This document shows positions 1-64,000 of a stretch of 64,000 nt of DNA, piece by piece. The notes below the pieces were generated by a model. It worked only from the letters and a program-made list of their open reading frames with translations, did not search any database and was not told the origin of the DNA. The first letter of the stretch is position 1. Each line of letters opens with the position of its first letter. The position numbers and the translations under genes are program-made. Origin of the DNA: Nocardioides aquaticus (GTDB lineage: Bacteria; Actinomycetota; Actinomycetes; Propionibacteriales; Nocardioidaceae); contig NZ_CP075371.1 in NCBI RefSeq assembly GCF_018459925.1, positions 372,001 to 436,000 on the forward strand. Direction: 5' to 3'.

Positions 1-892
1 CCTGGCCCCCGCCGCGAGCGGAGGCCGCGCGCGCGAGGTCGGCCGCCGGGTCGGCCGAGGCGGTGAGGACGAGCGGGACCGGCCCGGTCGCGTCGCGGGT
101 CCCGGGGTCCGCGGCGTGCGGGAGCCACTTGACCCACTCCCACGCGGCGAGCCGTCCGGGGTCCGCGAGGACCACCACGCGCAGCCGCCCCGGCGGGAGG
201 GCGTGCGTGGCCGAGACCAGCAGGGCGGTGACCACGGACGCGGCGTCGACGCCGACCACGCACAGCCGCGGGGTCGCGACGAGGTCCAGCAGCAGCGGCA
301 GCGCGGGCACGTCGCGGTGGGCCACGAGCAGCCGCCGCAGGGCGTCGCCCGCGACGGGGTCGACGTCGCGCTCCGGCTCGGGCGGGGCGGCCGGGACGAG
401 GTCGGGCTCGCCGCGCCCGCACCCCCAGCGCACCAGGAGCGGCTCCCCGCGCCCGGCGCTCCAACCCGCAGGCCGACGGTCGGCGTGGCCGGCCAGCGGC
501 CCCATCCGCGCGGCCACCTGGGCCGGGTGGGGGTGGGTGGTGTAGGACCGCCGCCGCTGACGCGTGGCGGCTTCCCGCAGCAGGCCGCGCACCTGGGCCA
601 GGTGGCGCAGGTACGCGGTGCGCGCGCCGCGTCGCTGGTGGTCCCGCTGGGCGCGCTGCCGGTCGACCTGGACCGCGACGAACCCCAGCGTGGTGAGCAC
701 GAACATCCCGCCCGCGACCATCCGCAGCAGGCCGGACCCGCCGACGGACGTGGAGGTGAGCAGCACCACCGAGCCGACGCTGCCCAGCATCGGCAGCGCG
801 TTCATCGCCACGCCGGCGGCGCCGTCGGCCGGGGCGACCGACGGCGGGGGACGCGGTACGACCTGCTCCTGCTCTCGCACGGTGCTCGCCAC
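1..892 (-). CDS. eccC: Type VII secretion ATPase EccC, N-terminal part (runs off window)
   Basis: This gene reads leftward off base 1, so only about 297 N-terminal residues are visible. EccC is the FtsK/SpoIIIE-like motor of the actinobacterial ESX/T7SS membrane complex and recognises WXG100 substrates. Visible are a proline-rich N-terminus, two hydrophobic segments near residues 33-50 and 56-76, then a charged helix and the motif RQRRRSYTTHPHP, all typical of EccC N-termini. The ATPase domains lie outside the window. GTG 892 is chosen because GGAGGG lies six bases upstream. The gene is divergent from the WXG100 pair at 1095. Family assignment rests on the N-terminal pattern and the neighbours. 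Confidence 0.85.
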   Translation of the reverse strand, partial: MASTVREQEQVVPRPPPSVAPADGAAGVAMNALPMLGSVGSVVLLTSTSVGGSGLLRMVAGGMFVLTTLGFVAVQVDRQRAQRDHQRRGARTAYLRHLAQVRGLLREAATRQRRRSYTTHPHPAQVAARMGPLAGHADRRPAGWSAGRGEPLLVRWGCGRGEPDLVPAAPPEPERDVDPVAGDALRRLLVAHRDVPALPLLLDLVATPRLCVVGVDAASVVTALLVSATHALPPGRLRVVVLADPGRLAAWEWVKWLPHAADPGTRDATGPVPLVLTASADPAADLARAASARGGGQ

Positions 893-943
893 CTGGCTCC
901 CTCCACGGGGACCTGCCACCCCGTCGGGCGTGAGCGTAGGACC

Positions 944-968
944 GGAGCCCGGTCCCGTGCCGGGCTCC
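944..968. other. Hairpin in the eccC/WXG100 divergent intergenic region
   Basis: A perfect 9-bp inverted repeat (GGAGCCCGG / CCGGGCTCC, 7-base loop) sits in the 202-bp gap between eccC and the first WXG100 gene. It has no T-tract and lies upstream of both genes, so an operator or a leader structure is as likely as a terminator. Nothing else recognisable was seen in the gap apart from the ribosome binding site of each gene. Confidence 0.4.
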
Positions 969-1094
969 TCCACAGGCCCTGGGGACAACGCCGGATCGGG
1001 TTTGGGACGGCTCCCGCGGGGTATCCCGACAGTGGGTGCGGCACAGGACCCGCCCATCGACCACGCACGGCGCCCCGCGCCGGGAGGAGCAGAC

Positions 1095-1415
1095 ATGTCC
1101 GTCGCAGGAGAGATGAGCCAGGGCGAGGGCACCCTCGCCGCCGCAGCCGAGCGGGTCGGTGCGTGCCGCGCCGACTTCGACCGGATGAGTGCCCAGCTCA
1201 CCGACCAGCTCACCGCCCTCCAGGGCCAGTGGCTCGGCCGCGGGGCCGGGGCGTTCGTCGCGCTGCACCAGACCTGGACCGACCGCCAGCGCGTCGTGGT
1301 CTCCGCCCTCGACCGCTTCGACGCCTCCCTGCGGGTCACCCAGCGCGACGTCGTCGGAGCCGACGAGCAGCAGGGCTCGACCTACGCCGCGATGGCCGGC
1401 CGGCTCGCCGGTTGA
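1095..1415 (+). CDS. WXG100 family type VII secretion target, first of pair
   Basis: This is a 106-residue small helical protein, close to the usual 100 residues. The WxG motif (WLG) is at residues 46-48, between two predicted amphipathic helices, as in EsxA/EsxB hairpins. Such proteins are exported as heterodimers through EccC and have no Sec signal. The ATG is preceded by GGGAGGAG at a good distance. This copy lacks a clear C-terminal YxxxD/E export signal; its partner 76 bases downstream has one, as expected if one subunit carries the signal for the dimer. Whether it is an effector or a structural Esx component cannot be told. Confidence 0.85.
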   Translation: MSVAGEMSQGEGTLAAAAERVGACRADFDRMSAQLTDQLTALQGQWLGRGAGAFVALHQTWTDRQRVVVSALDRFDASLRVTQRDVVGADEQQGSTYAAMAGRLAG

Positions 1416-1491
1416 GCCGACCCGACCCACGACCGGCCACGACCGACCCACCACCGACCCGACCCTCACCCACCACAGGCAGGAGCAGCAG

Positions 1492-1800
1492 ATGACCCTC
1501 GGAGACGGCACCATCCGCGTCAACCACGCGGCGCTGGACCAGGCGGCCGCCGACCTCGGCCGGCAGGTCCGCCAGATCGACGCCCGGCTGGACCAGCTCG
1601 AGAGCGAGCTGGCCCCGCTGCGGGCCGGCTGGACCGGCGAGGCCCGCGAGTCCTACGACACCGCCAAGCGGCAGTGGGACGCGGCGATGCTCGACATGCG
1701 CACCGTGCTCGACGAGGCCGGGCGCGCGGTGTCGCAGTCCAACGCCGAGTACGCCGCCCGCGACCGCGCCGGGGCGGCCCGGTTCGACGGCGGCCGCTGA
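1492..1800 (+). CDS. WXG100 family type VII secretion target with YxxxD signal
   Basis: This 102-residue WXG100 protein has WTG at residues 47-49 in the turn between two helices, and a C-terminal YAARD (residues 87-91) that fits the YxxxD/E type VII export signal recognised by EccC. It likely forms a heterodimer with the WXG100 product encoded just upstream. The start ATG follows an AGGAGCAGC ribosome site. The next gene, eccD, begins one base after its stop codon, so the four genes from 1095 to 4329 are probably one transcript. Confidence 0.88.
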   Translation: MTLGDGTIRVNHAALDQAAADLGRQVRQIDARLDQLESELAPLRAGWTGEARESYDTAKRQWDAAMLDMRTVLDEAGRAVSQSNAEYAARDRAGAARFDGGR

Positions 1801-1801
1801 G

Positions 1802-3175
1802 GTGCATGCCGACCCCCTGCGGGTGACGGTGCTCGTCGGGGGTCGGCGCTCCGACATCGTGGTCCCGGCCGGGCTCCCGGTGGCCGAGCCCCTGCCGGAG
1901 CTGGTGGGACGTGACCCCGACGTCGCCAGCCCGGACACCACCCGGCACCTCGCCCTGCCCGGCGGGCGACCGCTGGACCCGGAGGTGACGCTCCAGGACC
2001 AGGGGGTCCGCGCGGGAGCCGTGCTCGTCCTCACCTCCGCGGCTCCGCTGCCCCCGGTGCCGGACGACCCGGCGGAAGCGCTCGGGGCCGAGGTCGCCCG
2101 CGCCGCGCCCTGGACGGGCCGCCACCGCGACGCCGTGCGGCCGGTGGCCTCGTGCGTGCTCGCGCTCGTGGCGGCCGCCGGGGTCGTGGGCCACCCGGAC
2201 CCGGCTGCGGGCGGTGCGGTCGGTGCGGGCGGGGCCCTGACGCTGCTGGCCCTCGCGGCCTGGTCGTCGCGGTCGGGGCGGGCCCGGGCGGCGACGACCG
2301 CCGTGCTGGCCGTGGTGCTGGCCTGCCTGCTCGCCGCGGCTGCGGCCGCCGCAGTCACGGCCGCAGTCACGGTCGCAGTCACGGCCGCAGCTGCGACCGG
2401 TGCGCCCGTGCCGGAGCGGTCCTGGCTGGGTCGGGCGGGCCCGCCCGTCGGCGCCGCCGTCGTGGTCACGGCGCTGGCGGGTGCCGCCGCCCTGACCCGG
2501 CGCCGCGGCCTGCTGGTGGCCGCGGCCCTGCCCGGCGCGACGCTGACCGTCCTCGGGATGCTGGCCCGGGGCCCCGCGCCACCGGAGGGCCTGGTCGCCG
2601 GAGCGGTCGTCGGGCTGGTCCTGCTCGGCGGCGCCGTGCCCGCAGCGGCGCTCGCCGTGGTCGGGCGGGGCGGTGACCCGCTGGTGGACCCGTACGGGGC
2701 CGCCGGGGCCGGGGCCGGGGCCGGGGACCCCGACCGCGGCGACCTGGGCACCGACACCGCCCGCGCGGCCGACCTGCTGGCCGGGACGGCGGGCGGGGTG
2801 GGGATCGTGCTGGCCGTCGCCGCGCCGCTGCTCGCCGTCACCGGGCGGTCGGCGGCGGTGCTGGCGGCGGTGCTGGCCGTCCACCTGCTCCTGCGCGCTC
2901 GCCGTTCCCACGCGACGCTGCTCGTCGCCGCCGACCTCGGGTGCGGGTCGGTGGCGCTCGCGGGCGTCGTCGGGGTGCTCCTGGCGACCGACCCCGCAGC
3001 GCGGGTGGCCTCGGCGCCGGCGCTCGTCCTCGCCGTGCCGGTCGTGCTGCTCCTCGGTCCGGTGACGTCCGTGGGCGCCCGCCGCCTCGGCGACCTGGCG
3101 GAGACCGCGACCGCGGTGGCGCTGCTCCCGCTGCTGGCCGTGGTGACCGGCCTCCTCGACCTCGTCGGGGGGTGA
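1802..3175 (+). CDS. eccD: Type VII secretion integral membrane protein EccD
   Basis: This 457-residue protein has an N-terminal ubiquitin-like (YukD-type) domain at about residues 7-80, followed by roughly ten or eleven hydrophobic segments. That is the EccD architecture, which forms the membrane core of the T7SS channel. GTG 1802 lies directly after the stop of the upstream WXG100 gene, and translational coupling is likely. Between about 2351 and 2393 the DNA contains about four copies of a 12-bp unit (GCAGTCACGGCC), encoding an Ala/Val/Thr-rich membrane stretch; this looks like internal duplication but keeps the frame. It overlaps eccB by four bases. Confidence 0.88.
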   Translation: MHADPLRVTVLVGGRRSDIVVPAGLPVAEPLPELVGRDPDVASPDTTRHLALPGGRPLDPEVTLQDQGVRAGAVLVLTSAAPLPPVPDDPAEALGAEVARAAPWTGRHRDAVRPVASCVLALVAAAGVVGHPDPAAGGAVGAGGALTLLALAAWSSRSGRARAATTAVLAVVLACLLAAAAAAAVTAAVTVAVTAAAATGAPVPERSWLGRAGPPVGAAVVVTALAGAAALTRRRGLLVAAALPGATLTVLGMLARGPAPPEGLVAGAVVGLVLLGGAVPAAALAVVGRGGDPLVDPYGAAGAGAGAGDPDRGDLGTDTARAADLLAGTAGGVGIVLAVAAPLLAVTGRSAAVLAAVLAVHLLLRARRSHATLLVAADLGCGSVALAGVVGVLLATDPAARVASAPALVLAVPVVLLLGPVTSVGARRLGDLAETATAVALLPLLAVVTGLLDLVGG

Positions 3176-4329
3176 GCGTGGTCGCGACCCGCGAGCTCGC
3201 CGAGGCGCAGGCGTGGTCGCGGCGCCGCCTGGCCCACGTGCTGGTCGAGGGTCCGACGGCGGCGCGGGGCGAGGAGCCGCGTCGACCCGGGCGCGCGGTC
3301 CTCGGCGGGGCGCTGCTGGCCGTGCTGCTCGTGGGCGGCAGCGCGGTGCTCGGACTGGCCCGGGGCGTCGGCGCCGCCCCGGCGACCGTCGAGGCGCCCG
3401 ACCTGGGCGTGGGGGTGGCGGTCGCGGCGGAGACCGGTGCCGCCTACGTCGTCCTCGACGACGTCGGTGAGGACGACGGAGGGACGGGGGAGGGCCTGGT
3501 CGCGCGGGCGGTGCTCAACCCCGTCTCCGCCCGCCTGCTCCTCCCGGCCGGTGGCGAGGCCGGTGCGGTCGCGCCGCAGACCGCCCCGGCGGCCGAGCTC
3601 GCCGCCCTGGCGGCGCGGGCCCCGGGTCCGGCGGTGGGCATCCCCGACGCGCCCGCGGTCGTCCCGGGCCCGACGGACCTGGCGACCACCGCCTGGACGG
3701 CCTGTCCGGACGCGTCCGCCCCTGTCCTCGCGGACCGGCCGCCCGAGCCGCTGGGGGCCGCGACGGCCGTGCTGGTCACCGCCGGCACCGCGTCCTGGCT
3801 GCTCGTCGACGCCGGCGACGGGGTCCGTCGCTACCTGCTCCCGACCGACCCCGGTGCGGCCGAGACGACCCTCGCCGCCCTCGGTGCGCCGCCGCTGGCG
3901 ACCGCGACGCCGGTGCCGTCGGCCTGGCTCGGGCTGGTGCCGACCGGGACCGCCGCCACGCTGCCGCCGCTGGCCGTCCGCGGGGGGCCCACCTGCCTGC
4001 TGCTCGAGCCGGGTGTCCCCGGGCGCCGCCCCGACGTCCCGCCGACCGCCCCGGTCACCCGGCTGGCCGCGCAGCCCTCCGGCGCCTCCGCCGTCACGAG
4101 GCCCGGTGCCGGCGCGCTGGTCACGACCACCGAGCGGCCGCGGGCGCGGTGGTTCGTCGACGACCGGGGGCGCGCCCTGCCGGTCCTCGGAGCCGGGGCC
4201 CGCGCCCGCCTGGGCTGGGAAGGGGTCGTGCCGGTCGTGGTGCCGCCGACGTGGCTCGGCCTCCTGGCACCCGGCCCAGAGCTGTCGGTGCGGGCGGCCG
4301 CCCGCACCGTCGACCGACCCGGCTCGTAA
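3172..4329 (+). CDS. eccB: Type VII secretion protein EccB (short form)
   Basis: The product is about 385 residues. It has a short cytoplasmic N-terminus with Trp and Arg residues (AWSRRRLAH), one membrane segment near residues 42-64, and a long extracytoplasmic domain rich in Ala, Pro and Val. This matches EccB, the periplasmic-side T7SS component, though mycobacterial EccB proteins are about 480-500 residues, so this copy is short. GTG 3172 overlaps the eccD stop (GTGA); a second in-frame GTG at 3178 is an alternative start. EccE and mycosin (MycP) genes are not in the window and may lie beyond eccC. Confidence 0.8.
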   Translation: MSVVATRELAEAQAWSRRRLAHVLVEGPTAARGEEPRRPGRAVLGGALLAVLLVGGSAVLGLARGVGAAPATVEAPDLGVGVAVAAETGAAYVVLDDVGEDDGGTGEGLVARAVLNPVSARLLLPAGGEAGAVAPQTAPAAELAALAARAPGPAVGIPDAPAVVPGPTDLATTAWTACPDASAPVLADRPPEPLGAATAVLVTAGTASWLLVDAGDGVRRYLLPTDPGAAETTLAALGAPPLATATPVPSAWLGLVPTGTAATLPPLAVRGGPTCLLLEPGVPGRRPDVPPTAPVTRLAAQPSGASAVTRPGAGALVTTTERPRARWFVDDRGRALPVLGAGARARLGWEGVVPVVVPPTWLGLLAPGPELSVRAAARTVDRPGS

Positions 4330-4449
4330 ATGTTGCGTTACGGAACGGTGCAGGACCGCCGTCGTCGGGCACCCTGACCACTCCTGGGTCCCTCTCCCCT
4401 CTGCCTGGGGGGTGCCCCACCTCCCCACCACGACGAAACGAGTCCCTCA

Positions 4450-7400
4450 GTGAGAAGAACACGCGCCCTCGTCGGCGTGACCGGGGTGGCGCTCGCCGCC
4501 ACCTCGGCGCTGGTCAGCACCGGCACCACCGCCTCCGCGGAACCCTCCGGACCCGGGGCCGTCAGCCCCGCCGACCCGTCCGCCGCGACCGGCGGCGGCC
4601 GTGGCGCGGGCACCGCGACGCGGGTGGAGGAGCCGACCCGTGCCCAGGTGGCGCAGAAGGCGGCCGAGTCGGCCGTCGCCGGCGACCCGATCGCCATGCC
4701 GACCTCCTACCCGTACCAGCCCCGGCTGCGGTTCTACCGCGACAACGCCGACGACGCCGCCGCGACGGCCGAGCTGATCACGCACCCGCGGATCGCGCCG
4801 CGGCTGACCGAGCTCATGCAGCGCAGCGACCGGGTCTCGGTCCAGGTGGTCGGACAGTCCACCGAGGGACGCGACCTCTACCTGGTGACGCTGACGGCGC
4901 CGGAGACCGCCGAGGAGACCGCGCGGCAGACCGCGTGGAAGACCCAGATGAAGGCCGACCCCGAGGCAGCGGCGGCCGATCCCGCGCTGCTGCGCGACTA
5001 CAAGACCCCGATCTGGATCAGCAACAACATCCACGGCAACGAGTGGGAGGGCACCGACGCGGCGATGGACTACATCGAGCACCTCGCCACCGCGCCGCTG
5101 AGCGAGGTCGGCGGGATCCTGGCCAACAACCGGATCTACTTCTCGCCCTCGCTGAACCCCGACGGCCGGACGAACGCCACGCGGGCCACCGCGCTCGGGC
5201 TCGACCCGAACCGGGACATGATCACCAACTCCACCCCGGAGACACGCTCGTTCATCCGCCAGGCGCAGGCCATCCAGCCGATCTACGCCGCCGACTTCCA
5301 CGGCTACACCAACGTCCTGCAGATGGAGCCCTGCGGCCCGCCGCACGGCTCCAACTACGAGTACGACCTGACGATGCCGCACAACTACGCGCTGGCGCTG
5401 AAGGTGGAGAAGGACGTCGTCGCGGCCGACATCCCGGGCAACACCTACTACGACACCGCCACCGGCGCGGTCGTGCCGGCCAACACCGGGCCCGACACCG
5501 CCCACATCAAGATCCCCTACCGCGACACCCCCGACGGCTGGGACGACTTCCCGCCGATCTTCACCGCGCAGTACGCCGCGTTCTTCGGCGCCGCCTCGGC
5601 GACCGTCGAGCTGCCGCTGACGCGGGGTGCGGCCGGTGGGCGCCAGACGCCCGAGCGGGCCGTGGTGAACACCGACGTGGCCTACCAGACGATGGAGAGC
5701 ATCGTCGGCTACATGAACGTCGGCACCACCGCGCGCGACATGATCTCGAACCAGATCGAGACCTTCCGCCGCGGCGCGGCCGGCGAGGCCAAGGACAACC
5801 TGACCACCGAGGACGTCGCGGCGGTGCCGGGACCGAGCCAGTGGAAGCCGCTCTGGGACGTCGTCGACGACCAGGACCCGATCGAGGTGCCCCGCGCCTA
5901 CGTCATCCCCGTCGGCGAGGGGCAGCGCTCCGAGAGCGACGCCGACCGGCTCGTCGACCAGCTGCTGACCCACGACGTCGAGGTCGGCACGCTGACGTCC
6001 GCGACGACGGTGGACGGCACGGACTACCCGGCCGGCTCGTACGTCGTCGACATGCACCAGCCGCTGCGCGGGCTGGCCAACTCGCTGCTCGACCTCGGGG
6101 AGGACATCTCCGAGAAGGTGCCCTCGATGTACGACATCTCCGCCTGGAGCTACTCCTACACGTGGGGCGCGACGGTCGACAAGGTCGGTCTGACCGAGGA
6201 CCCGGCGCCGATCGGTGACGTCGAGCCGATCGACGCGGTGCCGGGCGGCTCGAGCGTCCCGGACGAGGCGACCTACACGACCTTCGACGTCGCGGGCGTG
6301 GCCGACCACCGGCTGCTGAACGAGGTCCTGGAGGAGGACGTGCCCGTGGTCATGCTCGAGGACGGCTCCGTCGTGGTCGACGTCTCCGGCTTCGACGTCG
6401 CCGCGGCCGCGGCCGAGGACCTCGGGATCACCCTCGAGGCCGCGTCCGACGAGGACCTCGAGGCCCTCTCGGCGGAGACAACGAAGCCGCTCAGCGACCT
6501 GACCGTCGGCTACGTCGGCACCCAGGACGACCGTCTCTCGCTGACCGAGCTCGGCTTCGACGACCTCGTCGCGCTGAGCGTCACCAGCCTCAACGCCGAT
6601 CCCACGCTGCTCGACGGCGTCGACGTCCTCTGGGTCGGCGGGACGTTCAACCCCGCGGTGGGCTCCGCGGCCGAGGGCGCCGTGGAGGCGTTCGTGGCCG
6701 ACGGCGGGTCCGTCACCGGGCGGGACGCCTCGAACGGTGTCTTCACCTTCGCCAAGCGGATCGGCCTGCTCGACGGGACCGTGACCCCCGGCAACCGGTC
6801 GGGCAACGGCATCGTGGACGTGGACACGCCGGAGGGCTCGGTGCTCGCGCCGTACGCCCAGGACTCGGCGTTCATCTACCCGGCGTTCTCCTACGCCGCG
6901 CTGGGTGGGAGCACGACGGCGGCGCAGACCTACGGTGCCGACCCGCTGCTCGCGGGCCACTGGCGGGCCACGGACGCCACCAACGGCCCGGCCGGCGCGG
7001 CCGGCGCGGCCTCGGCCGTGTCCGCGGTCGACGAGGAGACGGGGTCGCGCACCTTCGTCTTCGGCACCTCGCCGCTCTTCCGCACGCACCCCAAGGGCGG
7101 TCTGTCGCAGGTCGCGCGTGCCCTGCAGTGGGCCGGGCCCGAGGGGGCGCCGGTCGTGGCCCCCGGTGACAGCAGCGTGGTCATCGCCCCGGTCGAGCGC
7201 GTGGTCTACCCGGGCGACGCCACCGTCGAGGTGACCACGGCCGGGGACGACGAGACCCCGGCGGACGGCACCGTCGAGCTCCTGGTCGGCGACGAGGTCG
7301 TCGCCTCCGGCCCGACCACCGACGGGGCGGCCAGCCTGACCGTCGCGGGCCTGACCCCGGGCACCACCTCGGTCGTCGCGCGGTTCATCCCGGCCGCCGG

Positions 7401-7716
7401 CTCGCCGGCGGTGCTCAGCGCCCCGGCCGACGTCCGCGTGGCCAGGGCGGTCTCGGAGCTGGACCTCGAGGCCACCAAGGCGGTGGGCAAGCGCGCCCGC
7501 CTGGTCCTCGACCTGGAGGTTCCCGCGGTCCCCACCACGGGACGGGTCGTGCTGCGCGACAACGGCGCGCTGCTGCGCACCGTCCGCGTCACCGCCGGTG
7601 AGCCGACGGTCCTGCGGGTCGCGCTCGGCCGCGGGCGGCACGTGGTCAAGGCCCGCTTCGCGGGCACGGACCTGGTCCGGGGCAGCGCCGACCGGGACCG
7701 GGTGCGGATCGGCTGA
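4450..7716 (+). CDS. Secreted M14 family zinc carboxypeptidase with C-terminal Ig-like repeats
   Basis: This 1088-residue exported protein starts with a typical signal peptide (RR at residues 2-3, a hydrophobic core, then ASA about residue 30). The peptidase M14 zinc site is visible as HGNE (His195, Glu198) and a second histidine in DFHGY (His284); Glu387 in TVELPL is the likely catalytic glutamate. The C-terminal third is beta-rich, with at least two Ig-like repeats from about residue 915, probably for wall or substrate attachment. It would remove C-terminal residues from peptides outside the cell. It lies 120 bp after eccB, but its Sec-type signal makes direct T7SS export unlikely. Confidence 0.88.
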   Translation: MRRTRALVGVTGVALAATSALVSTGTTASAEPSGPGAVSPADPSAATGGGRGAGTATRVEEPTRAQVAQKAAESAVAGDPIAMPTSYPYQPRLRFYRDNADDAAATAELITHPRIAPRLTELMQRSDRVSVQVVGQSTEGRDLYLVTLTAPETAEETARQTAWKTQMKADPEAAAADPALLRDYKTPIWISNNIHGNEWEGTDAAMDYIEHLATAPLSEVGGILANNRIYFSPSLNPDGRTNATRATALGLDPNRDMITNSTPETRSFIRQAQAIQPIYAADFHGYTNVLQMEPCGPPHGSNYEYDLTMPHNYALALKVEKDVVAADIPGNTYYDTATGAVVPANTGPDTAHIKIPYRDTPDGWDDFPPIFTAQYAAFFGAASATVELPLTRGAAGGRQTPERAVVNTDVAYQTMESIVGYMNVGTTARDMISNQIETFRRGAAGEAKDNLTTEDVAAVPGPSQWKPLWDVVDDQDPIEVPRAYVIPVGEGQRSESDADRLVDQLLTHDVEVGTLTSATTVDGTDYPAGSYVVDMHQPLRGLANSLLDLGEDISEKVPSMYDISAWSYSYTWGATVDKVGLTEDPAPIGDVEPIDAVPGGSSVPDEATYTTFDVAGVADHRLLNEVLEEDVPVVMLEDGSVVVDVSGFDVAAAAAEDLGITLEAASDEDLEALSAETTKPLSDLTVGYVGTQDDRLSLTELGFDDLVALSVTSLNADPTLLDGVDVLWVGGTFNPAVGSAAEGAVEAFVADGGSVTGRDASNGVFTFAKRIGLLDGTVTPGNRSGNGIVDVDTPEGSVLAPYAQDSAFIYPAFSYAALGGSTTAAQTYGADPLLAGHWRATDATNGPAGAAGAASAVSAVDEETGSRTFVFGTSPLFRTHPKGGLSQVARALQWAGPEGAPVVAPGDSSVVIAPVERVVYPGDATVEVTTAGDDETPADGTVELLVGDEVVASGPTTDGAASLTVAGLTPGTTSVVARFIPAAGSPAVLSAPADVRVARAVSELDLEATKAVGKRARLVLDLEVPAVPTTGRVVLRDNGALLRTVRVTAGEPTVLRVALGRGRHVVKARFAGTDLVRGSADRDRVRIG

Positions 7717-7741
7717 CCGCACCCCGCCCCAGCCGCACGCG

Positions 7742-7770
7742 CCGGGCCCGAGGCAGGACCTCGGGCCCGG
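7742..7770 (+). terminator. Hairpin terminator after the M14 peptidase
   Basis: A perfect 12-bp stem (CCGGGCCCGAGG / CCTCGGGCCCGG) with a 5-base loop starts 25 bp after the stop codon. There is no T-run, which is common for terminators in GC-rich actinobacteria. Confidence 0.7.
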
Positions 7771-7830
7771 TGCGCGGGGGCGGCGGGCCCGCCACACTGG
7801 GGTCACGACGCGTCGGGCGGGAGGTGAGCG

Positions 7831-9501
7831 GTGGAGGCAGGCACGGAGCCCGACCGCGCCCCGCCCCGCCGTGCCCGGCGCAGCGTCACCGGCGTCGTGC
7901 TGGCGGTGCTGATGCTGGGCGCCTCGCTGGACCCGTCCCTGCTCGCGCGGTCCTGGGTCTTCCAGGGTGTCCTGAGCGGTGTCGGGGTGGCGGTCGGGTA
8001 CGCCCTCGGTGCCGGCGTCGGCGCGCTCGGCCAGCGCCTCGCCGACCGGCTCGGCTGGCGGGGTCCCCGGATGGGCCGCGGTGGCGCCGTGGTGCTGGCC
8101 GTCCTGGCCGGAGCCTGGACCGTGTGGGTCGTGGTCGCGGCCGTCGACCAGCACCGCTGGACCTGGGACCGGCTCGGGTACTCGCCGACCCTGACCACGA
8201 CGGCGTACGCCGGCGCGCTCCTGCTCGCGGTGGCCGTGGCCGCCGTGCTCGCCGTGCTCGGCCTGCTGGCCCGGGTGGTCTGGTCGTGGGTGGCCCGGCT
8301 CGGCGCGCGCTGGCTGCCCGCGTCGGTGGCCGCGGTGCTGGCTGCCGTGGTGGTCGGCTGGGCCGTGCTGGCCGCCGCCGACACCTGGGTCCTCCAGCGC
8401 ACCCTCGACGGGATGAACGCGGCGTTCGAGGCCGACGACCTCGAGGTCGACGCGTCCGCACCGGACCCGCCGCCGGCCGACGCGCCGCGTTCCGGCACGT
8501 CGGCCTCCGCGGTGTCCTGGACCGACCTGGGGGACCAGGGCCGCCGCTTCCTGTCCCGCGGTCCCGATGCCGCCGAGGTCGACGACCTCGCCCCCGCCGG
8601 CGCGGCCCCGGCGGTCGACCCGGCACGCGTCTTCGTCGGCCGCGCCTCGGCCGGGACGGTCGAGGACCGGGTCGGGCTCGCCGTCGCCGAGCTCGACCGG
8701 CTGGACGCCTTCGAGCGGCGCGCGGTCCTGGTCGTCGTGCCGACCGGCACCGGGTGGGTCAACGAGCAGATCGTCGCGCCCGTCGAGCACCTGCTCGGCG
8801 GCGACGTGGCCACCGTGGCCGTGCAGTACTCCCACCTGCCCAGCCCGCTGGCCTACCTCGCCGAGCACGACGCGGCGAGCCGGACCGGGGCGGCGACCAT
8901 CGAGGCCGTCCGGGACCGGATCGCGGCGTTGCCTGCCGCTGACCGGCCGATGCTGCTGGTGGCGGGCGAGAGCCTGGGCAGCTTCGGCGGGGCGCAGGCC
9001 TTCGACGACCTCGACGACATGGTCGCCGACGTCGACCGGTCGCTGTGGATCGGCGCCCCCGAGTTCATGCACCTGCGGCGCCAGGCCGAGGCCGACCGGG
9101 AGCCGGGGTCGACCCAGGTCCGCCCGGTCGTCGGCGACGGCGAGGACGTCGTCGTGGCCAACCGGCGCTCGGACCTCGACGGCACGAGCCCGCGGTCGGT
9201 CTTCCTCCAGCAGGCCGACGACCCGATCGTGTGGTGGGACTGGGGCACCGCCGTACGCAGGCCCGACTGGCTCGCCGAACCGCTCGACCCGGCGGTGAAC
9301 CCCGCCATGACCTGGCGGCCGTTCTCGACCTTCGCCAACCTCACCGTGGACATGGCCGTCGGCAACGACTTCGACGAGGACCACGGCCACCTCTACGGCA
9401 CCCAGCCGCTGGCGGCGTGGACGGCGATGCTGGCACCGCCCGGGTGGGAGGCCGCCGACGTGGAGCGCCTGCGCGAGCACCTGGCGCGGCTCGAGCGGTG
9501 A
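7831..9501 (+). CDS. Membrane-anchored alpha/beta hydrolase family protein
   Basis: This 556-residue protein has four hydrophobic segments in the first ~190 residues, then an alpha/beta-hydrolase domain with the nucleophile elbow GESLG (Ser381). The arrangement matches the actinobacterial Abhydrolase_9 family with its separate N-terminal membrane domain. The substrate is unknown; an ester or lipid substrate is a reasonable inference for a membrane-tethered hydrolase. GTG 7831 lies behind a GGGAGGTGAGC ribosome site. It converges with the next gene, separated only by an 18-bp hairpin. Confidence 0.82.
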   Translation: MEAGTEPDRAPPRRARRSVTGVVLAVLMLGASLDPSLLARSWVFQGVLSGVGVAVGYALGAGVGALGQRLADRLGWRGPRMGRGGAVVLAVLAGAWTVWVVVAAVDQHRWTWDRLGYSPTLTTTAYAGALLLAVAVAAVLAVLGLLARVVWSWVARLGARWLPASVAAVLAAVVVGWAVLAAADTWVLQRTLDGMNAAFEADDLEVDASAPDPPPADAPRSGTSASAVSWTDLGDQGRRFLSRGPDAAEVDDLAPAGAAPAVDPARVFVGRASAGTVEDRVGLAVAELDRLDAFERRAVLVVVPTGTGWVNEQIVAPVEHLLGGDVATVAVQYSHLPSPLAYLAEHDAASRTGAATIEAVRDRIAALPAADRPMLLVAGESLGSFGGAQAFDDLDDMVADVDRSLWIGAPEFMHLRRQAEADREPGSTQVRPVVGDGEDVVVANRRSDLDGTSPRSVFLQQADDPIVWWDWGTAVRRPDWLAEPLDPAVNPAMTWRPFSTFANLTVDMAVGNDFDEDHGHLYGTQPLAAWTAMLAPPGWEAADVERLREHLARLER

Positions 9502-9502
9502 G

Positions 9503-9518
9503 GACCCCGGGCGGGGTC
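9503..9518. terminator. Bidirectional hairpin between convergent genes
   Basis: A perfect 6-bp stem (GACCCC / GGGGTC, loop GGGC) fills the 18-bp gap between the hydrolase stop and the stop of the leftward HTH-ECF gene. It is placed to end transcription from both sides. Confidence 0.6.
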
Positions 9519-9519
9519 G

Positions 9520-10509
9520 TCAGCCGTCGTGGACGGGGCGGGCCGGGGCGAGCAGCGGGAGGTCCAGCCGGCGGAGCCCGGCGGGTAGTGCCGAGACGGC
9601 GACCAGGGCCACGAACCCGCTGATCAGCTTGTCGCCGACCGAGACGAGCAGGTTGGCCGCCCAGGTGCCGACCGCCGCCTCGCTGGTCAGGGCGGTCACC
9701 GTGGCCGCCAGCGTGTCCTGCTCGTGGCCGGTGCTGCCGCCGAGCAGCAGCACCAGGATCGGGACGGCCAGCAGGGTGCAGACCGCGGCGACGAGGAGGT
9801 TCAGGCCGAGGAAGCGGGGCAGGGTCCGGCCGAGGCCGAGCCGGCGGACGCCGTACCCCCAGACGAGGGCGCCGGCGACGTTGACCAGCGCGAAGGGCAG
9901 CGAGGCCGGCCCGCCCTCGGCCACGCCGAGGACGTTGGTGACCAGGCCGACCCCGGCGCCGTGCCACGGTCCGAGGGCGATCGCGGCCAGGGCGGTGCCG
10001 ACCATGTCGAGGTGGACCGGCAGGTCGAGCAGCACGATGAGGCCGCGGCCGGCGAGGTTGAGCGCGACGCAGGCCACCAGCAGGGCGAGCAGGTGGGCGC
10101 GCGGCGACCGGGGCGGCGGCGGGGGAGCAGGGTCGGGGGTGCCTGCGGTCGCGTCTGCGGTCGCCCCCGCGGTCGCCCCCGCGGTCGGGACCTCCGCGGG
10201 TCGGTCCCCGAGGGACCGGGCCACCCAGGCGTCGACCTCGGGGTCGCCGCCTCCGAGGGCGTGCGCGATCTCCCGCACCAGGGGGAGGTTGAGGCGGGTC
10301 CGGCCGGTGCGGAACACGTCGTAGACGGTCGTGCGGGCCACCCGTGCGGCGTGGGGGTCGGCGCCGTCGCGGACGCGCTGCTCGGCGACGCGACGCCCGA
10401 TCTCGGCGTACGACGGGTCCCCCGCGCGGCGGCGCAGCGCACCCAGCTCGGCAGCGACGACGTCCCAGCCGCCGGTGCCGGGCTCGTGGTCGGTGCCCGG
10501 CGTCGTCAC
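9520..10509 (-). CDS. HTH domain fused to an ECF transporter S-component-like membrane domain
   Basis: The product is about 329 residues. Residues ~20-88 look like an actinobacterial XRE-type helix-turn-helix region (AEIGRRVAEQR ... RTTVYDVFRTG). After an Ala/Thr/Pro linker made by short DNA repeats, residues ~139-320 form five or six membrane segments resembling ECF-type S components (vitamin-binding subunits), including a conserved-looking GPWHGAGVGLVTNVLG stretch. No ECF ATPase or T subunit is adjacent. GTG 10509 is chosen over GTG 10539 because TACGAT lies seven bases upstream, giving a leaderless start. The substrate is unknown. A DNA-binding domain on an S-component is unusual. Confidence 0.7.
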   Translation of the reverse strand: MTTPGTDHEPGTGGWDVVAAELGALRRRAGDPSYAEIGRRVAEQRVRDGADPHAARVARTTVYDVFRTGRTRLNLPLVREIAHALGGGDPEVDAWVARSLGDRPAEVPTAGATAGATADATAGTPDPAPPPPPRSPRAHLLALLVACVALNLAGRGLIVLLDLPVHLDMVGTALAAIALGPWHGAGVGLVTNVLGVAEGGPASLPFALVNVAGALVWGYGVRRLGLGRTLPRFLGLNLLVAAVCTLLAVPILVLLLGGSTGHEQDTLAATVTALTSEAAVGTWAANLLVSVGDKLISGFVALVAVSALPAGLRRLDLPLLAPARPVHDG

Positions 10510-10516
10510 GGACCGG

Positions 10517-10522
10517 ATCGTA
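10517..10522 (-). promoter_or_regulatory. -10 box of the HTH-ECF gene (leaderless)
   Basis: TACGAT on the minus strand lies seven bases before GTG 10509, the spacing seen repeatedly in this window for leaderless genes. The interval 10510-10815, about 300 bp, otherwise holds a G-rich tandem repeat and the tRNA-Ser terminator; no gene was seen in it. Confidence 0.5.
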
Positions 10523-10691
10523 GAGGGCCCCGCCGACACCGGCTGGGGTGTCCGGGTTCGTCCGGGAAGCGTGTCGGCCCTGGTGCGGGCGTGCGGACGG
10601 CGGTGGGATCGGGGAGCGGTCGCGCGGCCCCGGGGGGAGTGCCGCGCGGCTGCTGCCCGCGACGGGGCGCCGCTCCGTGGGGGAGTGGCGC

Positions 10692-10735
10692 CCGGTCGGG
10701 GGGCCGGTCGGGGGGCCGGTCGGGGGGCCGGTCGG
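10692..10735. repeat. 12-bp G-rich tandem repeat, about 3.7 copies
   Basis: The unit CCGGTCGGGGGG is repeated head to tail in non-coding DNA between the HTH-ECF gene and tRNA-Ser. The repeated G6 runs could form a G-quadruplex, and the tract is a likely site of replication slippage. No coding role is apparent. Confidence 0.8.
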
Positions 10736-10762
10736 CGCGGCCCGTCGGCGGGGCCCGGACGA

Positions 10763-10797
10763 GCACCGGCCCCGCCGGTGAGGGGCGGGGCCGGTGC
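10763..10797 (-). terminator. Terminator of tRNA-Ser
   Basis: A 14-bp stem (GCACCGGCCCCGCC / GGCGGGGCCGGTGC, 7-base loop) begins 18 bp past the 3' end of the leftward tRNA-Ser gene. Confidence 0.65.
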
Positions 10798-10815
10798 GTC
10801 CGCGTCTCGCGGCGG

Positions 10816-10900
10816 CGGAGGATAGGGGATTCGAACCCCTGAGGGCGTTAACCCAACCCGCTTTCCAAGCGAGCGCCATAGGCCACTAGGCGAATCCTCC
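10816..10900 (-). tRNA. tRNA-Ser (anticodon GGA)
   Basis: The sequence folds as an 85-base class II tRNA. The acceptor stem is GGAGGAT/ATCCTCC, the anticodon stem CTCGC/GCGGG holds loop TTGGAAA (anticodon GGA), the long variable arm is typical of serine tRNAs, and the T arm contains GGTTCGAATCC. The CCA end is not encoded. It decodes UCC/UCU codons. It lies just before the SRP RNA gene, an arrangement commonly found beside dnaX in actinobacteria. Confidence 0.97.
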
Positions 10901-10983
10901 GCGCAGGAGGCTACCGGTCGCCCCGGCGCGGGGTCGACTCGGGCCGGTACGGGCCGGGTTGCGGCCCGCGCGGAGGCCTCGCC

Positions 10984-10989
10984 TAGACT
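10984..10989 (+). promoter_or_regulatory. -10 box of the SRP RNA gene
   Basis: TAGACT lies about seven bases before the predicted 5' end of the SRP RNA. The 14-base string GCCTCGCCTAGACT recurs upstream of ask at 15273-15286. Confidence 0.6.
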
Positions 10990-10990
10990 G

Positions 10991-11085
10991 CGGGCAACCC
11001 CCCGCGTGGCGGCACCTCACCCAAATCCCCCAGGGCCGGAAGGCAGCAAGGGCAAGTGGGCTCTGCCGGGTGCGCGGGGGCCTCT
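10991..11085 (+). ncRNA. ffs: Signal recognition particle RNA, small bacterial type
   Basis: The conserved SRP domain IV motif is present (GGGCCGGAAGGCAGCAAGGG, around 11033-11052), with its GGAA tetraloop region. The flanking arms CCCCCGCG (10999-11006) and CGCGGGGG (11073-11080) close the helix, giving the roughly 90-base hairpin expected. It binds Ffh and targets membrane proteins. The exact ends are estimated. It lies just upstream of dnaX, so any dnaX start inside this RNA is unlikely. Confidence 0.92.
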
Positions 11086-11154
11086 TCGTCCCCGGGACCG
11101 GTCAGGTCCCGGCCGCGGGCTCGGGCGGCCTGGTGGGCTGTCGGCGCCGGTGGC

Positions 11155-11160
11155 TAGTGT
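11155..11160 (+). promoter_or_regulatory. -10 box of dnaX (leaderless)
   Basis: TAGTGT ends seven bases before GTG 11168. This supports that start and a transcript with little or no 5' leader, separate from the SRP RNA transcript. Confidence 0.5.
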
Positions 11161-11167
11161 CGTCGGC

Positions 11168-13506
11168 GTGGAGTCACCCCTCGCGTTGTACCGGCGCTAC
11201 CGGCCCGAGACCTTCGCCGAGGTCATCGGGCAGGACCACGTGACCGAGCCCCTGCGGGCCGCCCTCGCCAGCAACCGGGTCAACCACGCCTACCTGTTCT
11301 CCGGCCCGCGCGGCTGCGGCAAGACCACCTCGGCCCGCATCCTGGCCCGGGCGCTGAACTGCGAGCTGGCGCCGGTCGCCGACCCGTGCGGGCAGTGCCA
11401 GAGCTGCCGCGACCTGGCCCGCGGCGGGCCGGGGTCGATCGACGTCATCGAGATCGACGCGGCCTCGCACGGCGGTGTCGACGACGCCCGCGACCTGCGC
11501 GAGAAGGCGTTCTTCGCCCCGGTCCGCAGCCGCTACAAGGTCTACGTCATCGACGAGGCCCACATGGTGACCACCCAGGGTTTCAACGCGCTGCTGAAGC
11601 TGGTCGAGGAGCCGCCGCCGCACCTGCGCTTCATCTTCGCCACCACCGAGCCCGACAAGGTCATCCCGACCATCCGCTCCCGGACCCACCACTACCCGTT
11701 CCGGCTGATCCCGCCGCGGCTGCTGTCGTCCTACCTCGGCGAGCTCTGCGCGCGAGAGGGCGTGCCGATCGAGCCCGCCGCCGTCCCGATGGTGGTCCGC
11801 GCCGGCGCCGGGTCGGCCCGCGACACCCTCTCCGTGCTGGACCAGCTGCTCGGGGGTCCGGCCCGGCCGGGATCACCTACGAGCTGGCCACCGGGCTGCT
11901 CGGCTACACCCCGGACACGCTGCTCGACGAGGTCGTCGACGCCTTCGCCGCCGGTGACGGCCGGGCCGTCTTCGGCGTGGTCGACAAGGTCATCGAGACC
12001 GGGCAGGACCCGCGCCGCTTCACCGAGGACCTCCTGCGCCGGCTGCGCGACCTGGTGATCGTGGCCGCGGTGCCCGACGCGCCGGCGACCGGCCTGATCG
12101 ACGTCTCCGAGGACCAGGGCGAGCGTCTGGTCGCCCAGACCGCCCGCTTCGGCACGGCCGACCTGACCCGCGCCGCCGACCTGGTGGCCACCGGGCTGAC
12201 CGAGATGCGCGGCGCCACCGCGCCGAGGCTGCTGCTGGAGCTGATCTGCGCCCGGGTCCTCCTGCCCGGCGCCGACCACACCACGCAGGGCGTGCTCGCG
12301 CGACTGGACCGTCTCGAGCGCCGCAACGCCATCAGCGGCACGCCCAGCGCGGCCGCCCCGACCGGTGCGGTCGCCCCCCGGGTCACCGCCGACCCGGCGT
12401 TGCGGCTGCCGGCCCAGGACCGGCCGGCTCCGGCGCGTGGCCACGACCAGGGCTCGGCCGCGGAGCCGGCTGCCACGGTGGTGCCGCCGCCGGTGCCGCC
12501 GGCGCGGGTCGAGCAGAGTCCCGCCCCGGCCCGACCCCCCGCACCCTCGGCCCCCGAACCCTCGACCCCGGAACCCTCGGCCCCCGAACCCTCGACCCCG
12601 GAACCCTCGGCGTCGCCGGCCGCCGTCGAGCCGCCCGCGCCCGTCGAGACGCCGGCGCCCGTCGAGCCGCCCGCGACGCAGGAGCCCCCCGTGGTGCGCG
12701 CGGTGCCGCGGCTGGTCTCGGACGAGCCGTCCGCGCCCGCACCGGCGGCCCCGGAGCCGAGCGCCCCCGCACCGGCCGCAGGGCCGGCGCCGACCGACGG
12801 CCCGGTGCTGTCCCTGATCGACGTCCGCCGGCTGTGGCCCGACGTGGTCGAGGCCACCAAGCACCGGCGCCGGGTGACCTGGATGCACCTCAGCCAGAAC
12901 TGCCAGGTCGTCGAGGTCGCCGGTCGCAGCGTGACGCTCGGCTTCACCAACGCCGGGGCCCGCAGCTCGTTCGACGCCGGTGGCAGCGCCGAGATCGTGC
13001 GCCAGGCCGTCATCGACGTGATCGGCGTGGACTGGAAGGTCGAGACGATCATCGACGCCGGGGCCGACGCGAGCGCCACGGCGCCGCCGGCGCCCAGCGC
13101 CGAACCGCTCCCGGCGGCCGAGCCGGCCCGACCGGCCGCGGCACCCCCGGCGGCGGCACCCCCGGCGGCGGCACCCCCGGCGGCGGCGCCCCCGGTCGAC
13201 GACGCGCCCCCGCCCTGGGCCGTCGAGCCGCCCGCCGACCTCGAGCCCCCCGACTCGCCGCGTCCGGCTCCCGCCCCCGAGCCGCCGACCGACGGGCCCC
13301 CGGACCCGGCGGACGCCGCCGACGAGCCGCCGTGGGCACGCTCGACGCCGCAGGAGCACCGCGAGCGCACCCCCGCGGACCTCCGGGCCGCCGACGCCGA
13401 CGCGCACCCCGACGACGACGACGCCGAGGTCGACGCGGTCGGTGGGGCCGACCTGCTCGCCCGCGAGCTGGGAGCCAGGATGATCGAGGAGATCCGGCAC
13501 CAGTGA
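11168..13506 (+). CDS. dnaX: DNA polymerase III subunit gamma/tau, with an apparent frameshift
   Basis: DnaX is the clamp-loader ATPase of the replicase. The first ~230 codons carry Walker A (GPRGCGKTT), a four-cysteine zinc site (from CELAPVADPCGQCQSC) and the Walker B box VIDEAH. At the G5 run 11852-11856 the frame breaks: frame zero ends at 12058 (296 aa), while the family sequence continues one frame back (GPAGITYELATGLLGYTP) to 13506. Adding one G restores LDQLLGGSGPAGITYEL and a ~779-residue protein with a long Pro/Ala-rich tail. This is a one-base deletion or sequencing error; the site lacks a canonical X_XXY_YYZ slippery heptamer. GTG 11168 is the start. Confidence 0.85.
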
Positions 13507-13608
13507 GCCACTCCGGCACGACCGCACGACCCCGCACGACCGCTCGACCTGTCCGGGCACGACCCGTGCCCACCCGCCCCGCACGCTCCGACACCCCGAG
13601 GTGACCCC

Positions 13609-14055
13609 ATGACCCAGAACCCCTTCGACGCGCTCGGCGGCGGTGGCTTCGACATGAACGCGCTGCTGCAGCAGGCCCAGCAGATGCAGGAGCAGCTGCA
13701 GGCGGCCCAGGAACAGCTCAACGACGCCCAGGTCGAGGGCGAGGTCGGTGGTGGCGCCGTCACCGTCACCGTCAGCGGCACCGGCGAGCTGGTCGGCGTG
13801 GCCATCCGCCCCGGCACCGTGGACGGCGGGTCCGAGGAGGACCTCGCCGACCTCGGCGACATGGTCGTCGCCGCCTACCGCGACGCGAAGGCCCGCGCCG
13901 ACGCGCTCGCCGCCGAGGCGCTCGGCCCGATGGCCGGGGGGCTCGACGGGCTGGCCGGCGGGCTGGGCGGCGGCATCCCCGGTCTCGGCGGGCCCGGCGG
14001 GGAGCCCGGCGCGGACCCCGGCCAGCCGGGCGGCCCCGGCCGTACCGGCTTCTGA
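13609..14055 (+). CDS. YbaB/EbfC family nucleoid-associated protein
   Basis: This 148-residue protein has an N-terminal Gln-rich helix (QQAQQMQEQLQ) followed by the conserved beta-rich YbaB core at residues ~35-105, then a Gly/Pro-rich tail. YbaB proteins are dimeric DNA-binding proteins usually encoded between dnaX and recR, as here. The role in recombination or chromosome packing is inferred from the family. The start ATG is 102 bp after the dnaX stop, and the gene probably belongs to the dnaX-recR transcript; recR starts 12 bp later. Confidence 0.92.
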   Translation: MTQNPFDALGGGGFDMNALLQQAQQMQEQLQAAQEQLNDAQVEGEVGGGAVTVTVSGTGELVGVAIRPGTVDGGSEEDLADLGDMVVAAYRDAKARADALAAEALGPMAGGLDGLAGGLGGGIPGLGGPGGEPGADPGQPGGPGRTGF

Positions 14056-14067
14056 GCGGGGTCCTCC

Positions 14068-14664
14068 TTGTACGAGGGGGTCGTCCAGGACCTCATCGAC
14101 GAGCTCGGCCGGCTTCCCGGCGTCGGGCCGAAGAGCGCCCAGCGCATCGCCTTCCACCTGCTGCAGGCCGACGAGCCCGACGTGCGCCGGCTGGCCGAGA
14201 CGCTGCTGCAGGTCAAGGCGCGGGTGCGGTTCTGCTCGATCTGCTTCAACGTCTCCGAGGACGACACCTGCCGGATCTGCCGTGACCCGCGTCGGGACCC
14301 CACCGCGTTGTGCGTGGTCGAGGAGTACAAGGACGTCGTGGCGATCGAGCGGACCCGCGAGTTCAAGGGGCGCTACCACGTGCTCGGCGGGGCGATCTCG
14401 CCCATCGACGGCATCGGTCCCGACCAGCTGCGCATCCGCGAGCTGCTCACCCGGCTGTCCGACGGGGCGATCACCGAGATCATCCTGGCGACCGACCCGA
14501 ACCTGGAGGGCGAGGCCACGGCGACCTACCTCACACGCCTGATGAGGGACCTCGGCTTGCGCATCACCCGCCTGGCGAGTGGACTGCCGGTAGGCGGTGA
14601 CCTCGAGTACGCCGACGAGGTCACCCTGGGACGAGCGTTCTCCGGAAGGCGGGCAGCCGAATGA
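14068..14664 (+). CDS. recR: Recombination mediator protein RecR
   Basis: This 198-residue protein is of normal RecR length. It shows the helix-hairpin-helix [11 protein letters not shown] near residue 15, a C4 zinc finger (CSIC ... CRIC, residues ~54-69) and a Toprim domain ([10 protein letters not shown], then [13 protein letters not shown]). RecR acts with RecF/RecO to load RecA at gaps and breaks. The start is the rare codon TTG at 14068, giving [17 protein letters not shown], the expected N-terminus; no better in-frame start exists nearby. It overlaps the DUF5063 gene by ATGA. Confidence 0.95.
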
Positions 14665-15272
14665 CCGTGCACAGCACCGACGCCGACGACCACACCGCGG
14701 TCGTCGCGGCCGAGGTCGCGGCCCAGATCGAGGACTTCCTCGCCGCACTGAGGGCGATCGCGGTCGCCCGTGACCCGGGGCGCGGCATCTCCCTGCTGCT
14801 GCTCGAGATCAGCCAGGTGCTGCTCGCGGGGGCCCGGCTGGGCGCGCAGCAGGACTTCGTCCCGCGCAGCGACTACCAGCCCGACGTGGGCCCCGAGGCC
14901 GACCTCGACGAGATGCGGCTCGCGCTGGCCGACATGCTCGGCGACGTCGACACCTACAGCTTCGTCTTCGACCCGTACGTGCCCGAGGTGGTCGAGAGCC
15001 AGCTCTCCGACGACCTGGCCGCGATCGCCACCGACCTCGAGAACGGGTTGCGTCACTACCGCGCCGGCGACTTCGCCGAGGCCCTGTGGTGGTGGCAGTT
15101 CTCCTACGTCTCCTCCTGGGGCAACCTGGCCGGCGCCGCCCTGAACGCGCTGCTCTCGGTGGTCGCGCACGACCGCCTCGACGTCGAGATGGCCGGCAGC
15201 GTGCAGGCGATCGAGGCCGAGCGGGTCCGTACCGCGGAGGCGCTGCTGGACAGCGGCGGGCCCACCGCCTGA
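14661..15272 (+). CDS. DUF5063 domain-containing protein
   Basis: This acidic, mostly helical 203-residue protein is recognised as the DUF5063 family usually found directly after recR in actinobacteria. No signal peptide, membrane segment or catalytic motif is visible. A conserved-looking aromatic patch ([14 protein letters not shown]) sits near residues 145-158. Overlap of the recR stop (ATGA) suggests coupled translation and a role tied to recombination or replication, but the function is unknown. Confidence 0.8.
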
Positions 15273-15280
15273 GCCTCGCC

Positions 15281-15286
15281 TAGACT
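15281..15286 (+). promoter_or_regulatory. -10 box of the ask-asd operon
   Basis: TAGACT, in the same 14-base context as at the SRP RNA gene, lies about 93 bases before the ask start. This leaves a GC-rich leader of roughly 85 bases in which no clear attenuator or riboswitch was seen. Confidence 0.5.
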
Positions 15287-15378
15287 CGGCACCGCGCCCC
15301 CGCGCCGCACGTCTGCCGGTCCACCGCCCGTCGTGCCCGGGGGCCGTCCCCGTCGTCGAGACACCGAGGAGCTGCCCG

Positions 15379-17681
<2,303 letters not shown>

Positions 17682-17682
17682 G

Positions 17683-17766
17683 CCGAGATGACGCTCGCGG
17701 ACAGCCGAGATGACGCTCGCGGACAGCCGAGGTGACGCTCGCGGCGCGTCGAGGTGACGCGTGCGG
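17683..17766. repeat. 22-bp tandem intergenic repeat, site A (3.8 copies)
   Basis: Units begin at 17683, 17705, 17727 and 17749, with consensus YCGAGRTGACGCTCGCGG plus ACAG or CGCG. The array fills the whole gap between the converging asd and membrane-protein genes. The same unit appears at 20265-20330 and 25545-25610. Each unit contains CGAG-N6-CTCG, a mini inverted repeat. Confidence 0.85.
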
Positions 17767-18543
17767 TCAACGCAGGAGCGTGTCGTCCCGCACCGGCTCG
17801 TCCCACGCGTTGGTCTCGTCGCCGCTGACGGTGGTCAGCCAGTGCGAGCCGAGGAAGGCCGCCACGCTCAGGGCAGGGATCACCAGGAGCATGGTCCAGC
17901 TGAAGATCACCGGCACGAGCAGCAGCAGCACCACCACGGCCACGACGCCGACGGCGAGGATGCTGGTACCGCGGGGGTCGGGGACCTGCAGCGCCGCGAG
18001 GGCCAGGCCGCCGAGCAGGGCGACCCCGACGACGATGGCGGTCAGGAAGAGGTAGCCGGCGCCGCCGCAGGACGGTGTCCCGCGCACGGCCTCGCAGAGC
18101 GCCAGCGAACCGGTGGTGAGGCCGACGATCATCAGGCCCGCGACCAGGCCGACCACGGCGACGGCACGCATGCCGCTCACCGGGGGCGTCCAGGGCACCC
18201 GCGGCGCGGCGGGCTCGGCGGGCTCGGCGGGCTCGACGGGCTGGTCCAGGACGACCGTGGGCTGGGCGTCCGCGGTGGGGCGGGGCGGCTCCGTGGGTAC
18301 GACCGGTGCTGCCCGCCGTACCACCGGTGCCTCGACCGGATGCGTGGTGGGCGCCGGTGGGGCCACCGTGACCGGTTCGGGTGCCGGGGCGGGCTCTGGC
18401 TCGGGGGACGGCTCGCTGGCCACCGGCGGCGGGGCGAGCCCCTCGGCGGGGGGCGCGGGGTCCTTCTTCCTCCGACGCGGGAAGAGGGAGGGCTTGGCGA
18501 GGCTGAGCTTCTCCAGCTCGCGCTCTCGGTCCTGGTCGGCCAT
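17767..18543 (-). CDS. Membrane protein with proline-rich cytoplasmic N-terminus, unknown function
   Basis: The product is 258 residues. The first ~30 residues are charged (MADQDRERELEKLSL, then FPRRRKK), followed by an Ala/Pro/Glu-rich segment to about residue 135 and four predicted membrane helices. No catalytic motif is seen and the family is not recognised. ATG 18543 is chosen because it begins the charged domain; upstream in-frame codons fall in the tRNA-Pro region. It lies downstream of tRNA-Pro on the same strand and ends against repeat array A. Confidence 0.65.
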   Translation of the reverse strand: MADQDRERELEKLSLAKPSLFPRRRKKDPAPPAEGLAPPPVASEPSPEPEPAPAPEPVTVAPPAPTTHPVEAPVVRRAAPVVPTEPPRPTADAQPTVVLDQPVEPAEPAEPAAPRVPWTPPVSGMRAVAVVGLVAGLMIVGLTTGSLALCEAVRGTPSCGGAGYLFLTAIVVGVALLGGLALAALQVPDPRGTSILAVGVVAVVVLLLLVPVIFSWTMLLVIPALSVAAFLGSHWLTTVSGDETNAWDEPVRDDTLLR

Positions 18544-18623
18544 GGGGCCAGTCTGGCACGCAGCAGCGGGGCGGGGGCCGGGTCGAGGTGGCCCGATGAC
18601 CGGGTTGTCCGGCGGGGACGACG

Positions 18624-18659
18624 AAGGGCCAGGCCCCGGCGTACCGGAACCTGACCCTT
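18624..18659 (-). terminator. Terminator of tRNA-Pro
   Basis: On the minus strand AAGGGTCAGG pairs with CCTGGCCCTT, with an inner CCGG/CCGG stem, seven bases past the tRNA 3' end. Confidence 0.55.
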
Positions 18660-18665
18660 GCGTGG

Positions 18666-18739
18666 TCGGGCTGACAGGATTTGAACCTGCGGCCTCCTCG
18701 TCCCGAACGAGGCGCGCTACCAAGCTGCGCCACAGCCCG
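18666..18739 (-). tRNA. tRNA-Pro (anticodon CGG)
   Basis: This is a 74-base cloverleaf without encoded CCA. The acceptor is CGGGCTG/CAGCCCG with discriminator A, the anticodon stem CCTCG/CGAGG holds loop TTCGGGA (anticodon CGG), and the T arm contains GGTTCAAATCC. It reads CCG, a frequent proline codon in such GC-rich genomes. A possible -10 box TATGCT lies at 18767-18772 on the minus strand. Confidence 0.96.
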
Positions 18740-18802
18740 ATGTGGGTTGTGCCCACGACCTCGGGGAGCATACAAGAGGTCGGGGGGCCGACCCCAATCG
18801 GG

Positions 18803-19759
18803 TCAGTCCACCGTCGACGGGTGCCCGGTCGGGACGAGGGTCAGCAGGGTGGCCTCGGGCCGGCAGGCGACCCGCAGCCGGACGTACGGGCTGGTCCCGA
18901 GGCCGGCGGACACGTGCAGCCAGGACGACCCCGGGTCCCCCGGTCGCGAGTCGGCCGGGTGGCGGTGCAGGCCCTTGGCCCGGGCGGCGTCGAGGTCGCA
19001 GTTCGTCGTCAACGCCCGGGCGGGACGCCCCGGCAGTCCCGGCAGGCAGACCTGCCCCCCGTGGGTGTGGCCGGCCAGGACGGCGTCGTAGCCGTCGGCG
19101 GCCATCTGGTCGAGGACCCGCAGGTACGGCGCGTGGGCGACGCCGAGGCGTACGTCGGCGCCGGCGTCCGCGGGCCCGGCGATCGCGTCCAGGCGGTCGT
19201 ATCGCAGGTGTGGGTCGTCCACGCCGGCGAACGCGATCCGGGTGCCACCGACCTCGAGCGTGTCGCGGGTGTTGGTCAGGTCCCGCCACCCGGCGCCGGT
19301 CAGGCGTCGGGTCAGGTCGCGCCAGGGCAGCTGGGCGACGTCGGTGTGCCGTTTGCCGTCGTCGGGCAGCAGGTAGCGCAGGGGGTTGCGCATGGTCGGC
19401 TCGAAGTAGTCGTTGGAGCCGAGCACGAACACGCCCGGCACCGTGAGCAGCGGGCCGAGCGCGTCCAGCAGCGGGCCGACCGCGTGGTGCGACGACAGGT
19501 TGTCGCCGGTGTCGACCACGAGGTCCGGGGCGAGGTCGGCCAGCCCCCGCAGCCAGGCGAGCTTGCGGTCCTGCCCGGGGGTCAGGTGCAGGTCGGAGAG
19601 GTGCAGCACCCGGAGCGGGCGGTGCCCGGCAGGCAGCAGGGGGACGGTGACGCGCCGCAGGGTGTAGGCGCGCGCCTCGGCCGCGGCGTACGCCGTCAGG
19701 CCCGCCCCGGCGCTCGCGAGGGCGGCGGTGCTGGCGGCGAGCAGGGGGAGCGGGCGCAC
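18803..19759 (-). CDS. Membrane-anchored metallophosphoesterase
   Basis: This 318-residue calcineurin-like phosphoesterase has an N-terminal hydrophobic anchor (residues ~5-28). The metal-binding motifs are in order: HLSDLHL, VDTGDNL, GSNDYF (the usual GNHD variant) and AGHTHGGQ. The family cleaves phosphomonoesters or diesters; YkuE-like members act on the outer membrane face. It sits beside the ponA2-type PBP gene as in the Rv3683-Rv3682 pair, hinting at a cell-envelope role. The start is GTG 19759. The gene is divergent from the GatB/YqeY gene with 35 bp between starts. Confidence 0.88.
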   Translation of the reverse strand: MRPLPLLAASTAALASAGAGLTAYAAAEARAYTLRRVTVPLLPAGHRPLRVLHLSDLHLTPGQDRKLAWLRGLADLAPDLVVDTGDNLSSHHAVGPLLDALGPLLTVPGVFVLGSNDYFEPTMRNPLRYLLPDDGKRHTDVAQLPWRDLTRRLTGAGWRDLTNTRDTLEVGGTRIAFAGVDDPHLRYDRLDAIAGPADAGADVRLGVAHAPYLRVLDQMAADGYDAVLAGHTHGGQVCLPGLPGRPARALTTNCDLDAARAKGLHRHPADSRPGDPGSSWLHVSAGLGTSPYVRLRVACRPEATLLTLVPTGHPSTVD

Positions 19760-19794
19760 GCGGCCAAGGGTCCCACGGCTGCCATGATGAGCGC

Positions 19795-20253
19795 ATGAGT
19801 GCTCTGAAGGACCGCCTGCGCGCCGACCTCGTCACGGCCATCAAGGCGCGGGAGGAGATCCGGTCCTCGACCCTGCGGATGGTGCTCTCGGCGATCACGA
19901 ACGCCGAGGTCGCCGGCAAGACCGCCCGCGAGCTCTCGGACGCGGAGGTGGTCGACGTGCTGTCGAGCGAGGCCAAGAAGCGGCGCGAGGCCGCGGTCGC
20001 CTTCGACGAGGGCGGGCGGGCCGAGATGTCGGCCAAGGAGCGGGCCGAGGCCGCGGTGATCGCCGACTACCTGCCCGAGCAGCTCTCCCCGGCCGAGATC
20101 AGCGCGATCGTGACCGAGGTGGTCGAGGCGACCGGGTCCGCCGGCGCCGGGATGAAGGCGATGGGTGCGGTGATGGGCGCCGTCCAGCCGCGGGTCAAGG
20201 GCCGCGCCGACGGCGCCGCCGTGGCCGCCGAGGTACGCCGCCAGCTGGCCTGA
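19795..20253 (+). CDS. GatB/YqeY domain-containing protein
   Basis: This 152-residue helical protein covers the YqeY domain fully (KDRLRADLVTAIKAREE at the start, VKGRADGAAVAAEVRRQL at the end). The domain resembles the tRNA-binding tail of GatB; stand-alone YqeY proteins may help aminoacyl-tRNA amidation, but the role is not established. CATGAT lies six bases before the ATG, suggesting a leaderless transcript. The gene converges on ponA2 across repeat array B. Confidence 0.88.
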   Translation: MSALKDRLRADLVTAIKAREEIRSSTLRMVLSAITNAEVAGKTARELSDAEVVDVLSSEAKKRREAAVAFDEGGRAEMSAKERAEAAVIADYLPEQLSPAEISAIVTEVVEATGSAGAGMKAMGAVMGAVQPRVKGRADGAAVAAEVRRQLA

Positions 20254-20264
20254 CGCCCCACCGG

Positions 20265-20330
20265 CTGTCCGCGAGCGTCACCTCGACGCGCCGCAACCGT
20301 CATCTCGGCTGTTTGCGAGCGTCACCTCGA
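20265..20330. repeat. 22-bp tandem intergenic repeat, site B (3 copies)
   Basis: Three 22-bp units lie in opposite orientation to site A, between the converging YqeY and PBP genes. Two units carry changes (CTCGCAAACAG and GACGGTTGC), so the family is diverging. The last unit ends three bases before the PBP stop codon. Confidence 0.85.
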
Positions 20331-20333
20331 CGG

Positions 20334-22823
20334 TCAGCCGTTGCCGCCACCGCCACCGCCGCCGCCGCCGCCGCCGTTGCCGCCGCCGTTGCCGGAGTTG
20401 CCCCCGCCACCGCCACCGCCGCCGCCGTTGCCGCCGCCGCCGTTGCCGGAGTTGCCCCCGCCGCCGCCGCCGTTGCCGCCGCCGTTGCCGCCGCCGTTGC
20501 CACCGCCGTTGGAGGGGGAGGGGGCAGGGGGCGGCGGGGCCGGGGCGGGCCCGGCGGAGGTGTAGATGGTGATCGAGCCGCCGCTGCCCAGCGCCGTGCC
20601 GCCGCCGGGGGAGGTGTAGGCCACGGTGCCCTCGGTGTAGCCGGAGTAGACCGACGTGCCCTGGGTGACCACGAAGCCGGCCGCCTCGAGCTGCGCCTGG
20701 GCCGCGGACGGGTCCTGGCCGCCGACGTCGGGGATGGTCACCAGGACGCCCTCGATCTCGGTGACGGAGGGCGCGGTGAAGGTGGCGTCGGGCAGCCACT
20801 GCTGCACGACCTGCATCGCGTTGCCCCACACCGGACCGGCGGTGCCGGAGCCCGACGCGGTGTCGACGTAGGACCCGCCGACGGTCTTGCCGACCAGCGT
20901 CTGCGGCTCCCCCTGCTGGTTGGCGCCGGCGATCATGGCCGCGGCGGCCAGGTTGGGGGTGTAGCCCGCGAACCACACGGACTTGGCGTCCTGGGTCGTC
21001 CCGGTCTTGCCGGCGCTCTCCTGGGAGAGGCTGATGCCGGCGTTGTAGCCGAAGCCGCCGGGCTCCTGCACGCCGCGCAGGACGTCGCTGACGGCGTCGG
21101 CGACCGGGGCGTCGAGGACCTGCTCGCAGGTCGGGTCGTAGCTCTTGACCACGTTGCCGTTGGCGTCCTCGATGGAGGTGACCGGGCGCGAGTCGCAGTG
21201 CAGGCCGCGGCCGGCGAAGGTGGCGTACGCCTCGGCCATCTCGACCGGGCTCACGTTGGCCACGCCGAGGGTGAAGATCGGGACCCGCTCGGCACCGGGG
21301 CCGGTCGGGTTGTCGAGACGCACGCCCAGCTGCTTGGCCAGGTTGTACGGCTCGCACACCCCGGTGCGGCGCTCGAGCTCGACGAAGAACGTGTTCACCG
21401 ACTGCTGGGTGCCGCTGTAGAGGTTGAACGTGCCCGCGCCGGTGGAGTTGCCGACCGGGAAGGTGCCGGCGAACGGCGGCTGTCCCGGGCAGTTGGCGAA
21501 CTCGGACTGGTTGAAGGTCCTGGTCTGGGGCGACGCGATCTGCGTGCTCAGCGGGATGCCCTGCTTGATCGCGGTGGCCAGCACGAACGGCTTGAAGGTC
21601 GACCCGGCCTGGAAGCCGGCCGAGTCGCCGTACTCCTGCGGGGTGACGTAGTTCAGGAACGTCTCGCCGGGGCCGTTGCCCATCGGGCGGGACTGGGCGA
21701 TGGCCTTCACCGCGCCGGTGCGGGGCTCGACCATGGCCAGCCCGCCGATGGCCTGGTCGGTGGGGTTGACCTGGCTCTGCACCGACTGGGTGGCGGCCTG
21801 CTGGAAGCGGAGGTCGACGGTGGTCTTGATGGTCAGGCCGCCGGCCTCGATCAGGCGCTGGCGCTCCGCGCGGGTCTTGCCCAGGGCGGGGTCGGCCATC
21901 AGGTAGGAGTAGGCGTAGTCGCAGAAGAACGGTGCGGCCGAGTACAGGCACCCGTTCTTGGCGTCCTGCACGTCGAGCCCGAGGTCGGTCCTCTTCACCT
22001 TGGTGGCCCGGCGGTCCTTGACCGCGCCGAGCTCGGCCATCCGGTCGAGCACGACGTTGCGGCGCTCGAGCGCGCGCTCCGGCGCGTTCGTGGGGTCGTA
22101 CGCCGAGGGGTTCTGCACGAGACCGGCCAGCATCGCCGACTGGCGCAGGTTCAGCTCGCTGGCGTTGACGTCGAAGAAGTGCTTCGCAGCGGCCTGGATG
22201 CCGTAGGCCCCGTCGCCGAAGTAGGCGGTGTTCAGGTAGCGCTCGAGGATCCAGTCCTTGGAGTGCTGCTGCTCCAGCGCCACCGCGTAGCGCAGCTCGC
22301 GCAGCTTGCGGGTGTAGGTCTGCTCGGTGGCCGCGCGCTCCTCGGCCTTGGTGTCGGCGGCGTTGAGCAGGCTCAGCTTGACCAGCTGCTGGGTCAGCGA
22401 GGACCCGCCCTGCTGGACCGACGAGCTCGCCGAGTTGGTGACCAGGGCGCGCAGCGTGCCCCGCACGTCGATCGCGCCGTGCTGGTAGAACCGGTAGTCC
22501 TCGATGGCCACGATGGCCTTGACCATCCTGCGGTTGATGTCCTTGAGCTGGACGTTGACGCGGTTCTCGTCGTAGAGCGTCGCGATCACCTCGCCCTGGC
22601 TGTCCAGCATGGTCGTCTTCTGCGCGAGCGGGACGTCCTCCAGCTCGGTGGGCAGCTCGTCCATGCTGTCGGCCGCGGTCTGCGTGGCCATCCCGGCGAC
22701 CCCGATGAACGGCACCGTGAGCCCCGCCACGACCACGCCGAGGGCGACGGAGGCAGCGAGCATCACGCCCAGGGAGGTGATCACCCGGGAGAAGGTCGGT
22801 CGTTCGGAGGGGGGCCTGGCCAT
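20334..22823 (-). CDS. ponA2: Class A penicillin-binding protein with PASTA domain and Gly/Asn-rich tail
   Basis: This 829-residue bifunctional enzyme polymerises and crosslinks peptidoglycan. After one N-terminal membrane segment comes the glycosyltransferase domain (VAIEDYRFYQHGAIDVRG; then GGSSLTQQLVK) and a transpeptidase domain with STFK, SVN and KTG motifs. A PASTA-like domain (VTIPDVGGQDPSAAQAQLEAAG) follows, then a ~60-residue tail of GGGN-type repeats. ATG 22823 has TACTCT seven bases upstream, giving a leaderless start. It is divergent from whiB4, as in mycobacteria. The low-complexity tail is coded by a near-pure CCG/CCA repeat and may vary between strains. Confidence 0.93.
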   Translation of the reverse strand: MARPPSERPTFSRVITSLGVMLAASVALGVVVAGLTVPFIGVAGMATQTAADSMDELPTELEDVPLAQKTTMLDSQGEVIATLYDENRVNVQLKDINRRMVKAIVAIEDYRFYQHGAIDVRGTLRALVTNSASSSVQQGGSSLTQQLVKLSLLNAADTKAEERAATEQTYTRKLRELRYAVALEQQHSKDWILERYLNTAYFGDGAYGIQAAAKHFFDVNASELNLRQSAMLAGLVQNPSAYDPTNAPERALERRNVVLDRMAELGAVKDRRATKVKRTDLGLDVQDAKNGCLYSAAPFFCDYAYSYLMADPALGKTRAERQRLIEAGGLTIKTTVDLRFQQAATQSVQSQVNPTDQAIGGLAMVEPRTGAVKAIAQSRPMGNGPGETFLNYVTPQEYGDSAGFQAGSTFKPFVLATAIKQGIPLSTQIASPQTRTFNQSEFANCPGQPPFAGTFPVGNSTGAGTFNLYSGTQQSVNTFFVELERRTGVCEPYNLAKQLGVRLDNPTGPGAERVPIFTLGVANVSPVEMAEAYATFAGRGLHCDSRPVTSIEDANGNVVKSYDPTCEQVLDAPVADAVSDVLRGVQEPGGFGYNAGISLSQESAGKTGTTQDAKSVWFAGYTPNLAAAAMIAGANQQGEPQTLVGKTVGGSYVDTASGSGTAGPVWGNAMQVVQQWLPDATFTAPSVTEIEGVLVTIPDVGGQDPSAAQAQLEAAGFVVTQGTSVYSGYTEGTVAYTSPGGGTALGSGGSITIYTSAGPAPAPPPPAPSPSNGGGNGGGNGGGNGGGGGGNSGNGGGGNGGGGGGGGGNSGNGGGNGGGGGGGGGGGNG

Positions 22824-22830
22824 GACACGC

Positions 22831-22836
22831 AGAGTA
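22831..22836 (-). promoter_or_regulatory. -10 box of ponA2 (leaderless)
   Basis: On the minus strand TACTCT lies seven bases before ATG 22823. Confidence 0.5.
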
Positions 22837-22878
22837 CGGGAGCATCCCAGGCCCCAGCGAAACGTGACGAGGCGGGCC

Positions 22879-22894
22879 TAGTCACTTGTGACTA
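22879..22894. promoter_or_regulatory. Palindromic operator candidate between ponA2 and whiB4
   Basis: TAGTCACTTGTGACTA has perfect 7-bp arms around TT. It lies in an unusually AT-rich stretch (22879-22955) between the divergent ponA2 and whiB4 starts, so a dimeric regulator could act on both. A TTGACA hexamer occurs at 22929-22934, but no matching -10 box at normal spacing was found. Confidence 0.5.
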
Positions 22895-23024
22895 GAGAAT
22901 TTGGGTCGTTGGGGTCTGGTCTAGAACGTTGACAATTCTTTACCTTCTACACAGGAGAGAGAAGAGCCGCCCCACGGGACAGCGGGATCCGGTCACTTCT
23001 CCACAAGGCGTGATGGGGAACGAC

Positions 23025-23330
23025 ATGTGGGTTGAGGACTGGGCCGCCGACGCGGCCTGCAAGACCGTGCGTCCGGACGAGCTCTTCGTGCGCGGCGCCG
23101 AGCAGAACAAGGCCAAGCAGGTCTGCTCCGGCTGCCCGGTGCGCACCGAGTGCCTGGCCGAGGCGCTCGACAACCAGATCGAGTGGGGCGTGTGGGGCGG
23201 GATGACCGAGCGCGAGCGCCGGGCCCTGATCAAGCGTCGCCCCAACGCCTCCTGGCGCGCGGTGCTCGAGGCCGCCCGCACCCAGGGCACGCCGGCGGCG
23301 CAGCCGCAGCCGGTCGGCACCTCCGCCTGA
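23025..23330 (+). CDS. whiB4: WhiB-family iron-sulfur regulator (WhiB4/WblA type)
   Basis: Wbl proteins bind a [4Fe-4S] cluster and act with the principal sigma factor; WhiB4/WblA members respond to redox stress and development. Four cysteines are present (AACK, then VCSGC and TECLAEAL), followed by GVWGGMTERERRAL and a basic tail. The DELFVRGAEQNKAK segment is characteristic of the WhiB4/WblA branch. ATG 23025 with GGGGAA upstream gives MWVEDW, matching the WblA N-terminus; ATG 23013 is an alternative. Its place between ponA2 and the ArsA pair matches Rv3681c. It converges on the next gene with one base between stops. Confidence 0.92.
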   Translation: MWVEDWAADAACKTVRPDELFVRGAEQNKAKQVCSGCPVRTECLAEALDNQIEWGVWGGMTERERRALIKRRPNASWRAVLEAARTQGTPAAQPQPVGTSA

Positions 23331-23331
23331 C

Positions 23332-24486
23332 TCACCCGGCGAGCAGGTCGCCCACGCGGCGGAGCCCCACGAGGTCGTGCACGTCCCCGGCGAGCGCGGC
23401 GACCACCGTGGTGGCCACCTGCGGGTGCGCCGCGGCGAACCCGTCGCGCAGCCGCGTCTCGCGCTCGACCAGGCGCACCTGGTCTGCGTGCAGCCGGAGC
23501 AGCCCCGCGGTCGGGGCGTGGTCGTCGACGCCCCCGCCGCCGCGCTGCAGCCGTTCGGCCGCCCCGGCGGCCTCGTCGGCCGACAGGTCGCCCGCGGGTG
23601 CTACCGAGGCGCGGTTGACGACGAGGCCGGCGAGGGGCATCCGGTCCTCGCCGAGGCGCTCGACGAAGTACGCCGCCTCGCGCAGCGCGTCCGGCTCCGG
23701 CGCCGCGACGACGAGGAACGCCGTCTGCTCGTCCTGGAGCAGCGCGTAGGTGCGCTGCGCCCGCTGGCGGAACCCGCCGAAGACGGTGTCGATCGCGGCC
23801 ACGAACGTCTGCAGGTCCCGCAGCACCTGGGCGCCCAGGATCCGGGTGAGTGCCGAGGTCACGATGCCCAGCCCGGCGGTCATCAGCCGCGCCGGACCGC
23901 GTGCGGGGGCCAGCATCAGCCGGATGAAGCGGCCGTCGAGGAACCGCGAGAGCCGCTCGGGGGCGTCGAGGAAGTCCAGGGCCGAGCGGGAGGGCGGGGT
24001 GTCGACGACGATCAGGTCGTAGGTGCCGTCGGCCTGCGCCGCGGCGTGGATCTGGCCCAGCTTCTCCATCGCCATGTACTCCTGCGTCCCGGCGAAGGAG
24101 CTGGAGAGCACCTGGTAGAACGGGTTGTCCAGGATCTGCCGGGCCTTCTCGGGGCTGGCCTGGCTCTCGACCACCTCGTCGAAGGTGCGCTTCATGTCCA
24201 GCATCATCGCGTCGAGGCGACCGCCCGCGGCCGGGTCGACGCCCTCGACGGGGCGCGGGGTGTTGTCCAGCTCGGCGATGCCCATCGACTGCGCGAGGCG
24301 GCGTGCGGGGTCGATGGTGAGCACCACGACGGTGCGGCCGCGCTCGGCGGCCCGCAGCGCCAGCGCCGCGGACGTGGTCGTCTTGCCGACCCCGCCCGCG
24401 CCGCAGCAGACGATGATGCCGGTGGCCCGGTCGTCGATCAGCGCGTCCACGTCGAGGACGGGTGCGGGCACGCGTGCGGCGCTCAT
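23332..24486 (-). CDS. ArsA-family ATPase, second of pair (Rv3680-like)
   Basis: This 384-residue ArsA/GET3-type ATPase has the P-loop GAGGVGKTT near residue 29, a switch region DPARRLAQSMG, and VDTPPSRSALDFLD (Walker B/switch II). The pair is usually annotated as anion-transporting ATPases but has no arsB partner here. In mycobacteria Rv3679/Rv3680 form a complex linked to stress survival; that role is from the literature as remembered. It is translated after the Rv3679-like gene through an ATGA overlap. Confidence 0.88.
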   Translation of the reverse strand: MSAARVPAPVLDVDALIDDRATGIIVCCGAGGVGKTTTSAALALRAAERGRTVVVLTIDPARRLAQSMGIAELDNTPRPVEGVDPAAGGRLDAMMLDMKRTFDEVVESQASPEKARQILDNPFYQVLSSSFAGTQEYMAMEKLGQIHAAAQADGTYDLIVVDTPPSRSALDFLDAPERLSRFLDGRFIRLMLAPARGPARLMTAGLGIVTSALTRILGAQVLRDLQTFVAAIDTVFGGFRQRAQRTYALLQDEQTAFLVVAAPEPDALREAAYFVERLGEDRMPLAGLVVNRASVAPAGDLSADEAAGAAERLQRGGGGVDDHAPTAGLLRLHADQVRLVERETRLRDGFAAAHPQVATTVVAALAGDVHDLVGLRRVGDLLAG

Positions 24487-25481
24487 GCCATCCCCTGCTC
24501 ACGCAGCGCGCGGGCGAGGTCGTGCAGGGCGCCGAGGTCGACGCCGCCGGTCAGGCGCGGGAGCTCGTACGAGGGCCGGCCCAGCCCCGCCACGCGGGTG
24601 CGCTGGGTCTCCTCCAGCTCCCGTCGGTCGGCGTGGTCGCGGGCCAGCCCGAGCAGGTCCTCGACCAGCGCGTCCTCCGTCCCGAGACCGGCGCCCTCGA
24701 GGTCGGCGCGCACCGCCTCGGCGTCCAGGGTCCCGGAGCGGGCCGCGGCCAGCGCGGGCGCCGGGAGGTCCTGGGGGCGTAGGAGGTTGGTCACCACCCC
24801 GCCGACGGGCAGGTCGGCCGCCATGAGCTCGGCGATGCCGTCGCCGGTCTCCTGCACGGGCATCTCCTCCAGGACGGTGACCAGGTGGACCACGGTGCGC
24901 GCGGAGCGGAAGAGCCCCATCATCGTGTCGGCCTGCGAGCGGATCGGCCCCACCTTGGCCAGCCCGGCGACCTGCTCGCTGACGTTGAGGAACTGCACGA
25001 TCCGGCCGGTGGGCGGGGCGTCGAGGACCACCGCGTCGTACGTCGTGGCGCCCTTGTTGCGGGAGTTCCGGTCGACGGCCTCGTAGATCTTGCCCGTCAG
25101 CAGCACGTCCCGCACCCCGGGCGCGATGGTGGTCGCGAACTCGATGATCCCGAACCGGTCGAGCGCGCGGCCGGCCCGGCCGAGCTTGTAGTAGAGGGCG
25201 AGGTACTCCAGCAGCGCGGACTCGGGGTCGATGTGCAGCGCGTGCACGGCGCCCGCGCGGCCACCGGCGTCGGGGAGCCCGGAGGTCAGGCGGCGTTCCT
25301 CGAAGGGCAGCGGGTCCACGTCGAACATCCGCGCGATGCCCTGCCGGCCCTCGACCTCGCAGAGCAGCACGTTCTTGCCGTGACCGGCCAGGGCCAGGGC
25401 CAGGGCGGCGGCCACGGTGGACTTGCCGGTGCCGCCCTTGCCGGTCACCACGTGCAGACGCGCCTTCGGCCAGTCGCTCAC
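24483..25481 (-). CDS. ArsA-family ATPase, first of pair (Rv3679-like)
   Basis: This 332-residue protein has the P-loop GKGGTGKST at residues ~13-21 and VLDAPPTGRIVQFL as switch II. It carries the deviant Walker A with its signature lysine, so it should dimerise like other ArsA/MinD proteins. It is the promoter-proximal member of a two-gene operon. GTG 25481 is chosen because TACGCT (25488-25493, minus strand) lies six bases upstream; codons before it fall in the intergenic repeat region. No metalloid-resistance genes are near, so arsenite export is unlikely. Confidence 0.88.
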   Translation of the reverse strand: MSDWPKARLHVVTGKGGTGKSTVAAALALALAGHGKNVLLCEVEGRQGIARMFDVDPLPFEERRLTSGLPDAGGRAGAVHALHIDPESALLEYLALYYKLGRAGRALDRFGIIEFATTIAPGVRDVLLTGKIYEAVDRNSRNKGATTYDAVVLDAPPTGRIVQFLNVSEQVAGLAKVGPIRSQADTMMGLFRSARTVVHLVTVLEEMPVQETGDGIAELMAADLPVGGVVTNLLRPQDLPAPALAAARSGTLDAEAVRADLEGAGLGTEDALVEDLLGLARDHADRRELEETQRTRVAGLGRPSYELPRLTGGVDLGALHDLARALREQGMA

Positions 25482-25544
25482 GCGGCGAGCGTAGGGGGTC
25501 CGGACGGGTGGCGGGCGCCCCCGCGCGACCGCGTCGGCCGACCC

Positions 25545-25610
25545 CGCGCCGCGAAGGTCACCTCGACGCGCCGCGAGCGTCATCTCGGCTGTCCGGGAGC
25601 GTCATCTCGG
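25545..25610. repeat. 22-bp tandem intergenic repeat, site C (3 copies)
   Basis: Three 22-bp units of the family seen at 17683 and 20265 lie between the divergent ArsA and CoA-transferase genes. Here the array sits upstream of both genes rather than downstream, so a terminator role does not fit all sites. Confidence 0.85.
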
Positions 25611-25628
25611 CGCGTCCGGCGAGCCGCG

Positions 25629-25644
25629 TTTGACGTGGGTCACA
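25629..25644 (+). promoter_or_regulatory. CRP-like binding site upstream of scoAB
   Basis: TTTGACGTGGGTCACA matches TGTGA-N6-TCACA at 9 of 10 defined positions and overlaps a TTGACG -35-like hexamer (25630-25635). It lies 54 bp before the scoA start. A Crp-family gene is at 30275-30952. Control by that protein is inferred. Confidence 0.45.
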
Positions 25645-25697
25645 CCGGACCCGTTGGATCGCGGGTGACCTGCAGTCGAGGCGTGAGGAGCAGCGGC

Positions 25698-26465
25698 ATG
25701 GACAAGGTGGTGGAGTCGGCGGCCGGAGCGGTGGCCGACATCCCGTCCGGGGCACGACTGGCGGTCGGGGGCTTCGGGCTCTGCGGCATCCCGTCGGTGC
25801 TGATCGACGCCCTGCTGGAGCAGGGCGCCGACGACCTCGAGGCGTACTCGAACAACTGCGGGGTCGACGACTGGGGCCTCGGCCGGCTGCTGATGGCCAA
25901 GCGCCTGCGGCGCATGGTGGCCTCGTACGTCGGGGAGAACAAGGAGTTCGCCCGGCAGTACCTCTCGGGCGAGCTCGAGGTCGAGCTCACCCCGCAGGGC
26001 ACCCTGGCCGAGCGGATGCGCGCCGGCGGGTCCGGGATCGCGGCGTTCTACACCGCGACCGGCGTCGGCACCCAGGTCGCCGAGGGCGGGCTGCCCTGGC
26101 GCTACGACAGCGACGGCAACGTCGTGGTGGCCTCGCCGGCCAAGGACACCCGCACCTTCGAGACGCACCGCGGTGCCCAGGAGTTCGTGCTCGAGGAGGC
26201 GCTCGTGGCCGACTTCGCGCTGGTCCGGGCCTGGAAGGGCGACCGGCACGGCAACCTGGTCTTCCGGCAGTCCTCGCAGAACTTCAACCCGCTCGCCGCG
26301 ATGTGCGGGCGGATCACGGTGGCCGAGGTCGAGGAGCTCGTCGAGCCCGGCGACATCGACCCGGCCGAGGTGCACCTGCCCGGCGTCTACGTGCACCGCG
26401 TGGTGCCGCTGACGCCCGAGCAGGCGGCCGACAAGCGGATCGAGAAGAAGACGGTGCAGGCATGA
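25698..26465 (+). CDS. scoA: 3-oxoacid CoA-transferase subunit A
   Basis: This enzyme moves CoA from succinyl-CoA to acetoacetate (or a related 3-oxoacid), allowing ketone-body or butyrate-type carbon use. The 255-residue alpha subunit shows [17 protein letters not shown] near the N-terminus (CoA-binding glycine-rich motif) and [14 protein letters not shown] 25698 follows GTGAGGAGCAG. It overlaps scoB by four bases, the usual order for the heterodimer. Precise substrate preference cannot be read from the sequence. Confidence 0.94.
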
Positions 26466-27094
26466 GCTGGTCGCGTGAGGAGATGGCCGCCCGGGCGGCC
26501 TCGGAGCTGGAGGACGGCTCGTACGTCAACCTCGGGATCGGGCTGCCGACCCTGGTGCCCAACTACGTCCCCGACGACGTCGAGCTGGTCCTGCAGAGCG
26601 AGAACGGGATCCTGGGCGTGGGGTCCTACCCCGTCGACGGCGAGGAGGACGCCGACCTCGTCAACGCCGGCAAGGAGACCGTCACCGTGCGCCGGGGCGC
26701 GTCGTTCTTCGACTCCGCCACGAGCTTCGGGATGATCCGCGGCGGCAAGATCGACGCCGCGATCCTCGGCGCGATGCAGGTCAGCCGGGCCGGTGACATC
26801 GCCAACTGGATGATCCCCGGCAAGATGGTCAAGGGCATGGGCGGCGCGATGGACCTCGTCCACGGCGCCCGCAAGGTGGTCGTGCTGATGGAGCACGTCG
26901 CCCGCGACGGCTCGCACAAGATCGTCGAGGAGTGCTCGCTGCCCTACACCGGGCGCGGCGTGGTGCAGCGGATCATCACCGACCTGTGCGTGCTCGACGT
27001 GACCGACGCGGGCCTGCGCCTGGTCGAGCTGGCGCCCGAGGTCACGCTGGAGGAGGTCCGCGAGAAGACCGGGCCCGAGGTGCTCGCGGACTAG
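26462..27094 (+). CDS. scoB: 3-oxoacid CoA-transferase subunit B
   Basis: This 210-residue beta subunit carries the catalytic glutamate in LQSENGILG (Glu47), which forms the CoA thioester intermediate. [11 protein letters not shown] and the [10 protein letters not shown] region are typical of the family. The ATG overlaps the scoA stop. Its stop overlaps by four bases the end of the convergent hypothetical gene. Confidence 0.95.
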
Positions 27095-27801
27095 GTCGCG
27101 GGCCGGGGAGTCACGCGCAGCGGGACGGTCGGGGTGTGCACCGGCAGCGCGGACAGCTGCGCGCGGACCCGGTAGTCGCCCGGCGGCAGCCGCTCGACGT
27201 CGTAGGTCGTCCAGCGCAGCGGCAGCCACACGTCCCCGGCCGCGTCCGGCGCCGCCGCGGGTCCCAGGCCGGCGAAGGCCTGCCGGGCCTGGAACGGCAG
27301 CGGCTCCTCGGTGGTCGGGTCGAGGACGTGACCCACGACGTGGGTCCCGTCCTCGGGGTCCCAGTCCAGCGGCAGGCGGGTGCCGTCGTCGGCGTAGCGG
27401 CCGATCCGGACCTGCAGGTCGGGGACGGCCGCGGCGGGCAGCTCGAGGGAGGACGACGGCCAGTCCAGCCGGAGCCCGGCCCCCCGCTCGCTCCTGGCGG
27501 GGCGCTCCGGCTCGGCCCAGGAGACGTGGGCGCGCCAGCCGTCCTCCGTGCGGTCGAGGCCGGCCCGCCACCAGTGGTGGGGTCGCCGGGACGACGGGGC
27601 GAGCAGGACGACCTGCCGGGGGTTGCCGCGGTCGACGACGCGCCACCCGGTCCGGGGCACGGGCCCGTCCTCCTCCTCGTCCTGCCCGCCGCGGTCCGCG
27701 ACCACGGCGAGCCCGTCCTACGACGTCGGGAACGGGCCGCCGTCGGCGGCCAGGAGGCTCCGTCCGACCTCGAGGCCGTGGACCGTGACGAGGGGGGACA
27801 T
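27091..27801 (-). pseudogene. Hypothetical beta-rich protein interrupted by an in-frame TAG
   Basis: An open frame from ATG 27801 runs to 27091 but has TAG at 27718-27720 (codon 28). The ATG has TAGGGT six bases upstream, like other leaderless genes here, so 27801 looks like the true start; the part after the stop could restart only at GTG 27705. The predicted protein (about 236 residues with readthrough) contains Trp-rich and Arg-rich beta-type segments (PHHWWRAGLD, WLPLRWTTYDVERLPPGDY) but no recognised domain. TCG to TAG is a single-base change, so this is a recent nonsense mutation or a base-call error. Confidence 0.6.
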
Positions 27802-27807
27802 GGGACG

Positions 27808-27836
27808 ACCCTAGGAGGGCCGCTCCCGAGTAGGGT
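27808..27836. promoter_or_regulatory. Divergent leaderless promoters (two TAGGGT boxes)
   Basis: TAGGGT at 27808-27813 on the minus strand is six bases before ATG 27801. TAGGGT at 27831-27836 on the plus strand is seven bases before ATG 27844. The two start codons are only 42 bp apart, so the two promoters overlap back to back. Confidence 0.6.
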
Positions 27837-27843
27837 TCCGCGC

Positions 27844-27999
27844 ATGACCAAGTGGGAGTACCTGACCGCGCCGATCCTCACGCATGCGGCGAAGCAGATC
27901 CTGGACAACTTCGGGGCCGACGGCTGGGAGCTGGTGCAGATCGCGCCGGGGATGAACCCGGAGAACCTGGTGGGCTACTTCAAGCGTCCGGTCGGCTGA
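27844..27999 (+). CDS. Small DUF4177-type protein
   Basis: This 51-residue protein (MTKWEYLTAPI ... NFGADGWELVQI ... GYFKRP) shows the DUF4177 pattern of W-E-Y, GWELV and a final Y/F-K-R. It is probably cytosolic and its role is unknown. It corresponds in place to Rv3678A. A leaderless promoter precedes it, and the RidA gene starts three bases after its stop, so it leads a four-gene operon reaching 30178. Confidence 0.88.
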   Translation: MTKWEYLTAPILTHAAKQILDNFGADGWELVQIAPGMNPENLVGYFKRPVG

Positions 28000-28002
28000 G
28001 CC

Positions 28003-28464
28003 GTGGCGCACCCGGAGGAGGTCCTGGCCGGGCTCGGGCTGAGCGTGCCCGAGGTCGCGGCGCCGGTGGCGGCCTACGTGCCCGCGGTCCGCACCGGCGA
28101 CCTGGTGCTCACCGCCGGGCAGCTGCCGCTGCGCGCCGGCGAGCTGCTGGCCACCGGCAAGGTCGGCGCCGGCGTGAGCGAGGAGGAGGCGTACGCCTGC
28201 GCGCAGCAGTGCGCGCTGAACGCGATCGCCGCGGTGAAGTCGGAGATCGGCGACCTCGCGCTCGTGCGCCGGGTGGTCAAGGTCGTCTGCTTCGTGGCCT
28301 CGAGCCCGGACTTCACCGGCCAGCCGCGGGTCGCCAACGGCGCCTCCGAGCTGCTCGGCCAGGTCTTCGGCGAGGCCGGCGTGCACGCCCGCTCGGCCGT
28401 CGGCGTGCCGGTGCTGCCCCTCGACGCACCCGTCGAGGTCGAGATCATGGTCGAGGTCGGGTGA
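28003..28464 (+). CDS. RidA family protein
   Basis: This 153-residue member of the RidA/YjgF/Rv3678c group deaminates reactive enamine/imine intermediates or has a related role. Visible are GDLVLTAGQLPLRAG and the RSAVGVPVLPLDAPVEVE end, typical of the family; the catalytic arginine is likely in HARSAVG. GTG 28003 is three bases after the DUF4177 stop. The last four bases overlap the NUDIX gene. Confidence 0.9.
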   Translation: MAHPEEVLAGLGLSVPEVAAPVAAYVPAVRTGDLVLTAGQLPLRAGELLATGKVGAGVSEEEAYACAQQCALNAIAAVKSEIGDLALVRRVVKVVCFVASSPDFTGQPRVANGASELLGQVFGEAGVHARSAVGVPVLPLDAPVEVEIMVEVG

Positions 28465-29345
28465 GGATCCCGGTCCCGCCCGTCCGGCTGGGCCAGGACG
28501 TGGTCGACCTCGCGGCGGAGTACGCCGACGGTCGCCGCGAGCCGGTCGAGCCGCGCGACGCCGCCACGGTGGTGCTGACCAGGGACGGGTCGCGGACCGG
28601 GGCCGGACCGGACGTCTACCTGCTGCGGCGGCAGACCTCCATGGAGTTCGCCGCGGGCATGTGCGTCTTCCCCGGGGGCGGCGTCGACCGCCGCGACTTC
28701 GACACCGAGGTCGCCTGGGCCGGCCCGACGCCGCAGGAGTGGGCGGCGCGGCTGGACTGCGACGAGGACCTCGCCCGTGCCCTGGTCTGCACCGCGGTGC
28801 GCGAGACCTTCGAGGAGTCCGGCGTGCTGCTGGCCGGTCCGTCGCACGACGAGGTCGTCGCCGACACGACGGGGGAGGACTGGGAGGCCGACCGGGTCGC
28901 GCTGGAGACCCGCGAGCTGGCGATGACCGACTTCCTGACCCGGCGGGGCCTGGTCCTGCGCACCGACCTGCTCGGGGTCTGGGGCGCCTGGCTGACGCCC
29001 GTCTTCGAGCCCCGGCGCTACCGGACGTGGTTCTTCACCGCGGTGTTGCCCGCGGGGCAGCGCACCCGCGACGTCTCCTCCGAGTCGTCCTCGGTGACCT
29101 GGCTTCCGGCGCTGGGCGCGGTCGAGCAGGTGGAGGCCGGGGAGATGCTGATGATGCCGCCGACCTACCTGACCTGCCTCGAGCTGGCGCAGCACGCCGA
29201 CCCGGGCGAGGTGCTGGCCGACGCCGGCGGTCGCCGCGTCGCCATGCACACCCCGACCGTGGTCGAGCACCCCGCCGGCGGTCACACGCTGTCGGTCCCC
29301 GAGCACCAGCGGGCGGTGCTCCAGGCCCGTCACGGGGACGCGTGA
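28461..29345 (+). CDS. NUDIX hydrolase with expanded Nudix box
   Basis: This 294-residue protein has GMCVFPGGGVDRRD followed, after an insertion of about 30 residues, by AVRETFEESGVLL. It is therefore a NUDIX domain with a widened loop, as in NUDT19-like CoA or RNA-cap hydrolases. The C-terminal half has WFFTAVLPAGQRTRDVSSES, which is usual in this subgroup. It probably hydrolyses CoA or acyl-CoA diphosphates; the substrate is inferred. The start is GTG 28461, overlapping ridA. Confidence 0.85.
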   Translation: MRIPVPPVRLGQDVVDLAAEYADGRREPVEPRDAATVVLTRDGSRTGAGPDVYLLRRQTSMEFAAGMCVFPGGGVDRRDFDTEVAWAGPTPQEWAARLDCDEDLARALVCTAVRETFEESGVLLAGPSHDEVVADTTGEDWEADRVALETRELAMTDFLTRRGLVLRTDLLGVWGAWLTPVFEPRRYRTWFFTAVLPAGQRTRDVSSESSSVTWLPALGAVEQVEAGEMLMMPPTYLTCLELAQHADPGEVLADAGGRRVAMHTPTVVEHPAGGHTLSVPEHQRAVLQARHGDA

Positions 29346-30178
29346 GCGCCTCGTCGGGTCCCGGCTGGGCCGGAGGCCCGTTCGGCGCACGCGGACGCTG
29401 CGTGCTCGCGCCGAACGCCGACGTGATGACGCTCGACGGCACCAACACGTGGGTGCTGCGCGAGCCGGGCGCCCGGCGCTCGGTGGTCGTCGACCCCGGC
29501 CCGTCGATGCTGGCCCACCTGGACGCCGTGGCGTCGTTCGCGCAGGTCGACGGCGGCCCGGGCGAGGTCGCGGCCGTGCTGCTCACCCACCACCACCTCG
29601 ACCACAGCGAGGCCGCGCGCGAGTTCGCCGAGCGGGTCGGCTGCGGGGTCCGCGCGCTCGACCCCGCGCTGCGGCTCGGGTCGGAAGGGCTCACCGACGG
29701 CGACGTCGTCGAGGTCGACGGTCTCGAGGTACGCGTGGTCGCCACGCCCGGCCACACCGCCGACTCGCTGTCGTTCTGGCTGCCCGCCGAGGACGCCGTG
29801 CTCACCGGCGACACCGTCCTGGGTCGTGGCACCACGGTCGTCGCGCACCCCGACGGGCAGCTGGGGGCGTACCTGGACTCCCTGGACCGGCTGCACGCCG
29901 TCGCCTCCGAGCACGGCATCACCCAGGTGTGGCCGGGCCACGGGCCCGTGCTCGACGACGCGCTCGGGGTGCTCGAGCACTACCGGGCCCACCGCCACCA
30001 GCGCCTGGCGCAGGTCCGTGGCGCGCTCGCCGACCTCGGCCGCGCTGCCGGCGACGTGCACGAGGACGACGGCCTGCCCCGCCAGGTGGTCGAGACGGTC
30101 TACGCCGACGTCGACCCGGTCCTGTGGGGCGCGGCCGAGCTCTCGGTCCGCGCCCAGCTGGCGTACCTCGCCGGCTGA
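29342..30178 (+). CDS. MBL fold metallo-hydrolase
   Basis: This 278-residue protein has the metal motif THHHLDH near residue 82, with further ligands in ATPGHTADS, LTGDTVLG and VWPGHGPV. The length and tail fit the LACTB2-like/Rv3677c group, some of which act on RNA or thioesters. It is the last gene of the DUF4177-RidA-NUDIX-MBL operon (GTGA overlap with the NUDIX gene). It converges on crp across a large inverted repeat. Confidence 0.88.
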   Translation: MSASSGPGWAGGPFGARGRCVLAPNADVMTLDGTNTWVLREPGARRSVVVDPGPSMLAHLDAVASFAQVDGGPGEVAAVLLTHHHLDHSEAAREFAERVGCGVRALDPALRLGSEGLTDGDVVEVDGLEVRVVATPGHTADSLSFWLPAEDAVLTGDTVLGRGTTVVAHPDGQLGAYLDSLDRLHAVASEHGITQVWPGHGPVLDDALGVLEHYRAHRHQRLAQVRGALADLGRAAGDVHEDDGLPRQVVETVYADVDPVLWGAAELSVRAQLAYLAG

Positions 30179-30186
30179 CCAGGCGG

Positions 30187-30260
30187 GCTGTGACGCTGTG
30201 TTACGTCCTCTGGTGAGGCGTCGTGGCGCAGCGCCAGACGACGTGACACAGCGTGACAGC
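30187..30260. repeat. Large inverted repeat between MBL gene and crp
   Basis: Arms 30187-30207 and 30240-30260 are 21 bases with two differences (one of them a wobble pair). Between them GTCGTGGCGC and GCGCC-AG-ACGAC form a second hairpin. Located between convergent genes, it may end both transcripts. The core GACGCTGTGT also recurs in the acs-actP gap, so it may be a repeat element or a protein site. Confidence 0.7.
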
Positions 30261-30274
30261 TGAGTGGGTCGGCG

Positions 30275-30952
30275 TCAGCGGGCGCGGCGGCCCAGTCGCT
30301 CGATGTCCATGATCACCACGGAGCGGGGCTCCAGGCGCAGCCAGCCGCGGGAGGCGAAGTCGGCCAGGGCCTTGTTGACGGTCTCGCGGGAGGCGCCGAC
30401 CAGCTGGGCGAGCTCCTCCTGCGTGAGGTCGTGGTGGACGTGGATGCCGTCGTCGGCCGAGCGGCCGAAGCGGTCGGCGAGGTCGAGCAGCGCCTTGGCC
30501 ACGCGGCCGGGGACGTCGGAGAAGACCAGGTCGGCCACCACGTCGTTGGCCTTGCGCAACCGGCTGGCGAGCTGGGTGAGCAGCCCCCGGGCGACCGTGG
30601 GGCGGCCCTCGAGCCAGCGCAGCAGGTCGTCGTGGGAGAGCGAGGCGAAGCTGGTGTCGGTCACCGCGGTGACCGTCGCCGAGCGCGGGCCGGGGTCGAA
30701 GAGCGACAGCTCGCCGAACATCTGGCCGGGACCGAGGATGGCCAGCAGGTTCTCCCGGCCGTCCGCGGAGGTCCGGCCGAGCTTCACCTTGCCCTCCATG
30801 ACGATGTAGAGCTTGTCGCCGGAGTCGCCCTCGTGGAACAGCACCTCGCCCCGGCGGAGACGGCTCTCGGCCATCGAGGTGTGCAGCGCAGCGGCTGCTT
30901 CGTCGTCGAGCGCGCTGAACAGCGGCGCCTGGCGCAGTACGTCGTCGTCCAC
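30275..30952 (-). CDS. crp: CRP/FNR family transcriptional regulator (cAMP receptor type)
   Basis: This 225-residue protein has an N-terminal cyclic-nucleotide domain with the cAMP contacts [17 protein letters not shown] and a C-terminal winged helix ([21 protein letters not shown]). It is very close in pattern to mycobacterial Crp (Rv3676), which binds TGTGA-N6-TCACA sites. GTG 30952 is chosen since AGGAGGACC directly precedes it; an upstream start would add residues not seen in the family. Three CRP-like palindromes in this window lie before scoAB, the acetate symporter genes and hppA. Confidence 0.95.
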
Positions 30953-31122
30953 GTGGTCCTCCTGACGCTCCCGGACATTCCGGCCGAGCATATCGAGTGC
31001 GGCATCTCACACGCGAATGCAGGGGCGAGCGGTGCCAGTGTGGCGCAGGTGACCCCGGCGGCGCCGACCGGTCCGCGACCCGGCCCCGTCAGGTGCGGCG
31101 ACGGGCCGTCGGCACCGCGCCG

Positions 31123-31128
31123 TAGTCT
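31123..31128 (+). promoter_or_regulatory. -10 box of nth (leaderless)
   Basis: TAGTCT lies seven bases before GTG 31136. The 183-bp crp-nth gap otherwise shows no clear operator; a less GC-rich patch lies at about 30990-31030. Confidence 0.5.
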
Positions 31129-31135
31129 GGCCACC

Positions 31136-31873
31136 GTGAGTGCTCCCTCCTCGTCGGGCCCCCCGTCGGCCGCCGGTGGGCGACCGTCGACCGCGCTGGT
31201 CCGGCGTGCCCGCAAGGTCGACCGCGCCCTCGCCGCGGCCTACCCCGAAGCGCGGTGCGAGCTGGACTTCGCCGACGCCTTCGAGCTGCTCGTGGTCACG
31301 GTGCTCAGCGCGCAGACCACCGACCGGCGGGTCAACACCACCCGGCCCACCCTCTTCGCGGCCTACCCCGACGCGCCGGCCATGGCGGCCGCGGACCGGG
31401 CCCACCTCGAGCAGATCCTCGGCCCGCTCGGTTTCTTCCGGGCCAAGACCGAGTCGCTGCTCAAGCTCTCCGCCGCCCTCGTCGCCGACCACGACGGCGA
31501 GGTCCCGCCCCGTCTGGAGGACCTGGTGAAGCTCCCCGGGGTCGGCCGCAAGACCGCCAACGTGGTGCTCGGCAACGCCTTCGACGTCCCGGGGATCACC
31601 GTCGACACGCACTTCGGGCGCCTGGCGCGCCGGCTGGGGTGGACCGAGGAGACCGACCCGGTCAAGGTCGAGCACGCCGTCGGTGCGCTGTTCCCGAAGC
31701 GGGACTGGACCATGCTCAGCCACCACCTGATCTGGCACGGGCGGCGCCGCTGCCACGCCAAGAAGCCGGCGTGCGGCGCCTGCCCGGTCTCGCACTGGTG
31801 CCCGTCCTTCGGCGACGGCCCCACCGACCCGGTCGCCGCGGCCGCGCTGGTCAAGACCCAGGGTCCCGCGTGA
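31136..31873 (+). CDS. nth: Endonuclease III
   Basis: This base-excision repair glycosylase/AP lyase removes oxidised pyrimidines. The 245-residue protein has the helix-hairpin-helix [13 protein letters not shown] with catalytic lysine, the aspartate in TVDTHFGRL, and a C-terminal [4Fe-4S] motif ([18 protein letters not shown]-x6-C-x2-C-x5-C). GTG 31136 follows a leaderless promoter. It is first in a chain nth-tlpA-NUDIX-marP with four-base overlaps at each junction, matching Rv3674c-Rv3671c. Confidence 0.95.
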
Positions 31874-32424
31874 GGACCCGGACGACCCGGCGCGCGGCCG
31901 CGCTGTCGGCCGCCGGCGCCGTCCTGGTGCTGGCCGGTGGCTGCACGTCGGCCCCCGCCGAGGAGGCGGTCGAGACGCTGCCGGAGGTGACGCTGCAGAC
32001 CTTCGACGCGCCGGGCCGGCAGGCCGGCGAGCAGCAGGGCGAGGTCTACCTGCCCGAGGTGGAGGGGCCTGCGGTGGTCAACCTGTGGGCGTCGTGGTGC
32101 ACCCCGTGCCGCGAGGAGCTGCCCGTGGCCGAGCAGTTCGCCCAGGACCACGGCGACCGGGTGCGGGTGCTCGGCGTGAACTACCTCGAGAGCCAGCCCG
32201 AGGAGGCGCGGTCGCTCGCGGAGGAGAGCGGGCTGACCTTCCAGCTGCTCCAGGACCCCGACGGCGAGCTCGACGGCGCCTCGCCCTTCCCGACCCTGCA
32301 GGGCCTGCCGTTCTGGGCCTTCGTCGACGCCGACGGCCGCGTGGTGCACCGCGAGTTCGTGGTCGTCGAGTCCGAGCAGCAGCTCGTCGACCTGGCCGAG
32401 GAGCACCTCGGGGTGCGCCTGTGA
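31870..32424 (+). CDS. TlpA-like thioredoxin lipoprotein
   Basis: This 184-residue exported protein has an N-terminal signal ending in the lipobox-like VLAGGCTS, so it is probably lipid-anchored outside the membrane. The thioredoxin fold has WASWCTPC (CxxC active site) near residue 75 and a cis-proline region [12 protein letters not shown]. It should reduce or exchange disulfides of envelope proteins or cytochromes. Its place before marP is notable since MarP activity depends on a disulfide. GTG 31870 overlaps the nth stop. Confidence 0.88.
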
Positions 32425-33149
32425 GCACGCACGCGGGCCGCGCGCCCGAGGTCCCCGCGGGGATGCCGGAGTGGCTGCGCCCGGTCGCGGAGCGCGCCGG
32501 CGGGATCACCGTGCACGACCTGACCCGCTTCCTGCCGCCCGAGGACGCCGAGCCCCGCCGTGGTGCGGTGCTGATGCTGTTCGGCGAGGGTGAGCGCGGC
32601 CCCGAGCTGCTGCTGACCGAGCGTGCCCACGGCATGCGTTCCCACCCGGGCCAGGTCTCCTTCCCCGGCGGCGGGATCGACCCGGGCGAGACCACGGCCG
32701 AGGCCGCGCTGCGCGAGGCGTGGGAGGAGACCGGGCTCGACCCGACCGGCGTCGAGGTCTTCGCCGAGCTGCCCGAGCTCTGGCTGCCGCCCTCCAACTT
32801 CGCCGTCACGCCGGTGCTGGCGTGGTGGCGCGAGCCGGGCCCGGTCCATGTCGCGTCGCCCGAGGAGGTGCACGCCATCCACCGGGTCGTCCTGCGCGAG
32901 CTGGTCGACCCGGAGCACCGGATCCGGGTCCGCGGGCCGTCGGGCTGGGTCGGCCCCGGCTACCTGATCGGCGACGACAAGGACGTCATCTGCTGGGGGT
33001 TCACCGCCGGCATCATCAGCCGGCTCTTCGACGTCCTCGGCTGGACCGAGGAGGTGGACGACGCCCCGATGCACGACCTGCCCGACTACATGCTCGTCGG
33101 GCGCCGCGTCGACCGCGAGCCGGTGCGCGAGTCCCTGGAGGACGGATGA
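32421..33149 (+). CDS. NUDIX hydrolase, CoA pyrophosphatase type
   Basis: This 242-residue protein contains a canonical Nudix box starting at GGGIDPGET and ending REAWEETGL, preceded by RSHPGQVSFP, the signature of NudL-like CoA diphosphatases. It would split CoA into phosphopantetheine and 3',5'-ADP; exact substrates may include other nucleotide diphosphates. It is coupled to tlpA and marP by four-base overlaps. Confidence 0.9.
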   Translation: MSTHAGRAPEVPAGMPEWLRPVAERAGGITVHDLTRFLPPEDAEPRRGAVLMLFGEGERGPELLLTERAHGMRSHPGQVSFPGGGIDPGETTAEAALREAWEETGLDPTGVEVFAELPELWLPPSNFAVTPVLAWWREPGPVHVASPEEVHAIHRVVLRELVDPEHRIRVRGPSGWVGPGYLIGDDKDVICWGFTAGIISRLFDVLGWTEEVDDAPMHDLPDYMLVGRRVDREPVRESLEDG

Positions 33150-34320
33150 ACCTGCTCGACTGGCTGCTGGTCGTCCTCGTCCTGGTCTACGCCCTCAGCG
33201 GCTACTGGCAGGGCTTCGTCACCGGGGCCTTCGCCACCGGCGGGCTGCTCCTCGGCGGTCTGCTCGGCGTCGTCCTGGCCCCGCTCGCGCTGGGCGACGC
33301 CGACCCGTCGCTGCTGGTCTCGCTCGGCGCGCTGTTCATCGTCATCCTGGCGGCCTCGCTGGGCCAGGCGCTGTTCCAGTACGCCGGGGCGAGGCTGCGC
33401 GACAAGATCACCTGGCAGCCCGCGCGCGCCCTGGACGCGGTCGGCGGAGCCGCGCTCAGCGCGATGGCCGTCCTGATCGTGGCGTGGGCGCTCGGCGTCG
33501 CGGTCGCCGGCTCACGGATCGGCTCCGTGACGCCGCTGGTGCGCGACTCCGCGGTGCTGGAACGGGTCGACCAGGTCGTGCCGGCCCCGGCGACGGCGGC
33601 GCTGCAGGCCTTCAACAACGTGGTCGGGGCCAGCTTCTTCCCGCGCTACCTCGAGCCCTTCGCCCCGAGCGGATCGTCGAGGTCGGGCCCGGGCCGAGGC
33701 GGCTGCTGCAGGACCCCGACGTCGTGGACGCGGAGCGGAGCGTGCTGAAGGTGCGCGGCGACAACGTCTGCGGCCGGGGCGTCGAGGGCAGCGGAGTCCT
33801 GTACGCACCGGGGCGGCTGATGACCAACGCCCACGTGGTGGCCGGCGTCTCCCAGCCGACGGTCGAGATCGGTGGCACCACGGTGGGGGCCAGCACGGTC
33901 TACTACAACGCCGACCTGGACGTGGCGGTGCTCGCCCTCGACAGCGGGCAGACGCCGACCCTCGACCTCGAGGAGGGCGCCCGGCCCCGCGACGGCGTCG
34001 CCATCGTGGGCTACCCCGAGGACGGCCCGTACGACGTGCAGCCCGGCCGGATCCGCTCCGAGCAGAGGCTCCGCTCGCCCGACATCTACGGCGAGGGCGC
34101 GGTGATCCGCGAGGTCTACTCGCTGCGCGGGCTGGTGCGCCCCGGCAACTCCGGCGGCCCGGTCCTCGACTCCGAGGGCGACGTGGTCGGCCTGGTGTTC
34201 GCGGCGTCGGTGACCGACGCCGACACCGGGTACGCCCTGACCGCGGCGCAGGTGACCCGCAGCGCCGAGCTCGGCACGCAGAACACCGAGGCCGTCAGCA
34301 CCGGCGACTGCGCCGCCTGA
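33146..34320 (+). CDS. marP: MarP membrane serine protease, with an apparent frameshift
   Basis: MarP is a membrane-bound periplasmic protease needed for acid and oxidative stress resistance in mycobacteria. The first ~173 codons encode four membrane helices. After CCCCG at 33663-33667 the frame breaks: frame zero ends at 33748 (200 aa), while family sequence ERIVEVGPGPRRLLQDPDV continues one frame back to 34320. One missing G explains it. The protease domain shows the triad His in TNAHVV, Asp in NADLDVAV and Ser in RPGNSGGPV, and two cysteines (NVCGRG and GDC near the end) that fit the regulatory disulfide. Corrected length is ~391 aa, as in Rv3671c. Confidence 0.88.
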
Positions 34321-34371
34321 GACCACCGGTCGGCCCTGGTCAGGGCTGGTCGGCGGTCCGTCGGCGGTCCG

Positions 34372-34776
34372 TCAGCGCTTGCCCTTGAGAGCCTTGGGGA
34401 TCTCGCGGCCCTGGGCGATCGCGCGCTCAGGGGGCCCGACCTTCTGGAGCTTCTTGTACCCGATCAGGCCCAGGCCGCCGGCGACCAGCAGGTAGAAGCC
34501 GAAGACGATCAGGAAGGCCCAGTGCAGGGCCAGGCCGTCGCCGTTCCAGTTGATGAAGAACGCGATCGCGATCGAGAGCATGATGATCGCCAGCACGCCG
34601 ACGAACGCGGCGGCGGCGAACATGGCGACGCCGATCCCGCCCGAGCGGACGGTGACCTTCAGCTCCGACTTGGCCAGGGCGATCTCCGAGGAGATCAGGC
34701 CCGAGATGTCGCGGCTGGCGTCGGAGACGAGGCGACCGATGGTCGGCTCGGTGTCCTTCACCGGGGTGTTGGCCAT
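34372..34776 (-). CDS. Phage holin family protein (Rv3669-like)
   Basis: This 134-residue protein has an amphipathic N-terminal region (LVSDASRDISGLISSEIALAKSE is split by charge), two membrane helices at ~50-75 and 82-105, and a basic tail (PKALKGKR). It fits the Phage_holin_3_6 superfamily found in actinobacterial chromosomes. There is no nearby phage gene, so a lysis role is unlikely; the function is unknown. ATG 34776 has GGGAGCAC upstream. It converges on marP. Confidence 0.85.
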   Translation of the reverse strand: MANTPVKDTEPTIGRLVSDASRDISGLISSEIALAKSELKVTVRSGGIGVAMFAAAAFVGVLAIIMLSIAIAFFINWNGDGLALHWAFLIVFGFYLLVAGGLGLIGYKKLQKVGPPERAIAQGREIPKALKGKR

Positions 34777-34866
34777 GCTGTGCTCCCAGGTCGTGCGCGG
34801 CGGGTGTGTCGTGCGGTCCGGACAGACCCTATCCAAGCCGGGCGGGGTCGGCGCCCACCCCGGCCG

Positions 34867-36261
34867 TCAGGCCGGGGGAGTCGCGGGGTCGGCGTCCCCG
34901 GTCTGGTAGACGTCGGGGATGCCGTCGCGGTCGTCGTCGCGGGTCTCCTTCTCCTCGACCCGCTTGTAGACCTTGTTGCGCGCACGCAGCACGACGGTGG
35001 CCAGCAGCGCCGCGGTGACCGAGCCGAGCAGGACGCCGACCTTGACGTGCTCGTCGCGCTCGCTGCCCTGCCCGAAGGCCAGCTCGCCGATCAGCAGGGA
35101 GACGGTGAACCCGATGCCGGCGAGCATCGAGACGCCGATGACGTCGACCCAGGACAGCTCGTCGTCGAGGTCGGCCTTGGTGAAGCGGGCGAAGAGCCAC
35201 GAGGCGCCGGTGATGCCGACGGTCTTGCCGACCACGAGCCCGGTCAGGATGCCCAGGGCGACGGGGTCCTTCAGCGACTCGACCAGGCCGGACAGCCCGC
35301 CGACGGTGACCCCGGCGGCGAAGAAGGCGAAGACGGGGACCGCGATCCCGGCCGAGATCGGGCGGACGAGGTGCTCGAGGTGCTCGGCCAGGCCGGGGCC
35401 GTCCTGACCGTCCTTGCGCAGGACCGGCACGGTGAAGCCGAGCAGCACCCCCGCGACGGTGGCGTGGACACCGGACTCGTGCACCAGCACCCACGCGACC
35501 AGGGCCAGCGGGACCAGCAGCCAGACCTGGCGGAAGCGCTTCTGCACCAGCAGGCCGAAGACGGCGATCGGCACCAGCGCCAGCGCCAGGAACAGCGGCT
35601 GCAGCTCGTCGGTGTAGAAGATCGCGATGATCGTGATGGCCAGCAGGTCGTCGACGACGGCGAGGGTCAGCAGGAAGGTGCGCAGGCCCGTGGGCAGGTG
35701 GGTCGAGATCACCGCGAGGATGGCGACGGCGAAGGCGATGTCGGTCGCGGTGGGGATCGCCCACCCCTCGAGGGCGCCGTTCGAACCGAGGTTCCAGGCC
35801 ACGAAGATCAGGGCCGGGGCGATCATGCCGCCCACGGCCGCGGCGATCGGGAGCGCGGCCCGCTTGGGGTCGCGCAGGTCGCCGGCGACGAACTCGCGCT
35901 TCAGCTCGAGACCGACGACGAAGAAGAAGATCGCCAGCAGCCCGTCGGCTGCCCAGGTGCCGATGCTGAGGTCGAGGTGCAGCGACTCCGGACCGATCAC
36001 GTAGTCGCGGGCGGCGGTGTAGTACTCCGCCCAGGGGGTGTTCGCCCAGATGATCGCGACGAGGGCACCGGCGATGAGCAGCATCCCACCGGTGGTCTCG
36101 GCCCGGAGGACTCCGGCGATGCGGGAGCTCTCCAGGAAGGACCCGCGGGAGAACAGGCGGTCCTGCTCGGCGTGGTGCTCGGACTCGGCCTGGGCGTGGT
36201 CCGGTCCGGGGGCCGGCTCCCGCCGGGCGGCGGGGGAGAGATCGGGCTGGTCGGGGCTCAT
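34867..36261 (-). CDS. nhaA: Na+/H+ antiporter NhaA
   Basis: This 464-residue, twelve-segment membrane protein exchanges sodium (or lithium) for protons. The paired aspartates of the ion site are seen in [10 protein letters not shown], with ATDIAFAVA upstream in the unwound helix, and GLELKREFV is another family mark. The cytoplasmic N-terminal ~55 residues (acidic, His-rich) and a C-terminal charged tail ending [14 protein letters not shown] extend beyond the E. coli protein. ATG 36261 has GGAGCAGTC upstream. Confidence 0.94.
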
Positions 36262-36358
36262 GACTGCTCCTACGGGGTCGATGACGACGTTGCCGACCAG
36301 ACTTCCCGGCGCACCGCGGACCATCCTAGGGTGCCGGGCCTCACCCCGGGGACGACGA

Positions 36359-36386
36359 GACCGCGGGGGCCGGTGCCCCCGCGGTC
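36359..36386 (-). terminator. Terminator of acs
   Basis: A perfect 12-bp stem (GACCGCGGGGGC / GCCCCCGCGGTC, loop CGGT) lies 40 bp past the acs stop. Confidence 0.7.
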
Positions 36387-36426
36387 CGTGTCCGTGCCGC
36401 GTCCGTGCGCCGTGCGGCGCGGTGCC

Positions 36427-38406
<1,980 letters not shown>

Positions 38407-38484
38407 GTTCTTCTCCCCGGTGGGTCGTGGGTGGGTGGTGCTGACGGGTGGCGCGGGGCCGGCAGGTGGTCCCGCCCGTCCTGG

Positions 38485-38510
38485 GACGCTGTGTCGTCCG
38501 ACACTGTGTC
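38485..38510. promoter_or_regulatory. Two tandem palindromes upstream of acs
   Basis: GACGCTGTGTC (38485-38495, one mismatch) and GACACTGTGTC (38500-38510, perfect) have centres 15 bp apart, 79-125 bp before the acs start. Two like-oriented dyads of this kind suggest binding of a regulator in two copies. The first shares GACGCTGTGT with the inverted repeat next to crp. Confidence 0.45.
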
Positions 38511-38551
38511 GGTGCCCAGGTTGCTCCGGGGTTGTCCCCCGGTGCCACCCC

Positions 38552-38577
38552 CGCCCCGGACCTGACGGCCCGGGGCG
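38552..38577 (-). terminator. Terminator of the acetate symporter gene
   Basis: A CGCCCCGG / CCGGGGCG stem with a 10-base loop lies 23 bp beyond the symporter stop. A second hairpin (CCGGGG ... CCCCGG) follows at about 38526-38542. Confidence 0.5.
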
Positions 38578-38599
38578 CGGGTGGAGCGGTGCCGGTCGG

Positions 38600-40216
38600 T
38601 CAGTGGCTGATCGCCTTCTCGGAGCCCGCGCCGGTCAGCGCGCGCACCTCGAGCTCGGTGTAGCGGTCCTCGGCGGCCGGCTCGCGGCTGCTGAGGGCAC
38701 CGATGATGCCGAAGAGGAAGCCGAGCGGGATCGAGACCAGGCCCGGGTTCTCCAGCGGGAACCAGGAGATGTCGATCCCGGCGGGCAGCAGGGAGAGGTT
38801 CTCGCCCGAGGTCGGGTCGGTCTTGCCCGACATCACCGGGGAGAAGATCACCAGCCCGATGCTGGCGACGAGCCCGCCGTAGATGCTCCACAGGGCGCCC
38901 CGGGTGTTGAACCGGCGCCAGAAGATGTTGAGCAGGATCGTCGGCAGGTTCGCCGACGCGGCGACGGCGAAGGCCAGCGCCACCAGGAACGCGATGTTCA
39001 GGTTCTGGGCCGGGATGGCCAGGAGGATCGCCACCAGGCCGATGCCGGCCGCAGCGATCCGGGTCACCCGGATCTCCTCCTTCTCGGTGGCCATCCCCTT
39101 CTTGAACACGTTGTTGTAGACGTCGTGCGCCACCGACGCCGACGACGTCAGCGTCAGGCCGGCGACGACGGCCAGGATGGTGGCGAAGGCGACCGCCGCG
39201 ATCAGGGCGAGCAGGATGGCGCCGCCGGTCGTGCCGGCTCCACCGCCCACCTCCTCGGCCAGGCGGGGTGCGGCGAGGTTGCCGGCCGGGTCGAGCGTGC
39301 TGGTGTCGAGCAGCGCCGCGGCGCCGAAGCCCAGGATCAGGGTGAAGAGGTAGAACACGCCGATCAGCCCGATGGCCCACAGCACCGACTTGCGGGCGTC
39401 CCGCGCGGTCGGGACCGTGTAGAAGCGGATCAGGATGTGCGGCAGACCGGCCGTGCCGAGCACCAGCGCGAGGCCGAGGCTGACGAAGTCCAGCTTGCTG
39501 GTGAGGCTGCCGCCGTACTTCAGGCCGGGCTCGAGGAACGCGGAGCCGGCGCCGGAGTTCGTGGCGGCCTGGCCGAGCAGGTCGGAGATGTTGAAGCTGA
39601 ACTGGGCCAGCACCAGCACCACGATCAGCGCGGAGCCGACCATCAGCAGCACGGCCTTGATGATCTGCACCCAGGTCGTGCCCTTCATGCCGCCGACGGT
39701 GACGTAGAAGATCATCAGGGCGCCGACGCCGAAGATGACGATGTTCTTGATCGCCTGGTTGTCGACGCCGAGGAGCAGCGCGACGAGCGTGCCCGCACCG
39801 ACCATCTGGGCGAGCAGGTAGAAGATCGAGACCACGACCGTCGACGTCGCGGCGGCGAGGCGGACCGGGCGGCGACGCATCCGGAAGGCGAGCTGGTCGG
39901 CCATCGTGTAGCGACCGGAGTTGCGCAGCATCTCCGCGACCAGGAGCAGCGCCACCAGCCAGGCGACCAGGAAGCCGATCGAGTAGAGGAAGCCGTCGTA
40001 GCCCGACAGCGCGATGATCCCGGAGATGCCCAGGAAGGACGCCGCCGACATGTAGTCGCCGCCGATGGCCAGGCCGTTCTGGATCGGGGAGAAGCTGCGG
40101 CCGCCGGCGTAGAAGTCCGAGGTGCCCTCGGTGGAGCGGCTGGCGCGGATGGTGATGAAGATGGTGAGCGCCACGACGCTCAGGAACAGGACGGTGGTCA
40201 GGACCTGGTCGTTCAT
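38600..40216 (-). CDS. actP: Sodium:solute symporter, cation/acetate symporter ActP type
   Basis: This 538-residue protein has about 13 membrane helices. SSS-family features include the start of helix 1 (GTSDFYAGGRSFSPIQNGLAI is split around the SPIQNG turn) and the sodium-site helix SYDGFLYSIGF region. Its partner DUF485 protein is encoded just upstream (ATGA overlap), and acs lies downstream, so acetate or another short carboxylate is the likely substrate. A CRP-like site precedes the pair. Confidence 0.9.
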   Translation of the reverse strand: MNDQVLTTVLFLSVVALTIFITIRASRSTEGTSDFYAGGRSFSPIQNGLAIGGDYMSAASFLGISGIIALSGYDGFLYSIGFLVAWLVALLLVAEMLRNSGRYTMADQLAFRMRRRPVRLAAATSTVVVSIFYLLAQMVGAGTLVALLLGVDNQAIKNIVIFGVGALMIFYVTVGGMKGTTWVQIIKAVLLMVGSALIVVLVLAQFSFNISDLLGQAATNSGAGSAFLEPGLKYGGSLTSKLDFVSLGLALVLGTAGLPHILIRFYTVPTARDARKSVLWAIGLIGVFYLFTLILGFGAAALLDTSTLDPAGNLAAPRLAEEVGGGAGTTGGAILLALIAAVAFATILAVVAGLTLTSSASVAHDVYNNVFKKGMATEKEEIRVTRIAAAGIGLVAILLAIPAQNLNIAFLVALAFAVAASANLPTILLNIFWRRFNTRGALWSIYGGLVASIGLVIFSPVMSGKTDPTSGENLSLLPAGIDISWFPLENPGLVSIPLGFLFGIIGALSSREPAAEDRYTELEVRALTGAGSEKAISH

Positions 40217-40569
40217 GCGCGCTTGCCCTTCTCGTACTCGGCGTTCAGCTGCTCGGCCAGCGGGTCCAGCTTCGCCACGGAGAACCGGGCGTAGAGGAAC
40301 GCGATGCCGAAGGTGGTCACGAACTGGAGGAGCCCGAAGACGAGGGCGACGTTGATGTTGCCCACCAGCCGGTGGGCCATGAAGCCGGACGCCCAGTTCG
40401 ACATCACGACGTAGAGCAGGAACCAGGCCAGGAAGACCACCGTGGCGGGCAGCACGAAGCCCCGGTAGCGCTTGCGCAGCTCGATGAACTCGGGGCGGTC
40501 GTGGATCTCGTCGTAGACGGGGTCGTGCCGGGCGGCTGTGCCCGGTGGGGTGTCGGCTTCTTGGCTCAT
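40213..40569 (-). CDS. DUF485 domain-containing membrane protein
   Basis: This 118-residue protein has two membrane helices and the DUF485 pattern (HDRPEFIELRKRYRGFVLP is split by the RRY-type motif; C-terminal FLYARFSVAKLDPLAEQL). It matches E. coli YjcH, the small partner of ActP, in arrangement. It probably helps assembly or function of the symporter. The start is ATG 40569 and the stop overlaps actP. Confidence 0.9.
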   Translation of the reverse strand: MSQEADTPPGTAARHDPVYDEIHDRPEFIELRKRYRGFVLPATVVFLAWFLLYVVMSNWASGFMAHRLVGNINVALVFGLLQFVTTFGIAFLYARFSVAKLDPLAEQLNAEYEKGKRA

Positions 40570-40593
40570 CGGTGCGCCTCTCGGTGCGGGAGT

Positions 40594-40609
40594 AGTGACC
40601 GGCGTCACG
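40594..40609 (-). promoter_or_regulatory. CRP-like site upstream of DUF485-actP
   Basis: AGTGACCGGCGTCACG keeps GTGA-N6-TCAC (8 of 10 consensus positions) and lies 25-40 bp before the DUF485 start, overlapping a TAACGT box (minus strand, 40607-40612). The rest of this 294-bp gap (40570-40863) holds two copies of GGCGAGCGGTCG, GC-rich hairpins and a possible GlnR site. Confidence 0.4.
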
Positions 40610-40809
40610 TTAGGGGCGCCGCTCCGCGCCGACGAGGGCTGACCGGCGGTGCTGCGGCGAGCGGTCGGCCCGGCACGGCGAGCGGTCGTGCCGGCGGTGG
40701 TGCGCGTGGTCGCGCGCACCGCCGTGAGCCCGTGAGCCCGTGAGGGGGCCGTGACAGAAGTCCCGCTCACCGGACACAGCCGGGCAACCCCGGCGTCGGA
40801 CGCTGGAGC

Positions 40810-40825
40810 GAAACCTGCGTGACAC
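40810..40825 (+). promoter_or_regulatory. GlnR-like half-site pair upstream of nirB
   Basis: GAAAC-CTGCGT-GACAC fits the GlnR pattern of AC half-sites (AC-N9-AC, GAAAC-N6-GTNAC type). It lies 39 bp before the nirB start, with a TAGGTT -10-like box at 40836-40841. GlnR is known to control nirBD in mycobacteria and streptomycetes; binding here is inferred. Confidence 0.35.
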
Positions 40826-40863
40826 ACGCCCGCCCTAGGTTGGGCCGGGAGAGGGAGACAGTG

Positions 40864-43470
40864 ATGGATCAGCGTCAGCGCCTGGTGGTCGTCGGCCACG
40901 GGATGGTCGGCCACCGGCTCGTCCAGGCCGCCGTCGAGCGGGGCCTCACCGCCACCCACGACGTCGTCGTGCTCGGCGAGGAGACCCGCGCCGCCTACGA
41001 CCGCGTCGCCCTGACCTCCTACTTCGGCGCCGACGGGCCCGACGCGCTGTCGCTGCTTCCCGGCGGCGTCTACGACGACCCCGCCGTGACGCTGCGGCTG
41101 GCCACCACCGTCACCGGGCTCGACCGGCAGGAGCGCACGGTGACCCTCGGCGACGGCGAGGTGCTCGGTTACGACCAGCTCGTGCTGGCCACCGGGGCGG
41201 CGCCCTTCGTGCCGCCCGTGCCCGGCCACGACCGCGACGGCTGCTTCGTCTACCGCACCATCGACGACCTCGACGCGATCCGCGAGGCCTCGCTGACCGC
41301 GACCGGCGGGGTCGTGGTCGGCGGTGGGCTGCTCGGCCTCGAGGCGGCCAACGCCCTGGTCCAGCTCGGGCTGCGCACCCACGTCGTCGAGATGGCGCCG
41401 CGGCTGATGCCGGTCCAGCTCGACGCCGCCGCCGGCAGCACCCTGGTACGCCACGTCGAGCAGCTCGGCGTCACCGTGCACGCCGGGGTGCGCACCGAGG
41501 CCGTCGAGGCCGGCCCCGACGGCACCGGCGTGGGTGGGCTGCGGCTGGCGGGCGCCGGCGACGAGCCGGGCCCGCTGGTCGAGGCCGAGGTCGTCGTGTT
41601 CTCGGCCGGCATCCGGCCGCGCGACCAGCTGGCCCGCGCCAGTGGCCTCGAGGTGGCCGAGCGCGGCGGCGTCGTGGTCGACGAGCAGTGCCGCACCAGC
41701 GACCCCCGGATCTGGGCGGTGGGCGAGTGCGCGGCACCGGGCGGTCGGATGTACGGCCTGGTCGCCCCCGGTTACGCCATGGCCGAGGTCGTCGTGGACG
41801 CGCTGCTCGGCGGTGCCGGGCGGTTCCTCGGCGCCGACATGTCGACCAAGCTGAAGCTGCTGGGCGTCGACGTGGCGTCGTTCGGCGACGCGTTCGCCAC
41901 GACCGAGGGCGCGCTCGAGCTGGTCTTCTCCGACGCGGTCGCCGGGACGTACAAGAAGCTGGTGGTGACCGAGGACGGCACCCGCCTGCTCGGTGGGATC
42001 CTGGTCGGGGACGCCGCGGCGTACGGCGTGCTGCGTCCGATGGTGGCCAGCGGCATCGCGCTCCCCGAGAACCCCGAGGACCTGATCCTGCCGGGCCGGG
42101 GCGTCCCGGCGACGGGGGTCGGGGCGCTGCCCGAGGAGGCTCAGGTCTGCTCGTGCAACGACGTCAGCAAGGGCGAGATCGTGGGCGCGGTGCGCGACGG
42201 CGTGACCGGGCCCGACGGCGAGCCGCACCGGTGCGAGGACGTCGCCGACGTCAAGCGCTGCACCGGCGCAGGCACCACCTGCGGCTCCTGCGTCGGGACC
42301 GTCAAGGCGCTCGTCGAGGACCACCTCGCCTCCGTCGGCAAGGAGGTCGACCGCAGCCTGTGCGAGCACTTCGCGCTGTCCCGGCAGGACGTCTTCGACC
42401 TCGTGGTCGTGCACGACTACCGCACCTTCGACGCCCTGGTCGAGGCGCACGGATCGGGTCGCGGGTGCGACGTCTGCAAGCCGGTCGTCGCCTCGGTGCT
42501 GGCCAGCCGCTTCCACGGCCACGTCCTCGAGGGCGCCACCGGCAGCCTCCAGGACACCAACGACGCGTTCCTGGCCAACATCCAGCGCAACGGGACGTAC
42601 TCCGTCATGCCCCGGATCGCGGGCGGTGAGGTCACTCCGGAGAAGCTGATCGTGCTCGGCGAGGTGGCGCGCGACTTCGGGCTCTACACCAAGATCACCG
42701 GGGGGCAGCGGATCGACCTGTTCGGAGCCCGGGTCGAGCAGCTGCCGGTGATCTGGCGGCGTCTCGTCGACGCCGGATTCGAGTCCGGTCACGCCTACGG
42801 CAAGTCGCTGCGAACCGTGAAGTCCTGCGTCGGGTCGACCTGGTGCCGCTACGGCGTGCAGGACTCCACGTCGATGGCGATCGCCCTGGAGCTGCGCTAC
42901 CGGGGGCTCCGCTCGCCGCACAAGATCAAGGGCGGGGTCAGCGGCTGCGCCCGCGAGTGCGCCGAGGCGCGCTCCAAGGACTTCGGGGTGATCGCGACCG
43001 AGAAGGGCTGGAACCTCTACGTCGGCGGCAACGGCGGCGCGACGCCCGTGCACGCACGGCTGCTCGCCGGGGACCTCGACGACGAGACGCTCGTGCGCTA
43101 CCTGGACCGCTACCTCATGTACTACATCCGCACCGCCGACCGGCTCCAGCGCACCGCACCGTGGGTGGAGTCCCTCGACGGTGGTCTCGACCGGGTCCGG
43201 GCCGTGGTGGTCGACGACGAGCTGGGTCTGGGCGCCGAGCTGGAGGCCGACATGGCCGAGCACGTCGACGCCTACTTCGACGAGTGGAAGGCCACCCTGG
43301 AGGACCCCGAGAAGCTCGCCCGCTTCGTCTCCTTCGTCAACGCCCCCGACCTGCCGGACCCGAGCATCTCCTTCGACGTCGAGCGCGACCAGGTCCGACC
43401 CCGCGACCCTGCGGCCGCGGCGGCGGGGCCGGTCGACCTCGGCGCCACGATCCCGGTGGGCGTCCGGTGA
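40864..43470 (+). CDS. nirB: Nitrite reductase (NADH) large subunit
   Basis: This cytoplasmic enzyme reduces nitrite to ammonium for assimilation. The 868 residues hold an FAD/NAD domain (VVVGHGMVGHR near the start, VVVGGGLLGLEAA), BFD-type [2Fe-2S] cysteines (CSCNDVSKGEIVGAV, then CTGAGTTCGSC), and the siroheme/[4Fe-4S] ligands CVGSTWC and GCAREC near residue 650-700. ATG 40864 (or GTG 40861) follows GGGAGAGGGAGA. NirD follows with a four-base overlap. The siroheme needed may be finished by the CbiX-type chelatase at 48835. Confidence 0.96.
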   Translation: MDQRQRLVVVGHGMVGHRLVQAAVERGLTATHDVVVLGEETRAAYDRVALTSYFGADGPDALSLLPGGVYDDPAVTLRLATTVTGLDRQERTVTLGDGEVLGYDQLVLATGAAPFVPPVPGHDRDGCFVYRTIDDLDAIREASLTATGGVVVGGGLLGLEAANALVQLGLRTHVVEMAPRLMPVQLDAAAGSTLVRHVEQLGVTVHAGVRTEAVEAGPDGTGVGGLRLAGAGDEPGPLVEAEVVVFSAGIRPRDQLARASGLEVAERGGVVVDEQCRTSDPRIWAVGECAAPGGRMYGLVAPGYAMAEVVVDALLGGAGRFLGADMSTKLKLLGVDVASFGDAFATTEGALELVFSDAVAGTYKKLVVTEDGTRLLGGILVGDAAAYGVLRPMVASGIALPENPEDLILPGRGVPATGVGALPEEAQVCSCNDVSKGEIVGAVRDGVTGPDGEPHRCEDVADVKRCTGAGTTCGSCVGTVKALVEDHLASVGKEVDRSLCEHFALSRQDVFDLVVVHDYRTFDALVEAHGSGRGCDVCKPVVASVLASRFHGHVLEGATGSLQDTNDAFLANIQRNGTYSVMPRIAGGEVTPEKLIVLGEVARDFGLYTKITGGQRIDLFGARVEQLPVIWRRLVDAGFESGHAYGKSLRTVKSCVGSTWCRYGVQDSTSMAIALELRYRGLRSPHKIKGGVSGCARECAEARSKDFGVIATEKGWNLYVGGNGGATPVHARLLAGDLDDETLVRYLDRYLMYYIRTADRLQRTAPWVESLDGGLDRVRAVVVDDELGLGAELEADMAEHVDAYFDEWKATLEDPEKLARFVSFVNAPDLPDPSISFDVERDQVRPRDPAAAAAGPVDLGATIPVGVR

Positions 43471-43844
43471 CGGGCGGCACGGCCGTGCCGGACGGTTGGG
43501 TGCCGGTCTGCCGGATCGAGCAGATCCGTCGGGAGACCGGCGTCGCGGCGTGGGTCCACGGCGAGGCCGTGGCCGTCTTCCGCACCCACGACGACCAGGT
43601 GCACGCCCTGGGCAACCACGACCCGCGTACGGGCGCCTCGGTCCTCGCCCGGGGCATCGTCGGAAGCCGCGGGGACGAGCCGTTCGTCGCCTCGCCGCTG
43701 CACAAGGAACCGTTCGGGCTGCGCGACGGGGTCTGCCTCGACGACCCGACGGTGCGGACGCCGTCCTTCGAGGCGCGCGTGGTCGACGGGGTCGTCGAGG
43801 TCGGCGCCCGGCGGCTCGTGCCCGCGGTGGCGGAGGTGCCGTGA
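43467..43844 (+). CDS. nirD: Nitrite reductase (NADH) small subunit
   Basis: This 125-residue Rieske-fold protein lacks the cluster-binding Cys/His pairs, as is normal for NirD. Typical parts are VPVCRIEQI at the start, ALGNHDPRTGASVLARGIVG, and ASPLHKEPFGLRDGVCLDD. It completes the assimilatory nitrite reductase with NirB. GTG 43467 overlaps the nirB stop, and the downstream HemD-like gene overlaps it in turn. Confidence 0.94.
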   Translation: MTGGTAVPDGWVPVCRIEQIRRETGVAAWVHGEAVAVFRTHDDQVHALGNHDPRTGASVLARGIVGSRGDEPFVASPLHKEPFGLRDGVCLDDPTVRTPSFEARVVDGVVEVGARRLVPAVAEVP

Positions 43845-44974
43845 CGGACGCCCCGACCGGGTCGACGGCGCCGCTGGCCGGCTACCACGTCGGCGTCACG
43901 GCGGCCCGCAAGGTCGAGGAGCAGGTGGCCCTGATCGAGCGTCGTGGGGCGGCGGTGCACTGGGCGCCGGCGCTGTCGCTGGACCCCAACCAGGTCGACG
44001 ACGCCCAGCTGCGGCCGGCCACCGAGCAGGTGATCGCGGACCCGCCCGACATGGTGCTGGTCACCACCGGCATCGGGATGCGGGCCTGGCTGGCCGCCGC
44101 CGCCGAGTGGGGGCTGCGCGAGGACCTCGTCGCCGCGATCAAGCCCGCCGAGATCCTCGCCCGGGGGCCCAAGAGCGTCGGCGCGCTGCGCGGTGCCGGC
44201 CTGCGCGAGCTGTGGTCGCCCGAGTCGGAGCTGTTCGAGGACGTGCTCGACCACCTGCGCGGACGCGACCTGGCCGGGCTGCGGATCCTGGTGCAGGAGC
44301 ACGGGCAGTCGCTGTCGATGGTCGCCCACGCGCTGCGCCGCCAGGGCGCGGAGGTCACCGTGGTCACCGTGTACCGGGTGGCCGGCGCCGAGGACCCCAC
44401 CCCGATGTTCCAGCTCGTCGACCGCGTCGCCGACGGGGAGCTGGACGCGGTCACCTTCACCTCCGCACCGGCCGTCGCGGCCCTGATGGAGGCCGCCGGC
44501 TCGACCGGGCGCCGCGACGAGCTGATCAGCGCCTTCCAGGCCGACGTCCTCGCGGTCTGCGTCGGCCCGGTCACCGCGGCGGCGTTCGAGATGTGGGGCG
44601 TGCCGACGGTCTACCCGGAGCGGTCCCGGCTCGCGGCGATGGTCAAGCTGCTGGAGACCGAGCTGCCCTCGCGTCGCGAGGGGTTGCTGCTCGACCTCGA
44701 GACCGGCCAGCAGCTGCTGCTCCACGGCGACGCGGTGCTGCTCGACGGCGCCGAGGTCAAGCTCTCCCCGGCGCCGGCCGCGGTCCTCCAGGCGCTGGTG
44801 GCCAACCCCGGCAACGTCGTCCCCCGCCGCGCCCTGCTGGCGATGCTGCCCTCCGGGACCGCCGGCTCCGAGCACGCCGTCGAGATGGCGGTGGCCCGAC
44901 TGCGTGCCACGATCGGCACCCGCAGCGTGCAGACGGTGGTCAAGCGGGGCTACCGGCTGGGCGTCCCCCGCTGA
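43841..44974 (+). CDS. Uroporphyrinogen-III synthase domain fused to a winged-helix DNA-binding domain
   Basis: The product is 377 residues. Residues ~10-260 resemble HemD (GYHVGVTAARKVEEQ; LVTTGIGMRAWL; AVTFTSAPAVAALM). Residues ~285-375 form an OmpR-type winged helix (VKLSPAPAAVLQALVANPGNVV ... VKRGYRLGVPR, split here by the loop). The nirBD neighbourhood and four-base overlap with nirD suggest a regulator of nitrite assimilation or of siroheme supply, as in Rv0260c-type proteins. Whether the HemD part is catalytic or a ligand sensor is uncertain. Confidence 0.85.
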   Translation: MTDAPTGSTAPLAGYHVGVTAARKVEEQVALIERRGAAVHWAPALSLDPNQVDDAQLRPATEQVIADPPDMVLVTTGIGMRAWLAAAAEWGLREDLVAAIKPAEILARGPKSVGALRGAGLRELWSPESELFEDVLDHLRGRDLAGLRILVQEHGQSLSMVAHALRRQGAEVTVVTVYRVAGAEDPTPMFQLVDRVADGELDAVTFTSAPAVAALMEAAGSTGRRDELISAFQADVLAVCVGPVTAAAFEMWGVPTVYPERSRLAAMVKLLETELPSRREGLLLDLETGQQLLLHGDAVLLDGAEVKLSPAPAAVLQALVANPGNVVPRRALLAMLPSGTAGSEHAVEMAVARLRATIGTRSVQTVVKRGYRLGVPR

Positions 44975-44995
44975 GGGGCGCCGCCCGGCGGCAGG

Positions 44996-46528
44996 TCAGC
45001 CCCGGTCGACCTCGAGCGCCTCGGGCGTGTGCAGCCGGACCAGGAACCGGCGCGCGTGGGCCGGGCGGCGGCTCCGCGTCGCCAGGCTGACCAGCACCAT
45101 CGTCGCGAACGCCAGCGGCACGCTCCAGGCCGCGGGCTGGCCCAGCAGGGTGGCGGTCCAGTCGGTGGTCACCGGGCCGGGGGAGGTGCCGTCGACCAGG
45201 GTCCACGCCACCGCGGCGGCCGAGCCGAGGCCGCCGGTGACCAGGCCGGCCACCGCCCCGGGCGCGGTGAGGCCGGTCCACCAGATCCCCAGCACCAGCA
45301 GCGGGCAGAAGGTGGACGCCGCGACCGCGAAGGCCAGCCCGACCGCCCGGGCGACGCCGAGGTCCGGCAGGGCCAGGGCCGTGGCCAGCGGCACCGCGAC
45401 CGCCGCGACGACGGCCAGCCGGAATGCCGCGGCGTCCGGCAGCCGGAGCCCGCCGACCCGGGCCCGCGCCGTCACGTCCTGGGTCAGGACGCCGGCCACC
45501 GCGATGGTCAGGCCCGAGGAGGTCGACAGGAAGGCCGCGTACGCCCCGGCCGTCACCAGCCCCGTCAGCAGCTCGCCCCCGAGCCCCGGCACCATCAGCC
45601 GCGGCAGGTCGAGCACCAAGGAGTCCGCCCGCGCCGGTGCCGCGCCGTAGACCCGGCCGAGCGCGGCGTACACCGGCGGCAGGACGTAGAAGGCTCCCAG
45701 CAGGCCGAGCACCACGAGCGTCGTACGACGCGCGGCCCGGCCGTCGGGGTTGGTGTAGAAGCGGACGACCACGTGCGGCAGGCCCATCGTGCCCAGGAAC
45801 GTGGCGACGATCAGCGAGTAGGTCGAGTACAGCCCCTGGCCCCCGCCCTCGGCCAGCGGCAGCGACCAGCTCCCGCCGCCGGCGGCCTCGCCCCCGGCCC
45901 CTGGGCTGCCGTCCCCGAACCAGACCACGAGCAGCACGGCCACCGGGACCAGCAGCGCGGTGAGCTTGAGCCAGTACTGCACCGCCTGGACCAGCGTGAT
46001 GCTGCGCATCCCGCCCGTCCCCACGCTGACCAGCACCACCGCGCCCACCGTCACCGGGCCCACCCACCGGGGGGCGCCGAGGGCGGCGGCCAGGGTGATC
46101 CCCGCGCCCTGGAACTGGGGCAGCAGGTAGAGCCAGCCGATCGTCACCACCAGCAGCGAGCACGCGGACCGGGCCCCGCGCGAGCCGAGCCTCGCCTCGG
46201 CGAAGTCCGGCAGCGTGTAGGCGCCCGAGCGCCGCAGGGGCGCAGCCACCAGCACCAGCAGGACGAGGTAGCCCGCGGTCCAGCCGATCGGGTACCACGC
46301 CATGTCGGCGCCGAAGGTGAGCACCAGGCCGGCCACGCCCAGGAACGAGGCGGCGGAGAGGTACTCGCCGGCGATCGCCGAGGCGTTCATCCCGGGCCCG
46401 ACCGTCCGGGACGCCACGAGGAAGTCGCTGGTGGTGCGCGAGAGCCGCAGCCCCCAGGTGCCGATGACCAGCGTGGCCACGGCGACCAGGACGACGGCCA
46501 CGGCGCCGGGCAGGGACTCCAGCCTCAC
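44996..46528 (-). CDS. Sodium:solute symporter of a LytS/LytT-controlled module
   Basis: This 510-residue SSS-family transporter has ~13 membrane helices ([21 protein letters not shown] is split at the RTVGP turn; [24 protein letters not shown] in the core resembles ActP). It is distinct from the symporter at 38600. It is coupled (GTGA overlap) to a small two-helix protein and lies downstream of a two-component pair on the same strand, so a carboxylate sensed by the kinase is the probable substrate. Start GTG 46528. Confidence 0.88.
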
Positions 46529-46890
46529 CGCGCCCGCCGGTCGGTGAGCTCGGCGAAGTCCCGCTCGTTGCGCTCGGCCCGGCGCACGTAGCGCCACCCG
46601 AGCAGCACCAGCCAGGGGTACACCAGGCCGCCGAGGAGCACCCAGGCCAGCGGCACCCCGGCCACCTCCGCCCCCGCCACGCCGTCCACCAGGAACAGCA
46701 GCGGCAGCGAGCCGACGCTGACCGCGAGCAGGAGCAGCACCCGCGCGGCCAGCGCGAGCTGGGCGCGCAGCAGGGAGCCGAGGTAGACCGCCTCGAGGGA
46801 GGCCTCCTCCTCGAGGTCGGAGGAGCGGGGCCGGACGGCCGTACGCCGCTCGGGGCCGGTGACCCGGACCCGCGGCGGGACCTCGCTCAC
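46525..46890 (-). CDS. Small membrane protein, DUF485-like partner of the symporter
   Basis: This 121-residue protein has two membrane helices (~45-70 and ~80-100) between charged ends. Its layout, GVPLAWVLLGG followed by WRYVRRAERNERDF, resembles the YjcH/DUF485 partner of acetate symporters, although the sequence match is weak. It sits directly before the SSS gene, as the DUF485 gene does at 40213. The start is GTG 46890, seven bases after the response regulator stop. Confidence 0.7.
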   Translation of the reverse strand: MSEVPPRVRVTGPERRTAVRPRSSDLEEEASLEAVYLGSLLRAQLALAARVLLLLAVSVGSLPLLFLVDGVAGAEVAGVPLAWVLLGGLVYPWLVLLGWRYVRRAERNERDFAELTDRRAR

Positions 46891-46897
46891 GCCCGGC

Positions 46898-47686
46898 TCA
46901 TCGGGCGGTCCGTCGCACCAGCAGGTCGCGCAGGGCGCGGGTGTGGCGCCGGCTGACCCCCAGCTCGACAGGGTCGTGGGCGCCGACCAGGACCGTGCAG
47001 CGCCCGGCGTCCATCCGGACCTGGGTGACGTGGGCCAGCGACACCAGCAGCGAGCGGTGGACCCGGACGAAGCCGGACGGCCCCCACTCGGCCTCGAGGG
47101 TCGAGAGGGGCACCCGCACCAGGTGGGAGCCGGTCGGGGTGAACAGCCGGGCGTAGTCGCCCTGGGCCTCGACGTGGGTCACCTCGGCGCGGTCGACGAA
47201 CCGCGTCACGCCGCCGAGCTCGACCGGGATCAGGGTGTCGGCGCCGGACGCCGCCGGGCCCTCGGCCTCCCGGGCCTCGGTGCCGCGGCCCTCGACCACG
47301 CGGCGCACGGCCTCGGCGAGGCGCTCGGCGCGGACGGGCTTCAGGACGTAGTCGACGGCGTGGAGGTCGAACGCCTCGACCGCGTGCTCCTCGTGCGCGG
47401 TCACGAACACCACCGGCGGCGCCGGGACGGCCCGGGCCAGCGCCTCGCCGAGCTCCAGCCCGCTACGCCCGGGCATCTGCACGTCGAGGAAGACGCAGTC
47501 GACGTCGTGGGTGGCCAGCACGACCAGCGCCTCGGCGGCGTTGCCGGCCGTCAGCACGTCGGCGACCCGGCCGTCGCGCGAGAGCAGCCACGCCAGCTCG
47601 TCGAGGGCGGGCCGCTCGTCGTCGACGACCAGGGCGGTCAGGCCGGTCGGTCCGGCCTGCCCGGCCGGAGCCCCCGCGCCGCTCAT
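46898..47686 (-). CDS. LytTR family response regulator
   Basis: This 262-residue protein has an N-terminal receiver domain (LVVDDERPALDEL, phosphoacceptor Asp in DCVFLDVQMPG, conserved Lys in YVLKPV) and a C-terminal LytTR DNA-binding domain (EVTHVEAQGDYARLFT; FVRVHRSLLVSLAHV). It should be phosphorylated by the adjacent kinase and activate the transporter genes downstream, as BtsR/YpdB do in E. coli; that parallel is inferred. ATG 47686 overlaps the kinase stop. Confidence 0.92.
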   Translation of the reverse strand: MSGAGAPAGQAGPTGLTALVVDDERPALDELAWLLSRDGRVADVLTAGNAAEALVVLATHDVDCVFLDVQMPGRSGLELGEALARAVPAPPVVFVTAHEEHAVEAFDLHAVDYVLKPVRAERLAEAVRRVVEGRGTEAREAEGPAASGADTLIPVELGGVTRFVDRAEVTHVEAQGDYARLFTPTGSHLVRVPLSTLEAEWGPSGFVRVHRSLLVSLAHVTQVRMDAGRCTVLVGAHDPVELGVSRRHTRALRDLLVRRTAR

Positions 47687-48795
47687 GCCTGCACCCCGGG
47701 GGCGAACTTCGGAACCCGGAGGACGACCTTCGTGCCGGCACCCGGGGCGGTCTCGACGACGAGACCGTACTCGTCTCCGAAGGCGGCCCGGAGCCGGGCG
47801 TCGACGTTGCCGAGCCCCACGGAGTCCAGGCTGGCGTCCCCGGCCAGTGCGCGACGGACCCGCTCGGGGTCCTCGCCCGCGCCGTCGTCCTCGACCTCGA
47901 TCACGCAGTCCTGCCCCCGGTCGTGGGCCGTGATGGTGATGTGCCCGACCCCGTCGTCGGCGCCGAGCCCGTGCTGCACGGCATTCTCCACCAGCGGCTG
48001 CACGCACAGGAAGGGCACCGTGACCGGCAGCACCTCGGGCGCCACGCGCAGGGTGACCCTCAGCCGGTCGCCGAAGCGGGCCTGCTCGAGCAGCAGGTAC
48101 CGCTCGATCGAGCGCAGCTCCTCGGCCAGGGTGGTGTAGTCGCCGTGGCGGCGGAACGAGTAGCGGGTGAAGTCGGCGAACTCCAGCAGCAGCTCCCGGG
48201 CCCGGTCGGGGTCGGTACGCACGAAGCTGGCGATCGCGCCGAGGGAGTTGTAGACGAAGTGCGGGCTGATCTGGGCCCGCAGCGCGCGGACCTCGGCCTC
48301 CATCAACCTGTTCCGCGAGGCGTCGAGCTCGGCCAGCGCGAGCTGGCCGGAGACCCACCCGGCCACCTCGTCGGCGGCCCGGGCCAGTCCGGCGGTGCTG
48401 CGCGGGGCGTAGGCCTGCAGGGTCCCGACGATGACGTCGTCGACCACCAGCGGGCTGACCACCGCCACCCGGACGGGGCAGCCGCCCTCGTCGCAGGTGA
48501 CGTCGGCGCCGCTGACGACCCGGGTCTGGCCGCGTTCCACGGCCAGGCGCGCGAGCCGGGCGGAGCGGCCGAGGTGGTGGCGGCCCTCGCCGTCCCAGGC
48601 CAGCGGCTGCTCGGTGTCGGTCAGGGCCAGGGCGGGGGTGCCGAGCAGGATCCGCAGGTGCCGGATCGACCGCTCGCTGCTCGCCGTGGTCAGACCCTCC
48701 CGCAGTGCGGGCGCGGCCAGCGAGGCCCGGTGCAGGGTCCAGAACGTCGCCCGGTCCGCCTCGGTGCCGAGGTGGGGTCGCCGCCAGCCACGCAT
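47683..48795 (-). CDS. LytS-type sensor histidine kinase
   Basis: This 370-residue protein has an N-terminal GAF-like sensing region (RVAVVSPLVVDDVIVGTLQAYAP is split between strands), then a His_kinase domain with ISPHFVYNSLGAI (phospho-His), N-box VENAVQHGLGADD and G-box SVGLGNVDARL. No membrane helices are visible, unlike most LytS proteins, so the signal is probably cytoplasmic. It is the first gene of the kinase-regulator-small protein-symporter operon. ATG 48795; divergent from the chelatase gene. Confidence 0.9.
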   Translation of the reverse strand: MRGWRRPHLGTEADRATFWTLHRASLAAPALREGLTTASSERSIRHLRILLGTPALALTDTEQPLAWDGEGRHHLGRSARLARLAVERGQTRVVSGADVTCDEGGCPVRVAVVSPLVVDDVIVGTLQAYAPRSTAGLARAADEVAGWVSGQLALAELDASRNRLMEAEVRALRAQISPHFVYNSLGAIASFVRTDPDRARELLLEFADFTRYSFRRHGDYTTLAEELRSIERYLLLEQARFGDRLRVTLRVAPEVLPVTVPFLCVQPLVENAVQHGLGADDGVGHITITAHDRGQDCVIEVEDDGAGEDPERVRRALAGDASLDSVGLGNVDARLRAAFGDEYGLVVETAPGAGTKVVLRVPKFAPGVQA

Positions 48796-48822
48796 GGGGG
48801 CATGGTGCCCTACGTCGCCGAC

Positions 48823-48828
48823 TACGCT
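48823..48828 (+). promoter_or_regulatory. -10 box of the CbiX-type gene (leaderless)
   Basis: TACGCT lies six bases before GTG 48835. Confidence 0.45.
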
Positions 48829-48834
48829 GGGACG

Positions 48835-49632
48835 GTGACCGACCACGCCCCGTCCCGCCCCGCGACGGGTCCGGGGACCGCCCCGGCCGGGGACGTCGTG
48901 ACGGTCGCGCACGGCACCCGTACGCCGGCCGGCAACGAGGTCGCCCTGACCCTCGCGGCGACGCTGGCCGGACGCTCCGGGCGCCGGGTGACCGGGGCGT
49001 TCGTGGAGCTCGCGGACCCCCTGGTCACGGATGTGCTGGCCGGGCTCGCGGAGCCGGCGGTCGTCGTGCCGCTGCTGCTCACGACCGGGATGCACGTGCG
49101 CCAGGACGTCCCGCGCGCCGGTGCCGGCGCCCGGGTGCCGGTCCGGGTCGGCCGCTCGCTGGGCCCGCACGCCCGGCTGGCCACCGCCCAGGTCGACCGG
49201 CTCCGGGAGGCCGGCGCCGAGCCCGGCTGCCCCGTGGTGCTGGTCGCTGCCGGCTCCAGCGACCCGCTCGCCCAGCGCGACCTCGCGCGCGCCGCCGAGC
49301 TGCTCGGCCGCGCCTGGGGAGGCCCGGCGCGGTTGGCGGTGATGTCGGGGATCGGGCCCCGCGTGGACGAGGTCGTCCGCCCCGGCGACGCCGTCTCGCC
49401 CTACCTCCTGGCCCCGGGCTTCTTCGCCCGGAAGGTCGCCGAGCAGGCCCGGGCCGCCGGCGCGACGGTCGTCGCCGACGTGCTCGGGGCCCACCCCGAG
49501 GTCGTCGCCCTGGTGGGTCAGCGTGCGGGCGCGCTCGAGGCGGCCCGTCGCTGGCCGGCGCCGGAGAGTCAGCGGAAGTCGATGAGCAGCGTGCCGGTGT
49601 CGTCGTCGGTCGGCGGGTCCACCGCGTCCTGA
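48835..49632 (+). CDS. Sirohydrochlorin chelatase (CbiX/SirB type)
   Basis: This 265-residue protein carries two half-domains of the CbiX fold. The metal-ligand histidines are in VAHGTRTP and LLTTGMHVRQD, with AGSSDP and LAPGFFARKV later. It would insert iron (siroheme) or cobalt into sirohydrochlorin; siroheme for NirB is the likely use here. The frame extends about 64 bases past the start of the convergent methyltransferase's end, so the two genes overlap tail to tail and the last ~20 residues may be variable. Start GTG 48835 follows a leaderless promoter. Confidence 0.85.
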   Translation: MTDHAPSRPATGPGTAPAGDVVTVAHGTRTPAGNEVALTLAATLAGRSGRRVTGAFVELADPLVTDVLAGLAEPAVVVPLLLTTGMHVRQDVPRAGAGARVPVRVGRSLGPHARLATAQVDRLREAGAEPGCPVVLVAAGSSDPLAQRDLARAAELLGRAWGGPARLAVMSGIGPRVDEVVRPGDAVSPYLLAPGFFARKVAEQARAAGATVVADVLGAHPEVVALVGQRAGALEAARRWPAPESQRKSMSSVPVSSSVGGSTAS

Positions 49633-50465
49633 CCGGGTCCCGCCTGCTCCGCGGGCGCGTCGTCCGCCGGGTCCTTCGCGCCGGTCGCCAGGTCGGCACC
49701 GCGGCGGGGTACGACCGCCGCGCGGAAGCAGCGCGCGCTCCAGGGCAGCTGGAGGCCCTCCCACCCGCGGCCGAAGCCGTCGTAGAGGGCGAGCGCCTCG
49801 GCCAGGACCCGCTCGCGCTCCTCCTCGTCCTGCACCCGCACGTGCGACCGGGACAGCACCATGTCGCGCAACCGGTCGCGGTCGAGGGTCTGCCAGGACC
49901 CGAACGACGTCTCGTCGACGAAGCCGAACAGCCCCGAGGTGCTCAGCAGCGTCGTCCAGTCGCGCGGCTCGCCGGTGCCGCCGAGGATCCGGCCCAGCCG
50001 GCGGACCCACGGGATCCGTTCGTCCCGCTCGTTCCACACCATCGCGACGTGCCCGCCGGGCCGCAGCACGCGCACGATCTCGGGCAGCGCCCGGTCGAGG
50101 TCGAACCAGTGGAAGCACTGCGCGCCGACCACCACGTCGACCGAGCGGTCGGGCACGGGCAGCTCCTCCGCGGCGGCCTCGCTGACCCGCACGTCGGGCA
50201 GGCGCAGCGACAGCCGCGACAGCATGTCCTGGTCGGGGTCGGTGGCGTGGACGTCGTGACCCAGCGCGACCAGCTCGGCGGTGAGCTTGCCGGTGCCCGC
50301 GCCGAGCTCGAGGACCGACAGCGGCCGGGTGCCGGTCAGCCAGGTCGCGGCCTCCCGGGGGTAGCCGGGGCGGCCCCGGTCGTAGGCGTCGGCCACCGCG
50401 CCGAAGGCCTGTGCGGGTCGTCCCGGCGCGGGGACGGCCTCCGGCTGCTGCTGCTCGTCGTTCAT
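49569..50465 (-). CDS. Class I SAM-dependent methyltransferase
   Basis: This 298-residue protein has motif I VLELGAGTGKLT near residue 51, an acidic loop DPDQDML, and RVLRPGGHVAMVW as post-motif III, of the Methyltransf_11 type. The GAQCFHWFD segment is common in a family with unknown small-molecule substrates. The C-terminal ~40 residues are disordered and acidic. No pathway partner is adjacent. ATG 50465. It overlaps the chelatase gene tail to tail. Confidence 0.88.
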   Translation of the reverse strand: MNDEQQQPEAVPAPGRPAQAFGAVADAYDRGRPGYPREAATWLTGTRPLSVLELGAGTGKLTAELVALGHDVHATDPDQDMLSRLSLRLPDVRVSEAAAEELPVPDRSVDVVVGAQCFHWFDLDRALPEIVRVLRPGGHVAMVWNERDERIPWVRRLGRILGGTGEPRDWTTLLSTSGLFGFVDETSFGSWQTLDRDRLRDMVLSRSHVRVQDEEERERVLAEALALYDGFGRGWEGLQLPWSARCFRAAVVPRRGADLATGAKDPADDAPAEQAGPGQDAVDPPTDDDTGTLLIDFR

Positions 50466-50495
50466 CCCGGCGAGGCTACCGCCGTGGCCGTCTCC

Positions 50496-50501
50496 TAGGC
50501 T
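50496..50501 (+). promoter_or_regulatory. -10 box of the Rv3662c-like gene (leaderless)
   Basis: TAGGCT lies eight bases before GTG 50510. Confidence 0.45.
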
Positions 50502-50509
50502 CGACCGCT

Positions 50510-51259
50510 GTGCCAGTCCCGCCCGCAGCGCCCGCCGCCGACCCTCTCGCCTGGCTGGCCTCCGCCGAGGGCGTGCCGAGCGCCTTCGCCTCCGCCCGGG
50601 ACGGCATCGACGTCATGCTCCGCGACCGTGGCCTGCGCCGGACCAGCCCGGAGACCACCGCCGAGTCGCTGCTGCGCGGTGCGCACGCGAGCGCCGTGCT
50701 CGCCGGGTCCGGCTCCACCCTGGCCGAGGTCCGCGACGGCGAGGGCGACGCCGCCGCCGGCGACGCGGTCCGGGTGGCCACCGAGCTGCTCGGACTCGCC
50801 CCCACCCTGCGTACGGCGCCCCTGCAGGCGCTGGCCCGTCTCCACACGCTGGCCGCGACCGCCTCGCAGCCCGCCGACCGGCGCGGTCGCCCCCGTGACG
50901 GCGACGGCGCGCGCCGGCTGCGCGGGGTGGCCGACCTGCTGACCACGCCGACGTCGGCCCCGGCGCTGCTCGTGGCCGCCGTGGTGCACGCCGAGCTGGC
51001 CACCGCGGCCTGCTTCGGCAGCCACGACGGCCTGGTGGCCCGCGCCGTCGAGCGGCTGGTCGCCGTGGCCCGCGGGGTGGACGAGAAGTCGCTGGTGGTC
51101 CCGGAGGCCGGTCACCTGGCCCTGCGCGCGGAGTACGAGTCGAACCTGCGCGGGTACGCCGAGGGCGGCCGCGCCGGCGTGCACGCCTGGGCGCTGTACG
51201 CCGCGGAGGCCTGGGTGGCCGGGGCCGAGGCGAGCCCGCTGCGTCGCGAGGCGCTGTAG
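50510..51259 (+). CDS. Conserved actinobacterial hypothetical protein (Rv3662c-like)
   Basis: This 249-residue soluble, Ala-rich helical protein (DPLAWLASAEGVPSAFASARDG; TTAESLLRGAHASAVLAGS, split by loops) has no clear catalytic motif, signal peptide or membrane segment. It is recognised mainly by position: opposite the HAD gene and beside the structured RNA, as Rv3662c lies beside Rv3661 and MTS2823. Homologues are sometimes labelled oxidoreductase without support. The function is unknown. Start GTG 50510 after a leaderless promoter. Confidence 0.75.
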   Translation: MPVPPAAPAADPLAWLASAEGVPSAFASARDGIDVMLRDRGLRRTSPETTAESLLRGAHASAVLAGSGSTLAEVRDGEGDAAAGDAVRVATELLGLAPTLRTAPLQALARLHTLAATASQPADRRGRPRDGDGARRLRGVADLLTTPTSAPALLVAAVVHAELATAACFGSHDGLVARAVERLVAVARGVDEKSLVVPEAGHLALRAEYESNLRGYAEGGRAGVHAWALYAAEAWVAGAEASPLRREAL

Positions 51260-51299
51260 CCCCGGAAGCCGGCCCGGGTCGGGCACGGGCGGGTCCGGA

Positions 51300-51465
51300 C
51301 GTAGTGGTGGCACCCGGGCAGGGCCCGGATGCCACCGATGCACATGAACCTAGGGCTACCAGGCGTGCAGTTGTCTGCTGCCGCGGTCTTGCCGGGGTCA
51401 GCGCCCTGTCGGAAGGGTGGTTCGCCGCGTGGGTACCCGGTCATGTGCCGTCTGTGGAGTTGTGT
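51300..51465 (-). ncRNA. Probable Ms1/MTS2823-like (6S-like) small RNA
   Basis: This gap between the Rv3662c-like and HAD genes holds strong structure on the minus strand. A 14-bp hairpin at 51306-51336 (one wobble) is a likely 3' terminator. GCACATGA (51441-51448, minus) pairs with TCATGTGC (51340-51347), closing a ~100-base core that has an inner CGCGG/CCGCG pair. TTGTGT (51494-51499) and TACAAC (51471-51476) are 17 bp apart as -35/-10, giving a start near 51464. M. tuberculosis MTS2823, homologous to Ms1 that binds core RNA polymerase, lies in the same gap in the same orientation. Identity is inferred from position and fold; ends are estimates. Confidence 0.55.
51306..51336 (-). terminator. 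Strong hairpin at the 3' side of the small RNA
   Basis: GGTGGCACCCGGGC and GCCCGGATGCCACC form a 14-bp stem with a 3-base loop. It can also end the convergent Rv3662c-like transcript. Confidence 0.7.
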
Positions 51466-51532
51466 CCTCAGTTGTACGCCGATGTGACCTGGGACACAAG
51501 GGCGGCGGGCCGCCGGGCGGGGGGATCGGAGG

Positions 51533-52363
51533 TCACGACACCTGGCGACGACGGGCCCCGGCCCACACGACGCCGCCCACCGCGACCGCGCCGCCCACGG
51601 CGAGCGCCGCCAGCGTCGGCCGGGTCGAGGGCAGGTGCAGCCGGGAGCGCAGGGTGACCGGCCGGCTGAAGTTCAGCACCGGCCAGCCCCGGGCCGCCGC
51701 CGTCCGGCGCAGGTCCCGGTCGGGGTTGACCGCGTGCGGGTGGCCCACCGCCTCGAGCATGGGGACGTCGGTGACCGAGTCGCTGTAGCCGAAGCTCCGG
51801 TCGAGGTCGTAGCCGTGCTCGACGGCCAGCGCGGTGATCGCGCGGGCCTTCTCCTCGGCGTAGGCGTAGTACGAGATCTCCCCGGTGTAGCGGCCCTCGA
51901 CGACCTCCAACCGGGTGGCCACGACGTGGTCGGCGCCGAGCATGGCGCCGATCGGCTCGACCACCTCGGAGCCCGAGGTCGACACGATGACGACGTCCCG
52001 CCCGGCCCGGTGGTGCTCCTCGATCAGCGAGACGGCCTCGTCGTAGACGAGGGGGTCGACCACGTGGTGCAGGGTCTCGGCGACGATCTCGCGCACCGTC
52101 GCGACGTCCCAGCCGGCGCACAGCTGCGACATGAAGGCGCGCATCTTCTCCATCTGGTCGTGGTCGGCACCGCCCACGAGGTAGACGAACTGCGAGTACG
52201 CCGAGCGCAGCACCGCGCGCCGCGAGATGAGCCCACCGGCCTGGAAGGGCTTGGAGAAGGCCAGGGTGCTCGACTTGGCGATGATCGTCTTGTCGAGGTC
52301 GAAGAAGGCCGCGGTGGGCGCGGGCGGGGTGGTCGGCGCCGGCGGGGGCGTCGGGTCGGCCAT
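51533..52363 (-). CDS. HAD-superfamily hydrolase (SerB-like subfamily IB)
   Basis: This 276-residue protein has the HAD motif I FFDLDKTI (nucleophile Asp, acid Asp), motif II serine in VIVSTSGSEV, and motifs III/IV in YAEEKARAI and GYSDSVTDVPML. The C-terminal ~25 residues form a membrane-like helix ending in RRR. It corresponds to Rv3661. Phosphatase activity is predicted; SerB-like members act on phosphoserine or lysophospholipids. ATG 52363 has TACGAT six bases upstream. Confidence 0.88.
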   Translation of the reverse strand: MADPTPPPAPTTPPAPTAAFFDLDKTIIAKSSTLAFSKPFQAGGLISRRAVLRSAYSQFVYLVGGADHDQMEKMRAFMSQLCAGWDVATVREIVAETLHHVVDPLVYDEAVSLIEEHHRAGRDVVIVSTSGSEVVEPIGAMLGADHVVATRLEVVEGRYTGEISYYAYAEEKARAITALAVEHGYDLDRSFGYSDSVTDVPMLEAVGHPHAVNPDRDLRRTAAARGWPVLNFSRPVTLRSRLHLPSTRPTLAALAVGGAVAVGGVVWAGARRRQVS

Positions 52364-52525
52364 GGGGGCATCGTAGGCCGGTGACGCTGCCGGCGGGGTG
52401 GGTGCGCTGCGTCGCGGGGCCGGCGGACCGGCCACCGGTCGTCCACAGCCGTCGCCGTACGCGCCGCGTCCACAGGTCGCCGCCCGGGCCGTGCGGCCGC
52501 ACGCGGACCGGGGAAGCCTCGGGTC

Positions 52526-53677
52526 ATGGACGCCGACGACCACGACCCCTCCCGCCCGCCCGTGCTGGTGCTGACCCGCGACGCGGGGCTGCGCGAGCAC
52601 CTGCTGCGCCTGGCCGCCGCCGCGGGGTCGGCGGTGGCGGCCCCGGCGGAGCCGGGCGCCGCCCTGCGCGGGTGGGCGGGCGCCGGGCTGGTGCTGGTCG
52701 GCACCGACGCGGCGCCCGAGCTGGTGTCGTTGAGCCCGGCACGGCGCGCGGCCGTGCACCTGGTCACCTGGCCGCCGGTGCCGGACGACGCCTACCGCGA
52801 CGCCCTCGCCCTCGGGGCCGAGGACGTCCTCGACCTGCCGCGCTGCGACGCCTGGGTCGGCGACCTGGTCGCCGACGCGGCCGAGCCGCCCGGCGGCGCC
52901 GACCCCCCGACCGGGCACGGCGCGGCGGGCGCGCCCGGTCGGGCCGGGGTGGGTGCCGCGGACGGCCCCGGCGTGGTCGTCGGGGTGGTGGGCGGCAGCG
53001 GTGGTGCGGGGGTGACGACGCTGGTGGCCGCGCTCGGCCAGGTCGGCTCGGGCCGGGGCCGCACGCTGCTGGTCGACCTCGACCCGCACGGCCCCGGCCT
53101 GGACCGGGTGGTCGGCCTGGACGACCGGCCCGGGGTCGGCTGGGACGACCTGGACCGGAGCGCGGGTCGGCTCGGGGCCCGCGCCCTGCGGGAGGCGGTA
53201 CCCCGGCAGGGCGACCTCGGGGTGCTCACCTGGCGGGACGGAGCCCGTACGGACGTGCCGCCGCCCGGCGCCGTCGGCGCCGTCCTCGACGCCGCCCGGC
53301 GGGGCCACCGGCTGGTCGTGGTCGACCTCGCCCGGCAGGTCGCGACGGGGGGTGACGTGCTGGCGCGCCTGGACCGGTTGCTGGTGGTGGCCCGACCGGG
53401 CCTGGCGCCCGCCGCCTCGGCGGTCCGGCTGGTCGACGCCCTCAGCGGTCGGGCTGCGCCGCTGCTGGTGGTCCGGGGGGACCCCGTGGCCGCCGGGCGG
53501 TTGGAACGGGCCACCGGGGTGCCGCTGCTGCTGAGCATGTCCGACCAGCGGGGCCTGGCCGAGTCCGTCGACCTGGGCCTGGGACCGGTGCGGCACCGCC
53601 GCGGCGCGCTGGGTCGGGCCGCCGCGGAGGTGCTGGCGCTGCTGGCCGTCCGTGGGCCGTCCGGGCTGGTGGCGTGA
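52526..53677 (+). CDS. ssd: Septum site-determining protein Ssd / CpaE-like ATPase-fold protein
   Basis: This 383-residue protein has an N-terminal receiver-like region and a C-terminal MinD/CpaE fold (from ~145). The P-loop position reads GGSGGAGVTT, so the catalytic lysine of GKTT is Val and the signature lysine is also missing; switch II is VVDLARQ. ATP hydrolysis is therefore doubtful. In Rv3660c this protein affects septum placement; as first gene of a Tad operon it may instead position the pilus machine. It overlaps tadA by four bases. Confidence 0.85.
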   Translation: MDADDHDPSRPPVLVLTRDAGLREHLLRLAAAAGSAVAAPAEPGAALRGWAGAGLVLVGTDAAPELVSLSPARRAAVHLVTWPPVPDDAYRDALALGAEDVLDLPRCDAWVGDLVADAAEPPGGADPPTGHGAAGAPGRAGVGAADGPGVVVGVVGGSGGAGVTTLVAALGQVGSGRGRTLLVDLDPHGPGLDRVVGLDDRPGVGWDDLDRSAGRLGARALREAVPRQGDLGVLTWRDGARTDVPPPGAVGAVLDAARRGHRLVVVDLARQVATGGDVLARLDRLLVVARPGLAPAASAVRLVDALSGRAAPLLVVRGDPVAAGRLERATGVPLLLSMSDQRGLAESVDLGLGPVRHRRGALGRAAAEVLALLAVRGPSGLVA

Positions 53678-54891
53678 GCCCCCCGGCCGCCGGGGTGGCC
53701 GGGCTCGTCGGGGTCGCCTCCGGGGGTGCGTCGTGGGCGGCGGAGGTCGAGCGGGTGCGCGACCTGCTGGCCGGGGAGCCCGGGGAGCTGACCCCCCACC
53801 GCGTCGCGGCGGCCCTCCGGGCGACCGGCGGCCCGGTCGGCGACGCCACGGTGCTCGCGGTGTTCGAGGACCTCCGTCGCGACGTCGTCGGGGCGGGCCC
53901 CCTGGAGCCGCTGCTGCGCCTCGACGGCGTCACCGACGTCCTGGTCAACGGGTGCGAGCCGGTCCGGGTGGACCGTGGCCGGGGCCTGGAGACGACCGAC
54001 GTGGTGCTGCCCGACGAGGCGGCCGTCCGGCGCCTGGCGCAGCGCCTGGCCGCCCTCGGGGGCCGCCGTCTCGACGACGCCACGCCGTACGTCGACGTCC
54101 GGCTGCCCGACGGCACCCGCTGCCACGCGGTGCTGGCACCGCTGGCGCGGCCCGGCTCGGCGATCTCGTTGCGGCTGCCGCGGCGCGAGGCGCCGGACCT
54201 GGCCGGACTGGTGGCGCTGGGGATGATGGACGCCGAGGTGGCCTCGCTGCTGCGCGACGTGGTGGCGCGGCGCCTGGCCTTCCTGGTCACCGGGGGGACC
54301 GGCACGGGCAAGACCACGCTGCTCGCGGCGATGCTGGGCGAGGTGGACCCGGCCGAGCGGCTCGTGGTGGTGGAGGACTCCTCGGAGCTGCGGCCCCGCC
54401 ACCCGCACGTCGTCGGTCTCGAGGCCCGGCTGGCCAACGCCGAGGGGGCCGGTGCGGTCGACCTGCGCACCCTGGTGCGGCAGTCGCTGCGGATGCGACC
54501 CGACCGGGTCGTGGTCGGCGAGGTGCGGGGCGGTGAGGTGGTGGAGCTGATGGCGGCGCTGAACACCGGCCACGAGGGCGGCTGCGGGACCCTGCACGCC
54601 AACACGGCGACCTCGGTGCCGGCCCGGGTGGAGGCCCTCGCCCTCGCGGCCGGGCTGGGACGGGAGGCCGCGCACAGCCAGCTGGCCTCCGCGCTCGACG
54701 TGGTGGTCCACCTCTCTCGGGGCGGCGACGGTCGGCGGCGGGTGGCCGAGATGGCGCTGGTGGGTCGGGACGCCACCGGGATGGTGGAGTGCCGGTGCGC
54801 CCTGCGGGTCGGGCCCGACGGCGTGCTCGCGCGCGGCGTGGCGGCCCGCGAGCTGCTCGACCTGCTCGACGGCGTGCCGGCCGGGGCGTGA
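53674..54891 (+). CDS. tadA: TadA family pilus assembly ATPase (CpaF-like)
   Basis: This 405-residue secretion ATPase of the VirB11/CpaF type has Walker A GGTGTGKTTLL, an Asp box VVEDSSELRP, Walker B RPDRVVVGEVRGGE and His box GGCGTLHANT. It powers assembly or export of Flp pilins on the cytoplasmic face. Start GTG 53674 overlaps ssd, and the stop overlaps tadB; the operon has no separate TadZ other than Ssd. Confidence 0.94.
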   Translation: MSPPAAGVAGLVGVASGGASWAAEVERVRDLLAGEPGELTPHRVAAALRATGGPVGDATVLAVFEDLRRDVVGAGPLEPLLRLDGVTDVLVNGCEPVRVDRGRGLETTDVVLPDEAAVRRLAQRLAALGGRRLDDATPYVDVRLPDGTRCHAVLAPLARPGSAISLRLPRREAPDLAGLVALGMMDAEVASLLRDVVARRLAFLVTGGTGTGKTTLLAAMLGEVDPAERLVVVEDSSELRPRHPHVVGLEARLANAEGAGAVDLRTLVRQSLRMRPDRVVVGEVRGGEVVELMAALNTGHEGGCGTLHANTATSVPARVEALALAAGLGREAAHSQLASALDVVVHLSRGGDGRRRVAEMALVGRDATGMVECRCALRVGPDGVLARGVAARELLDLLDGVPAGA

Positions 54892-55718
54892 GCACCACCG
54901 CGCCGCTGGTGGCGGCCGTGCTGCTCGCGGCCGCTGCGGTGGCGGTGCTGGTGCTGGTGCCGGGCCCGGCGGGCGGTGTCGCGGCACCTCGTGACCGGTC
55001 GGACACGGGTGTGCGGTCCGGCCGGCCGGCGGCCGTCGCTGCGGTGGCGGTCGCCACGGCCGGGGCCGGGGCGGTCGGGTCGGGCGCCCTGGCGCCACGT
55101 CGTCTGGCGCTCCTGCTGGTCCTGCTCGGGGTGGCGCTGGCCGCGGCACGCCTGGCGGCGGGCCGGCGGCGACGTCGGGAGGCGGCGGCGACGCGGGGGC
55201 GGGTCCTGGAGGCGTGCGAGGAGCTGCGGGCCGAGCTCGTCGCGGGGCGCACCACCGGTCACGCCCTGGCCCGCGCCGCCGCCGAGTGGGCGCCGCTCGG
55301 GCCGGTGGCCGAGACCGACCGGCTCGGCGGGGACGTGCCCGCCGCGCTGAGGGCCGCCGCGCGGCGACCTGGTGCCGAGGACCTCGTGCCGGTGGCCGCG
55401 GCCTGGCACGTCGCCCACCGCACCGGCTCCGGTCTGGCCGACGCCCTCGGCCGGGTGGCCGAGGACCTGGTCGCGCAGCGGTCGCTGCGCCGCGTGGTGG
55501 AGGGCGAGCTGGCCTCGGCCCGGGCGACGGCCAGGCTCGTGGCCGGTCTGCCGCTGCTCTCCCTGCTGATGGGGACCGGGGCCGGGGGCGACCCCTGGGG
55601 CTTCCTGCTCGACTCCCCGGCCGGGTTGGCCTGCCTGGCCCTCGGAGCCGCGCTGGGTGCGCTCGGACTGGCCTGGATCGAGGCCATCGCCGCCGGGGTG
55701 GAGCGGACCGGTCCGTGA
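54888..55718 (+). CDS. tadB: Type II secretion F-domain protein TadB
   Basis: This 276-residue membrane protein has two or three N-terminal helices, a cytoplasmic F domain (ACEELRAELVAGRTTGHALA ... WHVAHRTGSGLADALGRVAE, at ~105-200), and C-terminal helices. It forms with TadC the inner membrane platform that TadA drives. It is shorter than Caulobacter TadB, as usual in actinobacteria. GTG 54888 overlaps tadA. Confidence 0.88.
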   Translation: MSTTAPLVAAVLLAAAAVAVLVLVPGPAGGVAAPRDRSDTGVRSGRPAAVAAVAVATAGAGAVGSGALAPRRLALLLVLLGVALAAARLAAGRRRRREAAATRGRVLEACEELRAELVAGRTTGHALARAAAEWAPLGPVAETDRLGGDVPAALRAAARRPGAEDLVPVAAAWHVAHRTGSGLADALGRVAEDLVAQRSLRRVVEGELASARATARLVAGLPLLSLLMGTGAGGDPWGFLLDSPAGLACLALGAALGALGLAWIEAIAAGVERTGP

Positions 55719-56506
55719 CTGCGACCTCGTTCGGCCCGGGACTGGCCGTCGTCGCCGCGCTGGCGACCTCGCTCGCCGTGCTGCTGCTGTCCCCGGGTGG
55801 CCACGCGCCTGGCGTGCCCGGTCGGGAGGAGGCGCCGGGCCGGGCCGGGACCCCTCCCGCCGCCAGGCGCGGCCACGGGGGCGACGGCGACCGGCGGGAC
55901 GACCGTGGCCCGTTGCTGCGGCACCGGGCGGTCCTGGCGCTGCTGGCCGGCAGCGGCGTCGTCGCCGTCCTGGGCGGTGCCACCGGCGTGGCGCTGGGTG
56001 CCGCCGCCGGCGCGGGCTGCTGGTGGGCCGCCGGGCGGGTCGAGCCGGCCGGTGCCCGTGCCCGGCGCGAGGAGGTCCGCCGTCGGGCGCCCCACGTCGT
56101 GGCGCTCTTCGCCGCGGCGCTGCGCGCCGGGGCCGCCCCGGCCTCCGCGCTGCTGCTCGTGGCCGACGCCCTGCCCGGCCCGGCGACCGACCCCGTCCGC
56201 GCCGTGGCCTCGCGGCTGGCGCTCGGCGCCGACCCCGCCGGCGCGTGGCGCGGGCTCCTGGCCGAGCCAGGGCTCGAGGCGTGGGGACGGGCGATGGCGC
56301 GGGCGCACGAGAGCGGCGCGTCGGTCGTCGACGTCGTGGAGCGTCTCGCCGACGACCTGGCCGACACGGCCCGGGTCGAGGTCGAGGACCGGGCGCGCAC
56401 GGTCGGCGTGCGCGCCGCCCTCCCGCTCGGGCTCTGCCTGCTCCCGGCGTTCCTGCTGGTCGGGATCGTGCCCCTCGTCGCCGGGCTGCTCAGCTCGCTG
56501 TGGTGA
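55715..56506 (+). CDS. tadC: Type II secretion F-domain protein TadC
   Basis: This 263-residue platform partner of TadB has hydrophobic segments at ~7-25, ~70-95 and near the C-terminus. The F domain follows a basic segment (VRRRAPHVVALFAAALRAGA) and includes ARAHESGASVVDVVERLADDL. GTG 55715 overlaps tadB. After its stop the operon has a 175-bp gap with a short direct repeat before the pilin-like gene. Confidence 0.87.
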   Translation: MTATSFGPGLAVVAALATSLAVLLLSPGGHAPGVPGREEAPGRAGTPPAARRGHGGDGDRRDDRGPLLRHRAVLALLAGSGVVAVLGGATGVALGAAAGAGCWWAAGRVEPAGARARREEVRRRAPHVVALFAAALRAGAAPASALLLVADALPGPATDPVRAVASRLALGADPAGAWRGLLAEPGLEAWGRAMARAHESGASVVDVVERLADDLADTARVEVEDRARTVGVRAALPLGLCLLPAFLLVGIVPLVAGLLSSLW

Positions 56507-56551
56507 CCGGCCCGCCGGTGGTGACGGCCCGCCTGTGGTGACCGGCCCGCC
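56503..56551 (+). repeat. Short direct repeats after tadC
   Basis: GTGACCGGCCCGCC occurs at 56503-56516 and 56538-56551, with a 13-base variant (GTGACGGCCCGCC) between them at 56521. The first copy includes the tadC stop codon. The rest of the 175-bp gap before 56682 shows no gene. Confidence 0.55.
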
Positions 56552-56681
56552 GGCCTCCACGGGCGGCTCCCCGACCACGCCGTCCCCAGGTCGCCGTCGG
56601 CCCGTGGCCGTGGGTGGTGGCTGCGCGAGAGGTTCGTCCGACCGGGCCGCGCCGCGGCCCACGAGGCACCAGGGAGACCCG

Positions 56682-56939
56682 ATGGACCGCACCACCGACC
56701 CGTCCGACCCGACCGGCCCGACCCTCGACCCGACCCTCGACCCGATCCGCGACCTGGCCCGCGACCCGGGTGGGCGCGCCCGCGACGAGCAGGGCATCAC
56801 CACCGCCGAGTACGCGGTGGGCACCGCGGCGGGCGCCGGGCTGGCCGGGCTGCTGTACGCCCTGCTGACCGGTGGCTTCGGCGACCGGCTGCTGCGCACC
56901 CTGTTCGACCACGTGCTGGGCCTGCTCGGGATCGGGTGA
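56682..56939 (+). CDS. DUF4244 protein, probable Flp-type prepilin
   Basis: This 85-residue protein has an unusual Asp/Pro-rich leader of ~38 residues, then EQG followed by ITTAEYAVGT and one long hydrophobic helix. Glycine at -1 and glutamate at +5 match a prepilin peptidase site, so it is likely the major Flp pilin (Rv3656c-like). No prepilin peptidase gene is in the window. Start ATG 56682 follows GGGAG. It overlaps the TadE gene by four bases. Confidence 0.85.
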   Translation: MDRTTDPSDPTGPTLDPTLDPIRDLARDPGGRARDEQGITTAEYAVGTAAGAGLAGLLYALLTGGFGDRLLRTLFDHVLGLLGIG

Positions 56940-57307
56940 CGGTGCCGCGGCGGCCCGAGCGTGGCGCCGTCACGGCCGAGGCCGCCCTGGTCCTGCCGCT
57001 CCTCGTGGCGGTGACCGCCGCGCTGTGCTGGCTCCTGGCCGTGGGTGCCGCGCAGGTGCGCACGGTCGACGCCGCGCGCGAGGCGGCGCGGTCCGCGGCC
57101 CGGGGCGACGGCCCGGGGGCGGCCCGCGACCTGGCCCTGCGGGTCGCGCCGCCCGGGGCGAGGGTCGACGTCGCCCTCGGCTCCGCGGAGGTGGTCGTCA
57201 CCGTGACCGGCCGGGTGGAGGGGCCGGGCGGTCTCGTCTCCTGGCTGCCCGGTGCCACGGTGGAGGCGCGGGCGGTCGCCCGGGTCGAACCGGGTGCGGC
57301 CGGGTGA
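56936..57307 (+). CDS. TadE family pseudopilin
   Basis: This 123-residue protein has RGAVTAEAALVLPLLV near the N-terminus: glycine at -1 and Glu at +5 of a prepilin-like site, followed by a ~25-residue helix and a beta-rich exported domain. TadE-like pseudopilins are minor parts of the Flp pilus. The GTG start overlaps the DUF4244 stop and its own stop overlaps the next gene. Confidence 0.88.
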   Translation: MTVPRRPERGAVTAEAALVLPLLVAVTAALCWLLAVGAAQVRTVDAAREAARSAARGDGPGAARDLALRVAPPGARVDVALGSAEVVVTVTGRVEGPGGLVSWLPGATVEARAVARVEPGAAG

Positions 57308-57687
57308 GCCCGGGCCGGGCCGGGTCCCGGGGGCGCGGGTCCGAGCGGGGCGCTGCCACGGCGTACGCCGCCGTCGTGGTCGGGGTGGTGCTGCTCCTGG
57401 GGTGCGTCCTGGCGGTGGTGGCCGCCGTGGTGGTCGACCTGCGCCGCGCCCAGGCGGCCGCCGACCTCGCGGCCCTGGCCGGGGCGGTGGCCGCAGGGAC
57501 GGGCGAGGACCCGTGCGCGGCGGCCGGCGCGGTCGCGGCGGCCAACGGCGCGACCCTGACGTCCTGCGCCCCGGCCGGGCGCGAGGTGACGCTCGAGGTC
57601 CGGGTCGCCGGCCCGCGGTGGCTGGGGCTGGCCGCGGACCCGACGGCGCGGGCACGCGCGGGCCCTGCCGCCGCGCCGGCCCCGTGA
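57304..57687 (+). CDS. Rv3654c-like TadE/TadG-type exported protein
   Basis: This 127-residue protein has [19 protein letters not shown], a prepilin-like start in which the +5 residue is Tyr rather than Glu, so processing may differ. An exported domain with two cysteines (EDPCAA and TSCAPA), able to form a disulfide, follows. It is the last gene of the Tad operon, equal to Rv3654c by position. The function is presumed to be minor pilus subunit. Confidence 0.8.
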
Positions 57688-57733
57688 CGGCCCCGTGACG
57701 GGGCCGGACGCGGCGCCGTGCGCAGCGCCGGGC

Positions 57734-60085
57734 TCAGTCGGGGGTGGCGCCGGCCAGCAGCACGTCGAGCAGCCGGACCGCGCCGTCCTTGTCCAGCGGG
57801 TTGTTCTGGTTGCCGCACTTGGGCGACTGCACGCACGACGGGCAGCCCTCGAGGCACTCGCAGTCGGCGATCGCCGCGCGCGTCGCCCCGAGCCAGGCGC
57901 GGGCGGAGGCGTACCCCCGCTCGGCGAAGCCGGCCCCGCCCGGGTGGCCGTCGTGGACGAAGACGGTCAGCAGCCCCGTGTCGGGGTGGCGGGCGGTGGA
58001 GACGCCGCCGATGTCCCACCGGTCGCAGGTCGCGAAGAGCGGGAGCAGCCCGATCGAGCAGTGCTCGGCGGCGTGGGCCGCGCCCGGAAGGTCGACGGCC
58101 GCGAGCCCGGCCGCGGCCAGCACCTCGTCCGGGACGGTCCACCACACCGCGGCGGTGCGCAGCCGGCGCTCCGGCAGGTCCAGCGGCTCCTCGCCGAGGA
58201 CCTCGCCGCCGGGGACCCGGCGGCGCAGGAAGGCGACGACCTGGTGGGCCACGTCGACCTCGCCCACCGACAGCCGGCACGGGCCCCACCACCGGTGCTC
58301 GCGCTCGGTGACGATCGTGATGTCGGTGAGCTCGCGCGCCGAGGTCGAGTAGTCGACCGGCGTGCGGGTCATCGTGGCGACGTGGTCGTCCAGGTCGAGG
58401 TCGTCGACGTGCCAGGTCTCCCCGCGGTGGACGTAGACCGCACCGGTGTGGACGTCGCCGTGCGCGCGGCCGCCGTCGACCGTGCCGACGACCCGGCCGG
58501 TGCCGGCCTCGACCAGGGAGACCGCGGCGCCGCCCGAGGACCGGATGTCGACGAGGTCGCTGGGGCGACGTCGGTCGGTCCAGAACCAGCCCCGCGGCCG
58601 GCGACGCAGCAGGCCGGCGTCGACCAGGCGGACCAGCACGTCGGCGGTCGCCGGCCCGAACAGCGGGAGGTCCTCGGTGGTCAGCGGCAGCTCGGCGGCC
58701 GCCGCGCACAGGTGCGGGCCCAGCACGTGCGGGTTGTCGGGGTCGAAGACCGACGCCTCGACGGGACGACCCAGCAGGGCCTCGGGGTGGTGGACCAGGT
58801 AGGTGTCCAGCGGGTCGTCGCGGGCTACCAGCACCCCGAGCGAGCCCTGCCCGCCGCGCCCGGCGCGGCCCAGCTGCTGCCAGAGCGCCGCGCGGGTGCC
58901 GGGGAACCCGGCCATCAGCACCGCGTCCAGGCCGCTCACGTCGATGCCGAGCTCGAGGGCGTTGGTCGCCGCCAGCCCGCGGAGGTCGCCACGGCGCAGC
59001 GCCTGCTCGATCTCGCGCCGCTCCTCGGGCAGGTAGCCCCCGCGGTAGGCCGCCACCGTGCGCGACAGCGAGGGGTCGACCTCGGCGAGCAGGCCCGCCG
59101 TGGTCATCGCGACGTGCTCGACACCGCGCCGGGAGCGCACGAACGCCAGCGTGCGCACGTCGTCCAGGACGAGGTCGGTCAGCAGGTCGGCGACCTCGGA
59201 GGAGGCGGCCCGGCGTACGGGGGCGCCGTTCTCGCCGCCGCCCGGGGTCAGCGGCGGCTCCCACAGCGCCAGCGACACCTCGCCGCGCGGCGAGGCGTCG
59301 TCGGTGACGGCCGTGACCGGGAGCCCGGTCAGCCGGCGCGCCGCCACCTCGGGCTCGGCGACCGTGGCCGAGGCCAGCACGAACGTGGGGGAGGCGCCGT
59401 AGCGGGCGCAGATGCGGCGCAGCCGCCGGAGCACCTGGGCCACGTGGGCCCCGAAGACGCCGCGGTAGTGGTGGCACTCGTCGACCACGACGTAGCGCAG
59501 GGCCCCGAGGAAGCGCGCCCACCGCTCGTGCCCGGGCAGCAGCGAGCGGTGCAGCATGTCGGGGTTCGTCAGGACGTACTCGGCGTGGTCGCGCGCCCAG
59601 TCGCGCTGCTCCTGGGGGCTGTCGCCGTCGTGCGTGGTCACCCGGACGCCGAGGGCCAGGAAGTCCAGGGCGGCGAGCTGGTCCTGGGCCAGGGCCTTGG
59701 TGGGGGCGAGGTAGAGCACGGTGGCGCCGCGCTGCAGCCGCGGGCCGCGGGCGGCGAGCACGTCGGAGAGCGCCGGCAGCTGGTAGGCCAGCGACTTGCC
59801 CGAGGCCGTCCCGGTCGAGAGCACCACGTGGCCGCCCTGGTGGGCGGTCTCGGCCGCGGCCACCTGGTGCGCCCAGGGCGTGGCCACGCCGCGGGCCGCG
59901 AAGGCCGTCACGACCTCCGCCGGCGCCCAGGCCGGCCACGGTGCGTGACGCGCGGCGCGGGGGGCCAGCGTCTCCAGGTGGGTCAGCCGGTCGGCGCGAC
60001 CCGGGAGCGCCACCAGCCGGTCCAGGGCCGCGCGACCGCGCGGCGGGGCCACGGTCACGGCGGGCTGGGGCGGGGGCACGGACAC
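57734..60085 (-). CDS. DECH-box helicase with C-terminal zinc-binding domain (MrfA/DUF1998-like)
   Basis: This 783-residue SF2 helicase has motif [10 protein letters not shown], motif Ia [10 protein letters not shown], motif [12 protein letters not shown] and motif [13 protein letters not shown]. The C-terminal part contains clustered cysteines ([10 protein letters not shown], then PKCG), the zinc site of the MrfA/DUF1998 group involved in DNA repair. It corresponds to Rv3649. GTG 60085 is chosen; no ribosome site is evident, consistent with a leaderless mRNA. It ends convergent with the Tad operon. Confidence 0.9.
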
Positions 60086-60226
60086 CCCGCCAGTGTGCCA
60101 ACCGGCGCCGACACGGGCCGACAACGCACCGCGGCGGGTGCGGCGAGGCCCGGCGAGCCGTGGTTTCATAAGGCTGCCGCGACCCGTGGCACCGCCGTCC
60201 CGGCGGGATCGACCGGAGGAGGCGCC

Positions 60227-60565
60227 GTGGACCTCAGCCTCGAGACGCGCGAGGTCGGCAACCGCACCGTCGTCGCGGTCGGCGGCGAGATCGACGTCTA
60301 CACCGCGCCGAAGCTGCGCGACACCATCTCCGACCTGGTCGCCTCCGGGCACTACCACCTGGTCGTGGACATGCGGGGTGTCGAGTTCCTCGACTCCACG
60401 GGGCTGGGCGTGCTGGTCGGCGGGCTGAAGAAGGTCCGCGCCCACGACGGCTCGCTAGAGCTGGTCTGCCACCAGGACCGGCTGCTGAAGATCTTCCGGA
60501 TCACCGGCCTGGCGAAGGTGTTCGTCATCCACGACGACGCCGACCAGGCCCTCTCCGCCGGCTGA
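60227..60565 (+). CDS. bldG: Anti-sigma factor antagonist, BldG-like STAS protein
   Basis: This 112-residue STAS protein closely follows the BldG pattern: [14 protein letters not shown], then [25 protein letters not shown] is the core (read here in parts), with the phosphorylated serine at Ser57 in DSTG, and [13 protein letters not shown]. It binds an anti-sigma factor when unphosphorylated and thereby frees a stress or developmental sigma factor. GTG 60227 follows GGAGGAGGC. No anti-sigma gene is adjacent; hppA comes next, whereas in Streptomyces an anti-sigma gene follows bldG. Confidence 0.9.
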
Positions 60566-60578
60566 GCCACCTCCGCCC

Positions 60579-60594
60579 GCCGTCCCCGGACGGC
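60579..60594 (+). terminator. Hairpin after bldG
   Basis: GCCGTC-CCCG-GACGGC lies 14 bp beyond the bldG stop and separates it from the hppA promoter. Confidence 0.45.
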
Positions 60595-60624
60595 CGATCC
60601 GCCGCGCCGCAGGCCGCGCGGCCG

Positions 60625-60679
60625 ATGACGCGCGCCCCGGACCGTGCGTACACTCCCGCTTGACGTGACCTGGGTCACA
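60625..60679 (+). promoter_or_regulatory. hppA promoter and CRP-like palindrome
   Basis: ATGACG (60625-60630) and TACACT (60649-60654) form a -35/-10 pair with 18-bp spacing, giving a start near 60661. CGTGACCTGGGTCACA (60664-60679) matches TGTGA-N6-TCACA at 9 of 10 positions and lies just downstream of that start, a position suited to repression. Confidence 0.5.
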
Positions 60680-60714
60680 CGACCGGGTCCTCATGCTCGT
60701 GAGCAGGAGGAAGC

Positions 60715-63087
<2,373 letters not shown>

Positions 63088-63092
63088 CCGTC

Positions 63093-63107
63093 CCGGGGCC
63101 GCCCCGG
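63093..63107 (+). terminator. Short hairpin after hppA
   Basis: CCGGGG-CCG-CCCCGG lies five bases after the hppA stop. Confidence 0.45.
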
Positions 63108-63127
63108 CACGGTGGCATGCTCGGGGT

Positions 63128-63934
63128 GTGAGCGGGCTGGAGCGGATCGCGGTCGTCTCCGACGTGCACGGCAACCTGGGCGCCTTCGAGGCCGTGCTGG
63201 CCGACGTCGGGGCCCGCGGGATCAGCCGGGTGCTCAACCTCGGCGACCACGTCGGCAAGGGCCCGCGCGGGCGGGAGGTCGTCGACCTGGCCCGGGAGCG
63301 GTGCGAGGTCAACGTCCTGGGCAACTGGGACGACTTCCTGCCCGACCCCGACCGGACCTACGACGACGAGGCACTGGCCTGGTGGCGGGCCCAGCTCGCA
63401 CCGGGGCAGGGGGAGTGGCTGCGGGCGCAGCCGTTCTGCCACGACCTGCTGCTGAGCGGACGGCGGGTCCGGCTGATGCACGCCTCGGCGCGCAGCGTCC
63501 ACCGCCGGGTCCGCTACGACCACGACGGCGCGGAGTTCCTCGGCCAGTTCGCCGCCACCGACGCGACGCGGGCGGCGCTCGGCGAGGTCCCCGACCCCGA
63601 CGTCGTCGTCTACGGCGACAGCCACGACCCGTTCTACGAGACCCAGTTCGGCCGGACCCTGGTCAACGCCGGCAGCGTCGGCAACTGCGTCTACGACCCC
63701 ACCCCGGTCTACGTCGTGCTCGAGGGCGTCGTCGACGCCGGGGACCCGGCGCCGTTCGGGGTCTCCTTCGTCCGGGTGCCCTACGACGTCGAGGCCGAGC
63801 TGGCCCACGCCCGCGCGGTGGGGATGCCGGCGTACGACGGGTGGGCCGCCGAGCTGCGCCACGGCGTCTACCGCGGGGTCGCCCAGGCCTGGCGGGACGG
63901 GACCTGGTCCACCGACGACTACCACCACCGCTGA
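63128..63934 (+). CDS. Calcineurin-like metallophosphoesterase
   Basis: This 268-residue cytosolic protein has metal motifs VVSDVHGN, LGDHVGKGP, LGNWDD (variant of GNHD) and VYGDSHDP (variant of GHTH), with VNAGSVGNCVYD, typical of the YfcE/MJ0936-like group that cleaves phosphodiesters or diadenosine polyphosphates. It differs from the membrane-anchored enzyme at 18803. GTG 63128 has CATGCT six bases upstream, consistent with a leaderless mRNA. Confidence 0.86.
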   Translation: MSGLERIAVVSDVHGNLGAFEAVLADVGARGISRVLNLGDHVGKGPRGREVVDLARERCEVNVLGNWDDFLPDPDRTYDDEALAWWRAQLAPGQGEWLRAQPFCHDLLLSGRRVRLMHASARSVHRRVRYDHDGAEFLGQFAATDATRAALGEVPDPDVVVYGDSHDPFYETQFGRTLVNAGSVGNCVYDPTPVYVVLEGVVDAGDPAPFGVSFVRVPYDVEAELAHARAVGMPAYDGWAAELRHGVYRGVAQAWRDGTWSTDDYHHR

Positions 63935-63971
63935 CCCTGGCGCCGGGAACCGGGTCGGGCAGGATGCACGG

Positions 63972-64000
63972 GTGACCGACCTGCCGTACCGCCTGCGCGA
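63972..64000 (+). CDS. Possible start of another gene (cut by window end)
   Basis: GTG 63972 opens a frame of nine codons (VTDLPYRLR) up to the window end. CAGGAT lies six bases upstream, in the leaderless arrangement common here. Too little is visible to name a product. Confidence 0.35.

What the first reader, a model, noticed from the sequence alone, without database searches (positions are those of the whole stretch)
51300..51499. Probable unannotated Ms1-like 6S-type RNA between the Rv3662c-like and HAD genes
Seen: the gap carries a long-range 8-bp pair (51441-51448 with 51340-51347), a 14-bp terminal hairpin (51306-51336) and a -35/-10 pair with 17-bp spacing on the minus strand. Known: in M. 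tuberculosis MTS2823 (Ms1 homologue, binds core RNA polymerase) lies between Rv3661 and Rv3662c, downstream of and in the same direction as Rv3661. The two flanking genes here are those homologues in the same relation. Inferred: this is the same RNA, shorter than the ~300-base mycobacterial form.
Basis: partly seen in the sequence, partly recalled or inferred. Interest (0 to 1): 0.75.

Follow-up and report, generated by a model that had tools for sequence, protein, structure and literature searches.

The report
Short-armed Ms1 RNA, polymerase-binding family
This gap carries a conserved, folded small-RNA gene of the Ms1 family, whose tested relatives cling to RNA polymerase without its sigma factor, so this one likely does too; RNAs with the same sequence blocks turn up in two further bacterial classes.

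Summary
The finding holds up. The minus strand of the gap carries a structured RNA (predicted 51302-51464). Across 65 sequences of the window's family its closing stem and terminator covary: 95.8% of pair cells are standard, against 86.7% shuffled and 32-43% slid. A -35/-10 pair recurs in 58 of 82 family loci. Rfam's Ms1 model (RF02566) misses the window. But a covariance model from 54 family cores hits 29 of 30 loci drawn with RF02566, and a second model without the window, mainly from Streptosporangiales, finds the window as its only significant hit in 64 kb (E 6.6e-7). So it is an Ms1 homologue. It is short mainly because one distal arm is 26 nt here and about 100 nt in RF02566-type loci. 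Ms1 in Nocardioides was already listed from synteny and similarity (PMC9130861, Table 4), so this is a new member of a known kind. Added here: covariation support, a branched core, working models where Rfam fails, and relatives in 15 of 27 and 3 of 5 genomes of two other classes. Transcription and polymerase binding are untested here.

The parts
51302..51464 (-). Predicted Ms1-type RNA, about 160 nt; ends inferred from the -10 box and the terminator hairpin
   Evidence: ends not measured
51338..51450 (-). Conserved core matched by covariance models R1 (84.0 bits, E 9.4e-18; window is in its training set) and R2 (40.3 bits, E 6.6e-7; window is not in its training set)
51494..51499 (-). -35 box TTGTGT
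51471..51476 (-). -10 box TACAAC, 17 bp from the -35
51441..51448 (-). P1 closing stem, 5' arm GCACATGA
   Evidence: covaries:
51340..51347 (-). P1 closing stem, 3' arm TCATGTGC
   Evidence: covaries:
51422..51437 (-). Near-invariant motif 1 GGTACCCACGCGGCGA (5' side of P2 and of the inner loop)
51354..51368 (-). Near-invariant motif 2 GCACGCCTGGTAGCC (3' side of P2 and of the inner loop)
51404..51417 (-). Hairpin A, CCCTTCCGACAGGG
51377..51402 (-). Hairpin B, GCTG..CAGC arm; covaries; much longer in RF02566-type loci
51306..51336 (-). Terminator-type hairpin, covaries; no T-run
51533..52363 (-). HAD-IB family hydrolase (TIGR01490), upstream neighbour on the same strand
50411..51259 (+).
52526..53677 (+). 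Septum site-determining protein Ssd (TIGR03815)

Best explanation
The minus strand of 51302-51464 holds a short-armed homologue of Ms1 RNA, likely transcribed from its own promoter and predicted to bind RNA polymerase core that lacks its primary sigma factor. Shown here: homology to RF02566-matched Ms1 loci, a covarying closing stem (P1), a covarying arm (hairpin B) and terminator, two near-invariant sequence blocks that face each other across a stem (P2) whose core pairs do not vary, and a recurring promoter pattern. Inferred from work on relatives: in late growth the RNA would accumulate and hold idle core polymerase through the P2 and inner-loop region, keeping a polymerase store for outgrowth. 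The distal arm differs greatly in length between clades, so it is likely not the binding site.
For: Covariation over 65 sequences: 18 of 32 pairs have changes on both sides, 193 such cells against 55.5 shuffled, 0 of 500 shuffles as high; the 54-sequence core gives 142 against 50.0, also 0 of 500. Model R1, built from the window's family, hits 29 of 30 loci drawn with RF02566 at E 2.5e-7 to 0.039 (19 of the 30 are above Rfam's cut-off), and hits L115-L118 inside the RF02566 matches. R1 matches 64 of 80 loci of named records; 51 of the 64 bear a genus that PMC9130861 lists as an Ms1 carrier (hand count). R2, mainly from Streptosporangiales, finds the window at E 6.6e-7, next hit E 7.6. Promoter pattern in 58 of 82 family loci against 0.52 in shuffles. 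HAD gene then RNA on one strand, as at L115-L118. By hand tally over, the RNA is present in 96 of 97 distinct window-family genomes whose HAD locus I held. No RF00013 6S match in this genome; the control set rang in 5 of 14. Binding to core polymerase was shown by others in M. smegmatis (PMC4191392, passages) and S. coelicolor (PMC9130861, section 20).
Against: RF02566 gives no match around the gap even at E 10, nor in the whole genome at E 1. The five core pairs of P2 never vary in A1, so they carry no covariation evidence. One measure is weaker: further pair types, 8 of 500 shuffles as high in A1 and 176 of 500 in A3. R2 is not fully independent, since its rows were cut at R1 matches. R1 missed RF02566-positive genomes G310 and G368 when whole genomes were scanned and rang in 8 of 296 phylum genomes under strict filters. 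G108 has the HAD gene but a 26-nt gap and no R1 match; G129 of the same genus (70% complete) also has the HAD gene and no R1 match. No expression data; RNA ends and polymerase binding are not tested.
Confidence: 0.86

Rival explanations
1. It is a true 6S RNA of this lineage that binds the sigma-bearing holoenzyme.
For: Ms1 was first found in 6S searches and its fold was described as 6S-like (PMC4191392, passages); the predicted length of about 160 nt is near that of 6S.
Against: No RF00013 match in this genome or in the 23 others searched. The two tested homologues bind core and not the holoenzyme with the primary sigma factor (PMC9130861 section 20; PMC4191392 passages). The covarying fold is branched, not a single rod.
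Confidence: 0.06
2. It is the structured 3' end, or a two-way terminator, of the HAD gene and its convergent neighbour, without an RNA-gene function of its own.
For: It lies just downstream of the HAD gene on the same strand and ends in a strong hairpin between convergent genes.
Against: A promoter pattern recurs just before it in 58 of 82 family loci. In 8 genomes it sits 2.2-3.9 kb from the HAD gene and still matches R1. Two near-invariant blocks are not needed for termination (inference).
Confidence: 0.05
3. It is a small protein gene.
For: A 110-codon ORF starts inside P1 (51444-51112 minus).
Against: The ATG is kept in 8 of 54 aligned cores and GTG stands in 26. Spacing of the two blocks falls in all three frames (32, 27 and 24 of 83 loci). 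Each of the six frames has stops in 25-47 of 54 cores.
Confidence: 0.01

Closest known systems
Ms1 RNA of Mycobacterium smegmatis / MTS2823 of M. tuberculosis (Rfam RF02566)
   Same: HAD gene, RNA and convergent neighbour in the same order at RF02566 loci L115, L117, L118; P1 closing stem, ACCCACGCG and GCACGC..GGTA blocks, P2 and small hairpin A in RF02566-type loci
   Different: Hairpin B 26 nt here against a median of 103 nt in the 24 of 29 RF02566-type loci measured by a rough rule; predicted total about 160 nt against 304 model positions; not detected by the RF02566 model. M. smegmatis and M. tuberculosis themselves were not fetched by name
Ms1 / Str13 / scr3559 of Streptomyces coelicolor (228 nt by RACE ends, binds RNA polymerase core; PMC9130861, sections 19 and 20)
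   Same: HAD gene as neighbour in the paper; R1 matches large genomes of family f6, probably Streptomyces (inferred)
   Different: S. coelicolor itself was not fetched by name here; its RNA is longer; measured ends exist there, none here
6S RNA (RF00013)
   Same: Structured RNA that occupies RNA polymerase; similar length
   Different: No RF00013 match in this genome; covarying branched core; tested Ms1 relatives bind core enzyme without the primary sigma factor

Membership tests
Ms1 RNA class (in the sense of PMC9130861) | Gene lies downstream of, and in the direction of, an HAD-IB hydrolase gene | tested here: met
   HAD-IB TIGR01490, 190.8 bits; RNA motifs on the same strand
Ms1 RNA class (in the sense of PMC9130861) | Common ancestry with accepted Ms1 RNAs | tested here: met
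   R1 hits 29 of 30 loci drawn with RF02566; R2 hits the window and 9 of 11 such loci given to it; R1 lies inside the RF02566 matches in L115-L118
Ms1 RNA class (in the sense of PMC9130861) | Conserved secondary structure | tested here: met
   the core pairs of P2 do not vary
Ms1 RNA class (in the sense of PMC9130861) | Central unpaired bubble needed for polymerase binding | tested here: inconclusive
   inner loops flank P2 in folds, but the published structure figure was not held, so which loop is the 'bubble' is unsure
[quoted passage not shown]
   needs pull-down
Ms1 RNA class (in the sense of PMC9130861) | Accumulates in stationary phase | not testable with these tools
   needs RNA data
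Rfam RF02566 (narrow model) | Score at or above the gathering score, 162 bits | tested here: not met
   no match in the window or genome; the cut-off is also missed by 92 of the 111 genomes of family f7 that match RF02566 at E 1e-6
6S RNA RF00013 | Match to the 6S covariance model | tested here: not met
   0 of 24 genomes incl. the window's own at E 0.1; control rang in 5 of 14, 4 above the cut-off

The most novel reading that the evidence does not exclude
Ms1 is an ancient branched RNA rather than a 6S-like rod: one closing stem, an unchanging P2 flanked by two sequence blocks that grip core RNA polymerase, and two arms, one of which varies about fourfold in length. It predates the class of the window and survives in two further classes of the phylum, five of whose RNAs match public metagenome-assembled genomes, and where I found it listed nowhere in print; the window carries a near-minimal working form.
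Probability: 0.48. Interest if true: 0.62.

Novelty: new member of a known kind. Interest (0 to 1): 0.42.

Why it matters
Ms1 is one of the few RNAs known to hold RNA polymerase itself, yet outside mycobacteria it has been traced mostly by gene neighbourhood and BLAST similarity. The alignments and two covariance models here give sequence-and-structure evidence that reaches where RF02566 does not, point to the conserved P2 and inner-loop region as the likely polymerase contact, and offer a compact natural version (predicted about 160 nt) for structural work on how an RNA holds sigma-free polymerase.

Tried and rejected
Rfam on the window: at gathering score only two tRNAs and the SRP RNA; permissive on 50900-51900, three chance microRNA models. 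The consensus promoter/terminator scan found nothing. A protein-coding reading was tested and dropped. Whole-phylum R1 scan with strict filters: 8 of 296 genomes; it loses RF02566-type loci that R1 finds at locus level, so absence there is weak evidence. R1 in 31 chosen genomes rang in 11; none in 5 of genus g236, where RF02566 also found none, in 3 of genus g30, in G280, G411, G496, G528, in G310 and G368 (RF02566-positive), in G108 and G129 (HAD gene present), or in G016, G123, G125, G137 (no HAD match at 1e-40). Motif 1 was missed at first in 14 window-family loci: 5 were recovered by R1 at the locus (L027, L040, L048, L057, L068), 8 in the genome 2.2-3.9 kb from the HAD gene, and 1 not at all (L076/G108).

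Rows dropped: L097 as a duplicate of L092, L001 as a duplicate of L002; 11 rows of A1 (65) left out of A2 (54), near-duplicates or divergent ones by eye; 16 of the 64 R1 matches left out of A3 (five for long inserts, L149, L182, L193, L207, L218; three weak ones, L158, L170, L210; the rest close copies by eye). A4 is fitted to R1, so its pair counts lean towards that structure. R1 and R2 have shortened calibration, so E-values are rough. Of the deep-class sequences, four were folded singly: two show the full plan (L130, L136), L282 lacks hairpin A and L139 lacks P2. One R2 match fell on the wrong strand (L114, E 0.1). RF02566 over 14 control genomes rang in 2, below its cut-off.

Papers: PMC9130861, outline, passages and sections 3, 7, 19, 20, 22 and part 1 of 2 of section 23; PMC4191392, PMC11077062 and PMC8539372, passages only; others only as search listings. 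A first check on the further classes showed 10 of 242 papers, so I repeated it more narrowly: 0 papers, and 1 review that names both terms once each and was not read.

Full report
What is there. The gap 51260-51532 lies between an HAD-IB hydrolase gene (51533-52363, minus; TIGR01490) and a convergent gene ending at 51259 (plus). The minus strand folds far better than shuffles (z -4.42, 0 of 200), the plus strand less so (z -2.51, 5 of 200). The gap sequence has one match in the genome, itself.

Comparative set. HAD-gene searches found a match in 97 of 98 genomes of the genus, 117 of 120 of the family, 72 of 97 of the order and 89 of 149 of the phylum (different E cut-offs, overlapping sets, the window's own genome in each). 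In 95 gaps of 150-800 nt, two of them duplicates, ACCCACGC occurs in 90. The blocks GGTACCCACGCGGCGA and GCACGC[CT]TGGTAGCC, allowing mismatches, stand 69-97 nt apart in 83 window-family loci, one a duplicate. By hand tally over, 96 of 97 distinct window-family genomes whose HAD locus I held carry the RNA: 82 by both blocks, 6 by R1 at the locus, 8 by R1 elsewhere in the genome, 2.2-3.9 kb beyond the HAD gene on the same strand. G108 lacks it; so does G129, whose locus I did not hold.

Structure. In A1 (65 sequences, the window among them) the consensus pairs are standard in 95.8% of cells (86.7% in shuffles; 32-43% when slid by 1-3 columns), with 193 double-change cells against 55.5. P1 has columns with G-C 39 / A-U 23 and A-U 37 / G-C 17. 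In A2 (54 cores) hairpin B also covaries, for example C-G 33 / U-A 11 and G-C 39 / A-U 11, though its two parts pair in only 78% and 88% of cells. The five core pairs of P2 never vary in A1. G-U cells outnumber A-C cells 153 to 33, in favour of the minus strand, but per pair the balance is 10 to 6. Single-sequence folds, by my reading, show the same branched plan in 17 of 18 printed for the window's family, 8 of 8 for Streptosporangiales and allies, 10 of 13 for RF02566-type loci and, in full, 2 of 4 for the deep classes. Hairpin B has a median of 103 nt in the 24 of 29 RF02566-type loci that a rough rule could measure, against 26 nt in the window.

Promoter and ends. TTGNNN, 16-18 bp, TA[CG][AG][AC]N precedes the core in 58 of 82 family loci; mononucleotide shuffles give 0.52 on average, 3 at most. 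The pattern was written after seeing the sequences. This puts the start near 51464 and, with the terminator hairpin, a length near 160 nt. Both ends are predictions.

Family membership. RF02566 does not match the window or its genome. R1 (from A2) gave 49 matches in 73 other loci at E up to 1; the best 42, E below 0.006, lie in the window's family, order or class. At L115-L118 it falls inside RF02566 matches, of which L115, L117 and L118 are above Rfam's cut-off and L116 is below. R1 hit 29 of 30 loci drawn with RF02566 (E 2.5e-7 to 0.039). It matched 64 of 80 loci from a pattern scan of named records; 51 of the 64 bear a genus that PMC9130861 lists as an Ms1 carrier (Table 4; section 22 read in full). 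R2 (48 sequences cut at R1 matches, mainly Streptosporangiales) finds the window at 6.6e-7 and 9 of 11 loci drawn with RF02566 at E 1.6e-4 to 0.042. So the window belongs with Ms1 by descent, and Rfam's model is too narrow: 19 of 121 genomes of family f7 pass its cut-off although 111 match at E 1e-6.

How it likely works. Work by others shows Ms1 bound to core polymerase without sigma in M. smegmatis, with weaker binding when the central bubble is removed (PMC4191392, passages), and core binding in S. coelicolor (PMC9130861, section 20). Ms1 affects the polymerase level and outgrowth from stationary phase (PMC9130861, introduction, citing Sikova et al. 2019, not read). I infer that the P2 region is the contact, because it is what the clades share while the arm beyond it changes length. 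No 6S match was found in this genome, so Ms1 may be its only RNA of this kind.

Beyond the known range. Outside the window's class (kinship labels of the genome set), the pattern ACCCACGCGCG...GCCGCGG..GGC occurs in 15 of 27 genomes of one class (8 of 8 of good quality) and 3 of 5 of another, with no hit of the reversed control pattern. The HAD place was known for 14 of these 18: 12 RNAs lie within 300 nt downstream of the HAD gene on its strand, one 3.7 kb downstream, and one 1.2 kb away on the other strand. R2 matches all 18 fetched loci, 16 at E 0.01 or better and two at 0.38 and 0.61. Five of these RNAs are identical over 130 nt to public records titled as metagenome-assembled genomes. The orders in PMC9130861's Table 4 all fall, to my knowledge, in the class Actinomycetes; searches for 'Ms1 RNA' with Thermoleophilia (0 papers), with Acidimicrobi- (1 review, not read) and for '6S RNA', 'Ms1' and 'covariation' together (0) gave nothing on this. 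A caution: one of the five identical records (L210) is titled 'Actinomycetes bacterium', so the class labels may not agree between sources, and the classes have no names here.

Novelty. Nocardioides stands in Table 4 of PMC9130861 as a predicted Ms1 carrier, from synteny and BLAST similarity, so the window is a new member of a known kind. New here, as far as those searches show, are covariation evidence, the branched common core, models that reach beyond RF02566, and the wider range.

Noticed in passing
L268-L285, L120-L139 (downstream of HAD): Ms1-like RNA in two classes of the phylum other than the window's: 15 of 27 and 3 of 5 genomes; full branched fold in 2 of 4 folded singly.
   Followed up: partly
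G568, G576, G584, G587, G595, G608: Six genomes of family f7 have two RF02566-type matches each at E 1e-6 or better; a second Ms1 copy may exist there.
   Followed up: no
L153:3055-3170: A record titled Geodermatophilaceae bacterium carries an R1 match (E 4.2e-4), although PMC9130861 reported no Ms1 in Geodermatophilales; the label may be wrong.
   Followed up: no
L004, L012, L026, L031, L036, L037, L039, L045: 2.2-3.9 kb between the HAD gene and the Ms1 core in eight window-family genomes; content not read.
   Followed up: no
L149, L182, L193, L207, L218: Ms1-type RNAs from Streptosporangiaceae-type and other actinomycete records with about 50 nt extra in the core, perhaps a step between short and long forms.
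   Followed up: no
L121, L122, L123, L126, L131: Selenocysteine tRNA genes near the HAD locus in genomes outside the window's class.
   Followed up: no
L114-L118 (and L112, L113 below the cut-off): A 6C RNA (RF01066) match lies on the upstream side of the HAD gene in related loci; none at gathering score in the window.
   Followed up: no
window 10996-11086: Bacterial small SRP RNA (RF00169), 57.9 bits, near a tRNA gene at 10816-10900.
   Followed up: no
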